Below, piece by piece: positions 1 through 64,000 of a DNA stretch of 64,000 nucleotides. This DNA is from Dromaius novaehollandiae (Eukaryota; Chordata; Aves; Casuariiformes; Dromaiidae). Position 1 is the stretch's first letter. Each line of letters opens with the position of its first letter. Under the pieces are notes generated by a model. The model saw nothing but the letters and a program-made list of their open reading frames with translations, did no database searches and was not told the origin of the DNA. The translations under genes were made by a program, and so were the position numbers. The stretch lies in contig NC_088106.1 of assembly GCF_036370855.1 (NCBI RefSeq), forward strand, positions 28,670,001 through 28,734,000, given 5' to 3'.

Positions 1-612
1 CGGCAGCAGAGGGTGTTTGGGTGTGCAGGGTCGGGTTGGGGGGTGCGAGTGTGCGCGGGCTGTTGTGAAGGGGGCGGCTGTGGGGCTGGGTGCTGTAGCG
101 GGGGCAGCGGAGGGTGTTTGGGTGTACGGGGTTGGGTTGGGGGGTATGGGGTGTTGCACAAGTGTGCGCAGGCTGTTGTGAAGGGGGCGGCTGTGGGGCT
201 AGGTGCTGTAGCGGGGGCAGCAGAGGGTGTTTGGGTGTACGGGGGTCGGGTTGGGGGGTGCAAGTGTGCGTGGGCTGTTGTGAAGGGGGCGGCTGTGGGG
301 CTGGGTGCTGGAGCAGGGGCAGCAGAGGGTATTTGGGTGTACGGGGTCAGGTTGGGGGGTGTGAGTGTGCGAACGCTGTTGTGAAGGGGGCAGCTGTGGG
401 GCTGGGTGCTGGAGCAGGGGCAGCAGAGGGTGTTTGAGTGTACGGGGTCGGGTTGGGGGGTGCGAGTTTGCGCACGCTGTTGTGAAGGGGGCGGCTGTGG
501 GGCTGGGTGCTGGAGCAGGGGCAGCAGAGGGTATTTGGGTGTGCGGGGTCGGGTGGAGGGGTGCGAGTGTGCGCAGGCTGTTGTGAAGGGGGCGGCTGTG
601 GGGCTGGCTGTT

Positions 613-733
613 GCCTACGGCCATACCACCCTGAGAACGCCCGATCTCGTCTGATCTCGGAAGCTAAGCAGGGTCGGGCCCGGTTAGTACTTGGATGGGA
701 GACCGCCTGGGAATACTGGGTGCTGTAGGCTTT
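613..733 (+). rRNA. 5S ribosomal RNA, copy 1
   Basis: The 121-nt segment begins GCCTACGGCC and ends GTAGGCTTT, and holds the internal RNA polymerase III control region (A box, intermediate element, C box) of vertebrate 5S genes. The T run at 731-734 is the terminator. It matches the window consensus except for ACTGGG in place of ACCGGG near the 3' end, a CpG transition shared with copy 4. The product is the 5S RNA of the large ribosomal subunit, bound by TFIIIA and ribosomal protein uL18 (L5). Confidence 0.97.
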
Positions 734-734
734 T

Positions 735-800
735 GCCTTTGGCTGACGCCAGGGGGGGCAGCCGTCCCGTGGCGGGGGTCGTTTTTGGGCGAGTGTGCTG
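735..800 (+). terminator. Conserved 5S 3' flank with a second T run
   Basis: Each 5S gene is followed by the same ~65-bp flank, which is not part of the satellite: it begins GCCTTTGGCTGACGCC and contains a second T run (782-786 here) before the satellite resumes at GTGCTGGAGCGGGGG. Equivalent flanks follow copies 2-6 directly. The gene-end T run ends transcription, and the T5 run about 48 nt further on could act as a fail-safe pol III terminator (inference). Confidence 0.7.
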
Positions 801-1506
801 GAGCGGGGGCAGCGGAGGGTGTTTGGGTGTGCGGGGTCAGGTTGGGGAGTGTGAGTGTGCGCGGGCTGTTGTGAAGGGGGCGGCTGTGGGGCTGGCTGCT
901 GGAGTTGTGGCATCAGAGGGTGTTTGGGTGTGCGGGGTTGGGTTGGGGGGTGCGAGTGTGCGCGGGCTGTTGTGAAGGGGGCGGCTGTGGGGCTGGCTGC
1001 TGGAGTTGTGGCAGCAGAGGGTGTTTGGGTGTACGGGGTCGGGTTGGGGGGTGCGAGTGTGCGCGGGCTGTTGTGAAGGGGGCGGCTGTGGGGCTGGGTG
1101 CTGCAGCAGGGGCAGCAGAGGGTATTTGCGTGTGCGGGGTCGGGTTGGGGGGTGTGAGTGTGCGCGGGCTGTTGTGAAGGGGGCGGCTGTGGGGCTAAGT
1201 GCTGTAGCGGGGGCAGCAGAGGGTGTTTGGGTGTGCGGGGTCAGGTTGGGGAGTGTGAGTGTGCGCGGGCTGTTGTGAAGGGGGCGGCTGTGGGGCTGGC
1301 TGCTGGAGTTGTGGCAGCAGAGGGTGTTTGGGTGTACGGGGTCGGGTTGGGGGGTGCGAGTGTGCGTGGGCTGTTGTGAAGGGGGCGGCTGTGGGGCTGG
1401 GTGCTGGAGCAGGGGCAGCAGAGGGTATTTGGGTGTGCGGGGTCGGGTGGAGGGGTGCGAGTGTGCGCAGGCTGTTGTGAAGGGGGCGGCTGTGGGGCTG
1501 GCTGTT

Positions 1507-1627
1507 GCCTACGGCCATACCACCCTGAGAACGCCCGATCTTGTCTGATCTCGGAAGCTAAGCAGGGTCGGGCCCGGTTAGTACATGGATGGGAGACCGC
1601 CTGGGAATACCGGGTGCTGTAGGCTTT
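1507..1627 (+). rRNA. 5S ribosomal RNA, copy 2
   Basis: Full-length 5S gene with the T-run terminator. It differs from the window consensus at CTTGTC (consensus CTCGTC, a CpG transition) and at position 79 (TACATGG for TACTTGG), which lies at the edge of the C box. The position-79 change is shared only with copy 5, which marks these two as equivalent members of the three-gene block. Confidence 0.96.
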
Positions 1628-2740
1628 TGCCTTTGGCTGACGCCGGGGGGGGCAGCCGTCCCGTGGCGGGGGTCGTTTTTGGGCGAGTGTGCTGGAGCGG
1701 GGGCAGCGGAGGGTGTTTGGGTGTGCGGGGTCAGATTGGGGGGTATGGGGTGTTGCACAAGTGTGTGCGGGCTGTTGTGAAGGGGGCGGCTGTGGGGCTA
1801 GGTGCTGGAGCAGCGGCAGCAGAGGGTGTTTGGGTGTGCAGGGTCGGGTTGGGGGGTGCGAGTGTGCGCACGCTGTTGTTAAGGGGGCGGCTGTGGGGCT
1901 AGGTGCTGTAGCGGGGGCAGCAGAGGGTGTTTGGGTGTGCGGGGTCAGGTTGGGGGGTGTGAGTGTTCGCACGCTGTTGTTAAGGGGGCAGCTGTGGGGC
2001 TGGGTGCTGGAGTTGTGGCAGCAGAGGGTGTTTGGGTGTGCGGGGTCAGGTTGGGGGGTGCGAGTGTGCGCGGGCTGTTGTGAAGGGGGCAGCTGTGGGG
2101 CTGGGTGCTGGAGTTGTGGCAGCAGAGGGTGTTTGGGTGTGCGGGGTCGGGTGGAGGGGTGCGAGTGTGCGCGGGCTGTTGTGAAGGGGGCAGCTGTGGG
2201 GCTGGGTGCTGGAGTTGTGGCAGCAGAGGGTGTTTGGGTGTGCGGGGTTGGGTTGGGGGGTATGGGGTGTTGCACAAGTGTGTGCGGGCTGTTGTGAAGG
2301 GGGCGGCTGTGGGGCTAGGTGCTGGAGCAGCGGCAGCAGAGGGTGTTTGGGTGTGCAGGGTCGGGTTGGGGGGTGCGAGTGTGCGCGGGCTGTTGTGAAG
2401 GGGGCGGCTGTGGGGCTGGGTGCTGTAGCGGGGGCAGCGGAGGGTGTTTGGGTGTACGGGGTTGGGTTGGGGGGTATGGGGTGTTGCACAAGTGTGCGCA
2501 GGCTGTTGTGAAGGGGGCGGCTGTGGGGCTAGGTGCTGTAGCGGGGGCAGCAGAGGGTGTTTGGGTGTACGGGGGTCGGGTTGGGGGATGCAAGTGTGCG
2601 TGGGCTGTTGTGAAGGGGGCGGCTGTGGGGCTGGGTGCTGGAGCAGGGGCAGCAGAGGGTATTTGGGTGTGCGGGGTCGGGTGGAGGGGTGCGAGTGTGC
2701 GCAGGCTGTTGTGAAGGGGGCGGCTGTGGGGCTGGCTGTT

Positions 2741-2861
2741 GCCTACGGCCATACCACCCTGAGAATGCCCGATCTCATCTGATCTTGGAAGCTAAGCAGG
2801 GTCGGGCCCGGTTAGTACTTGGATGGGAGACCGCCCGGGAATACCGGGTGCTGTAGGCTTT
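2741..2861 (+). rRNA. 5S ribosomal RNA, copy 3 (most diverged)
   Basis: Full-length 5S gene with the T-run terminator, but with four differences from the window consensus: AATGCC, CTCATC and CTTGGA (all CpG transitions) and CCCGGG for CCTGGG. CTTGGA is shared with copy 6. This copy is the best candidate for a poorly expressed or silent gene, although nothing in it is truncated. Confidence 0.94.
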
Positions 2862-3557
2862 TGCCTTTGGCTGACGCCAGGCGGGGCAGCCGTCCCGTGG
2901 CGGGGGTCGTTTTTGGGCGAGTGTGCTGGAGCGGGGGCAGCGGAGGGTGTTTGGGTGTGCGGGGTCAGGTTGGGGGGTATGGGGTGTTGCACAAGTGTGC
3001 GCAGGCTGTTGTGAAGGGGGCGGCTGTGGGGCTAGGTGCTGGAGCGGGGGCAGCAGAGGGTGTTTGGGTGTGCGGGGTCAGGTTGGGGAGTGTGAGTGTG
3101 CGCGGGCTGTTGTGAAGGGGGCGGCTGTGGGGCTGGCTGCTGGAGTTGTGGCAGCAGAGGGTGTTTGGGTGTGCGGGGTAGGGTTGGGGGGTATGGGGTG
3201 TTGCACAAGTGTGCGCAGGCTGTTGTGAAGGGGGCGGCTGTGGGGCTGGGTGCTGGAGCAGGGGCAGCAGAGGGTGTTTGGGTGTACGGGGTCAGGTTGG
3301 GGGGTGTGAGTGTGCGAACGCTGTTGTGAAGGGGGCAGCTGTGGGGCTGGGTGCTGGAGCAGGGGCAGCAGAGGGTGTTTGAGTGTACGGGGTCGGGTTG
3401 GGGGGTGCGAGTGTGCGCACGCTGTTGTGAAGGGGGCGGCTGTGGGGCTGGGTGCTGGAGCAGGGGCAGCAGAGGGTATTTGGGTGTGCGGGGTCGGGTG
3501 GAGGGGTGCGAGTGTGCGCAGGCTGTTGTGAAGGGGGCGGCTGTGGGGCTGGCTGTT

Positions 3558-3678
3558 GCCTACGGCCATACCACCCTGAGAACGCCTGATCTCGTCTGAT
3601 CTCGGAAGCTAAGCAGGGTCGGGCCCGGTTAGTACTTGGATGGGAGACCGCCTGGGAATACTGGGTGCTGTAGGCTTT
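3558..3678 (+). rRNA. 5S ribosomal RNA, copy 4
   Basis: Full-length 5S gene. It shares the ACTGGG variant with copy 1 and has its own CpG transition (CCTGAT for CCCGAT) near position 32. Its upstream and downstream spacers are near-duplicates of those of copy 1, offset by 2945 bp. Confidence 0.96.
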
Positions 3679-4754
3679 TGCCTTTGGCTGACGCCAGGGG
3701 GGGCAGCCGTCCCGTGGCGGGGGTCGTTTTTGGGCGAGTGTGCTGGAGCGGGGGCAGCGGAGGGTGTTTGGGTGTGCGGGGTCAGGTTGGGGAGTGTGAG
3801 TGTGCGCGGGCTGTTGTGAAGGGGGCGGCTGTGGGGCTGGCTGCTGGAGTTGTGGCATCAGAGGGTGTTTGGGTGTGCGGGGTTGGGTTGGGGGGTGCGA
3901 GTGTGCGCGGGCTGTTGTGAAGGGGGCGGCTGTGGGGCTGGCTGCTGGAGTTGTGGCAGCAGAGGGTGTTTGGGTGTACGGGGTCGGGTTGGGGGGTGCG
4001 AGTGTGCGCGGGCTGTTGTGAAGGGGGCGGCTGTGGGGCTAGGTGCTGGAGCGGGGGCAGCAGAGGGTGTTTGGGTGTGCGGGGTCGGGTTGGGGAGTGT
4101 GAGTGTGCGCGGGCTGTTGTGAAGGGGGCGGCTGTGGGGCTGGCTGCTGGAGTTGTGGCATCAGAGGGTGTTTGGGTGTGCGGGGTTGGGTTGGGGGGTG
4201 CGAGTGTGCGCGGGCTGTTGTGAAGGGGGCGGCTGTGGGGCTGGCTGCTGGAGTTGTGGCAGCAGAGGGTGTTTGGGTGTACGGGGTCGGGTTGGGGGGT
4301 GCGAGTGTGCGCGGGCTGTTGTGAAGGGGGCGGCTGTGGGGCTGGGTGCTGCAGCAGGGGCAGCAGAGGGTATTTGCGTGTGCGGGGTCGGGTTGGGGGG
4401 TGTGAGTGTGCGCGGGCTGTTGTGAAGGGGGCGGCTGTGGGGCTAAGTGCTGTAGCGGGGGCAGCAGAGGGTGTTTGGGTGTGCGGGGTCAGGTTGGGGA
4501 GTGTGAGTGTGCGCGGGCTGTTGTGAAGGGGGCGGCTGTGGGGCTGGCTGCTGGAGTTGTGGCAGCAGAGGGTGTTTGGGTGTACGGGGTCGGGTTGGGG
4601 GGTGCGAGTGTGCGTGGGCTGTTGTGAAGGGGGCGGCTGTGGGGCTGGGTGCTGGAGCAGGGGCAGCAGAGGGTATTTGGGTGTGCGGGGTCGGGTGGAG
4701 GGGTGCGAGTGTGCGCAGGCTGTTGTGAAGGGGGCGGCTGTGGGGCTGGCTGTT

Positions 4755-4875
4755 GCCTACGGCCATACCACCCTGAGAACGCCCGATCTCGTCTGATCTC
4801 GGAAGCTAAGCAGGGTCGGGCCCGGTTAGTACATGGATGGGAGACCGCCTGGGAATACCGGGTGCTGTAGGCTTT
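4755..4875 (+). rRNA. 5S ribosomal RNA, copy 5
   Basis: Full-length 5S gene. It differs from the window consensus only at position 79 (TACATGG), shared with copy 2. The distance from copy 2 is 3248 bp, 303 bp more than the copy 1 to copy 4 offset, which equals three satellite units. Confidence 0.97.
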
Positions 4876-5773
4876 TGCCTTTGGCTGACGCCGGGGGGGG
4901 CAGCCGTCCCGTGGCGGGGGTCGTTTTTGGGCGAGTGTGCTGGAGCGGGGGCAGCGGAGGGTGTTTGGGTGTGCGGGGTCAGATTGGGGGGTATGGGGTG
5001 TTGCACAAGTGTGTGCGGGCTGTTGTGAAGGGGGCGGCTGTGGGGCTAGGTGCTGTAGCGGGGGCAGCAGAGGGTGTTTGGGTGTGCGGGGTCAGGTTGG
5101 GGGGTGCGAGTGTGCGCGGGCTGTTGTGAAGGGGGCAGCTGTGGGGCTGGGTGCTGGAGTTGTGGCAGCAGAGGGTGTTTGGGTGTACGGGGTTGGGTTG
5201 GGGGGTATGGGGTGTTGCACAAGTGTGCGCAGGCTGTTGTGAAGGGGGCGGCTGTGGGGCTAGGTGCTGTAGCGGGGGCAGCAGAGGGTGTTTGGGTGTA
5301 CGGGGTCAGGTTGGGGGGTGTGAGTGTTCGCACGCTGTTGTTAAGGGGGCAGCTGTGGGGCTGGGGGCTGGAGCAGGGGCAGCAGAGGGTGTTTGGGTGT
5401 ACGGGGTCGGGTTGGGGGGTGCAAGTGTGCGCGGGCTGTTGTGAAGGGGGCAGCTGTGGGGCTGGGTGCTGGAACAGGGGCAGCAGAGGGTATTTGGGTG
5501 TGCGGGGTCGGGTTGGGGGGTGCGAGTGTGCGCGGGCTGTTGTGAAGGGGGCGGCTGTGGGGCTGGGTGCTGGAGCAGGGGCAGCAGAGGGTATTTGGGT
5601 GTGCGGGGTCGGGTGGAGGGGTGCGAGTGTGCGCAGGCTGTTGTGAAGGGGGCGGCTGTGGGGCTAGGTGCTGGAGCGGGGGCAGCAGAGGGTGTTTGGG
5701 TGTGCGGGGTCGGGTTGGGGGGTGCGAGTGTGCGCAGGCTGTTGTGAAGGGGGCGGCTGTGGGGCTGGCTGTT

Positions 5774-5894
5774 GCCTACGGCCATACCACCCTGAGAACG
5801 CCCGATCTCGTCTGATCTTGGAAGCTAAGCAGGGTCGGGCCCGGTTAGTACTTGGATGGGAGACCGCCTGGGAATACCGGGTGCTGTAGGCTTT
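5774..5894 (+). rRNA. 5S ribosomal RNA, copy 6 (last in the array)
   Basis: Full-length 5S gene with a single CpG transition (CTTGGA), shared with copy 3. It is the last 5S gene before the array edge and points toward the 3' end of AIRE, which is read on the opposite strand about 0.9 kb away. Confidence 0.97.
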
Positions 5895-6345
5895 TGCCTT
5901 TGGCTGACGCCAGGGGGGGCAGCCGTCCCGTGGCGGGGGTCGTTTTTGGGCGAGTGTGCTGGAGCGGGGGCAGCGGAGGGTGTTTGGGTGTGCGGGGTCA
6001 GGTTGGGGGGTACGGGGTGTTGCACAAGTGTGTGCGGGCTGTTGTGAAGGGGGCGGCTGTGGGGCTGGGTGCTGTAGCGGGGGCAGCAGAGGGTGTTTGG
6101 GTGTGCAGGGTGAGGTTGGGGAGTGCGAGTGTGCGCACGCTGTTGTTAAGGGGGCGGCTGTGGGGCTGTCTGCTGGAGTTGTGGCAGCAGAGGGTGTTTG
6201 GGTGTACGGGGTCGGGTGGAGGGGTATAGGATGGTGCACAAGTGTGTGCGGGCTGTTGTGAAGGGGGCTGTGGTGCAGCGTGCTGTGTGTCGTTAGTCTT
6301 GTCAAGGGGCGGGTGTGCTGGAGCGGGGGCAGCGGAGGGTGTTTG

Positions 6346-6768
6346 GGTGTGCTGTGTAATGGTGTTTTGTAGGGTTTGAGTCCAGACAGGGGGCTTGATG
6401 GGCGCAGGGTGTTGCGTTGCCTGTGGGTGCTGTGGTAGGGTATGATGGGTGTGGATGGTTTAACCTCTCCTTTTTTGCCTGATATAGGCTTTGGGTTTTT
6501 TTTCCTCATTTCTTTTCTTTTTCACAGGTCTTTTAGTATTAAATGCTTACACCATCTGTTTTGCACTTTGGGGTTTTTCTTTTGTAAGCCTTTGCACCTC
6601 ACAGAGCGGTGTGCGCACCTCTGCGCTGTCTCCGCGACCCCCCCGGCCCCGGTGCAGTCATGGCGCCGTCGTTGCGCACGGCCTTGCAGCTCCCTCGCCT
6701 CCTTCCTAGCGCCGGGACGAGGCTGGGACGTGGCCCCCCGGCGCGGGCAGCCCCGGGCGCCGGCGATG
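6346..6768. other. Array edge and AIRE 3' flank
   Basis: Satellite similarity fades over about 6240-6345 and then stops. The rest is T- and GT-rich single-copy DNA lying just beyond the AIRE stop codon, so it probably holds the AIRE 3' untranslated region. I see no AATAAA on the minus strand before the array begins. Confidence 0.5.
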
Positions 6769-10114
<3,346 letters not shown>

Positions 10115-10170
10115 CCTGCACCGGCCGCGCTCGCCCCGCGGAGAGCCCGGCCGCCGCCACCACCGCAGCC

Positions 10171-10178
10171 CTTTAATA
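10171..10178 (-). promoter_or_regulatory. TATA-like box upstream of AIRE
   Basis: On the minus strand the sequence reads CCTATTAAAGGG, a TATA-like element about 57-64 bp upstream of the AIRE start codon. A start site 25-30 bp further on would give a very short 5' leader. No other core element stands out in the GC-rich flank. Confidence 0.45.
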
Positions 10179-10179
10179 G

Positions 10180-12168
10180 GGCGCTTCGGCCCTAATTGCC
10201 AGCTCAGCCCTCACCCGCCCCGGCCACCGAAACCAGGAACCTCGTTAAGCCCCCCGGCACCGCTCGTTGCCGCACGCGGGGCCGCCCGCGCGCAACGGCC
10301 CAGCCCTCGCGTCCCGCCGGGGCCCGCCGCGCCCCTCCGTCCCCGCCGGGCGCTGCCCCAAAACTTGCGGACTTTCCACCGCCCTCGCCTCTCTCATCCA
10401 GAAACCCTCGTCCCCCGGGAGCCGGCCGGCCCGCGAGGAGCAGCAGCTCGGCGAGCGGCGCTGCGGGTCGCCGGTTAGGGCTGAGCGCCGGCTTTTCGGA
10501 GCCGCTTTCCCGGGGGGGGGGGGGGCATCCCGGCGGCGTCTGCCGCGCGTGGCGCAAGCGGCTGCGGATACGGCCGTTAATCAGCCGGCGTTGAAGCCCT
10601 GCTGGGTGTGTATTTGCTCACTAAAAGTCAGTGGCAGGAGGAAGCTGCTGTCTAGAAACGCTGGAGGAATAACAAGACGCCACCCTCCGCGAGAGCAGGA
10701 AATACCCTCGCGAGCGGCTCGTTAAAAGAGCGAACGTGATTACTGAAATCAAACTCTCTCCCCAAAGAGCCCTTCGGGATTTGGTGCGACTTTTTGGTAG
10801 CAGCCCTGGATACAGCTGCCTGGGTGAAAGGACTGGGGGAAGAGGCAGAATAAATGCTGTGAGAGCCCTGAGCCCCCCCCGGGTAGGGGGTGACACAAGG
10901 AGGCGGCAGGAAGAGCAAAGGGAAGGAGGAAACGGGTTTGGGCGCTGCCGACGGCTGTGATTTGGCCGGGGCCTGGATGCTGCAACACTTTCCCCGCCGG
11001 AAAGGCTGGGTTTGCCCCGACTCGCTCCGGCACGACACGTCTTCCCCGGTTCTTTCCGAGCGTGTCTTATCAAGGCTTGCGAGCAGCCAGGGCTGAGCTT
11101 GGCCACCAGCCACAGGGCCGGGGACAAACACAGACCTTAGGTGACCGGGGGGGCTCGTCCCCCTTCCTAAAGCTCCCCTTCGGCCTGGCCGCCGGCTCTG
11201 AGCACCAGCAGCGGGGAAGGAGGGCTCGCCAACACGAGCACCGTGCAGCACGGCGACAGGCGCCCCAGCGTCCCGCAGGACCGAGGCTGGGCCACCCGCC
11301 CTTTCCGGGTGCCCTGCCGCCAAACTCCTCCCGACCTCCAACCTTCCCCTTCCCACGCCGGCGCTGACCCGCCTCGGCTGTCCACATACCCGCGGCAGGA
11401 ACTGGAAAACTTGGGGCAAAGCTGATTTCAAACTGTTTTGGGGACATCCTTCTGAAAGACTGCTTCTGGGACACGATACGGGTTTCTGTAGCAGGCATTT
11501 TAGATAACCGAGCATAGGTGGAAATATAGGGTGTGACAGTACTTTAATGCTTCCAGCTCTGCTGCACACATTCAGCTTTGATTACTTCTTACAGGCTAGA
11601 TAAAACACACAAAAAAATCAGAAAATAAGAGTGTAAATATTTAAATTGACTTAGATTCCTTAATTCTTTCCCCTCCAAATGCGAACGCCCAAACACTTCC
11701 CTCAACCAGAGTCACGAAAGAACAGCGAAAGGAGGAGGAACCAACCAGCCGGGCAGGACCGCAGCAACGCTGCCGCAGAGGAAGGGTCTCTGCCCCCCGT
11801 CATCAAATCCCCGACACCGAGCCCTCCATGCCCCAAGCGCAGAGATAGCCAAGCTGAAACGCTGCCACCAAACACAGCGGTTTCAGCCCTCTCCCCTTAC
11901 CTTCGGCTGCTCCAGGGTCCAGCCTTTTTTGTAAAAAGGCTCTGTGTGGGGCCTAAATACTAGACTTTTGCTCCAGTTTCTAGTTTTCCTCCCGTTGCCC
12001 CGCACAGTCCAGATGAGTGCACATCCCCCTGAGCACTTCCCAGCTGCTCCTGTAAGAGCACAGGAGCGAGAGCTGAAGTAGGGAATATTTATTTTAGCTT
12101 CGGTTTCCTCTTTCCTCCCCCATTAGAAAGAAAAGAAGAAACAAAAGCCTAGAGGTATGTTATATTAA
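10180..12168. other. Intergenic DNA between AIRE and the next minus-strand gene
   Basis: GC-rich up to about 11.4 kb and then more balanced. Open frames occur on both strands here but show no domain, no repeated motif and no convincing splice pattern. I see no gene. Confidence 0.5.
10512..10525. repeat. Poly-G run
   Basis: Fourteen consecutive G residues in the GC-rich DNA upstream of AIRE. Length may be unreliable because such runs are hard to sequence. Confidence 0.85.
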
Positions 12169-14232
12169 TTTATTTGGGACACACCAAAAAAGGAAAGTCA
12201 ACAACTGTTAACGTACAAAAGTACAGAGTCCTGGGACAAGTTTTACTGTCCTGATTAAAAAGGCACCATGGTCCCAAAGAAGAGTAATCAGAATACATCA
12301 TTTAGAAATTTTCCCCGTTGCAGCAGAAACAGAGCCAGGCTGTGGCTCTATCCACAGTCATCAAACCCAGTTAAAAAACCAAAACAAAACATGATTTAAA
12401 TGCAATGAACACAGCTCAGCCTGTACAGGATGGCATAAAAAGAACCACAGCCTAAAAGATGGTCATGCTTTCTGTTAAAACAACAAAGGTGACAAACCAT
12501 TAAGTGCTTAACTGAGGAAGAGAGCAGACTGCTCAGCTTCTGACGTCTTCAGCTCGAGACTTTCTGCAGGATGCACGTCTGGTAAGCGAAACTACTAGGC
12601 TGAGTGTGGGGCTGCTGAACGAAATGCAATTGCCTGTGGTGTACAGGAAGTCAGATGCGACCACCCTAAACTCCCTGAATCCCTGAATATCATAAAGCAC
12701 GGCACAGCTGTGTTCCATATTCTGTTCAATCCTGTCGGATTTACTTTGCACACTAGCGTTTATACTGTCAGCTATATTTGTAATACAAAGGGGATTTTAC
12801 AGCAGTTATTAAAAATAATTCTATTTCTGCGAGGTCCGAGCTTGGCTATATTCCCTGCTGAAACAGAGCTGCTGGTGTAAAAGCCCAGTGAGAGGCTCAA
12901 GCCCAGCATCTCAGGGCTGGAAGGCAAATAGTTTAAACGTGACATAATTTGCAAAGTGAAGTCAGTGAAGCACTTCAGAGAGAGGAGGAGAGAGGAGGGC
13001 TGTGAACTCTCAAGCAGAGGAGGCTGAAGGGTGTTGCAGAACATGGGTGCGTGTTATTATACCTGAAATGACACTAAGAGTAAGAGTGACGCAGAACACA
13101 CTAACTATTTTGGAGCAACTTACCATGAGGAACTTCTCAGCGACACAGAGAAAGGATCGCAGCAATTGCTTATGAGCAAGTTCGCTGGGAAGCCGATATT
13201 TCGCTCGGGGCCAGACAGATCAGTCCGTAGGCGGAGGGACAGCATGGAGATACGCTGGAGCCTGACTAAGCAGCAAGGCCAGGGCTGCTGCCTCCTGTGC
13301 TCGCTAGCTCTGCTTCATCTGAACCTGAACAGCGGCTAATTTGCGTTTCATTCCTCCTTTGGCATAGGACTTCAAAGCGGTCCAAAAACTGATTCATTAA
13401 AGTTACAGGAGCTGTTGAAATTACTTGTACATGCATTTATTGTTAAAGGGAGCAAAAGACAAAGAATGAAACAGCACAAGTTAACGTCAGTAAAATGATA
13501 TGCAGGATGAGCAAAGAAACAGGGAGGAGCTGAGATACTGGAGTGGGGAAACCAATGATCACACTGAAAGGTAAAGTGGAAAACTAGGCAAGTTTGAGCT
13601 CTTTCTACCAGAGTACTTCTCTGGACAACTAGAGACTTGCTTTATTTATTTTTAGCGTATTCTGGCGAGGTTTGGGAAGCTCACCAGAGAGATCTCCAGC
13701 ACTGGGTTTCACAGAAAGTTCAAGCCTCTCATCTTCAAAAATCAGTAAAGCAACTCTAACTAAAAATGGCAGATACCTTTGTGCTTCATGTATCTAAAGT
13801 CACAGACATGCCACTGGTTAAGCATGTACTAGGGCGAGAGGGTTATACTTTGTTCAAGCAAACTCCTGCTGGAGAACTACCTTCTCTACCCTGTTGTCTG
13901 AATGGACCTACACAGGGTGGAAAAGCAAGCCCAGATTTAGAAACCTCTTGCTGCAAACACCTCAGCTACCCATTCTTGGGAAGGCTTATAAAGTTCTTCC
14001 CATCCCAGACTAAATAATGCAGCTTGAATCCCTCCATCCATCTTACTCCCCTGGCAGATAAAACCTTACCACTTCATTTAGGGTTCACACCTCTCAGTTC
14101 CTGGATTACAGATTTCATGTGAAGAATCATCAAATTATGGGAAGGTTTATCCTAAGCAAGGAAATGTCACTACGCAGAATAAAACATTCGGAATCACCAA
14201 CACTTTTAAAACCAAAGTACTCAAACATCTCA

Positions 14233-14263
<31 letters not shown>

Positions 14264-14850
14264 TCCCCTCCTCAAGCAAGAGAGCAATCTGTTAACAAAA
14301 TCACAGAATGCATCTCCAGGACTGGGTAATACAAGCTAAAAAACTAGCTTTCTCCCTCACAGAAATGCCAAATTCTGAGAGGGGCTGAACACCTTTCACT
14401 GCCAGTGAAACTAACTGGAGTTATGGCTGTTCAGCACATGAGTTTTACATTAGCAACAAGTCCAAGTTATTTCCCTGCAGTAAATGAGAGTCCTGTTTTA
14501 TAGCATTAGGCCACCACTGGCTCAGAAATGGTGACAGACTTCTAAAAACACACTCATGTAGACAGGACCTTGGGTGAAGAGGCTTATCCACTAAATAACC
14601 TTAGATCATCCGCTGTGTTTGAGACTTCGAATCATGAGCTGATGACGACTTAGCCTTCCAAGTTCATGTGCTTTAGTCCTTGCCACCACTGCTGTCATCC
14701 CAGCACTCTTCCCCGGAGGCAGGAGGTTCCTGAGCTCTGGCTGGGGATCTACAGCAATCACTTCCAATTGATTGTGGGGTGTCAAACTTGCCTAAAGTGT
14801 GTATTGCCACCTTGTACTCCAGCAGCTCGGCTTGCCGACCACGGCATACG
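12169..14850 (-). other. Possible long 3' UTR of the 288-aa gene
   Basis: AT-rich DNA directly downstream of the stop codon at 14851 on the minus strand. Minus-strand AATAAA signals (TTTATT on the + strand) lie at 12088-12093, 12169-12174 and twice within 13641-13650. A 3' UTR of 1.2 to 2.7 kb is plausible but is inferred only from these signals and the lack of any other gene. Confidence 0.35.
14231..14260. repeat. (CT)n microsatellite
   Basis: An uninterrupted run of CT dinucleotides of about 28-30 bp. Confidence 0.95.
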
Positions 14851-15717
14851 CTAGCAGTTTTTGACCTTGTCCACAGTCTCGTAGAACCCAGGCCTAACTC
14901 TCCTGATGCTCATCCGTATATGCTGGCACTCCAGGGGCATGGCATCGCTAGCAGAAGCGGCCGAACTGCCGGACCACGCAGTGCACCGGCGCTTTCTTCT
15001 GCCCCTCAGCGAAAAGCCGGGAGCCCCTCCGTTCTCTTCTTCTGCAGGACAGGATTCCTCCACGCTTGTGCCTTCGTCCGACTGCTCATCACTTTTATAC
15101 GTCGTCTCCTTTGCTTTGTTTCCTTCCTTCTCCTCCTTGGCGAGTTTTCTGAACTGCTCCAAGCATTGTATCTTTCGTCTTCTTTCCATCATCTTCAATT
15201 CTTGCTTGTCTGTGCAATCTTCATAGTACATTTTTCTTTCACTTCTTTGATCTTCAAGAAATTTCCACTCAGTGCCAGTCATTTTTATCCCACTGTACTC
15301 CTCCAGTTTATTTCTTGTCTGTGTGTCTGTACAAAATATGTCAAAGAGCTTCTCTGAACTCTCATTGAATTTGTCTGCTCTCTCTGTAAAAGCCTGGTTT
15401 TGTCTCTGCTTTCTGGTCTGATACAATTTGGTGAATTCCTCGTACATTTTGAGGATAATTTTCTTTATATTTTTTGTTGCAATGGTATGCAAGTTGCAAA
15501 GCAACCAGTGCTCTTGCAGATGTTCGGCAAGCAACTGGGCCGCATCCTCTTTGGACCGCTGGGCCTGGCCAGCTCTTTTGGGCTGCAGTAAGTACAGCAT
15601 ATTCTGAACCACATCTTTCTTTGTGGGCAGTATTCCCTGCGTGAAACCAGAGGACTCTACATACTCAACAGTTCCTAGAGTCTTCCTTACTTTCACCTCA
15701 GTATCCAGTGATTCCAT
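14851..15717 (-). CDS. Unrecognised 288-aa charged protein, single coding exon
   Basis: I do not recognise this gene. The frame is open for 288 codons from an ATG at 15717 to a TAG at 14851. An in-frame stop lies just upstream, after a good splice acceptor (TTTTTCAG, exon starting at 15750), so a non-coding first exon is expected in the CpG island at 16.4 kb. Residues 33-190 look like one helical domain: KKDVVQNMLYLLQPKR, HLQEHWLLCNLHTIA, KLYQTRKQRQNQAF, KLFDIFC, GTEWKFLEDQRSERKMYYED. Residues 208-228 are acidic and serine-rich, and LRGRRKRR (237-244) is a likely nuclear signal. The phrase DIF/A...LEDQR-x2-RKM faintly recalls multicopy uncharacterised proteins of invertebrates (memory only), so a domesticated mobile-element protein is possible. 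Codon use and the long intact frame argue for a real gene. Confidence 0.72.
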   Translation of the reverse strand: MESLDTEVKVRKTLGTVEYVESSGFTQGILPTKKDVVQNMLYLLQPKRAGQAQRSKEDAAQLLAEHLQEHWLLCNLHTIATKNIKKIILKMYEEFTKLYQTRKQRQNQAFTERADKFNESSEKLFDIFCTDTQTRNKLEEYSGIKMTGTEWKFLEDQRSERKMYYEDCTDKQELKMMERRRKIQCLEQFRKLAKEEKEGNKAKETTYKSDEQSDEGTSVEESCPAEEENGGAPGFSLRGRRKRRCTAWSGSSAASASDAMPLECQHIRMSIRRVRPGFYETVDKVKNC

Positions 15718-15829
15718 CACTGCTTGTTTATCTCGTAGTTATGACATAATCTGAAAAATGAAAAAAACGAGTATGTGAATTGAAGTGTGGGGGTTTTTTT
15801 TCCTGCAGCCAAGACACACGGATGGGGAA

Positions 15830-17480
15830 GGCCAGTGAGAGCCGGGGTTTTGCGGCGCACTCGTTGGACGGCCGCCGCCGTAGCCCGGCCCACCGAAGCA
15901 GCTGCGTGCCGCCGCGCTCGCGCCGCTCTGCGCAATGCTCAGAGCCCAGCGCTGCGGCTCCGTGCGGGGCAGCGGGCTCCCCGCGGTTCCTCGCTCCGCG
16001 CCGGGGCTCGCAGCAGAGCGGGACGCCCCGGCAGCCGGGGTCCGGCCTGCTGCTCCGCAGCCCCCGCCGGCCCATGGCCCGGGCGAGCCGGGCGACAGCG
16101 CAGGCCGCCCGCCGGGCCCGGCCGCCCCGCAGCGTCGCCGGCGCTCCCCCGGCCCGCAGGGCGGCGGCGAGGGCCGCGGGCCCCGGCCTGGGGCGGCCCC
16201 GCGGGCGCCCGCTGCCGGGGCCGGGGGCCGCGGCCCCCGCGGGAGCCCCGGGCGCCGCCCGCCCGCCCCGCCCGAGGCCTCCTGCGGGCCGCGGGCCCCG
16301 GGCGGGGGTCGGCGGGGCCTGGCGCGCCCTGCCCCCGGCCCGGCCCGGCCCCTCCCCTCCCCGGGGCTCACCGCCATCTTGGAGGGGGGTCTGCGGAGCC
16401 TGCGCAGGAAGGAGCGGGGGGGACAGGACGAGGTTGCCGCCGCCATCTTGGAGAGGGGCAGCGCCGCTGCAGCTCTCTCCCACCCGCCCGCCCTACCCCG
16501 GAAGACCGCCCACCTCCTGCCCACTCTAGCCGCTCGCCTCTCTATGGTGGGAAGCGGAACTCCGCCCGGCTCGAGGGGCGCGGGGCGCCGCCGCGGATTG
16601 GCCGGCGCCGAAAGCAGGAAGCGGCGCGCGAGAGCGAGGGCGCGAGGCGGTGTCGCGGCCCCGGCCCGGCCCGCAGCGCCCCGCGGCGGCGGGCGGCGGC
16701 GCAGGTGGGCGGGGGGCGGCCTGCGCGAGACCCCGGGGCGGGCGCCTATTGGCCGCGGCGCGGGCGCCGCCACCCAGGGGCCAATGGCAGCCCCGGAGGG
16801 GCTTGAGCGCTTGGGCCAATGGCCGGGGGCTGCGGGGGAGGCGGGGGAAGCGGGAGGTGACGGCCCCCGCGCCGATTGGGCGCCGCCCGGGTGCTCCCCG
16901 CGGCGCAGCCAATGGCAGCGGCCCAGCCGGGAGCTGATTGGCGGGTGCCCGGGTGCTGCGGCTAAGGCGGCTGATTGGGCAGCGCCCGGCGCTCTGCGCC
17001 GCGGGGCCGGGCTTGGCCGGCGGGGCCAGGCCGAGGGTGGCGGCGGGGTCGCCCGGGAGCCCTCCGTCAATACCCGCCCCGGGGGGAGGCCGCCCCCCCG
17101 CTGGGCCCTGCCCCCTCGTCCCCCCACGGCCGCGGAGGGGCGGCCGCAGGCTCAGCCTGCCCCCGGCTGGCGCAGGATGCAGAGGCCGGCGGCCAGGAGG
17201 GCGGCGCAGCAGCCCGGCGCGGGGAAGGAGGGCGCCGAGGTGGCGAACGGCGCGGCGGAGAGGTGGGCGTCGCTCCTCCTGCCCCGGCGCGGTGCGGCTG
17301 GGGGAACGCGCGCGCCTCGCCCGCGAGCCGCGGGGCTGGGCTGCTGGAGCAGCTCCGCTTAGACCCTCCGAGCGCTTCGCGGGCTGGGGCCCGGCGGCGC
17401 GCGGCCCTACGGCGTGGGCTGGCCCCACGGCGGGCGGGGCCGTCCGGCTCACCGCCGCTCCCGCTGCCCTCCGGCAGGAA
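15830..17480. promoter_or_regulatory. CpG island, probable two-way promoter (288-aa gene / SCLY)
   Basis: About 1.6 kb of very GC- and CpG-rich DNA separates two genes that start back to back. On the minus strand, CCAAGATGGCG followed by GTGAGC gives a strong donor (exon end 16372) that can splice to the acceptor at 15750; this is the likely non-coding first exon of the 288-aa gene. On the + strand the SCLY first exon lies at the far edge. Two YY1-type elements (CCGCCATCTTGG at 16371-16382, CGCCATCTTGG at 16441-16451) sit in the first-exon area. Confidence 0.7.
16597..16978. promoter_or_regulatory. Cluster of eight CCAAT boxes
   Basis: CCAAT or its complement ATTGG occurs at 16597, 16748, 16781, 16816, 16875, 16909, 16937 and 16974. 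Several are followed by GGC (CCAATGGC), the preferred NF-Y context. Successive spacings of 33, 35, 59, 34, 28 and 37 bp are close to three helical turns or a multiple. NF-Y is known to act through such arrays in housekeeping and two-way promoters; its role here is inferred. Confidence 0.65.
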
Positions 17481-20400
17481 GGTGTACATGGACCACAACG
17501 CCACCACGCCCGTGGCCCCGGAGGTGATGGAGGCTGTGTCGGAGGCCATGCGCGAGGCCTGGGGCAATCCCAGCAGCTCCTATGTAGCAGGTAGGGGGGA
17601 AGCCGGGGGTGGGGAGGACAGTGCAGAGCTGGGCTCGCAGCTCTGGCCAGCCTGAACGCGGCACCTGTGGGGCCAGAAACCTCGGGGGCATTTGGGGCAA
17701 GCAGTGTCCGGGTTTGAGCTTGGCTCTTGTGGTCAGGGTCGGTTTGGACCCAGGATGCCGGGTCGCAGTAACGCTTCTGGGCCTGGATTTCCTGCCTGCT
17801 CTTCGGCAGCATCGCTTCACCATGCAGACGCCTCTGTGACAGTGGAGGCTGTGTGACACCTGCAAGCAGTGGCGGCTGGCTACTGCTACCATCACCTGTC
17901 TCCACTCTTCTGCCTGTGCTGCAACCTAGACTTGTGCAGAGGACCCTAAGGAACATAGAGGAAAAACCTACCTCACATGCAAAACCCCAAACTGCAGGAA
18001 ATCTGTTTGGGGCCAGATTCACAAGGGCATTAAGGACCCTAAATACCCCTAATTAAGGCCCTGCAACCCTCTCTGGTTCAGGACCAAACTCCTAGCACAA
18101 CTGCCTTTCAGCTGCTCTCCACCAGACACATGACGGAGCTCCTTGCACCTTGTCTCCCAGGTAGGAAGGCCAAGGAGATCATCAGCAGTGCCCGAGAGAG
18201 CTTGGCGAGGATGGTGGGAGGAAGGCCAGAGGATATCATCTTTACTTCGGGGGGCACAGAGGTAAGAGCACCTGGGAAGGTGACTGGCCATGTCTTTTCT
18301 ACGGAGAGGGGCACACAGTCTCCCTGCTGTCCCCAAGAGTGCAGGCGATGCCCCAGCTTCCCGCTCTGACTGAAGGCACGGGTGCCAGCAGGCACTGGGT
18401 GTCTTGCCGTGACCAGCTCATTGGTGCCCTTCGTTTCCTTTCAAGCAAGTGAGCAATGGAGAGGAAGGGTCCTGCATTGGCTCTTGGCCTTGATGTCCCC
18501 TCTGCCTTCTTCCCAGGCCAACAACCTCGTGATCCACACCGCCCTGAGGCACTTCCGAGAGAGCCGGGAGCAGGGCCAGGACGGGCCTGGGGATGGTGGC
18601 CCATGGGCAGCAGGGACCACTCCGCACATCGTGACGTCAAGCGTGGAGCACGACTCCGTGCGCCTGCCGCTGGAGCACCTGGTGAAGGAGGGCCTGGCGG
18701 GTGAGCACGGGTGCCCAGGAGGGCCTGGAGGGAGGCTGCCGGCAGGGTAGAGGTGCGGGCATCTGGCTGCAGGCTTGAGTTCATGGTTGTAAAAGAGGGG
18801 GATTTTGCCTGTTAGCATTTTTGCTGTGCTAGATGTGAAAGGCAGAGGAGGACAGGGACATTACTCCATGATGTTCCCCTTTTCTCCCCTCAAGGGTACT
18901 AACTCCCTGTGTGGTGCTCCCATTCCCACAAGCTGGGCACATTATCCCATTGGCATCCAACGCTGGTGCCCCAAGAGCCAGAGTGCTCTCTCCCTGCCTG
19001 CTTCCTGGGCTGCCCTGGGCTCTGTCAGGCTGCCGGCTAATCCCTGGGGCTCTTTTCTTGGCTTGCAGAAGCCACCTTCGTGCCTGTGTCCACACGGAGC
19101 GGGCAGGCTGAAGTGGACGACGTCCTTGCTGCGGTCCGGCCAACCACCTGCCTGGTTTCCGTCATGTTGGCCAATAACGAGACTGGCGTCATCATGGTGA
19201 GCTGGTGGCCTACGGGGCAGCAAGTGGCATGAGATGGGGTCATGCAGTGTGCGGGAAGGTGTCTGGGAGACCTCCTTGAAAAAGGGTGTGATAAAGGGGA
19301 ACAAACAGTTGCTCAGACACAGACCTTCCTTCCTGCCAGCCCATCTCCGAGCTTAGCCAGCGCATCCATGCCCTGAATCAGAAGAGAGTGGCAGCAGGGC
19401 TGCCCAGGATCCTGGTGCACACGGATGCGGCACAGATGATCGGCAAGGGGCGTGTGGATGTGCAGGAGCTGGGCGTGGATTACCTCACCATCGTGGGACA
19501 CAAGGTACAGCCCTGCTCGTGCAGGGCACTAGGATCCTGGCCTCGCTCCGCTCGGGCTGTGGAGCAGGAGTCTCTTACCCGTGAGAGACTGGAGCGAGGG
19601 ATTTGGGTCCATCTCCCTGTGAATGGCACCCTCAAGGGGAGGGGTGGCTGGATCAAGGGCAGGTCCTCCATGGTTCTCCATGCTTTCATGTGACCCAGCC
19701 CCAGCGTCCCATTCCTCTCCCCCAGGGTAATGGGGGATCTAGGGTGCTAGATGCTTGTTCAGTGGTCCAAGTTTTCCCACTGGGTGACACTCTGAAGACA
19801 AGTCTTAACTCTCCCCAGCCACCATCAGTAGTCTGTACGGTGCCACTGATCTCCCCCATGATGGTACAGGTACTGTGGCGCTGAGCTGCACAAGGTCTTA
19901 GTAGGGTTCGGAGGCTGTAGCTGAAGGTGATGGCCTCTCACTGTCCCCAACCCTCATCTAATTGCTGCTCTCTGAGGCTGGGCCTGTCCCTGGGGCCCAA
20001 CCCTTGCTTCCTCTCTGCAAATGTCTTCCCCAGCACCACCTCGTCCTCTCTCGTCCACTGCTCTCGGAGCTGCTGATCCCAGCTCTGCCCCAGCGCTTTG
20101 GTGGGACTTTGGGAGGTGCCATGACCTGGCCCTTCCTTCTTCCAGTGCTGGGGCTGAGGCTCTCCACATGCAGCGCTGACCCAGCTCTGGAGAGGTGTGG
20201 AGGTGAGAGCAGAGCTGGGCCATGGCAGCTGCTGGTATGTCAAGGTGGCACTTGGGGTGTTGACAGCATCACGTCTGTTTGCCATGGCAACAGGCTTGTG
20301 ATGTCTGTCACAAGAGCATGGTGGGACATAAGCAGGGAGCTGTGAGTCTCCTGGACCCCAAGGCTGCTGCTGGGCAAAGATGGGTGACGGGGCTCCTGCA

Positions 20401-23156
20401 GGTCGGGGGAGACCTGTTTGGCAGCGCCTGGTGAGAAGCTGGGGCCGCCTGAGCAGGGAGCAGGACTTTGATGGCAGAGCATGCAGAGCAGGCCGAGGAC
20501 AGCTGTGGAGCTTGTGCGAGTGAGACGGGCTGGGGTCAGCGCTGGAGGGCTCTTGAATTCAGGTGTGCGCACAGCAAAAGGGTGCCGAGACTCCAGGCCC
20601 CTGGTTCAGGGTGGCCATTTGTCCTCGCAGTTCTACGCCCCACGGATCGGCGCGCTGTACGTGCGTGGCCCCGGCACCACCACCCCGCTGCACCCCATGC
20701 TCTTTGGAGGGGGGCAGGAGAGGAATTTCCGTCCAGGGTAAGGTGGCTGGTTGGCGGGTGAGAGAGGTGGGCTGTGCTTTCCATGGGTCCAGAGAAATGA
20801 CAGGTCACTGCTCCCTCTTCCCTTCCAGCACCGAGAACACCCCGATGATCGCCGGCCTTGGCAAAGTGAGTTGGTGATAAAGGGTGAGCAGGGGGACGTG
20901 AGCGTTTCCCTGGGGCTGCTGCCTGGTGGAACCAGCACGTTACACTCCCACGTCTCTAGAAGTGACAGCCCGTGGGTGCAGGAGGACACGCGAACCCCAA
21001 AGAGAGGGGACAGGGGTTTCCAGCAGCAGTCTAAGGAAGTGCTTTGAAGCACTCGGTGCGGGCTGTGTCACGCAGCCTCCCTGGCAGTGGGGCAGTCACA
21101 CAGCTTACGTGCTGCACAGGACACCTCCAGCCTCCAGGGTCACGGGGGAGACCTGCCAATTGCCGAGGCTCTCCCTGGGCTGGCCCGGCGAGCCAGGAGG
21201 CCGTGCACGGGGGGAGTTGGCTGGGGGTTGCTGATGGAGCCTCTCTGGGTTTTTCTCCTCAGGCTGCAGAGCTAGTGAGTAGGAACTGGGAGGCCTATGA
21301 GGCTCACATGCGGGATGTTCGGGACTACCTGGAGGCCAGGCTGGAGGTGAGCAGAGCTGATTCCCATTCGTTTCTCCCCTCCCTGGGTCTCCGCTTGCAG
21401 AGTGGCAGGCAGATGAGAGGGCTAGCAGAGATGCAGGTGGTAGCGAAGGAGGGGGGAGAAAACAGGCTAAAGGTGCTTAAGTCCAGGCTGAGTAAGAGCT
21501 GGGGCACCAGGGAAGGGAGATGTTTAGACCTGTCTTCCTTCTGCCATCCCTCATCCACTCCAGCTTTAGGGTGGGAAGAAGTCCCAGCTCATCCCTCCCT
21601 CAGCCTAGTGCTACCAGCCCAGCGCTGTGGCTCCCATCTCCTCTGTACGTGGTCCTGGCGGCTGCCCCAGCTGCTCACCCCATCTCCTTGCTGGTGCTGG
21701 GGGACTGTGGCAGACTACAGTTGCTCCTTCGGGCTGTTGCCCACCTCACCTGGGGCTCTCAGGGTAGTCAGCAGGGCAACACAGAGGTATCTACAAGGGA
21801 GGACCAGGTGTGTTTTCCCCAGGTCCTTGAGCCAGGGTGAGCATGACCCTCTGGCCAAGCTGGCTCCTCGCCAAAACAGAGCTGCTCACGTTCCCAGAGT
21901 GGTTCACAGCCCTCTGATTTCTCCAGGCCTCCTTCAGGAAGCAGAGGATCCACCTCAACAGCCAGTTTACAGGCTCCAAGCGACTCTGCAACACTTGTAA
22001 CTTCTCCATCCTGGGCCCAGGCCTTCAAGGTAGCTCTGCCCACACATCTCCGCACGCCCTCACCCTACCACTGCCCCGTGGTGGTCCCCGTGGAGCTGAG
22101 CGCCTGCCTCACAGCCTGCTGCAGGCCTGGGACATGCAGGCACCCGGCTGCAGCTTGGGCGTGGAGACGGAGGCAGGCGGTGCACTGTGGGCTGCCCTTG
22201 GAGCCAGCCTGGGCGCTGGGAGACCTGTGCTTGTGTGTGCTGCAGGGCGAAGGGTGCTGTCACACTGTAAGACGCTTCTCGCCAGCGTCGGGGCCGCCTG
22301 CCACTCTGAGAAGGGGGATCGGTAAGCAGCTGGCTTTGCCGGGCCCAGGTCCTCTCCCGAGAGGAGAGTGGTGGGGAGGGAGGAACAAGAAAGTGAAAGG
22401 GACCCTGGTGGCCACAGGCAGTGTTGCCTGGAGCAACAGAGGTGTAAAGCTCTTCGGAGGGCTTGCAGAGGGTTGTTGCAGGGAATACAGCTGAAACGCA
22501 TGACCACAGCTGTCCTGCTGGGAAGGATCATACCCCTTCTGGCTCTGGTGAGCCACCTAAGCTTGGAGGTGCTCCTCAACTCCTCATACTGCCGGAAGAG
22601 TCCGCCTTACGTTTGTGTGTGCTTAGCTCACGCTCACCCACTCAAGCTCACGTGGGGTCTCTTCAGAGAGGCGCTTTGGGAGTGCGTGGGGACAGTAAGT
22701 GCTTTTGAGCTGGTCTGGAGCGAATGCCATGCAGACATGGCAGAGCTGCCAACCCATGGACACTGAGGCGATCCCTCCCTGGAGGGGAAGGGGCCAGATC
22801 CACTGAAGGACAATGAGCCCAGCAGGAGCAGGTGCCTTCAGAAAGTGGGCGCGCTGCTCTGTGGGAGACAGGTTTGGTCTGGACTGCATCTGGACAGATG
22901 TGCTCCCTTTTATGCCTTCCGTGGAGCTTTTGGGTGATACATGTGCTTCCTCAGCCCTTGAGTTAAACCCCGCTCACCTCTGTGTCTGTGTTGCAGGCCC
23001 TCCTCGATTCTGCTCGGCTGTGGGATCCCCTATGACGTGGCGCAGAACGCCCTGCGGCTGAGCGTGGGGCGAGACACGACCCGGGCGGATGTGGATCTGG
23101 TTGTGCAGGACCTCGTGCAGGCTGTGGCGCAGCTGGACCAGGACAGAGCCCCTTAG
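17177..23156 (+). CDS. SCLY: Selenocysteine lyase (SCLY)
   Basis: Cytosolic pyridoxal-phosphate enzyme that splits L-selenocysteine into alanine and selenide, returning selenium for selenoprotein synthesis; it is related to NifS/NFS1 cysteine desulfurases. Twelve exons in phase: 17177-17262, 17478-17590, 18161-18261, 18517-18700, 19069-19196, 19340-19504, 20631-20737, 20829-20865, 21263-21346, 21927-22029, 22246-22321, 22997-23156, giving 447 aa (human about 445). Landmarks are YMDHNATTP at the N-terminus, [26 protein letters not shown], the cofactor lysine in [24 protein letters not shown], and the catalytic cysteine in SVGAACHS. The C-terminus [19 protein letters not shown] matches the family. 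I chose ATG 17177 because it gives the right phase and a leader of about 28 residues as in mammals. No defect is seen. Confidence 0.97.
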
Positions 23157-25540
23157 GCCCAGGGAATCGTTCCCGGCCATCACCCAGGTTCTTGGGATGG
23201 GATCATGCCCCTGGGTGCTGGCTGCCTCTGTGCAAAACAGAGACCAAAACAACCTGGTTAGAGCAGCTGCCCTCTTTGTGCCAGCTGCAGGGGGGCAAGA
23301 CAGTAGCCAAGCTAACAGCAAGCCACTGCTGACAGGACAGGCCCCTCCAGCCCTGCATCCGATCTAGCAACCATATGGCAGCAGACTGAGTCGATTCCGG
23401 CTGAATATTTTTGGCAGGTTTAATTTTCTACCTGGTCACCCAGCTGAACTGACCCAGCCTGCAGTTTGCGATTGTGGATCGGACGTCAGGGAAATGATGG
23501 CTGGTGGCGGCAGGAGGAGGAAGCAGCATCACCCGTTTCAGCCGCAGCGTGCTGTTAGGCCAGCCTAGCTATATTTCAGCTTGCGCTCGCCGGGATCGTG
23601 GAGGGGGCTGGCATGTCTCCACAGCCGTGCCGCTGGAGCAGAGAAGCTAGCTCAGGCGCAGGGTGGTGGGGGCTGTGCCGAGGAGGCGGCTGTACTGCTT
23701 TGGGGATGGGGTAGTGCATCACGGGCTTGCTCAGGACTCTGTACCACTGCACAGTGTAGGCGTTTGGGGAGCCTTGCTGCCAGGCTGCTCCCTGCTTGTC
23801 AGCACATATCCAGCTGCTGCACGCAGGTGTGTGTCTGCAGACACAACGGGGTCTCAATGCTTGACTCCCTCCAGAGGATAACGGGCCTCCCAGGCCATGG
23901 GAGGTGGGGCTTTTTGTCCTGATCGTTTCCACAAAGCACGTTTGCCCGCTGTCTTATCACTCCGAGAAGGAAAGACTGTCTCTCCCAGTGGCAAATGAGT
24001 TTACAGTAGCAAAGCAAGGTGCTGGGCTGGGAACTGCCCTTCCCCTGACAGGGCCTTAAGCTGCCAAGGATTTGCTGGCTGGGAAGGTACTGGGCATGGT
24101 TTTCCCAGCGCAGCGTTGCCTTACCTGCTCCCCTTCCTCCTGTCCTTCCCACAGTGAGCAGAGCTCCTGCCGCGAACTGCAGGTGCCCCTAACGGAGAGA
24201 GTTGTGGGGGCTGCCCCAAGTGTGTGCCAACATCTGAAGAAACATGTTGCCCCTGTGTGTCCAAGGCGGCCGCTCTGATCACTGACATAGGAGGGCTCGA
24301 GCATCACGCGCATTAGGAGCATTGCGGCTGGGCTGACTGATGTCGGGGGATCTGGTCTCCCTGGGTGTTCATAGGAATAAAAACGAATGCCACTGCTGTG
24401 GCTTTTTCCAAAGTAAAATGCCTCTTCCATGGTGTTTTTGGGGGAAGCAGGACTGGCTGGAATCATTTGATGCTTCTTCCTTCAGAAAATGTTCATGCCT
24501 CAGAATAGAGGCTCTGGGCAGGATCCAGGTCAGCTGGAGTGGGGAGATGTCTGCAGCCCCTGGCTGGCATGTGGGACAGAGCCAGACCCACCTTGTGGGA
24601 GAGATCCTGAGATCTGGAGCCTTTCCTTCCAGCTCAAATGGCACCTGCATTAGAGATGGTCCGGGTGGTTTTGTCAGACAAGAACAGGCAGCTGTGCCTT
24701 TGCTGGCAGGATTTCTGTCCTTGAGTCTCCATCTCTTCTGCTGATGCGGTGCAGGGGGTTCATTTACACGCAGATCGAGAGCCTGTGATTCGGGTTTATA
24801 CATGATGCCAAACTGAAAGCTAAAAGCAAGGGGAGGAGGGAGAGGGAAGGGTAACCCAGTGGGTTTGGACAGGTCCTGCTCCCTGCTGAGGACTGATGTG
24901 CTAACTCTAGTTGCTTCCTTGCAGATAAGGTGCCATCATGCCCCTGCCCTTGGGCCCTGGTGTTTCACACACCTCCTTGGCAGTGAGGGCGGAGAAGCTC
25001 TGCCCACCACCACCACCGTTTTTGTTGTGCGCTCAGCATTGCTTATCTTGCCCTCGGAGCTAGAAAAGCAGAGTTGCAATAAAATAACAGAATTAGAGCC
25101 TGTGCCAGTCGCCCTAAGCAGCAGAGGGGCTCTTCTGGTGCAGTGACATTCCTGAGCCAGGCACTCCAACCAGGGCCAGGGCCAGGGCAGGCACGGTTTC
25201 CCAAAGCAGCACGGTCACCCCGTGTTGGTGACACTGAGCGGCAGTAACCCCAGGGCTCCCCTTGTGTCATATGGGGCTGTCGCCCGATGGGGGTCACAAT
25301 GGGATGTTCCCTTGCCGTGGTGATGGCTCCCTGGTCTGCAGTGCCACCAGCCCTCTCCACGTGTCCCGCACGGCCTGGGCGAGCACAGGTCCTCCCCACA
25401 GCACGCTGGTGGGGCTGCAGAACGGGAGCAGGGCGGCAGGACTGGGGCCTGCTGGGGGTGGTCGGGGCAGGAGGAGAGGGGGGTCCCTGGTCACTGTCAG
25501 CTACAGGCGCCATCCCTGAGCAAGGGAGAGTGAGGCGGTG
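23157..25540. other. SCLY 3' region and upstream DNA of the CCDC81-like gene
   Basis: No coding exon seen. AATAAA signals on the + strand at 24376-24381 and 25078-25083 could end SCLY transcripts, giving a 3' UTR of about 1.2 kb for the first. The GC-rich final 300 bp is the likely promoter of the next gene. Confidence 0.4.
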
Positions 25541-28500
25541 ATGGCGACACGCTGGGATGCTCTCTACAGGCGGTACCGGCTGCACCAGTACCCGATGCTC
25601 ACGGAGCTGCAGCAGGAGGGTAAGGCCTTGCCGTGGCACCACCCAGAAGAAGGCTCTGGTGCCCGGGGCTCACGCTTGCCTCGAGGAGAGAACTTGCCCA
25701 CGCTGAGCTCCAGGCTGGGGGAAGGAGCTGGAGCTGCTTGGCTGGCAGTGTCCAGGCTGTGTGTGCAGGGGCTGAACATACAGAGGTGTGGGCATCTCTT
25801 GAGCCTGTTTCCAGAAGGTAAAGGTGTCCTGCAGCTCCTGCTGGGCTGCAGAGAGACTCCTTGGGAGCCCGATGATAGGCATGAAGCCTTTGAATTTTCA
25901 TCCACTGCAATTTCTGTCTCTGCTGGGATCCCAGTCACTGCCTCTGGGCTCTTCCCACTGCAACTTCTTGCACCTCCCAACTGGCAGCATAGCTCTGAAC
26001 TCCAAATACCTTCCCATTTTGGGTATCAGCCACAGGATCCCCTTGGCCAAAACACATCTCAGGTCTCTGTTTCAGCTCCAGACCGTGACTGGGCTCTCAA
26101 GAAAACTGGCAGTTGGAAGTCCAAGACCCAATGCTGCACCTCTGTCTGGAGGGCTGGGGAGGTGATTACCCCGCCACGTCAGTAGTCAGCGGTGTGAGCT
26201 CACTGATGCAGAGCATGACCTGCCTCTCGCTTGCTTTCCAGATGTTGTCGGTATCTGGAACGGTGTGGCTGAGTACATTCAACGACACCTACTCCTGAAC
26301 AGGGTAGGGCTTGCACCCTGTTCCTCCCCACCAGCCCTGATGGCTTCAGCAGGTCCTTGGCCACTGAGTGCGATGGATCGGGTTTTCCATCTGAAAAAGT
26401 ACTGTGATTTCTTTTTTCTTTTTGTTCTGTTTTTAGGGGGTGAAAATCAATGGACTCGGGACATTTTTCGTTGTTAGACAATATTTACCGACAAGGAACA
26501 ATGACCTTCTTCCTGTTCAGAGACCTGTATTTAATCTATCCACGACTGTTGCAGTGGTTCACCAGATCAGATACACTAACAGAGACATTCCTGGTAAGGA
26601 GTGATGAAAACCCTGGCTTCCCCCTGGGCCACCTCAGGGCTGGGTGCTAGGAGCTGCTCCTAGGTGATGGTTACAAGCACAGATTTCCTTCCTAACATCC
26701 GTGAACAATTTCGGCTCATCCAAACCAAGCAGCCCACCAAACAGCAGTGTCTAAGAAGGACCCTTTCAGAATAAGTTTTTAATAACACTCCTTAAAATTA
26801 AACTCCCTCTCTTTGAAAGGCTTTAATGAGTAGCTCTGTGCCACTCATGCCTGGTCGGTGTTGTGGTGACTGCTGGCTAATGGCAATTTAAAGCTGATCC
26901 ATATTTATGTCACATCGGGCCATCCGCAGGGAAACACCAGAGATCAGACTGGCTTTTATAGACTCAGTCTAGTTCAAAGTGGGCTGGCATCAGTTGGAGA
27001 CAGCCTCAAAACAGAGCTGGAGGCAATAGCTGGTACGAAACACCCCTGGTGATCAAGTTAGCGCTGGTTTCTAGTCGATGCTGCCAATCCTGCAGCTGTA
27101 GTGTGGCACTGATGATGCCAGCAGTGCAGCAACAAATTGCCTGTGAGCCTGGAGCTGCCCCAATTTCCCGTTAGTCCGCTCTGTGGTGGGTTAAGTGACT
27201 CCTGCTCTCTTGGGGTGCCCCAGGGGACGTGATGATTCTGCCGGTGTACCACCACAAGATGCGCTTGGAGCCCTTCTTTCGCAAGAGGACCGTGGAGCGG
27301 TGCATGGAGGAGACCCTGATCTGTCTGTCTCGCCTTCTTGAATGCGCATGCGACGTGGACTTTGTTTTCAGAGACGTTGGTGTTCTTGTTATCCGAGAAA
27401 ACAGAGTGCGGATGAGATTTTACAAAGAGTTCCTTGAAACTCTAGATCAGACTGGGACCCTGGCAGAAGCTCTTCTCCGTGTAAGTTTTTTGGTTTCCTA
27501 CTACTTCTCTGCATTTGAAATCCTTAGAAATGCTCTCACAGCGTTTGTGAACTGGTCTCCCTTGGCCGGGTGTGACCTGTGCAGACCTGTGGGCTACAAC
27601 ACTGTCTGTATAGAGCTCTTCCCACTGCTCAGTGTGTCAGTGACGCTCGGAAGAGCCACCCTGGGTCAAACCTGGCTAATCCACCGCCTTCCCCTGCACT
27701 GGCCTCGGAGGGTTTCTCCATTAGCTCTCCTGGCTGACCATCTTGCTTCTTGCCTTTGCAAAAAGCCTGGCAGCTTATTACCCACTATCAACTCCTTGCT
27801 GTGCAGCACCTCCTCGTTAGAACGAGGCTTTGGTGCTGATGAAAAAGTCCTGAGTTAAAGGGTTGCAGAGGGGCCACTCCATCCCTGAGCAGCGGAAAGG
27901 CTGCCTGCTGCTGTGAGCAGAAAGATTACGTCCTTGGCACCATCTCACATGTCGCTGTCACCGTTGCAGGATCCAGTGACAAAGGATTCGGTCATAATGG
28001 ACAGGAAAGCCATTGTTCCTCAGAGCGATGACAGCGATGCAGGTATCTTCATGTTTCCAAGGTGAGTATGTTTGCTTTTGTCACCTGAGGCTGACCCATT
28101 GAACAGACTCTTAGTCCCTGTGTGGTGGCGATGGGGATGTTCCCTGTGTGCTGAGGTTGGAGGATGTGTGGATGGAGTATGGAGAGCATCTCTCAGAAGG
28201 TGGATCAAAGACCAGATCCATACAAGTCATCCATTTGTGACATTTCCCTATCTTCTGTGAGACCTGAGTAAATGATGGGGGCGACTTCTCAAAGCGGAAG
28301 CCTCTGTCCATGAGGCTCTGCAGAGCTCTGTCAAAACGATCTTGGAAAAGTAGAGGAAAAAAGACAAGAGTCTGTTCCCTGTGTGCACTCGTACTAAAAG
28401 ACGACAGATGATCCCCAAAGAGGATTTGTGTTAGGGTAAATTTTCTCCCCAAAAGGCTGGCAATGCGCTGGAACAGACTGACGGAGACTCCTCGGCCCTG

Positions 28501-31500
28501 AGGATGCTGCCTGTGCTGTGGCCTTTAGAGAAGCTCCAGCACACCTCTGTGCCCTGATGATTAGCGCAAGCTGCAAAGGGAACGTGGCGCCCTTTATTCC
28601 AAGTGGTGCTTCTTCTCGTTTCCAGGCTGGAGATAAAGAGAGTGCGTAGACCACCATTCTGGAAAACTCCCAGAAAAAGAATTGTAAAGCCCAGCCAGGG
28701 AAAGAAGGTGGGGAAAGAAACGGTTGATGAGAAGATTGCCGGAAAAGGTAAAGTAAGAGCTGGCTCCTGACAGAGAGCGGTAGATTTTCCTTTCATCTGT
28801 TCTGCTGGGGGATGAGAGCTGAGGTTGCAATGCAATGCGCGGTACAGCCAAACGTGCCTCTTGTGACTCTCTTTACCCTTGATGGCCAATTTGCAGTGAC
28901 TCCTTAGGCAACAAGATCTCGGGACAGCCCAGCACTCCACAGGCAGTTGATTCCTCTGAGTTACTCCTACCCACTGAGCTCCAGTGTCACAAGCAGAGAA
29001 AATCCCTCTGCAAACTGAATAGCACATCCATCCTACCTTGAGCTGTAAGAAATGGAGGGGTTGGCCATAGTTCATGGAACCAATTTCTTTTAATCTGATG
29101 AGAAGAATCATCTGAATCTAAGCTGCATCAAAGCTTAATTTCATTTTGGAAGTCAGAATTCCAGTTCTTCTCTCTTAATGACTCATCAGCTTCACCAAAA
29201 GCATGTCTGTGAGTGCAGTGTGCCAAAGGAGCACGTCTGTAGACGTGCCGTCAGGACAAAGATCCAAGAAACTGCTCTCTTCCTGTGAAATTATAACTCC
29301 AAATTCCAGATTCTCTTGGGTCACCAACGTCTCCTAACCAGCTCCCCATTGCAGAATAAGGGTGAGGAAAGCAGTCAATAAACAATACTGCAGAGAATAA
29401 GTTTGCACTGCAGAAATGAAGGGCTGGATGAGAGCCAGTGTCAGAAAGGGTCCGGGGCCCCCTAGGAGACAAGACCACTAGGGAAGCAGAGCTGCTGTCT
29501 CGGGCATTTTCAGAAGAGGCCTGAGCAGGTCTGCATGTCCTTGTTTGAATCACCACAAATGCGCTGCTCTGCTGAGGCTGCCTGGTTCCTGCTTGCAGCG
29601 AGCCTCTTTGGAAAGCACCTCCTTGGCCAGGAGAGGATTTCTTCAATCAAGCTAACAGAGCAAAAAAGGGAGGAGAGAAAAGAGCCTTCTGTCAGGTGGG
29701 TCTCTTGGCGAAACAGTGGAGGGGGACGCTGTGCTCTTGTGCTCGTGGGTGAGTCCTTGTGGACTTTGGGCTCCCTGGATGTATTATTGTGGAGAGGTGT
29801 CCACATGGCTCCCAGGGAGGTGCATGTTCTTACTGCATGGCGAGTGGGTACCTGGTTTGTGGGACTCTTGTGTTGTCTCTTTATTTGATGGGAAAGGTGC
29901 TTACTTCCATCAAGCTGTTGCAGTTTCATGAGCAGGAGCAGGGGTCCAAGGGCTCTCCTAACTGCTGCTTGACAACTTTGGCGTCTGAGCACTGGTCCAT
30001 GCGCTGGACTGCTCCTGTGGGGAAGGAGAGCTGACTCCAAGAGGATCAAACACACCTGAGGTCTCCCCAAGGATGCTGCTCCACAGGGCAACTGTCCTGT
30101 CCAAGGAGGCAGAGCAGGGTCTGTTTTCACTGTTTGTTTAGGGTTCATTTCGTTCACAAGAAGCCTCCTCTTTTATACCAGAGCTGCTTTTGTGGCAGGC
30201 TCAAGAGACACGCTGAAGATGGAGGAATGGCAGGACTCAGTCACTTTCTCCTTTGACAGTCTCCCCCTGTAATAGTCCATTTTCTATCCCTGATCACACA
30301 GCTTTTTGCTCACCTCACAGTCTTCAATGCAGTGGCCAGGAGGGGGTGACAGGATGTCCCACAGCCTGTCATTTAAGCAACAATATGACTCTCCTTGGTC
30401 CATAAGAAGAGGGCTCTGATCTGGGCATCCTGGCTTGCCCTTGGGGAACATCGTGCCACACCTGAATGTCACAGCTCAGGACCTTTGGTTCCCTTTTTAT
30501 TTGAGCGCAGCAGTCAGACTGCCCATGGCTCTCCAGCAGAGCTGCCTCTGCTGCACAAGCAGGCACACGGCTGGTGAGGACACGATGCAGAACTAACCCA
30601 TCGTGTGCTCAGACTCATCCAGGTGTGTCTTTTTAGCCAGCCGCCAGCAATGCCAGAGAGGTCCCAGAAGGACGAGAAAGCTGAGAGCAAACACACTCCT
30701 GAAGAACAACCTCGAACTGTTAATGAAGGTCACAACAGAGCACAAAAGGTAGGGGTTGCACGACAGGGATTGGTGCAATTACTGTGTTGCAGTTAATTGC
30801 AGAAAAGCAGTCATGGACATTGAGTCTTAAAAGACCCTTTAGTGTGTTTTCATGTGAACATTAAATTCCTCCTTTTGAATGTTACTTGAAAAGATGAACT
30901 GTCTCTTTTTTTGCAGTGTATGATGTATTTCTGTGGCCTCATGAAACAGATGTATTGGGCACTGGTTTTCACAGAAACGTTACCTGTTAGGCTTCTGTGG
31001 GATTGAAAACAGAGTTTCTTTTCAGGTCATTGATTATTTAGGTGATTGCTCAGAAGAGGGTGACCATTCTGCTGGGCTTGTAACAGCCTAGGAGCTAAAC
31101 ATCGCTGCCAGAAGGGCTCAAGGCAAGAGGCAGGAGAGAGGGTGAGAGAGAGACCAAGCCCAGCAGAGGAAGCTGATCTTGCATACCCGTGTGTGTCTGT
31201 GGCCCTCCAGGAGGTACGGTACCTGCCTACCCCGTGGGACCGAAAAAACCGCTGGGCAACCTGGGACGAAGACAGGCGCCAGAGAGAAAGAGCAGACCTG
31301 GCAGCCATGCTAGCTAGGAGAGAGAAGGAAGAGCAGCGGATGGCCAAGGTACTGGCAGCATTTTAAAGCACGTGGAAAAATAGCCTTTTTCTCAGCTGGG
31401 GACCATGGTTTGAAGGTATCTCAAGTCCCCAAGCCGCAGCAGCACTGCTGCTGCGAGGCAGCGGGGTGCTGGCAGCTGCCTGCCACGTGTGCCGCAGGAC

Positions 31501-32749
31501 GAACTCAGTCTGCTGGGGGGACGACGTGGGGGATCACCCCTGCCTTGAGCCGAGGCAGCTTCCGCCTGTGGTGCCCCCGCTGGAAGCTGGACACGAGCTT
31601 TCCCAGCCGAATGGCTTGAGCTTGTCCTATCCAGACTGCCTGCAGGGACACAGCTCCGGCTGGTCTTTCTCTTTACTAGCTATATGTTAGCATGACCAGG
31701 AGGACTATTTGTAATCATAAGCCCTGGAGGGTTTTGTCAATCGAATTTTTAACTAAAGCGCTAGGACCCAAGCACACTGACTTAAAAAAATATTGCCTCC
31801 AGTGGACAGGAGACTAAGCCTTTAATGTTTCTGTGGGTTGGAAAAAAAGAATTTAGGGCTGACTGTCCTGAGAATGGCTTCACAGTCACTAGATGCCTGT
31901 TAGGCTGTTCACTGATATCTCCACTGCTCACACTTCAGTCTCAGATGCAATCTGTTTTTTTTTCTTGCATAACAGTTGAAACCTCTTTTAGAAAAAGTGG
32001 TTCCAGAGGAAGAATATGGCTATACTCCAGGGGTGGCTGATCTCAAAAGATGGAGGAAGCTTTTACAGAGCACAGAACATTTGGTAAGAAACCTTTTCTG
32101 AGATGAAAAATGAATTCCCAGCCTGGTCACTTCCTTGTCAAAGCTGGAGACGTGATGTCCAGAAGTATACAGGGCAGGCAAGGAAACATCTGAAACTGGA
32201 TCTCCTCATGATCAAATTATATTTCGAGGGTGTCAGCTGTTGGAGAAGCAAGTGGGAGTCACGAACACTAATGCTCATGTTGCAACTGGAGGCCAAAGGG
32301 ATCGTTAGGATCGGTTGGTCTGGCTTGCCAGACCCCACTGGAGAATTCCTTTTAGCTCCCACACAAGGCAGTTGCCTGCCCTGGCGCAGGACGGCTGCCT
32401 GGGAAGTGCAGTGCAACCCTGGCCAGACCCCCCCACCCCACCGCCAGGGACTGTGGTGAGGTGACGCTTTCGGTTGTCCAGCTGCTACTGCAGCGTCTCT
32501 TGCCAGTCGCCCACGGGGTCTGCGGCGGGGAAGGCGGCACTGCCGAGCTGCGGTGCTGAGCGTAACAGTCTCTCTGCCCTGCAGAAACCCCACTCTCTTG
32601 GGGAGAGCACGCCCACCCCCATCAAGAGAAAGGCATATGACGAAGGGCTGAAGGAGAAGATTAAGCAGAAGGGGGAAAAGGATGAGAATCCTAAATCCAC
32701 AGAGAAGCAGAAAGAACCAAACCTGCTGAAGTTACTGCCAGAGGAGTAA
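25541..32749 (+). CDS. CCDC81-like protein with two HU-type domains
   Basis: Related to CCDC81, a centrosome-associated protein with two eukaryotic HU-like domains at its N-terminus; a cytoskeletal or ciliary role is inferred from the family. Ten exons in phase: 25541-25619, 26242-26303, 26437-26593, 27224-27480, 27970-28061, 28626-28747, 30648-30748, 31211-31348, 31976-32083, 32585-32749, giving about 426 aa. Domain 1 spans about residues 1-90 (IWNGVAEYIQRHLLLNRGVK, NGLGTFFVVRQ, VQRPVFNLS). Domain 2 spans about 95-180 (HHKMRLEPFF, FRDVGVLVIRENRVRMRFY). The tail is highly charged (EDRRQRERADLAAMLARREK; KLLQSTEHL) and ends LLKLLPEE. It is much shorter than human CCDC81 (about 650 aa). The ortholog cannot be told from a lineage-specific paralog here, so I give no symbol. 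The exon at 30648 is the least certain; only one of three nearby acceptors keeps the frame. Confidence 0.84.
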
Positions 32750-35408
32750 GTGCCAGCTCTAGCCAGGGCCTGGGATACTTGTGTGGCAGCAACCCCCTTG
32801 CCCAGTCAGGGATCCCAACCCCAGAGCTGTGAGTGCTTAATTTCTCCTGGCAGGAGGATGACCTGGGTTAGACCCATACTCCCACTGCCTCCCAGCAGCC
32901 CCGAGCTAATCCCTAAGACTCATCCTGGCGAAGGCTGAGGGTACAAATGGAGCTGTGGTTGGGGAGGGAGAGGCTGGCAGGTCACAGCCACAGTGCCAGA
33001 GGGCCCTTCTCACTGCCGTTGCAGCTGCATCTCCCCACCAGCTCAACGGGCTCTGCGAGAGGCAGCGCTGTGTATGGCGGAGGGGGAAGCGCAGGGGCCG
33101 GGGGGAGAGAAGAGGACGGCAGGATGAGGAGGACTCAGCCCCAGGGAGACCAGCTGTGTGGGTGCCCCTGGGGGCCACAAAGGACGTGGGTCACGTTGCA
33201 CATCACATCAGAGATCCCTGAAGCCTTGTCAGAAGCACACCCAAAGCTGCTTGGCCTGACAGAGGCCTGCATTATTCCTCTGCCCCTCTGCCTGTCTGTA
33301 AAACTGAACAGCTTTCTTTCAACTCTGTAGCATTTTGGAGATGGTCCAGCTACAAGACTGGGTGGTGAAAGGTCTCAGGACGGCGAGCCGTGCAAATGAG
33401 ATATGAACAACCCTGGAGCGTCCGATGCCCTGTCAGACTCTACATACGCCTCCAGATCCTGGCACAGTCTGGATAAACTTCCACCCTTTTTTTTTTCCTT
33501 TGCAAGGACATTAATTCTTTGACTCTCTAACTGCAGTCACGTGCCTCCAAGTCTGTTGATCATCATCCAATGACAATTAATCTTTGCAATGGAGTTCCTT
33601 AGGATTTCTGTGATAATTTTCTTGAATTCAATCACATTATCCAATGGTGTGAGTCTTTCCTTGAGGGAGTGTAAATTCAGCAGCGAGTGAGCTCACTGCT
33701 GAGTCAGGGGCAGGGAAAAGACAGCCAGCAGATGGGCTTATGCTTCTGTCCCTGCTCCTAGGGCAGCCCTCTCCCAAGATACACGGCACACGTCGTCTGT
33801 GTGCCCGCCTTGCCATAGCTATGTCTGTCTACCCACCCACATGTCAGCCTGCTTACCCCTCTGCCCTATCACCCGCTCCTCCGCCCCTTCTCTCCCTGCC
33901 TACCTCCCCATGCACCTGCCTATCCATCCACTTCCCTAGGTACCCACTCGCCTATCTACCTGCTTAATTCTCTACCTGCCTACATACCTGTCTCCCTCAA
34001 AGTGCCCAACTGCCTGTCTCCCCCTACAGACACACAGCTCTCTGGATAAGCTTTATTTATCTGTATAGCTAGAACTTCCTCTCCCCATAGATCTATGTCT
34101 TTATCATGGCATATATGAGCTCCCTGGTACCCTACATCCAACCCGGTCCGGCTGTAGGTACTGTACTTAGATCAGATGGCTGAAACAACATCTTTGATGT
34201 TGTACAGCCCCACCTCTGGCTGTCCTTTCCCAGGTAGGGACAGACACTCTTTATCCCCAGAGAAAGTTGGAGGAGCTGCTGCTTTCCCCGTTCCCTCCTT
34301 GAAAAACAACCTACCAGCAATGGAGCCTGCCTTCCTCCTCTCTCTGCCTTCTGGAAATAGGGTTGGGTCTGTAACGCGGCTGTGGGGTAAAGCAGGGCTC
34401 TTCTTTGCCAGTGCCCTGGTAGATCCCCCAGGGCCCTTCTGCAGGTACATGCTGCTAGAGCCAACAGCCTGTGCCCTCTGCGTGCACAGCCCTCCTGGGC
34501 CTGGGCTTAGCATTTCCTGGGCTGATGTAAACGGGGTACTTTCCCCTTTGTTTCTCATGAGGTGCCTAGAGGGCTCAAGCTGGAGGGGTCTCTATTTCAT
34601 TTTTATTGGATGAAAAGCAGTAAAGAGAAATATTCTGGAACTTTTTTCCACTTTGCAACTGCCATCGTGGGCAAATCAAGGTTGCAGATGAGTATTTTGG
34701 AGCACTACAGAGTCTTCAGCAAAAGGAAAACATTCCTGATAATGGAGAGTGGAGACAATCATATTTCTTTTTAGCTGTCTCCTTCCTCTAATTATGATGA
34801 CAGGTCTAATGTGGAGGAGAGAAATTAGCCTCATGCTTATTCCTGTCCAGAGGTTTGTTACAGCAAATTATTTTAAGCATCTGGTAGATGGTGTTTTTAA
34901 GAGTTTTATAGGAAACTACTATTTTTTGCATTGGAAAGAATCTTTAGGGAAAGTCCTCTCAAGCCTGTTTTGACAATCCTGTTAGCCCTTTTCAAATTCT
35001 GGGCTCCTTTAAACCTGTCTGTGATCCTACTCTGAATTTAAAACAAAACATCTCCATCAAGACCAAGTGGGGACTTTTCCAACCACTCTAGGGAAAGTGG
35101 CTGAAGCCAGTGTCCTTGCCATCTATTATTAGAAGGGATCTTTGCTTCTGTTTTGCACGAGCTCCTCCTACCTAGTGCTCCACACAGCACGACGCAGCCT
35201 GCGCGGGATTGCTGGCAGAGCAGTCCTCATGCGGTCCGCACAGGTGACGGCGGGCTGCCTGCTAGATCTTCCAGTTCTCAGGGACCTTTCTCTCACAGCT
35301 GTGGTCAACTGTCCTTCAGCCAGAGTTCCAGTTTTTGGAGCTTTTTCCCCTGCAGGCGATCTAGATTCAGATAGAAATTTAACCAAAGAGCACAGAAAGC
35401 TTTACTGA
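32750..35408. other. Intergenic DNA between the CCDC81-like gene and SLC35G2
   Basis: The two genes converge here. I see no AATAAA for the + strand gene within the first 1.8 kb. Apart from the simple repeat at 33830-34030, no gene or known element is recognised. Confidence 0.45.
33830..34030. repeat. Degenerate CTGC/CTAC-type tandem repeat
   Basis: Pyrimidine-rich sequence with decayed tetranucleotide units such as CTGC, CTAC and CTAT, repeated irregularly over about 200 bp. Confidence 0.6.
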
Positions 35409-35414
35409 TTTATT
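35409..35414 (-). terminator. Poly(A) signal of SLC35G2
   Basis: TTTATT on the + strand reads AATAAA on the minus strand, about 520 bp downstream of the SLC35G2 stop codon. The DNA between (35415-35933) is the probable 3' UTR. Confidence 0.6.
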
Positions 35415-35933
35415 CTTTTCTTTGCATACACACAGGAAATGCAAGTTAAAACCACAGAAATATTAGCATTACTTCATTTAAAATACTACAGTCAACACAG
35501 AGGAAGTGTTACATGGGATTTAAATACTCTGGTTCACTGTTTTAATGCTTTCACTGTTCATTTTCCTACTATCACAGTACATGAGAATGAGAGTCACTAG
35601 TGAACCCCCCTGTCTCTGTGTTGTCTTATCCAGGGAAGGTGAGCAGGCAACTGCCTACGACCTGGCCTGCACTTTTGTAGGCCAGCCTACGCTTCTGCTC
35701 ACATACCCTACATGCTGGAGACATATATACTTTTCTCATATGTCAAAAAACGTCAGGGATTTTACACACTAGAACAAATTCACCTGTCATGCAACTCTGG
35801 AAATACCAACATTGCTACATCAGCTGTGAATTTAAACAGTAGAGACAGAACCCGACGACTACTCTAGAACAGACAGAGTTGAAATATTACTGTCACAGGG
35901 CCACACACCAGGATCGGACAGCAAAAGTGGAAT

Positions 35934-37169
35934 TCATTTAATGGAAGAATCCAGAATCTCTTGGTAATCTTGTCTTCCTAAATTCTTCCAGGTCAATTTA
36001 TGACACGCAAGGAAAAAAACACTAACCAAAATAACTGCTCCACCGAGAAGATCATAAGCACTTGGAAAGATTCGCAGCACAATGAGCTGCAGGACCATGG
36101 CGATGACTATCTCCAAGTGCTGTACAGTGCTGACCAGAGCGGGGTGGAACTTGCTGAGGGCGTAGTAGACCCCCAGGAAGGCAGCTGTGGAGCACAGGCA
36201 GATGGCAAGGAGATAGCTCCAGGTTTCTCCATCCAGTGGGACGATTGGCTCTTGAAGGAAAAACATGGTGGACGCTCCCCACGCTGTTCCCGTCCAACTA
36301 AAGGTGAACAGTGCCGTCCACATGCTGATATTATCTTTGATCGACCTGTAGACTATCATGGAGAGCGCAGTGGTCAAACCTGCCATCACGGTCATGGTAT
36401 AGCCAAAAGCTTCCTTCCAGGTGCTCAGCAAAGAGTTTTCCTCACTCACAATGTTGGGGATCATGACCAGACAAACACCAAACACGCTGCCAACTACAGT
36501 AACTATGTCTATGTAGGCCATTCCTTCATCTAGTAGTAAAAAAGCCAAAATGGCACTGAACACCGTAGTGGTAGCCCTCCACATGATGGTCCCATTACTG
36601 GGGGGAACTATAGAGAAGGCAGTATAAGCGCAGGTGATGGAGATAACGTTGCAGACGCCATAGAAGAAGAGCCGCAGTCTGTACCCTTTGGGGCCGAAGG
36701 GAGGCTCATGGTAATAACACACGACTGTAACAGACAGCACCTGTAAGACTGAACGGATGAAAATTAACTCTAGGGATGGCACTTTGGAACGATCGGAAAT
36801 TAATCTTGTTATTAGAGCCACACATCCGTGAGCCACAGCAGATCCAAAAAGGACTACCCAAGTTTTTCTCGACTGCAGGATACTTCCTTCAGGAAAATTT
36901 TGGAACTGCCCAGTGTCATTGCATTTTGGCAGTTGTGCTGACTGAAGCTGGGTGTCTATTGTACCAAAAAAGGTCCTTTCTCTCTTTTTCCCATCATTCA
37001 GTAATCTTTTCTTAGGATTCTCCTCCATAAATACTCCAGTATCTTCATTACCATCCTCATCTCCCTCTTCTCCTGGTTGGGGATAATGAGAAGTATATTT
37101 CACTGTTACTGTGTTGGGATGGATTTTCACTCGTTTTTTGACTGGGTATTTTTGAGAAGACATATCCAT
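35934..37169 (-). CDS. SLC35G2: Solute carrier family 35 member G2 (SLC35G2, TMEM22)
   Basis: Multi-pass membrane protein of the drug/metabolite transporter superfamily with two EamA repeats; its substrate is not established. The 411-aa frame is intact (human 412) and collinear with the mammalian protein, from [20 protein letters not shown] to [13 protein letters not shown] cytosolic N-terminal segment of about 100 residues is followed by about ten hydrophobic helices, starting at [14 protein letters not shown] and including [20 protein letters not shown] and [20 protein letters not shown]. The coding region lies in one exon, as in mammals. A splice acceptor (TTTCTTAAG, exon start 37191) lies 22 bp upstream of the ATG, so the first exon is non-coding and probably in the CpG island at 43 kb. 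Confidence 0.97.
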
Positions 37170-38914
37170 TTCCTCAGAGAAACTTCCTGATCTTAAGAAA
37201 ACAGAACAAAAGGATGCACTGTTATTTTTATTTAATCAACAGTGAGAGATTCATTAGTATTTAAATGCTGTGAGTGTTTACAAGCTATTTTCATGAGCCA
37301 GGCTACTAGATTTTTTCTTGGTTTCTTGGTTTTTCTTGGTTTGATTTTAAATTTCCGGTGAGTTATTGCTAGACACCTTTGAAAGGCCATTTGGATCTGC
37401 TTAAAAAGCCAGCTAGGTAGCTTAACGTTAGTCCTTAATTTTTGAAAATGACATACGTTCTTACTATGTATAGTATAGAATATACAATATATTCTATTAT
37501 ATTCATATTCTACTGAGAAAGTTCTCTTGCTGAAGCTTTTGGACAGTAAATACTCTGTAATTATTAATTATGTTTATTTTTACTTGTTTGCTTACGTTAC
37601 AAGATTACAGAAGAAATTTGGCAGGCAGAGATGATAACCTTGTTTGTAAATTAACAGGCAGCAACATAGGGAAATATAGCGTATGCCTGCCTAATCAGCA
37701 CAGTTAGTATAGCAATAAAGAACAAATTTTTGAACAATATTTTGATGGTGTTAAAAATTCCCTCTTCTTTTTGCATATTTTTATTTCCAGTGATTGACAT
37801 TGCACCAGATTTATTTCTCAAACCAAATTCAATTTTTTTAAAAAAGAAGAAAATTTAGAAGGGCTTGTCCAAACTACTAACCAGACCTCCTAATGGCAGG
37901 CAATGCGGGCACGGGAAGGGTGGATTTAAAAACACAGCAACGAAAGCTCCCCCCTTCTGCCTCCGACTGAAGGCCCATTTCACCCTGCATGCACAGCGTG
38001 AGCTCTCCCTCGGCGCCTGTGATCCGTGCACACCACCGAGACGCGCACAGCAGCACGCGGGGAGCTGCGTGTGTCAGGACGGCAGCATCCGCCTCCCAAG
38101 GCCAGCAAGAAATCTCCGCCTAGGACACAGCAGCGCTCAAGGTGCTGGCCTTCACCAGCACAAATGCTCCTTAGCGTCTGCTGTGTCGGCCACGTGAAGG
38201 CCTGTGTGGTGACCACCGTGCCCCCAGGGAGCCCTCAGGTGTCCTTACTTCCCTCCAGCCCCGCACCGAGTGCCGTCATTGTCGCAAGGCCCAATATCGC
38301 AGCACCGGCTCAGTTTAACACAAGGCGTAGCAGCAGCAGCAGGATCACTTTGCTCTCTGCACTGCCCTCCACCATCTGCGCAAAGAGCCCTTCCAAAGGA
38401 AGTCGCGGCAGGGGAGAGGCAACCTTTCCTGTCCTCTACCGGTATCACTGTGCCCCAGCAAAAAAGTACATTCAGACTTTATGTGCTATTGAAGACTTAA
38501 TCACAAGCTAGAGTGGGAAAACACCCCTCTCTGTCATCTACATCTTTGTCCAGATGTCTAAACAGAAAGACTAAGCAGATATCAAATAGAAAAGCTTAAA
38601 ATGATCTCAGCAAAGAAAGTCATACGCAAAGTCGGCATGAAACATTCCACTTGTTGTTCACAAAGTTGAACATTTGAGATGTATTAGCAAGCCTGCGAAG
38701 CCACACGCCTTGGGAACAGGCAACTTCAGGTGCCTCATTAGGAAAACAAAACCCAATAGCTTTAGATGGAGAGAAGGTAACCAGCGTAATCTTGCCAAGA
38801 CCACTCCTTAGCTCAGAATTATTGACCGAACCAGCCTAGTCTGAAGAATGAACCTGGGTTTTGTAAGTATGATTTTCCTGTGATTTAACCGCAAGAAAAT
38901 GTGTCATCTCATGC

Positions 38915-39040
38915 CCGCTGTCTGTAGGGAATGGGTGTGGAGGGCACCGCGCCATCTCTGCGGTCGCTGTGGGGGACAGCGTGGAGGGCACTGCTCCCTG
39001 TCTGTGGTGTCTGTAGGGGACAGGGGCGGACAGCACCTAA
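38915..39040. repeat. Decayed ~48-bp minisatellite
   Basis: About two and a half to three copies of a 48-bp unit with landmarks such as TCTGTAGGGAATGGG / TCTGTAGGGGACAGGGG and GTGGAGGGCAC. Confidence 0.65.
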
Positions 39041-39065
39041 GTGCTTGTCCGTATCGAGTATCAAA

Positions 39066-39090
39066 GCACCAGACCAGACCAGACCAGACA
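39066..39090. repeat. ACCAG pentamer run
   Basis: Four to five tandem ACCAG units followed by a CAGAC step. Confidence 0.8.
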
Positions 39091-40182
39091 GACCCTGAAG
39101 GTACAAGATCACAACTGAGCGGACAATTAGGGTGAAGAGCACGATGGCAGTTTGTCAGGGAGACCCACAGGCAGAACCACAGACCAAAAGGCATTGAAGG
39201 GTGGGTGCAATAGCTCTTCACAGAAATATTTCCAAAAAAAAAAATCATGGCCAAGTACACCCTTTACATTTTCTCCATCCATAATTTGTGACAGCCAAGT
39301 ACTGCCTGCACCTTGCTGGCAAAAATAATTTACCTAAGAATGGGACATTCTTCCTTTTTCCTCAGAGCTTTGGGGGTTACTGAACCCCTTCCTGTACTCC
39401 AGCTAGAGCCGCAGCTCACCTCTTGCAGGCAGAGTGAATCCCTGGTAGCGGCTGCAGTGAATGGGAATGGGGAGAGGGGCTGGCGCTGGTCCCAGCTCTG
39501 GAAGGGTATGAGGCAGGAGGATGGCAGCCGTGCCGGTTTGGACTTGCACACATAAATGAGGTATCCTGGGGCGCTGCTTTGGCAGACTACACTCGTGGCC
39601 TCAAGATAACTCACCGAAGCAGAGATCAGCAGAAGTTAGAGGGTGTGAGGACAAGAAACACCTCTGTCTATGAAGGAGACTGTGTTAGCACCCTTGTCCA
39701 CATGTCTGCTGCCAACCCATTTTCAGCACAGCTCAGCCGAAAATCAAAGCATACCCCGCACACTGCTAAATGGTGGAAGAGTACTCAAGAGTTCTCATTA
39801 GCGTACAGCACAAGCATTGCAAGAAACTAGAGGAGAAAGAGCTGAAGTGCCAAGCATGGTAACATAAAGAGTGAGAGCTGTGGATCAGCTGCGCTAGTGG
39901 GCAGCTCGAACAATCCTTCGAGCGTCTGAAAAACACCCCATTAGAAAGCTGCCTCAGCCTCACTGTCTGCTACTTGCCCATTTTCTTCAGATAACATGTT
40001 AATTTCAGATTCTTTTAACATGCAAATGCAAAACTAAGCAAATGAGTCAACAAAGGTAGCGCTTCTAATAAGCACGTCTTCTCCTTCTTCGCATTTCCAT
40101 TGTGTTTTAAATTTACGATTCTGCCTTGCCCTCCCCACATCTTAAAAAATTATGATCTTGATTTAAAACACAATATATGGAT

Positions 40183-40237
40183 CATGAACAAAGTAAGCGG
40201 GAAGAAAAGAAGACAAATAGTGCATAGCAGGCAATTA
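40183..40237 (-). repeat. 55-bp segment similar to 41995-42049 (copy A)
   Basis: Aligns without gaps to 41995-42049 with 48 of 55 identical bases. On the minus strand it reads NCLLCTICLLFFPLTLFM, which is followed by a stop 10 codons later. No exon can be drawn around it with confidence. Confidence 0.7.
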
Positions 40238-41865
40238 TTATTAGAACTAAGGGAGATCTAGCCCATATAACCTCAGTCATCTCATTAGGAAACAGCTGAG
40301 TACATGCTGCAGCCATTGATCCATGAAAACAAAATCAAAATAACTAATTTCTTATCATTAGCATGTAATTGTATCTTTTTCTTCCCGAGTTTAGATTACA
40401 TTTTCTTCCAACAAATATAGAAAAAAGAGACAAAATGCATTTGCACATTTAGTACTGGACCTACATAATGTATTCAAAGATCTCTTTGGAGGAAAACAAT
40501 AGATCAAGAGCACATAACTCAAAATGGCTGTCCTATAGAGACTCGCTATTTCCTTCAGTATTCTACAGCATGCAGAATTTTAACTGTTGGAAGGTCTGGA
40601 AACTGGAGGAGGAAATGCATGAGAAATGAGAAAGGCAGGAGATGAGAAATAACAAAGAATAAAAATAACAGGAGTGCTTCAATCAAAATTTATTTACTCA
40701 ACTAAATATTGTGTATGTGACAAATAAATATTATGCCAACTCTAACAAAGTACATTTATTTTTAGTCTTTGGTGACCTTGCTTTGCTTAACCATAAAGAA
40801 TTTCAGAGACTGAGATTACTGCATATCCCAAATCCATTATCTTTGTCCCAGACACAAATTTAAAACAAATGGAAACCAGCACAGCCTAAGCAGAAAACTT
40901 GCTACTTTGCTTTCTGCAAATGCCTTTTGCAGAGATCACATGAAGTTATTATTTCTCTTCATATCTGGAAATATAAGATGGTCTATTTGCATTTTCTATG
41001 AAAAAACATAATTTGCTTTTGAATCAAAAGTTTAATCAATCAAGTTTAATACAAGGCTGAAGATTAAGCACTATGCAAAATACTAATGTAACAAAACAAA
41101 CATTCCTAATTCAGATGACAATGTGGGACACCCATTCAAATTACTAACTTTTGGAAATTATTGATTGTCAAAATGTGAACCCTGTATTCCCAGTGGTAAA
41201 CAATTAATTCCAATGGACTCAATAAATCTATCACAGTTCATCAATAAAATATGCACTGTGATTTTTTTAAAAAGCTACACATACACTGATTAGCAAGCTA
41301 GACATACATGATTATATGCCACTCCACTACTGCCCACCCTGCCAATAAACGCTGAGCTCTCCTTCCTGCCTTGCATTCAGGTCTGATTGCTCATTCTACC
41401 CACCAATTTTCACTAGATTCACAGAAGAATACTCTGTCTTCTGCCAGATTTGGTCAAAATCAGTCAGCCAACTGAAATGTTATTATGAAAGATCTGCAGA
41501 TGCAGTAATTGCAAGTCCTTAGGAAGTGAAAAAACAAAAAGTCGTACATCCCCCTGCTTTGAAATTTGAGCCTTGCAGGGATGTTCCTTTGCCACTTCTG
41601 TGAAAATCCTGAAACCTGACCAAGTTAAACTGAGTTTATCACAGGACTGTAACAAATTCTATAGGATAATTACAGGCTAATAACATTCCCTGAATACGAC
41701 ATGTAGAATAGACACACTCCATCCCTACATAGCTCCCATTAACTAACTGAACGTGCACCACCTTCACAAAGCACCTCTGGGCAAAGACAGCGCACTGACG
41801 ACTTCTCTCAATTCCTTATGTGGTACGGGAAAATCTTCTAAGTTCTGGCTTCGGCATCCTCTCCA

Positions 41866-42063
41866 TTAAACTACCTTCGCTTGCAGATTATTCAAGATGT
41901 GTAAATGCTGGTGATTCTTTGGTGCTTGACAGTTCAGGCAACTGCACATGCCAAGGGATCTACGCTCATCCAATGTGCGACTAGTGTCATACAGCATGAA
42001 CAAAGTAAGTGGGAGGAAGAGAAGACATAAGGTGCACAGCAGGCAATTAAATGTTGGCATCAC
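41866..42063 (-). other. Possible orphan exon with a signal-anchor-like start (copy B)
   Basis: A 65-codon minus-strand frame starting at ATG 42063 encodes a hydrophobic stretch (NCLLCTLCLLFLPLTLFM) after a short start and then a polar, cysteine-containing segment (CSCLNCQAPKNH). A splice acceptor-like GGCCATTTCAG lies 2 bp before the first ATG, and a donor-like AAG/GTAGTT lies near its end. This could be the first coding exon of a membrane or secreted protein. I do not recognise it, and no partner exon is visible, so chance or decay is equally possible. Confidence 0.25.
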
Positions 42064-43184
42064 TGAAATGGCCTACATTTCTGCTATGCTTTTAAACTAT
42101 TTGATAAGGTGCATGCTAGAAAATCAGAGTACTTTTTTTTTTTTTTACACAGATGGTCTGACTATATCAATCATAATTTTATTTAAAATCAGATATATGC
42201 AAAGAAAGACTTAAGCCCTTTTTTCCAATTAAGTGAATAATAAAAAGTATTTAAGAAAATGGAAACGGCAATTATGTCAAAGGAGTTTTTAGTACTTAAG
42301 CACAACAACATACATTATATACAAACCAACAGACCGATATCCTGTGTCTTCATATGGATCAAATCATGTCCAATGGCATCGACTGAAGTGAGGTAGAGCT
42401 GCCGATATGCCCTTCACAGAGTTCAAATATAAACCCAGCACTTGAAAACCCTATGAATTATCAGTACACTCCCAACAGTATTTTGCTGGCTACAAAGCAT
42501 TATCTGTGCTAGCTGATTAAAGTTGCCACGTGTGACTTCAGTGGGTTAATAAACGCGTGGCATCTTTAATTTCCTGTACTTTCACTGACGTATTGTCTTG
42601 TATGACGATCCCAAGTGTCCCCAGGCTCCATGTAAAAGTACTCTTTAATTTCTGCATTCAGTGTCGCCTGCTGCCCCCATCATCTCCATGGTGGCAATAT
42701 CAGCATTAAGTGAATTTGAAGGAAGAGACACTTTGTCTGCAAAACTTCCCAGTCCAAACACCCTAATATCTGGACAAACCCCTTCACACTGGAACCCCAG
42801 GCATGGGGGGGAAATAACAGAGAATACATCAGTCCTTAAATATATTCTCCAACACCACGAGAAAGCAGCTTAGCTAGGCACAAGCAAGACCCTACACGGA
42901 ACGTTACAAAGGGCTGAAAGAGCCCAAGCAGGGGGTTACTGAGAGATTCAGGCAACCGCATCACTTCGGTTTGCATTTTCTTACTGCTTCTGGTGCTCCC
43001 CACGGAACCCGCACAAACCGGCAGCGCGGCGAGCCGGTGCGTGTGAGGTGCCTGCGCCACAGCGGGGTCCCCTAACGAGGACGCTGAGCGGGAACGAAGG
43101 CAGCGCGGCGGGTACGGCTGAAGCGCACGAGAGCAGCAGCGGCAGCAGCGCGGCGCGGCGGACAGCGCGAGCCTCAGCAGCGAG

Positions 43185-43185
<1 letters not shown>

Positions 43186-43215
<30 letters not shown>
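43186..43215. repeat. Perfect (GCT)10 trinucleotide repeat
   Basis: Ten uninterrupted GCT units (CAG on the minus strand) in the CpG island upstream of SLC35G2, followed by GCC units. Confidence 0.97.
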
Positions 43216-43218
<3 letters not shown>

Positions 43219-43770
43219 GCCGCCCACCCGGCCAGGCCCGTCCCTCGCCGCCGCCCGCAGCGCCCCGAGCACTTACCGCTGCCGCCGCGCCCGCCCGCCG
43301 CCGCCGCGCCGCCGCCTCAGCCCGAGGCGCCCTCAGCGGCCGCGCCCGCCGCCCCCCACGCCGGCAGCCGCCGCCCCCCTCAGCCCGCGGGCCGCATTGC
43401 CGCGGCGCCGGGGGCGGAGAGGCTGCCGCCGGCCGAGAGGGCGCCGCCGCCTGACAGGGCCCGGCCCGGCCCGGTCCTCCCCCCGCCCCCCCGCTCTGTC
43501 GCGACAGGCGCCGCGCCCCCCACCCGCCTCAGCCGGGCGCCGCCGGCTTCCTGTCTCCCCGGGCGACGCCCCGCCCCCCCGGCCGCGGCGCTAACGGTGC
43601 TAACGGCCGTCTTCCGCCCCGCGGGCGCGCGCGGCGGCCGGGCGCATGCGCGGCGTTTTCGCGCGAAAGACGTTTGCGGCGCCCGGCGCCCGCGTGCTGC
43701 GCGGCGCGCGCCGGGCGGGGCCGCCGCGGCCCGCCGTGCCCCCCCGCCCCCCGCGCGCTCCCCCCTCCCC

Positions 43771-43796
43771 GCGGCGGCGGCGGCGGCGGCGGCGGC
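43771..43796. repeat. (CGG)n repeat in the CpG island
   Basis: About eight CGG units just upstream of the predicted + strand first exon. A second CGG run of nine units is at 44501-44527. Confidence 0.95.
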
Positions 43797-43854
43797 AGCG
43801 CGGTGGCGGCGCGCGGGCGCCAGGGGGCGCTGGGGGTCCGGCGCGCGGCGGCGG

Positions 43855-43911
43855 CTGCGCCATTGGCGGGTCGGAAATGCCGCCAGATGGCGGTTTAGGA
43901 TTGCGGCTCCG
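43855..43911 (+). other. Candidate non-coding first exon, possibly STAG1
   Basis: A moderately AT-containing segment with an ATTGG box and ending CTCCG/GTGAGCG, a strong splice donor, stands out in the CpG island. No coding sequence of STAG1 is present in the window, so the identity rests only on the human gene order STAG1 - SLC35G2, head to head. The exon start is not determined. Confidence 0.35.
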
Positions 43912-44495
43912 GTGAGCGCGGCCCCCGCCAGCGCCGCCGCCCCGGCCCCGGCCCGCACCCGCCCGGACCCCGCGCGCCAGCCGCTCCGCAGGCTCCCGGG
44001 GTGCCGCCCGGCGCGGCGCGGCGCGGCCCGAGGTGAGCGGGGCGCGGGGGAGGGACGGCGCTGAGGCGCCGATCCAAGATGGAGGCGCGAGGGGCGGGGG
44101 CAGCGGGCCGGGGCCGCTCGCTCGCTCGCTCGGTCTCCGCGGCGGCCGGGCCGGGAGCGGGCGCTGCCCGTGCGAGGAGAGAGGAGAAGGGGAGGGGAGG
44201 GAAGAGGAGGCGGCGCGGGGCGGGGCGGCTCCTGCCGGAGCAACGGGTCCCCCGGGCGCGGCGCTCTTCGCCGCCATCTCATTGTCCCCGCCGGGGCTGC
44301 CGGGGGCGCCGGGCCGGGCTCGGCGGCCTCCCCCGCGGCCGGGCCTGCGCCCCGCTCCGGGCGGCGGCGGCGGCGGCGCTCCCGCTGCGCGGCCCGGCCC
44401 GGCCCGGCGGGGGCGGCGGCGGCGGGGCGGCTCCGCGGCCCGGGCGGCGGCGGGGATGCTCGGGCGGAGCGGGGGTGGCGCTTCCGCCGCGCGGG

Positions 44496-44500
<5 letters not shown>

Positions 44501-44527
<27 letters not shown>
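44501..44527. repeat. Second (CGG)n repeat
   Basis: Nine GCG/CGG units without interruption, downstream of the predicted first-exon donor. Confidence 0.95.
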
Positions 44528-44528
<1 letters not shown>

Positions 44529-44999
44529 GGGGAAAGTTGCGGGAGCCGCTGCGCGCCGCCGGGCGGCCCGGCCCGCCTGGGCCCGGCGCGGTGCTGCTCG
44601 GCCCGGCCCGGCCCGGCTGGGCCCGCCCGCCGCCTGGGCCCGGGCCGCGGGGCCGCCCCGGCACGGCGAGGCCGGGCCCCCTGGCCGGCGTCCAGCGGCG
44701 GGGCTGGGACCCGCGCCGGGCTCTGGGGCCGCCCCGCCGCTCCTGTTGCTCGTGGGCGACTCGTTAGTGCGGGGGCGCGGGGGGAGGCCGCGCGGGGCCG
44801 GGGGGCTCTGGGGCCGGTGAGCGGGAGGCGACGCCGTGTTGCCCTGACCTTCGGGGTGAGGGGGTTGGGGAGGCGGCGCGATGAACCGGCGGTGGCCGCG
44901 AGTTAGGCAGACCGTCCGGTGGTACCAGAGCTGGGAGCCGTGGCTCCTGGGGAGAAGAGCGCGGCGTAGCCAGTGCCCCATGGCCAGGGCCACGGGGAC

Positions 45000-47900
45000 T
45001 AGACTAGGCGGAGGCGGAAACACCAGGCCGAGGCCTGAAGGTGTTGGACAGCCAAGAAAATAAGGGCTTTGCGTGGCAGAGAGAGCGCGAGAGAGACTTC
45101 TGCGATGGGTGCTGGTGACCTGGTGACTGGCCTGCGCTGGGAAGCACTGGGCAGCTGCTCTTTGCTTTCTGTGCGCTCTGGGGCAGAGCAGTAGTTGGGA
45201 CAAGGTGTGACTTGGGGGAAAGACAGCAGTGGTATCGATAGAGCAAACTGGTGTTGGCAGGCACTTCTCCTTAAAGAACTCAGTTTCTGGTAAGAGAGTG
45301 TGAATTTAATTACAATGAATTGAGCCGCTTTACAAGTATTCATGATTTCAGTTGTGTTCTACAGGTGAATTTAATGGTACTTCTTGTTCTGTAGAGTTAA
45401 TTTAGTAATAGCATTTACTAAGCTACTGAGGGCAAAAAATCCTTCTCCAGATCACAGCGCCAACACAAGTGTTCTTAAATTGTCATGCGTTTGGTATGTT
45501 GGATGACATTAGTGTTTGGATTCCCGTGTGTCTTGACTTGCTTAGCTTTCCCATGTTATTACACTGTTTGTTTGTGATAGGGTAGCATGCGAGAAGGATT
45601 ATTTCAGGTCTTTTGGATCTAGAGCCTTTTTGCCTTCTCTACTGAGGTTTTTGGTTCATCTGTAGATAGCAAGGTCATTCAGCGAATGCTTCTGCAGTAT
45701 AATCCGTCAAGCAATCTGAAGAAATCACTAGAGCAGAAGGCTATACGTTGTTTATCCATAGCTATCCTGACTATGAGTAGATGTTCTTGCTTTTGTGGAG
45801 CAAAAGGCAGGTTTATCCTTTCTTTCCCTGTCATCCTTCTGGTGTGAGTTCTTGGTGGATGGCCTGTGAGGGTGCACTTTGCTGGTGCGAAGAGTCGCGA
45901 AATGGCAAGCCAACCAATGCCGCAGGGTGGTGATGCAGCGTGATTTCCTGGTGAGCAGGTTGTTGGGGAGGCTAACTCAAGTATTGCAGTTAGTCTAATA
46001 AGGGGTTCTCTCTTCTGGCTGCTCCACGCCAGCATCTCACTTGAAATCCTTAGTTACTACCGCAAATGGACATGCTGATGGGTTTATAGCCGTTGGAGGG
46101 GGTAGTAAGTGGTACTTTTCTGAAGCTGACCGAACAGCTAGTACCAGCTGTGGAAGTTCAGAGCGCATCTTCGAGAACCTCTGTGTTTAAGGACCAGAGC
46201 ACATGGCACTTGAAAGCTCGTGGTCTCCGGTGCTTCCTGACATTTTAGAAACATGCTGACGTTGATAAATGCACTATGAGAGACAGCGTTTGTGGCCAAA
46301 ATTCCATGCAGGGTGTGCTATGCACAGAAATTGCGAGGACAACTGAGATCCTGAGACGAGGGTTATGACTCCAGGCTTCTCAGGAGATAAGCCATCTCCA
46401 TCTATAGTCTGCCCTTTGTATTGTACAAATTCTTATGTGACGTCTGCTGAAACTCTGGTGCATCCTTTGATAGCTGAAAAGGTTATAATATTTGGATGTT
46501 TTGACAAACTGAGTTACTCAGGATGTTTGGGAACTCAAAGGGCAAATGTTTTTGATGTCAGAGAATCCTTTCCTAAAGAAGAATATGTACCTCAAGTTTG
46601 CACTGGTGACTTGGATACTCTCTCTTCTTGCTTTTTCCCTTTGTTACGGAGACTCGCCCTGATATAAGATGGCCAAACGTTGGCATTTTAACAATTGTTT
46701 TAGTAGATGGGTGAGCCTGTAGAAGTGTAAGGATGCTGTGGGAGAGAAATGTTTAATCATGACTCCTTACTGAGAAAAGTCCTATTATTGGGATAAGAAT
46801 GTGTCTTTATTGTAACATTTGCAAATGGTTCGTTAATGAAATTTATAGAAGACTCAGAACCCCTGCTGAAAATTTGGAAATGCTGGTGCTTCAGATAACA
46901 CAAGACATGCTGAAAGAAACAAACTTGCCTTCTCATCCGCTTAAATTGTTCAGAGATGTTAAAGAGTAAGTTTTGATGCAATGCTGTTGAAGAGGTGGTT
47001 GGCCCGAAAGGTTTGTCTCTCCCCATTCTGCACCTCGAAGTGCCTGAGTGTTCTTGTAAGGCTCTGACTTCCGATTCCTGGAGCCAAAACCAAAAGTTGA
47101 TGCTGTACTTGCGCACTGAGTTAAGGATCCATCTTACCCAAATTTGGCATACTGGCTTTAGGATTTGAAATGTCATCCAGAATCTGTAAGATGTTTTTTT
47201 AAAGTTTTGGGGTTTTACTTGTGGTCACCCAGACTTGTCATGTGGAACTCAAACACTCCCATTCCAAACTGCCATCTTCCCTTTGCTTGTGGTGCCGCTG
47301 TGTTATCTCTGTTGGCTAAAAATAGAAAAGAGTAGAGTTGATTTTTCTTTCTTGGAAGGAAGAGAAAGATCTGACAAAGCTTACATGTTTTTTTTATAGC
47401 TAGCTCTTCTTCTGGTATCAGAACATCACCAGCAGATAATTATTTCATTGTTTCTATTCAGGACATCTAGAAATATGCTTTGCTCTTTGCAATGTTTTGC
47501 ATTTCTAAATGGATTTTACTTGGTTCAGGTGTCGAATATGTGATCAGAGTATAAAGACATATTTCTTTGTTGCTCTAGAAAATATGGGTTGAGAGAAAAT
47601 TATTGTGACTATAGTGCAACTTTTCAGTCTGAAATATGCTTCCAAAAACAGATGTTATGTTAGGAAGTCCCCTACTGATTTTTTTTAAAGTAGGCACCAT
47701 CCTTAGCTGGCTGAAAGAACTGAAGAAAAGATGTTTCAAGGGAACCTTCTCCTCTTAGTCTTCTGCATTGGCTTTGTTATTGTAGCTACTTGCTAATTTC
47801 TGATGAGTCCTACTGAATTTCTGAATGTAGATGAAGGCTTCACCGGCTGCCAATTTGAGTGTATCATTATCTTCTCCAAAAGATATTTGCTAATATGAGT

Positions 47901-49597
47901 TTCAAGAGAATACCCAGTAACTTAGGTCCTTTCAGTAATGTTAAAGGGAACTATACTTCTGTTTTTGATAATTTTCCCAAAACAAGATTTTGATAATTTT
48001 CCCAAAACAAGATTTTGATAATTTTCCCAAAACAAGATTTTGATAATTTTCCCAAAACAAGATTTTGATAATTTTCCCAAAACAAGATTTTGATAATTTT
48101 CCCAAAACAAGATTTTATCATTTGTGTCTCTGCAGGCATTTGAGTATTTAGGAAAATGCCTTTCAGTAATAAGAGTATGCTTGACAAAACAGGATGCCTC
48201 GGACAATAGATTCATCAGGCTGTCATTACTAAGCCCAGCAAGCTGTAGGGCATGTATCCTATTTTGAACCCATGGATTCAAAATAAAATGGATAAATTTT
48301 CAACTCTGCTTTCATATTAGGCAATCTCAAAGCCATCTTTATTTTGGAAGATAATGTTCGTTTATAAATATGGGTAATGCCATGTTGAAATGATAGGAAT
48401 ACCTTTTTTTCTCCTCCTTTGAGCATTCAGGTCTCCCAGCTTGGAGATGTGGAACTCTTTATGTATCCAAAAATGAAGATTACCTGCTACCCACAAACTA
48501 TATATATATATGCCAAACACTCATTCCATTCTTATGGTATTAATACTGCCCAGGATGAATCTGTATTCTCAGTCTTAAAACATGCTGAAAGGCTGTACAG
48601 CATCATTTGGTGGCACAGGCATTTCGGCCACAGTTGCCAGCAATATTAGACTCAAGGGTTTAATGTGGAAGTGTATTCTATATTCCAGTCACTCAGTTAA
48701 TAGTCATTTCTTACAGAATTAAGAGCAAGAGTTGAATTCTTAAGCTGGTCCTCCCTCAACTGAGAGACAGGTTGTTCCTGGTGGTTACCAAAAGTAATGT
48801 TTTACTAGAAAGCAGCATGAGGCCACGTCCTGCCGACTGTGTTCCTTGCTGTGCAGTTCACCAGAATAAGTGCTATTTATTCTGTAAATAAATTGAATGA
48901 ATCTATATTCTTAACTGTCCACACTGCAGACTTACATTGGCAGGTTAGCCGAGTGAAAATGGTCAGTATTGACAGATTGTGCAGCTCATAGGAAAAAAAA
49001 AAAATATTTCTCTGTAGAGTTACATAGGGACAGACTTGTGTTTCAGAAATGTTTCTAAATGTCAAACATTTTTCAACAAAATAATAAATGAAAATTCATT
49101 TTGGATAATTTTTTTTATACTAGAGAATAGCACGTGGCATTTTTGAAATAGAAAAATCAAATAATAAGCAAAGAATCTGTTTGCCCTCACCCACATGAGG
49201 GTTTCTGTCTCCTTTTTAGGTCTAGAATCCCATAGAACTCCATGAAGATGCCAATAAGTCATTGTTTATAAGTGGAAAATAAAACTTCATTTGCAAATGG
49301 GCAATGAATTCCATCTTAAAGGGCTGGTAAATGTGCCAGTACATTCCTTTTGCCTTTCTTTTCATTTAGCAGTAGCTAATTTGGCTGCCAAGAGACTTTC
49401 AGCTTTCATGTTGAATAGGTTGGTTCAAGTTGCACCATACTATTGTTGATCCCGTTCTGTGAAATGATTTGGCAGGCATCACTCTCATCTTTCTGTTGGT
49501 GGTTTCTATTATAGCATGAGAGAAATATGCAAAGCAAAACGTCAGTTTATTTGTTGACAATCTGTTATGTTGCAAAGCTGTAATGACTTTTTAAGTA
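45000..49597 (+). other. Probable first intron of the + strand gene, part 1
   Basis: AT-rich DNA without recognisable exons. Short frames occur on both strands but none has domain features. The 25-bp tandem repeat at 47967-48116 is the only clear structure. Confidence 0.4.
47967..48116. repeat. Six perfect copies of a 25-bp unit
   Basis: The unit (GATAATTTTCCCAAAACAAG plus ATTTT) is repeated six times without a single difference. The open minus-strand frame across it follows from the lack of stops in the repeat and is not a gene. Confidence 0.97.
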
Positions 49598-51375
49598 AGA
49601 ACATAAAAACGTCCACACTAGGTCAGCCCAGAGAGGTCTCCAGCAGTAGTCAATAATGGATACTTAGAGAAGTGTAAGGAAAATGCATAGTGCGCACACA
49701 TCCCTTGCCTCTGGCCACCCCTAGCTTGGAGAATTCAGAGTACTTTCTTTGTGTCCGACGTTCTTTGATACCTTTCTGACTTAATTTTATCCTCTGTAAC
49801 CTTCTATCACTGAGGACTTCATGTGGAAAATTTCAACTTAACTACATATATAGTGAAGAGCAGATTCTTTGATTTTTTTTTTTTCTGACTTGTCACCTGT
49901 TGGCTTCACTTAATATTATGTGCATTTTATATTGGAAGAGCGATTGAACAGTGGCCCCCATCTTCTGCTTACCACTCCTGATTTTATAGGGCAATGGCAT
50001 AAGTTCCCTCAATTTTCTTTTCTCTCCCCCCACCTCCCCCTCACAGACTGGAGAGTCCTGGTCTTACGTAGATGTGTCTTATAGGAAGCCATTCTGTATC
50101 TGTGACTGACCTTTTCCCCCTTCTTTGTCTCTTTTCCAGTTCTAGTCTGTCACTTTTTAGAGTTTGGGAGCCACAGAGCTGTGCATGGTGGGATATATAC
50201 CAGGGATTTACAGAGCAATATTGTCAGATTTGTTCTTTTGCTAATAACTGCTAGCCTTTGATTTGCTTTTTTCTTATCACTACTGAGCATTCAACTGGTG
50301 TTTGCTTACATCTGTTCGCTAGACCCTCAATAACTTGTTCCTCCCAGTGAAGCTGCACAAGGTGGCTGAGCTGATCGGACAGTCTGCCGTAACTGAAAGA
50401 GGGAATCTTTCTCCACGGCTGCATGGTTCTCCCCTCCTCTTTGTGCTAGTGCTGCTGCTGCTTTGACCTTTCCTTGAGCCAGCTGAATTCACTACCTGGC
50501 AAAACCCCTCTGCTTGCAAGGGGGTATTTTTCTGCCAAGTGAATGAATCGAATCAGGTCACCAAAATAAAGTGTCACTAGAGCTAAGGCAAAATCAGTGG
50601 CAGGAATTTTTTGTGAGAAAGCGGTTCTGGATTTTGAGACCCTTCCTTCTTTAGGTGGAAGATTGAGTTTGACTCAGCAGTGGAAGTTCAGCCTGGGCGG
50701 CGTTGTCCAGCTTGGAGCCCATCACTGTGGGTGTAGAACTGGGATCCCTCCAGATCCCTGTGAATACCGCTTGCATCTAGACCGAGTTCCAGCTGGCAGC
50801 GCTTGCCGTCGTCCCCCCGTCGCCTCTGTTCGTTCCGCAGTTTGGTGCGGTTGGGCCTGTCTCCGCCACCCTGAATAGCTTAGTGTCAACAGCAAATCGT
50901 CACTTCAGCGTTCACCTCTTTCCAGATGCGAGAATGTCTTGAGCAGTGTGGGCTCCAGCTCGTGTTCCTGAGGGACTTCACTGCTGGCCTTACTCTGTTG
51001 TCAGAAGCGACCATTTGTTCTTGCTCTTTGTTTCCTGTCTTTTAACCAGATATAACTTATCCATGCAAGAACTTTTATTGCCATGGCAGCTTAATTTCTT
51101 TAAGAGCCTTTTGTGAAGAATCTTGTTAAATGTCTCTTGGAAATTAAAGCAGGTTTTATCAATTAGAGTCAATAGGCATGTGGTTAAGGGAGATCTTTTA
51201 GAGAGCTCCTGTAGGCTCACGAAACTTGGTTTCCTTTTACAAAAGTGGGGCTGATTTCCCCCCTCCTCCCCACCCCCACAGCTGTCACTTATTTAGCTGT
51301 CTACTAATGTAGTTTTTAAAATAGTTTCTGCTAACTGGCTTGTTGGGCTTACTAGACTGTAGCATCAGTAAGTGT
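49598..51375 (-). mobile_element. Old CR1-like LINE relic
   Basis: Several stretches match, from memory, the complement of CR1-type LINE sequence common in reptiles and birds: AAGAACATAAAAACGTCCAC..TAGGTCAGCCCAGAG (49598 on), ATTTACAGAGCAATATTGTCAG (50200), CCACCCTGAATAGCTTAGTG (50869), CGACCATTTGTTCTTGCTCT (51008), CTTAATTTCTTTAAGAGCC (51090), and TAGTTTCTGCTAACTGGCTTG near the end. They lie in the expected order, so this is one long, heavily decayed element read on the minus strand. Confidence 0.75.
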
Positions 51376-54300
51376 TAAGTGAGAGAGCAAACACAGTTGT
51401 AAACTGTGCTCAAGAGTAAGCAACACTCCAAGCAGCAGAATTTTTGAAGGCTATTTTCCCTTGATTCAGTCTTACATGGCTTCTGAGGTGTCCAGTAATG
51501 TCATTTTGTTTTTCCTGCAGCCTTCTTTTGATAGGGATGCTACTTGGGGGAGAGGAATTGAGTCTCTCTAAGAAATAAATATTTTTGAAAACTTAGAGGA
51601 ATGTATATATTGTGGGATCTATGATGTTTTGCTGAGTTCAGTGGTAATTGTTTCAGGGACAGAAAATTATTGCTAGTGGGAATCTGAGACAAGGAGAGAG
51701 AGAAGGATATGCACACAGAGTACTGTGATAGGATATAAGATAGTGAGGATATATATACACTCACATAAATATATATATATGATCTTGAGTTTAAAAACTC
51801 CCACAAAATTATGATACTGTAAAACAAATAATAGAGTACAAAGAGTGCAGGTCTCTACCGTAAAGATCATCCTTACTGATGGAGATGGAGTTTAGCAGAC
51901 TGCCTTCCTCTGCCTGCTTCCAAACTGTGCTCCGAGACCCCTGACATTTGTGTTCTGCTGTATATGATGTTCTGAGAATGAAAGTGTGAGTGACGATCGA
52001 GGATTAAAATGATAAGGATAACTGCCAAGTCTTTTGAAGCCCTTCGATGAAAGATTTGTGACATTTCCGGTGCTCTGCCCTTTCAGTTAGAGATCACAGC
52101 TTGCTTTTTCTTCATCTCCTTTCTGTTCCATAGTGCCAGTGTTTTTCTTCAGCTCTTCAAGGCTTTTTTTATACTTCAGCTCTAGCTGATGGTTCTAATC
52201 ACAGAAATCAAACAAAACTCACCTATAAATATAATGTGTCCTTTCTCATCTCCCTAAAAAATGAGTCAGTATAGTGGGTCAGAAGAAATTGGCGTCGTTT
52301 CTTTGGATTTGTGTGTTTCTCTTACCTTGTCCAGTTCACAGAGGTAGTTTTTAACTTTTGATATATGGTTTCCATAAGCTTCATTTGGAAGTTTTCTCTG
52401 CAGAAATGGTAAAGTGGAGTTGAAATTTTATTTACTTCTTAATGTGTTTTAGGTAATTAAAATATTAATTAGTGTGCTATTGTGCAAGATGTTGGACGTA
52501 TTCAGAACCTGAAGAGACGTGTTGATTGCTGTATTATTTCATGAGATGGCCACTTTGACTTATTGCAGTGCTATACCTTTGCTAAGGTGGAAGAAAGGAG
52601 AGTTGGCTGGATGGCAATGAGAGCTTGCAGTCAGGTCTTTTCAAATATCCAACAAATTCAAGTGTAACGTGTGGAACTGCCCGAGTGGAATGGAAAGAGG
52701 GATTGAGTCCCCGTTCTCTGCAACCTGCACAATACCTTGAAGACTTGCTTATTGCGTTGCATTATTTTAAGTGACCAGGGGGGACACGGGAAATGAAGTT
52801 AGCCAATTTTTCAGGTATAATCTGTTATACTGTCAGAAAACAAATGGAAATGAAATGCCCTACTTCTGGTGTTTTTCTTAAATGTGTGTTTCAGTACCAT
52901 GCTGTAGTATTTCTGCATAAAAGAAACTGAAAAAAAATCTGTATGTCTTTTGCTTTCCAAAGGAAAATTTTTACTTTGCTATGTTTTTGTTGGTACATTT
53001 ACTTGCAGAGCACTGGTATTATGGATTGAAAATACTCCTGCTTGTTATATGTAAGTTCTTATTGCCTGAGGTGACTGAGCTGTGAATTTCTTGTCCTTGA
53101 AATGTTTGTTAATGTCATAGCCATTAAAGTTGATGAAACAAACTCTTTCCGTTGCTATGCCTTACTTTTCTGCTTTCTTGTTACTCTTTGTTGATTTAGA
53201 ATGTGTTTGTGTCCAGGCAGAAAGTTTAGGAGGAAAAGACAAGGGCATTAGTGAGGAGTAAGAATCAAGGGAAGGAAATGTCACATTTACAATAAAAAAG
53301 ATTGTCAGTGGTAGCTACCATCACTTTCTAGATACTTTGGTTTCCCTGTGCAAATGCGCTGTTATAAAACTGTTAAAACTTGAAAATGTATTCTTTTCAA
53401 AACGTTCAGTATGGTTTCTCTGAAAACCCTGCCAGGATTTCACCGAGTGAAGAATGGCAGCCCTTTCGCGGGTGTGTTGACATTCACCAATATCAGCTGT
53501 AGCCTCCTTGGAGAATTTGCAGTCTCTCTCAGTATAATGCCGGGATATGCCACCAGTATTTTCTGTAGTAAATTCTGAAGTATTGCCAGGCTGTATGTCA
53601 CTGATATAGTTCATTTGATTGTGAAATAAGCAGCTAAGAATAACCCTTTCGAATCTTCCTTGCTCATAACATCTTGGCAGTCAGCTCTTCTCTGTAATGA
53701 CTTTCCCTCAAACAACTTCCTTGACCTAAAGTCATGCTTTGATAACGCCCATATCTAAAGTTTATCTATTGTGCCTGCCTCTCTTCTGGAGGCAGTGTGT
53801 TGCTCCTTTGGAAGTCATGCTTTTATCCAAGCTTACCTCAAAAGAAAAATGACCTACTGTGACAGTAATCAGAAAAAGCATCCAGCATGCATTACAGACC
53901 AATACTGATTTGCAGTTCCCTGTTTCTGATCTCTTTGGGTAGAAGACTGGGAAATGGTGAATAACGCCTTTGCCAAATGTTATGAAATAGGATTGCATTT
54001 TTTTATGTTGTTTGAATCCCGAATGTATTTGCAGGCTCACTCTTCCTGGCGAGGTGAGCATGACGCAGGGAAAAGCTCATGGGATCTATGATGTGACAAA
54101 TGCATAACTGAAGAGCATGGGAGTATACAAAAATGTTGACTTAGGGCTGCCTATATAATACAGTTGTACTGTGACCTCCTTTGGACCAAATATGGTGACA
54201 GGAATAAAGAACCAGGTTGTTCCCATCACATGCTGGTGGCCCCTAGTAAAGGAAGCATCGTGCAAAGTAATGAAGGTTTCTGTTACTCCCTACTTGACTT

Positions 54301-56689
54301 CAAAGTAGTGTGCTTTTTAAAAAGTTCCTAGCCTCTTTAATCTCTCTGCTCTTTAAGTTATTGCTATTACTCCTTGCATGTCAGACTCCTTCAGAGATGA
54401 TTCAAAAGAAGAATAATGTGTCTCTCAGGTTAGTTTAAGAACCATTCTGTTCTTCCCACGAGCTCCTGCATCCGGCGTTATTGGCAGAGTTCCCTGAAGT
54501 TGGAGGCTCGTGTTGAGAGGACAAAAGGTTGCGGTGAAGAAGGGGAAGAACATATTGGTAGGTAAGAGATGGTCTTACCTTTACTGGCCTTCCCTTATTT
54601 ACAGGAACAAAGATCAAAATTTTAAGACACAAAGAGCAGCCTTGTTTGGTTTTTTGTTTTTTCTTAGGCGTAAGTTCAGGCAGTCAGTAACTGAGTTGTT
54701 CGGGTTTTTCTTAACCCTGAAGGGGATCTTTGGGTATTAAATGGTTATAGGTGGCTCAGATGAGAATGTCTGTGGTTGAGATGGGTGCTGTTGGGTGGCT
54801 ATTCAAGTCTTGTTTCCAGTAATATATGCCTCTGACAAACAAACCATCCAGACTGGAAATTCCTGTAGTAGATTTTTATGTTCTAACAAAAATTATTCAA
54901 ATTCATTCCTAAACATGAAAATAAGGAAAATATTTTGGCCATGGCAAGTACTTTTTTTCCAAGGATTTTGGTGGGAACCTCCCGCTGAGTTTTTGTGATT
55001 TAGAGTAAAGACTGGAAGTTGAACAGTTCTCTGGCTTTAATGTGATCGCTGTGAGTTGTTACTTTCAGAAAAATCCATGTAGGCTGACCAGTTTATAAGC
55101 CTCTGCAAAATAGTAAATGGCAGCTTGGTAGAGACTAGGAGGAACGTTTTTCAGAGTGGGTCTGCACTTAGCATATTCCACTATTTTGCAGGTTTTACAT
55201 AGGGAACAGATTGCACATGCCACACTGAGAGTAACCTACATGCGTCCTTCCAACGTTGTCAAGAAGGACAGGAGTTTGACAGACAGCAGTCTGTTACTAT
55301 GTAAACACAAGTCGTTCCTTGAACACCAGACCCTATCTTAAGCACAGCTTCCGGGGGTCTGAAAGCTAGCCTTCAAATTCTTTCTGTTGTCATTAAGTTG
55401 GTAAAAGGCAGATCTTGCCAGCTGGGTGTCTTTAGCGCTATATTCATGTTTCCTCCAAAGCGTGCAAGTTATTGAAAACTCAAATAACGAACAAGTGTTT
55501 TTCCGAACTTTGCTTAGGAAAGAGCATTTGTTTTGGCTGAAGCGTCCCAGAGCAACTTAAAAGACACCAACTTGGGGAAATTAGTGTAGCTAGCAGGATA
55601 TAACAGCATTTCTGTGCTTGGGCAACTGATAGTCATGGTGGAATGTGAAGTAAAGGAACCATGTAAACTGCTCTTAACCTCACCAAGAGCTAACTTGCCG
55701 ATTTTGTGATGCCGAGATCAGAGTTGTTAATGCTTCAAAGGGAATTTAAGGGTGAGCAAAAAGTGTCCACGTATAGAACTTCTCAATTTTGCTATGATAT
55801 GTCTGCTGCCCAAATGAGATACTACTCTTCTAGGGAGCAGTTTGATGGCTTGATTTGTTGTTTTGGTATCATGGCCAGCAGTGCTTTTACTGGTGGAAAC
55901 CAGCAGCTCAGGTGCCATTTCTTCTTAATTCTAAGCGTCCTGTTTTAGATGGATGAGAAAAATGAGGACTGCCCTACCCCTTACCTGTGTTCTTTCTTAC
56001 AATCTTTCTTTCCTTATTTGCCATCTCATAAGGATTTTCCTGCATAACTAACTCGGATTTAAGCATGCAGAATTTTTGCCTGACAACTGCTTTGTGGTCG
56101 TTTTATGCTACCCAAAACGCTGAACTGGTTAAAAGTTTCATGTAATGTCAGCTTTGCAGTCTTCTAGCACCTGGCTTGCAAATAGAGATAAGCTGTTGTT
56201 TTGTCCTGTGCTTATTTTCCTTTAGAAGCAGTAGCTTATTTTTGAAAAATTGCAAAACATTTATCATTTAGAAGTGGCTCCTCATCTGAATAGGGTATGC
56301 TCTAGTGTGAGAATATATGCTATAAAGTTTTTTACTTCTGAAACTTTGTCTAATGAGAGAACTGAGATTAGGGAGAATAGGAAAATGTGCATATACTTAA
56401 TTTGCTTTTAATTTTTTCACTGATTTTTTTTTTTGTGTGCATTGCCAGAATCCATAGCAACATAACTGTAAATCCAAATTCATGTTTTACAGCCACTAAG
56501 GGACACTAAAATTGGAGTATCCTGAAATCCCTCTATTTTGTCTGGCGTTTTACTGTAGAAAGGAGTTGGACTAGAATGGTTATTTATTTACTTCTGTGGC
56601 TCTGCCTGGCCTTTCTTTGTTCCTGGAAAAATCCTGAGGAGAAAAGGGCGAAGAGAGACCTTGAGCTAATCCTTTTGTCTTGAGGGAAG
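51376..56689 (+). other. Probable intron, part 2
   Basis: AT-rich DNA with poly-T and TA-rich runs (such as 51743-51780). I see no exon, RNA gene or recognisable repeat. Confidence 0.4.
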
Positions 56690-57200
56690 ATCAGTTACAA
56701 TATTCCTGACAGATGCTTGTCTGATCTCTTAATTGCTAGTGATGGAAATTCCACTGCATTTCTTAAGCAGCTTGTTCCAGTGCTTTATGTTCTTACTGCT
56801 TGCTTTTTCTAATGTTTAACTAACATGTTTTGCAGTGAACTTCAGTTGTTATTTGGTACTATCCAGTTATTTTGTATGTATTTTGATGTGTTTGATGTAT
56901 CATTTTTCCCTTGATCTCTTCTCTAACACAGACTGTGTGTCTTTTTATTCCAATTGTACCAGTTTTTCCCCATAGATCTTATTTGCTCATGTTCTTATCT
57001 AAATAATTGCTTTCTGGACTTTCTCCTAACAGTTCGTATCTTTAAGCTAGGAACCCCAAATTGGGCACCATACTACAGCATTGAAGATTTCCTAGTGCTA
57101 AATGGATTGCTCTCCTTCATTTATTTTGAAGAGCCCTTCCCAAGGCCCCGTTGCTCTGTGGTTATCCTTCTGTTCACGGCAGCCTTTGCAAGGGATCCTG
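56690..57200 (-). mobile_element. Second CR1-like LINE relic
   Basis: GTGATGGAAATTCCACTGCA followed by CAGCTTGTTCCAGTGCTTTA is the complement of the 3' part of CR1-type elements (known from memory: a heavily repeated 'held together by tail-end' segment), and the later GGGCACCATACTACAGCATT resembles another conserved block in the right order. Decay is heavy and the ends are approximate. Confidence 0.6.
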
Positions 57201-58194
57201 ATGTTGGAGGTGTCCTGCATCTGGCTGCGTATCTGGGTTCAGGATTGGTGATCAGAGAGGCACGTTCATCTTCCTCACAAATAGCGGAGCAAAAAGAAGA
57301 TTGGGAACCAGCATGGGAAACGTTTCACCAATGTCCTTGGTGAAACAAACTGATATTTGTCCCTTGGTGAAAACAGCAAGGATAGCAAGATGTGCGATTA
57401 AAAACTTTTTGCTAGTGTCTTGGCTGATGTTATTTGATCAAGCAGCAGCTGGGGCTTTCTCACCTCCTCATATAGGAGAATCAGGACTTTCCTTTTTGAT
57501 GTTGTTGTCTGATACAGTTGTCTGGTGTCATTTGATTAGCTGGAGTCTTCAATATTCATGAAGAGTAGTGAAGAAAGGCTGCCTTGTTTGTTCGGTGTTA
57601 AGCTGTTGAAAGCATATGTGGAACATCGGTTTCTCCACATCTTTTGATTTCAAATGCAGTTTTTTGTTGCTATAAAATGGTACAAATCTTCATGACTACC
57701 TCTGACAATGCAGAAGGAGTTTGCTGTCTTGTGGTAAAAGTATGATAATAACTTTCAAGAAAAAGAAGCAACAAAAAAGATGGGAAAGAAAATGAAAAAA
57801 ATGTATACTAGGAAAGTGGAAAAAGGGATAAATTTACATTGAGTGTAGCCTGATTTTTACAATCTTCCTCTAAAATATGCCTAAGAAACAATCACTTTTC
57901 CAGCATTGACTGTATTTGCAGTTTATGTTCCTTCTAGACTGTAGGTTTACTTTGGTACCGGGTAGGGATGCTTTGAGCCTTGAAACCAATCTTTTTAGTT
58001 ATGACTTAATTAGCAATGTTTGTTTAATAACTGCTTGGGCTCTGGCTTCCTCAGATGAGCAACAGTAGTCATGTTTTCTATCAATATATAATCTTCAGTG
58101 AGTAACTTTAGACAAATATTTGAATTGGTACTATACTATTTTTAAACGCATGATAATTTGAGACGTGGATTTTTTTCCTCTTATTCTGGAACTC

Positions 58195-58365
58195 TGTCTC
58201 ACCTGCCGTCGCCTGATCTGCTGCTCGCCTGTCGTGCCCGAGCCCCTGCTTTGGGCTGACCGGCCCCTGCTGCCTCCCGCCTTGCAGCTTGGCTCCCGCG
58301 CGGGGCGTGGGGCATCGGGGAGGTGTCCCAGGCCAGGCCTCCGGTGGGGAACGGGTGCTCCGAGT
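58195..58365. other. GC-rich patch in AT-rich DNA
   Basis: About 170 bp with several CpGs and runs such as CTCCCGCGCGGGGCGTGGGG in a region that is otherwise AT-rich. It could be an alternative promoter, an inserted fragment or an old repeat. No splice signals or frames make it an exon. Confidence 0.5.
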
Positions 58366-59891
58366 AAAATAGAGGATTGTGTATTTATCACTTGGCTCTT
58401 ACAGTGCTGCCTGCAGTTGCCAAATCATTATTTGCCACTGACTTTTTTCTGGGTTTTTTTGGAAACGCACAGAATGTATCTATAATTTGTTAGCAGTTCG
58501 TAAGCAGTTGGACAAGTCTTTCAGTAGTGAAAATCTAGGGTGATGGTGATTCAACAACCTTCTTTCCCTTGTGTATGTTCTCTCTTCATTAGGCTACAGT
58601 TCCCCAGCAGCGTTAGCTGTGTTTTACAGTACAACGTGTTTGGAAGTGGTTGTTAGTAAAGGCATGTTGGAAGACTGGTATCTCTGCAGGTCAGAGTTTA
58701 GTTTGTGGTCTAATGTATAATAATTGTGACCCTGAGGTTTGTCTGGGGGTGGCAAGTAGTTGCCTGTTTGATTCTATGCTTCTGCAGCAACCACATTTCT
58801 TGTGGCTCTCGGCTTAATTGAGTGTGTTTTTTTTCTTTTTTTCCTGTAACTGGCCATTTTTACCAGGTGTAACAGCATGTACTACAGCAGTGAAGAATTC
58901 CTTAGCTAACCTGGCCAGCTTTGAGAATGTGGGTTTCTTCCCTGTCATTGCAACTGGGAGGCCATCAGTATTTTATTCTTCAAACGTACTGCCTGGGGAA
59001 GCTTGCATCCTCCGTGATTGTATGACCTATCTTGCCAATATATTGCTTTTTTTCATAGCTTAGGAAGAACCTTCAAGAAGATCGTCCATCTCTTATTGAC
59101 TTTCCCTTCTAAGAGCTCTCAAATATCTGAGGTGCAAAAAAAAAGTCAGCTAGTCTGATTCCTTGAGAGAGTGGCACTATATGTGTAAGAGGTGCTTGTG
59201 CTTTATGTGTTTCCTTCAAAATCCATTCAGTCTTACTGGATCTTTTCCTCTGGTTTCAAGACTATAGCGCATAATTACGCTGCTGCTTTCTCTTGCAGTC
59301 TGTTTGGTTTGTGTTTTTAACATGTGAATCTTCTCAAGAATCCTCTCCTTTTCTTGGGCAGGCTTCAGAGCTCCACAGACATGTACAGGGATTTTTCACA
59401 GGGGCTATGTAAGAGTACTCAATAAACAGACTTGGAAAGATTCTGGTTTTGGTGATTTAAAGCAAACAAAACATTTGTGGGTTTGCGTCTCAAACTTTTA
59501 GCTCTTTCTTATCTGAAACAAAGTAAGGAATTTAGGAAAAAGAAGAGCTGTAAGAGCAGAACAAGAGCCAGTCGGAAGCAGAAGCCAGAAGGCTGAAATA
59601 TGAGAATTAACTGAATCGGTATTTCTTGCCTTTGACAGCAAAGCACTGGATGGCTCAGCATTAGGGGCAGGGATCTCACCAGCTAGCTGGCAAAATGATT
59701 TGTCCTTAAGTTCATCCGCTGTGGGTAGGAATTGTCTTTCTGATCTTAAGGATAGCATTCATTTTTCTCCCTTAACTGGTATTGGGGAGGGCTGAATCTG
59801 TTTTATATCAGTGCTGTGTTCTAGATGTGGCATCATCTTGTAGCATAAAATTTGTGAGGAAGCTGTAGCTGAGTGAAACAATTTCCTTGAC

Positions 59892-59912
59892 AAAAAAAAA
59901 AAAAAAAAAAAA
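59892..59912. repeat. Poly-A run of 21
   Basis: Twenty-one consecutive A residues. The preceding DNA shows no similarity to a processed gene copy that I can recognise. Confidence 0.9.
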
Positions 59913-62900
59913 GCAGAGGTATGTAAATTTTTAGTTACACCGCTGAAGAAAACTGACATTGTATTGCAGTTGCAGATTGTGCCAGCTCTGCTCACCATGC
60001 TCCTGTCTGCAAGGTTAAGTCGTCTTAACAATTCTGTTTCTGAATGGTACCTGCTAAAATATGAAGTTTTAGACATAAATCAACTTCACACTTTTTTTTT
60101 TAACTGAAAATACATGAAGAGGAAGAACAGGCATAAAAAGTTCAAAAGCAGTAAAACCTAGCAGAGAGGGTGTCTCTTGGCTAAATTTATTAATTGAGCA
60201 GTTAATTGTACATTCTCTGAGAATTCTATATTCAGGAGCTTTTATATTTTTGAATATTATGCTATTTTCAACATACATATTTTAAAACACTGAAAACCTG
60301 CTTTAAGCATACAGTGAAGTCCAGGTTTTACACTGCAGGTAAGACAGGTGCTTTCCATAGGAAAAGCAGAAGCAGTTTCCAGTGTTCCTAGAAAAGAGCA
60401 ATAAACTTAAAGGAGTTGCAATGGAAAGGTATTTTGTTCTATTTTCTGTCTGTAGCAGCCTTAAGGCCAGATTTATGAACATTTTTGATAAGGAAATCTG
60501 AAAATGGGTGATGAAAATTGCTCTAGAGCTGTACAGTGTTTCAAAGGACACGTGTTTGTTTTGTCCCTTTCAGCCAGGTAGGAGAAGGCCAGTTGCCAAT
60601 TCTGGCACACATTTTCCATGCTGGAAGTATCTGGAGGTTACACTGATGCATTGTTCTGCTAGAAATTTTACAAATGTGCTTCAAGGAAGCATACCCTTCC
60701 TGAGAAAACATTATTTAGAAGGCAAGGCATGACAGATAAAGGAAGAATACAGTAATAACAATAGAACCGACCCTGCTGGGTTAAAGAATAAAAGGTGAGA
60801 TTGCTCTTATCTGTCCTCCTGGTCACACACTTGGAATTGATTGGAGCAGTATTGGGCTTGAAATACGTAATTAATGATGAGAAGAGCCCCTGGCAGTCTG
60901 GACCGCATAGCACATGAGCTGTATAATGAAGGAGGGAGGTGACAGTTTTTCCCATTCAGCGCGGTGAGCTCACATCTGTAACGCTAAAACGCTGTCTTAG
61001 TATTAGAAAACTCTGGCATGCTAGGGGAGTATTCAGCAATTTAGAATATTTAAACATTAAAAATCTGAGCTCATTAAGGGTATGAAAATGACTGCAATAA
61101 AAGTGGAATGTTGAAAATTTATAAAAGCTCAGAGCAGTAATTAAGAGCATTACTTTAATGAATGAAATTCATTAAAGTTGAACAAAGAATTCTGCTGCAG
61201 TCGGAGGGAAAGTGTTGGAGAAAAATCTGCTTTGAAATTCTTTATATTGTCTCTCTATTGAATTTAGTTAAATAACTATGAAACTTAATATACTAGACTG
61301 TTCTCTTCTCATATGTATGAGTTGGGGGTATTCCCATGCCCTAGATCAAATTGGAAAAGATAGTCCATGGCATGTTTTTCTAATTACATACTTCAGTTGA
61401 TGGGGGATTAGAAACTACATTGTGAATTTTTTGTTTGCTCTCTAATTTTGAAGATTTTTTCATTTTCATGCTTCTGAGATCATGGCTGAAATAAAGACTA
61501 CACTTTTTTTTGCCTAATCAAGCAGCTTCCTCACTGAGTTGGTGAAAGATTTTGGCACCCTGTTCTCAAGCTATTTTCACTATAGCTGTCAGGCTACTAC
61601 TACTTAGATAACTGCAGATCTCTGAAGGAAATGGGGAGAAGCTCCATGTTATAGAAGGTGGCTCCAGGTGACCCTTTTGGTGGTTGTAGCTGTAGAGAAG
61701 GTCCAGACTAAGTCCCATTTTGATGTACTTGCAAACCTTTGATAAGCTCCAACAGTAGCCAAGAAGCTACCAAGAAATGGAAGCAGGTTGTTTGCCAAGA
61801 AATTCTCTATTTCACCGATTTCTTCAAAAGCCCACCAGAACCTGTAATGGGTTATTGTGAATATTGAGTTATATCTTGCCACCTGGAAAGATATTTCTCC
61901 AGAAGTGTTTGCATACCTGTGTTTTTGAGCCATCTATCCTCTCTCATTCTGTGCAGTAAAGTAATTATTTCCGTCTTTTGTGTGACAGCAAGTGGGATTA
62001 ATAATAATCGGGATTTCTCCTTTATTTCTTACCAGGAAGTACCCCTTTCTGCTAGAATATGGGTGCTTTTTCTATCACGCTTTCTTCTACCATTTGTATT
62101 TTGGGTTACTGCAGTAGAGCTTTTTTGCAACTGTGAAGGTTAAGGCTGAGGTAGATTGCAATAGCTGTTTAACCAAGAACTTTATCAGGAATTGATACTG
62201 CTTGGAATTTTGCGCAGTTACCTGTTTGCTGAGCTCCAGCTGGACTGTAGGGTAATACAGAGACTCCTGAAGCCCGCAATTTCAACTAAACTTCTCCCAT
62301 GCCATGCCCATACAGTTTGTGCTCAAGTGAGAGAGTGCCTATTGGTAAAGAAAGAGAGCTCTCAAGACATTTGCTGGCATTCACCTAACAAAGTCTGATT
62401 GACAGACTTCTTAGGCATGCCGACCTGGCGAAGTGGTTGAGAAATGAGGTGGGGGAAGGTACTATATTTTGGAAGATAAAGATGGAAAATTTTGCATAGC
62501 ATATTGACTGGTGAGAGGAGAGGACTAAAAGGTACTGCTGGTTGTTTCCATAGCCTTTTTAGTTGTAGATAATAACTGGAGTGGCAGCTAGTTTTTTTTC
62601 GGTAAGCTTTTTGGCAGTACCTAGTACCACAAGAACATATTTGTATGGAACCTGCTCATTCCCAAACGGGTCTTTCAGTCTTGGATGTTGTTGAAGCTGA
62701 GCAGCCCGAGTTGGAGGAAGAGCAACATCCAAAGGCCCCCCGCTATGAGCTGTGTTTACTGATGAGTAATCGTTGCATCAGCATCATTGACTGCTAATGA
62801 CCACCTTTTTCCAAGAATGACAAATACTTGAAGTTCTGTATGAAACCGAGCTGTTCTAGCTCACTGTTATGTAAAATGCATTCCCTGAATGGAGTCTGAG

Positions 62901-64000
62901 CATGTCATTCACCCTTGTTGAACCTCAAAGCAAGGGAATTAATGTCTTGAGTGTCATTAAATGAGTAATACTGAAAATGCTTTATTTTCAGTCACTCTTA
63001 AGTTTATGCCCACTGCATCTTCGAGAAGTTCTTCTGAAAAATAAAGCGATCGATTTCTTGATCTTTCTCTCAGATTATAGAGAAAGCATCCTTTTCTTGT
63101 TAAATAGAGCTGCACACATGAATGGAGGTTACCTTGACTACTCATAAATCCTCTGTAAAATAGTGCCAGTGCTACGTCAGCTCCTAGAAGCACTCCTTTT
63201 TTTAGCACTTACATTAATGTGTGCTCTTTAGTGTTTCTCTTAGCAGGACCAATTGAGTACTTCATAGTTTCTCAGGATAGACTCAGGTTTAGATAGAATG
63301 TGAATATTAAGATGTAGAAGTTATTTAAAAAAACGGGAGCTTCTCTGGAAGCGTTGATGCTGTTAGGTCATTCAGGAGACAAAAACAAGTTGTAGCAGAT
63401 CAGGACGTTGCCTCTTATCCTAAATCCTTATAGTCATTTAAGCTGTCTGCGTTAATTGGCGTTATCTGTTCATACCAGTGCTTTTTATATTACCAAAGAA
63501 ACCATTAATAACTTCCTCTCCTCCTAGATTATTTTAAGATTCCTTCAAAGCCACTTATCATTGTGGTGTTTAAATGAAACTCTGAATAATTCTAAATGTC
63601 CTGGTTAGAGAAGATCAGCTTGGAAAATCACTTAAAAAGTCAAAACATAATTGTATTAGTGTAGATTGAGTATAACAGACTTAGGTGGTTTTTGCATACA
63701 CAGCTGTCCGATGTTCTCGACATCTGTCTGAAGAGTGAGACTCTCTGGAAACCTAGAAGGCTGAGCTATGCTTTTCTTGTGGAGAGTCTGGGCACTTGCA
63801 AAAGAAGTGGCCTCACAAATACTGGCAAGTACACCAAGCTGGGTTAAACTCTTTGGGAGGAAAAGCTACGTTTGCCAGACGGTAATTCATCGTTATGCCT
63901 TCATTAGAAGGCACTCCTTCACATGGCAATGTGTTCATACACTGTTCTGTCACGTAGAATTTTACTGTGGCTTCCTGACTGTTTCGTCTTCAGGGAGTGT

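Follow-up and report, generated by a model that had tools for sequence, protein, structure and literature searches.

The 64,000-nucleotide stretch of Dromaius novaehollandiae DNA analysed here (the window, C9:28670001-28734000) opens on the right edge of a 5S rRNA gene array that is embedded in a 101-bp satellite and seems to have grown by the copying of blocks of several genes. The best explanation overall, to which we assign a probability of roughly 0.75, is that unequal recombination would have duplicated blocks of this satellite together with their genes, and that gene-conversion tracts would have been added to these duplications. The part of the array that lies in the window comprises the following features:

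1..6345, + strand: right edge of the 5S array, made of the 101-bp satellite (variants of 113 and 102 bp) with six 5S genes, continuing to the left beyond the window
613..731, + strand: 5S copy 1 (array gene 80), 110.5 bits against Rfam RF00001, C105T
1507..1625, + strand: 5S copy 2 (array gene 81), 105.0 bits, C36T and T79A
2741..2859, + strand: 5S copy 3 (array gene 82), 106.9 bits, C26T, G37A, C46T and T96C
3558..3676, + strand: 5S copy 4 (array gene 83), 107.7 bits, C30T and C105T, duplicate of copy 1
4755..4873, + strand: 5S copy 5 (array gene 84), 109.3 bits, T79A, duplicate of copy 2
5774..5892, + strand: 5S copy 6 (array gene 85, the last found), 109.6 bits, C46T, not a duplicate of copy 3

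All six are 119-bp members of RF00001 that match model positions 1-120 at full length, with scores of 105.0-110.5 bits against a gathering score of 38. Each ends in a run of four T; their transcription by Pol III into 5S rRNA is predicted. None of them is an exact match to the consensus of the 85 full genes of the array, and CpG transitions account for six of their eight variable sites (26, 30, 36, 37, 46, and 105). Of 15 open reading frames (ORFs) from the flanking DNA that were compared with Pfam, two had a match:

27229-27855: ORF with a CCDC81 HU domain
35934-37169: ORF matching EamA, which may be an SLC35G2-like gene

A plasmid collection searched with positions 600-1500 returned no match.

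The earlier note had read the six copies as a duplicated three-gene block on the basis of variants common to copies 1 and 4 (C105T, in the motif ACTGGG), 2 and 5 (T79A, TACATGG), and 3 and 6 (C46T, CTTGGA). These base-level observations are correct, and the offsets of 2945 bp (copy 1 to 4) and 3248 bp (copy 2 to 5) are exact, their difference of 303 bp corresponding to three 101-bp units. The model built on them holds in part: a multi-gene block, the pairs 1/4 and 2/5, and a gain of three monomers stand, whereas the pairing of copies 3 and 6 and the limits of the blocks do not. The most plausible division into blocks is (lost, 1, 2) and (3, 4, 5), rather than (1, 2, 3) and (4, 5, 6), with these elements:

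1..1807, + strand: block one, with matches to block two at offset 2330 for 1-340, offset 2945 for 273-1095, and offset 3248 for 840-1807
2331..5055, + strand: block two (copies 3, 4, and 5), partner of block one according to the block matches and the unit string
2654..3268, + strand: 615-bp segment that holds copy 3 along with three satellite units and that block two has and block one lacks, its breakpoints uncertain by about 68 bp
3785..4390, + strand: three satellite units gained in tandem by block two, with a 256-bp identity at offset 303
5056..5773, + strand: spacer upstream of copy 6, of which 5586-5773 is 100% identical to a sequence that starts at C9:28576903, immediately before array gene 15

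The three-gene period of copies 1/4 and 2/5 is carried by near-identical ungapped segments, with three mismatches in 823 bp between 273-1095 and 3218-4040, one in 968 bp between 840-1807 and 4088-5055, and one between 1-340 and 2331-2670; the long BLAST matches at the 1/4 and 2/5 offsets have 94.2% and 93.6% identity. The expansion of block two is equally visible, as 3785-4040 is repeated exactly at 4088-4343 (256 bp), and its junction (3961-4162) resembles nothing else in the array above 96.5% among the best eight hits. The longest ungapped stretch with at most three mismatches measures 1013 bp; when monomer order and gene cassettes were shuffled 150 times, it averaged 371 bp and never exceeded 498 bp, so the duplication in the window exceeds chance. 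Phylogenetic trees agree, with the reservation that they took 22 (core) and 18 (wider) of the 85 genes, picked after the partner table, and ignore recombination: the wider tree (-500 to +620) groups 1+4 with support 100/99 and likewise 2+5, and the core tree (-137 to +229) supports 2+5 at 95/96 and 1+4 at only 75/0. Written as satellite units, the window reads abcde[f]ghijkl[m]nopqrs abc[t]ukvde[f]ghwxhijkl[m]yqbzABC[D]EFG. Since the order c-[gene]-u-k-v-d also occurs at array gene 76, the 615-bp difference most likely reflects, judging from the order of units, a loss from block one.

That copies 1-2-3 were duplicated as a block into 4-5-6 is, by comparison, very improbable. Such a duplication would fit the three common variants, the matching offsets, and the equal order of units q and b ahead of copies 3 and 6, and a tree of the six window copies alone does not reject a 3+6 clade (p-AU 0.158). 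Nevertheless, such a clade is rejected once relatives from the rest of the array are included (p-AU 0.0125 in the wider tree and 0.002 in the core tree). At the offset between copies 3 and 6 (3033 bp), self-comparison of the window found no near-identical ungapped diagonal; a gapped BLAST match starting there reaches 88.8% identity, with 104 mismatches and 53 gap bases in 1398 columns. Within 300 bp on either side, copy 3 has about as many in-register mismatches against copy 6 (117) as against copy 5 (108) or copy 2 (119). The nearest kin of copy 3 are array genes 76, 79, and 74, upstream beyond the window, whereas copy 6 finds its best partners in genes 15, 22, and 13, which lie 90-100 kb away, close to the opposite end of the array. 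Copy 6 is identical to genes 22 and 13, both of which carry C46T, over 372 and 362 bp, respectively; the core tree places it with genes 13 and 15 (100/98), and the wider one gives it no firm partner. What copies 3 and 6 have in common is C46T, a change at a CpG found in eight of the 85 genes; their flanks, partners, and trees with array relatives disagree.

Block-wise organization extends along the array. Satellite anchors span C9:28561297 to 28676334, and outside the stretches reading N, some of them near the window, the array contains 85 full 5S genes over at least 114 kb, all on the + strand and in a common phase of the 101-bp satellite. The 85 gene-sized gaps between anchors measure 288 bp in 82 cases and 287 bp in three, each gene occupying an insert of 187 bp whose position within the monomer is constant. 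A first look at the genome gave 39930 candidates, and the 47 scored 5S matches all fall in this array; further 5S loci may exist elsewhere in the genome. For 51 of the 85 genes the best partner is two to five genes away (mean 7.7 and maximum 20 in 2000 shuffles), and for six it is next door (mean 2.0, maximum 9), a comparison of lags that rejects single-gene duplication as the main mode. The remaining 28 find their best partner at a distance of more than five genes; local duplication therefore explains only part of the pattern. The largest block pair, genes 38-42 and 43-47, shows two mismatches in 5299 bp, and genes 20-24 and 24-28 show eight in 5052 bp; 29 selected pairs of at least 800 bp, picked for near-identity, cover 68.5% of the array. 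Multi-unit blocks are more alike at the block period than adjacent units are, as in a higher-order repeat, with local periods of 1, 2, 3, 4, and 5 genes and no single constant period. Repeat length is likewise not uniform (54 distinct values among 84 spacings of 704-5870 bp, some of which cross N stretches or truncated copies). The gene sequences are nearly identical: 46 of 85 equal the consensus and 39 differ from it by one to four bases, for a total of 20 distinct sequences. The wider idea of amplification in multi-gene blocks is thus upheld across the array by partner lags and block pairs, with a period that varies locally.

These data also bear on a false duplication, in which two haplotypes or collapsed repeats would have been assembled end to end to yield the two blocks of the window. 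A block identity of about 99.7% would be compatible with allelic difference, such an array is hard for assemblers, and the evidence consists of assembled sequence. We nonetheless consider this explanation unlikely, given that indels of 615 and 303 bp separate the two blocks and that one false join would not produce the nested block pairs of many periods found along the array.

Under the preferred explanation, satellite monomers paired out of register would recombine unequally, copying or removing stretches with zero to several genes, so that higher-order repeats would arise locally, most of them two to five genes long, with a period that changes from place to place. An ancestral block of three genes (of copy-3, copy-1/4, and copy-2/5 type) may have been duplicated in tandem within the window, after which block one would have been shortened by 615 bp, its first gene included, and block two would have gained three monomers. 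Against this ancestral block, gene 79, the expected match of copy 3 upstream of block one, lies 5 kb off and is followed by a different spacer. A simple clade around copy 3 is also weakened: in the wider tree gene 79 is not the closest sister of copy 3 (p-AU of the pair 0.11), and the group 3+74+76+79 has support of only 79/87. Because of the N stretches in the array near the window, the putative ancestral block is seen only in part. Short gene-conversion tracts would, in addition, carry variants between 5S genes and leave the flanking spacer in place.

Genes and spacers diverge differently within duplicated blocks. In 15 disjoint block pairs, genes differ at 19 of 2975 bp (0.64%) versus 44 of 26451 bp (0.17%) elsewhere, roughly a fourfold rate, whereas 20000 random placements of the gene mask gave a mean of 6.8 differences (p = 0.0001). 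Gene differences occur in nine of the 15 pairs, and the 0.64% inside near-identical blocks compares with 1.04% for random pairs of array genes. The differences within blocks recur at sites 64 (four times), 77 (four), and 96 (three), and all four allele combinations exist in each of the three pairings of these sites. This suggests that short gene conversion acts on the genes separately from the blocks and may have decoupled genes from spacers. The excess could instead come from mis-polishing, or from faster mutation of the genes by CpG decay or transcription-linked damage, with the block duplications unaffected. The genes, as the most repeated sequence, are the likeliest to be mis-polished, and wrongly polished near-identical genes could alone raise gene over spacer differences. 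Many gene variants, moreover, are CpG transitions that could reflect repeated mutation (nine of the 14 variable gene sites are in CpG), and with non-CpG sites only the excess is not significant (14/5236 versus 66/43030 in 29 overlapping pairs, p = 0.07, with T96C counted as CpG). On the other hand, site 64 is a G-to-C transversion, site 77 lies outside CpG, T96C creates a CpG, and the three sites combine in all ways; repeated hits on these three sites in different blocks would be rare under random mutation, an argument that does not apply to mis-polishing. We regard these artefactual or mutational causes as a serious but lesser possibility. Two uncoupled processes in the 5S array of this 1.47-Gb genome, satellite-mediated block duplication ordering the spacers and short conversion tracts reshuffling a few gene alleles, are a tentative proposal to which we give slightly less than even odds.

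Several known systems resemble this array. In the higher-order repeats of alpha satellite, blocks of diverged monomers are copied whole by unequal exchange and array edges are less homogenised; those monomers are geneless, whereas here some have a 5S gene inserted. The oocyte 5S genes of Xenopus have subrepeat spacers and truncated pseudogenes, with several genes per repeat in X. borealis. They share with this array a spacer length set by subrepeat number and truncated gene copies, but their subrepeats are short and AT-rich. Another bird 5S array is that of the chicken, reportedly described by Daniels and Delany in 2003 and said to lie on chromosome 9. In one open literature collection, searched by titles and the starts of abstracts, we found no sequence-level account of a bird 5S array; on higher-order repeats and conversion or unequal crossing-over, that collection gave a paper on pikes and otherwise mostly satellite papers. 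Self-comparison of long molecules in pikes (Esox) revealed 5S arrays with array-specific variant make-up, sorted into four groups according to whether the blocks are continuous, combined with unique DNA, or inverted, or the copies are dispersed (PMC5437419). That paper also describes higher-order repeats, larger units each composed of a block of basic units, and spacers mostly of 95-116 bp (94% of units) (PMC5437419). Higher-order 5S blocks are common to both, and, as far as the sections of that paper covered here describe, only the present array has locally changing repeats of two to five genes inside a satellite. The 5S cluster of Caenorhabditis elegans N2 consists of at least 167 non-uniform units with variants in reproducible order (PMC8961926). 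Non-uniform, ordered units are found here too; in the worm, unit length is nearly fixed (942-984 bp, PMC8961926), and the section covered makes no mention of a satellite spacer.

The uniformity of rRNA genes is usually inferred from pooled copies. In this case the order of the copies can be followed through most of one array, which makes the size of the copied unit (zero to five genes) and the scale of intragenic exchange directly measurable. Gene variants held in common are an unreliable guide to the ancestry of blocks, since they turn up on unrelated backgrounds, as exemplified by copies 3 and 6. Within this satellite spacer, 5S genes have been copied mostly in groups of neighbours and not singly, and variants seem to be exchanged between the genes more readily than between the stretches of DNA that surround them.

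A 101-bp satellite, which also has 113- and 102-bp variants, fills bases 1-6345 of the window and carries six full 5S genes (starts listed):

613, + strand, copy 1
1507, + strand, copy 2
2741, + strand, copy 3
3558, + strand, copy 4
4755, + strand, copy 5
5774, + strand, copy 6

CpG transitions account for six of the eight variable gene sites in the window, the exceptions being sites 79 and 96. The earlier note had described a three-gene block (copies 1-2-3) repeated as copies 4-5-6, and its shared gene variants and offsets proved exact on base-level reading. In ungapped comparisons, 273-1095 matched 3218-4040 (823 bp, 3 mismatches), 840-1807 matched 4088-5055 (968 bp, 1 mismatch) and 1-340 matched 2331-2670 (1 mismatch); within block two (2331-5055), 3785-4040 and 4088-4343 were identical (256 bp, 0 mismatches). 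The longest stretch with at most three mismatches reached 1013 bp, against a maximum of 498 bp in 150 trials permuting monomer order and gene cassettes. The string of monomer types, with genes bracketed, is abcde[f]ghijkl[m]nopqrs abc[t]ukvde[f]ghwxhijkl[m]yqbzABC[D]EFG, so that block two equals block one (1-1807) plus [t]ukv (615 bp, including copy 3) and three units (303 bp). Block one most likely lost its copy-3 equivalent, judging from sequence matches, because the c-[t]-u-k-v-d order recurs at array gene 76 (99.5% identity on the left side, 98.8% over u-k-v, 99.5% over v-d) and, among the best eight matches listed, nothing else fits the c-d junction at more than 97.5%. Block two most likely gained the 303 bp, since every other match to the w-x junction among the best eight listed stays at or below 96.5%.

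The pairing of copies 3 and 6 fails. Their sole common variant, C46T, is a CpG transition present in 8 of 85 array genes, no near-identical diagonal appeared at offset 3033 in the ungapped comparison (gapped identity, 88.8%), and each has its best partners elsewhere in the array. Those of copy 3 are gene 76, with 3 mismatches over 916 bp, and gene 79, with 2 over 838 bp. Those of copy 6, at a distance of 90-101 kb, are gene 15 (513 bp, 1 mismatch), which lacks C46T, and genes 22 and 13, both with C46T and identical to it over 372 and 362 bp. Gene 74 carries T96C, gene 76 also C26T and G37A, and genes 79 and 82 (copy 3) additionally C46T, which reads as a stepwise gain of variants along the copy-3 line (74 to 76 to 79/82). 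Trees mostly accord with separate kinships: a 3+6 clade was rejected once array rows were added, but a tree limited to the window's six copies did not reject it, and the wider tree gave copy 6 no secure position.

We surveyed the window (C9:28670001-28734000 of the 1.468-Gb assembly, C9 being its contig) and 200 kb to its left. Satellite anchors span C9:28561297 to 28676334. On the + strand throughout, this stretch has 85 full 5S genes, a lower bound because 7500 surveyed bases read N, and three truncated copies that stop after base 72; a fourth partial match ends at a stretch of N.

C9:28658140, + strand, truncated 5S copy
C9:28659554, + strand, truncated 5S copy
C9:28667250, + strand, truncated 5S copy

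Their identical satellite junction (GGT/GCTGGAG) reads as a single truncation event, copied later; the truncation takes away the 3' portion of the internal promoter. Gene-bearing units between anchors measure 288 bp (82 of 85) or 287 bp (3), so all genes share one satellite phase; gene spacings take 54 distinct values among 84. Array gene 1 (C9:28561581, the leftmost found) and copy 1 (window 613), about 109 kb apart and the latter near the right edge, have C105T and 362 identical bp in common.

The best in-register partner was 2-5 genes distant in 51 of the 85 cases (shuffled order: mean 7.7, maximum 20), next door in 6 (mean 2.0, maximum 9) and more than five genes distant in 28. Together with block pairs such as the following, these distances bear out multi-gene amplification units across the array as a whole, with a locally varying period:

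genes 38-42 to 43-47, 5299 bp, 2 mismatches
genes 20-24 to 24-28, 5052 bp, 8 mismatches
genes 44-47 to 46-49, 3798 bp, 6 mismatches
genes 62-63 to 65-66, 2788 bp, 11 mismatches

Variant genes make up 13 of 14 at the right end versus 26 of 71 elsewhere (Fisher p = 0.00017, the cut chosen after seeing the table), including all six in the window (chance 0.007 under random draw). Homogenisation is expected to be weaker at array edges, and the variant-rich right end fits this; the left edge has no such enrichment (3 of its first 10 genes are variants). A degenerate monomer terminates the array (6190-6345), and by eye a decayed 5S 3' end may lie near 6270-6310.

Fifteen disjoint block pairs show 19 differences over 2975 bp of gene sequence versus 44 over 26451 bp for the rest (p = 0.0001, 20000 random gene-mask placements), with gene differences in 9 pairs; both differences of the 5299-bp pair and all four of a 2695-bp pair fall in genes. 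Random gene pairs differ by 1.04% on average, and the genes of near-identical blocks reach more than half of that figure. The excess is confined to block pairs: over the array as a whole, genes (1.04%) are no more diverse than their near flanks (upstream 1.64%, downstream 1.36%). The gene differences in the block pairs keep returning to sites 64, 77 and 96, any two of which present all four allele combinations. In biological terms, short-tract gene conversion explains this most simply. Mis-polishing is a live rival, as is CpG mutation, and the non-CpG gene excess alone is not significant (p = 0.07, 29 overlapping pairs). The satellite has a strong G over C skew (0.55, + strand, window 1-6345), its G-rich strand being the one that corresponds to the 5S transcript; this could favour R-loops or quadruplexes and hence recombination.

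Other features of the window, the first near the array, are:

27229-27855, + strand, ORF with CCDC81 HU domain (Pfam PF18289, E 8e-18)
35934-37169, - strand, single open frame of 411 aa matching EamA transporters (Pfam E 4.5e-22), which we take to be perhaps SLC35G2-like
47963-48123, 25-bp AT-rich repeat array (6.5 copies at 98%)

Ordered unit variants and higher-order structure are already described for the 5S arrays of C. elegans (PMC8961926) and pikes (PMC5437419). Compared with those, the present array differs in its satellite spacer with genes inserted at one fixed phase, in a block period that changes along the array, and in the decoupling of genes from spacers.
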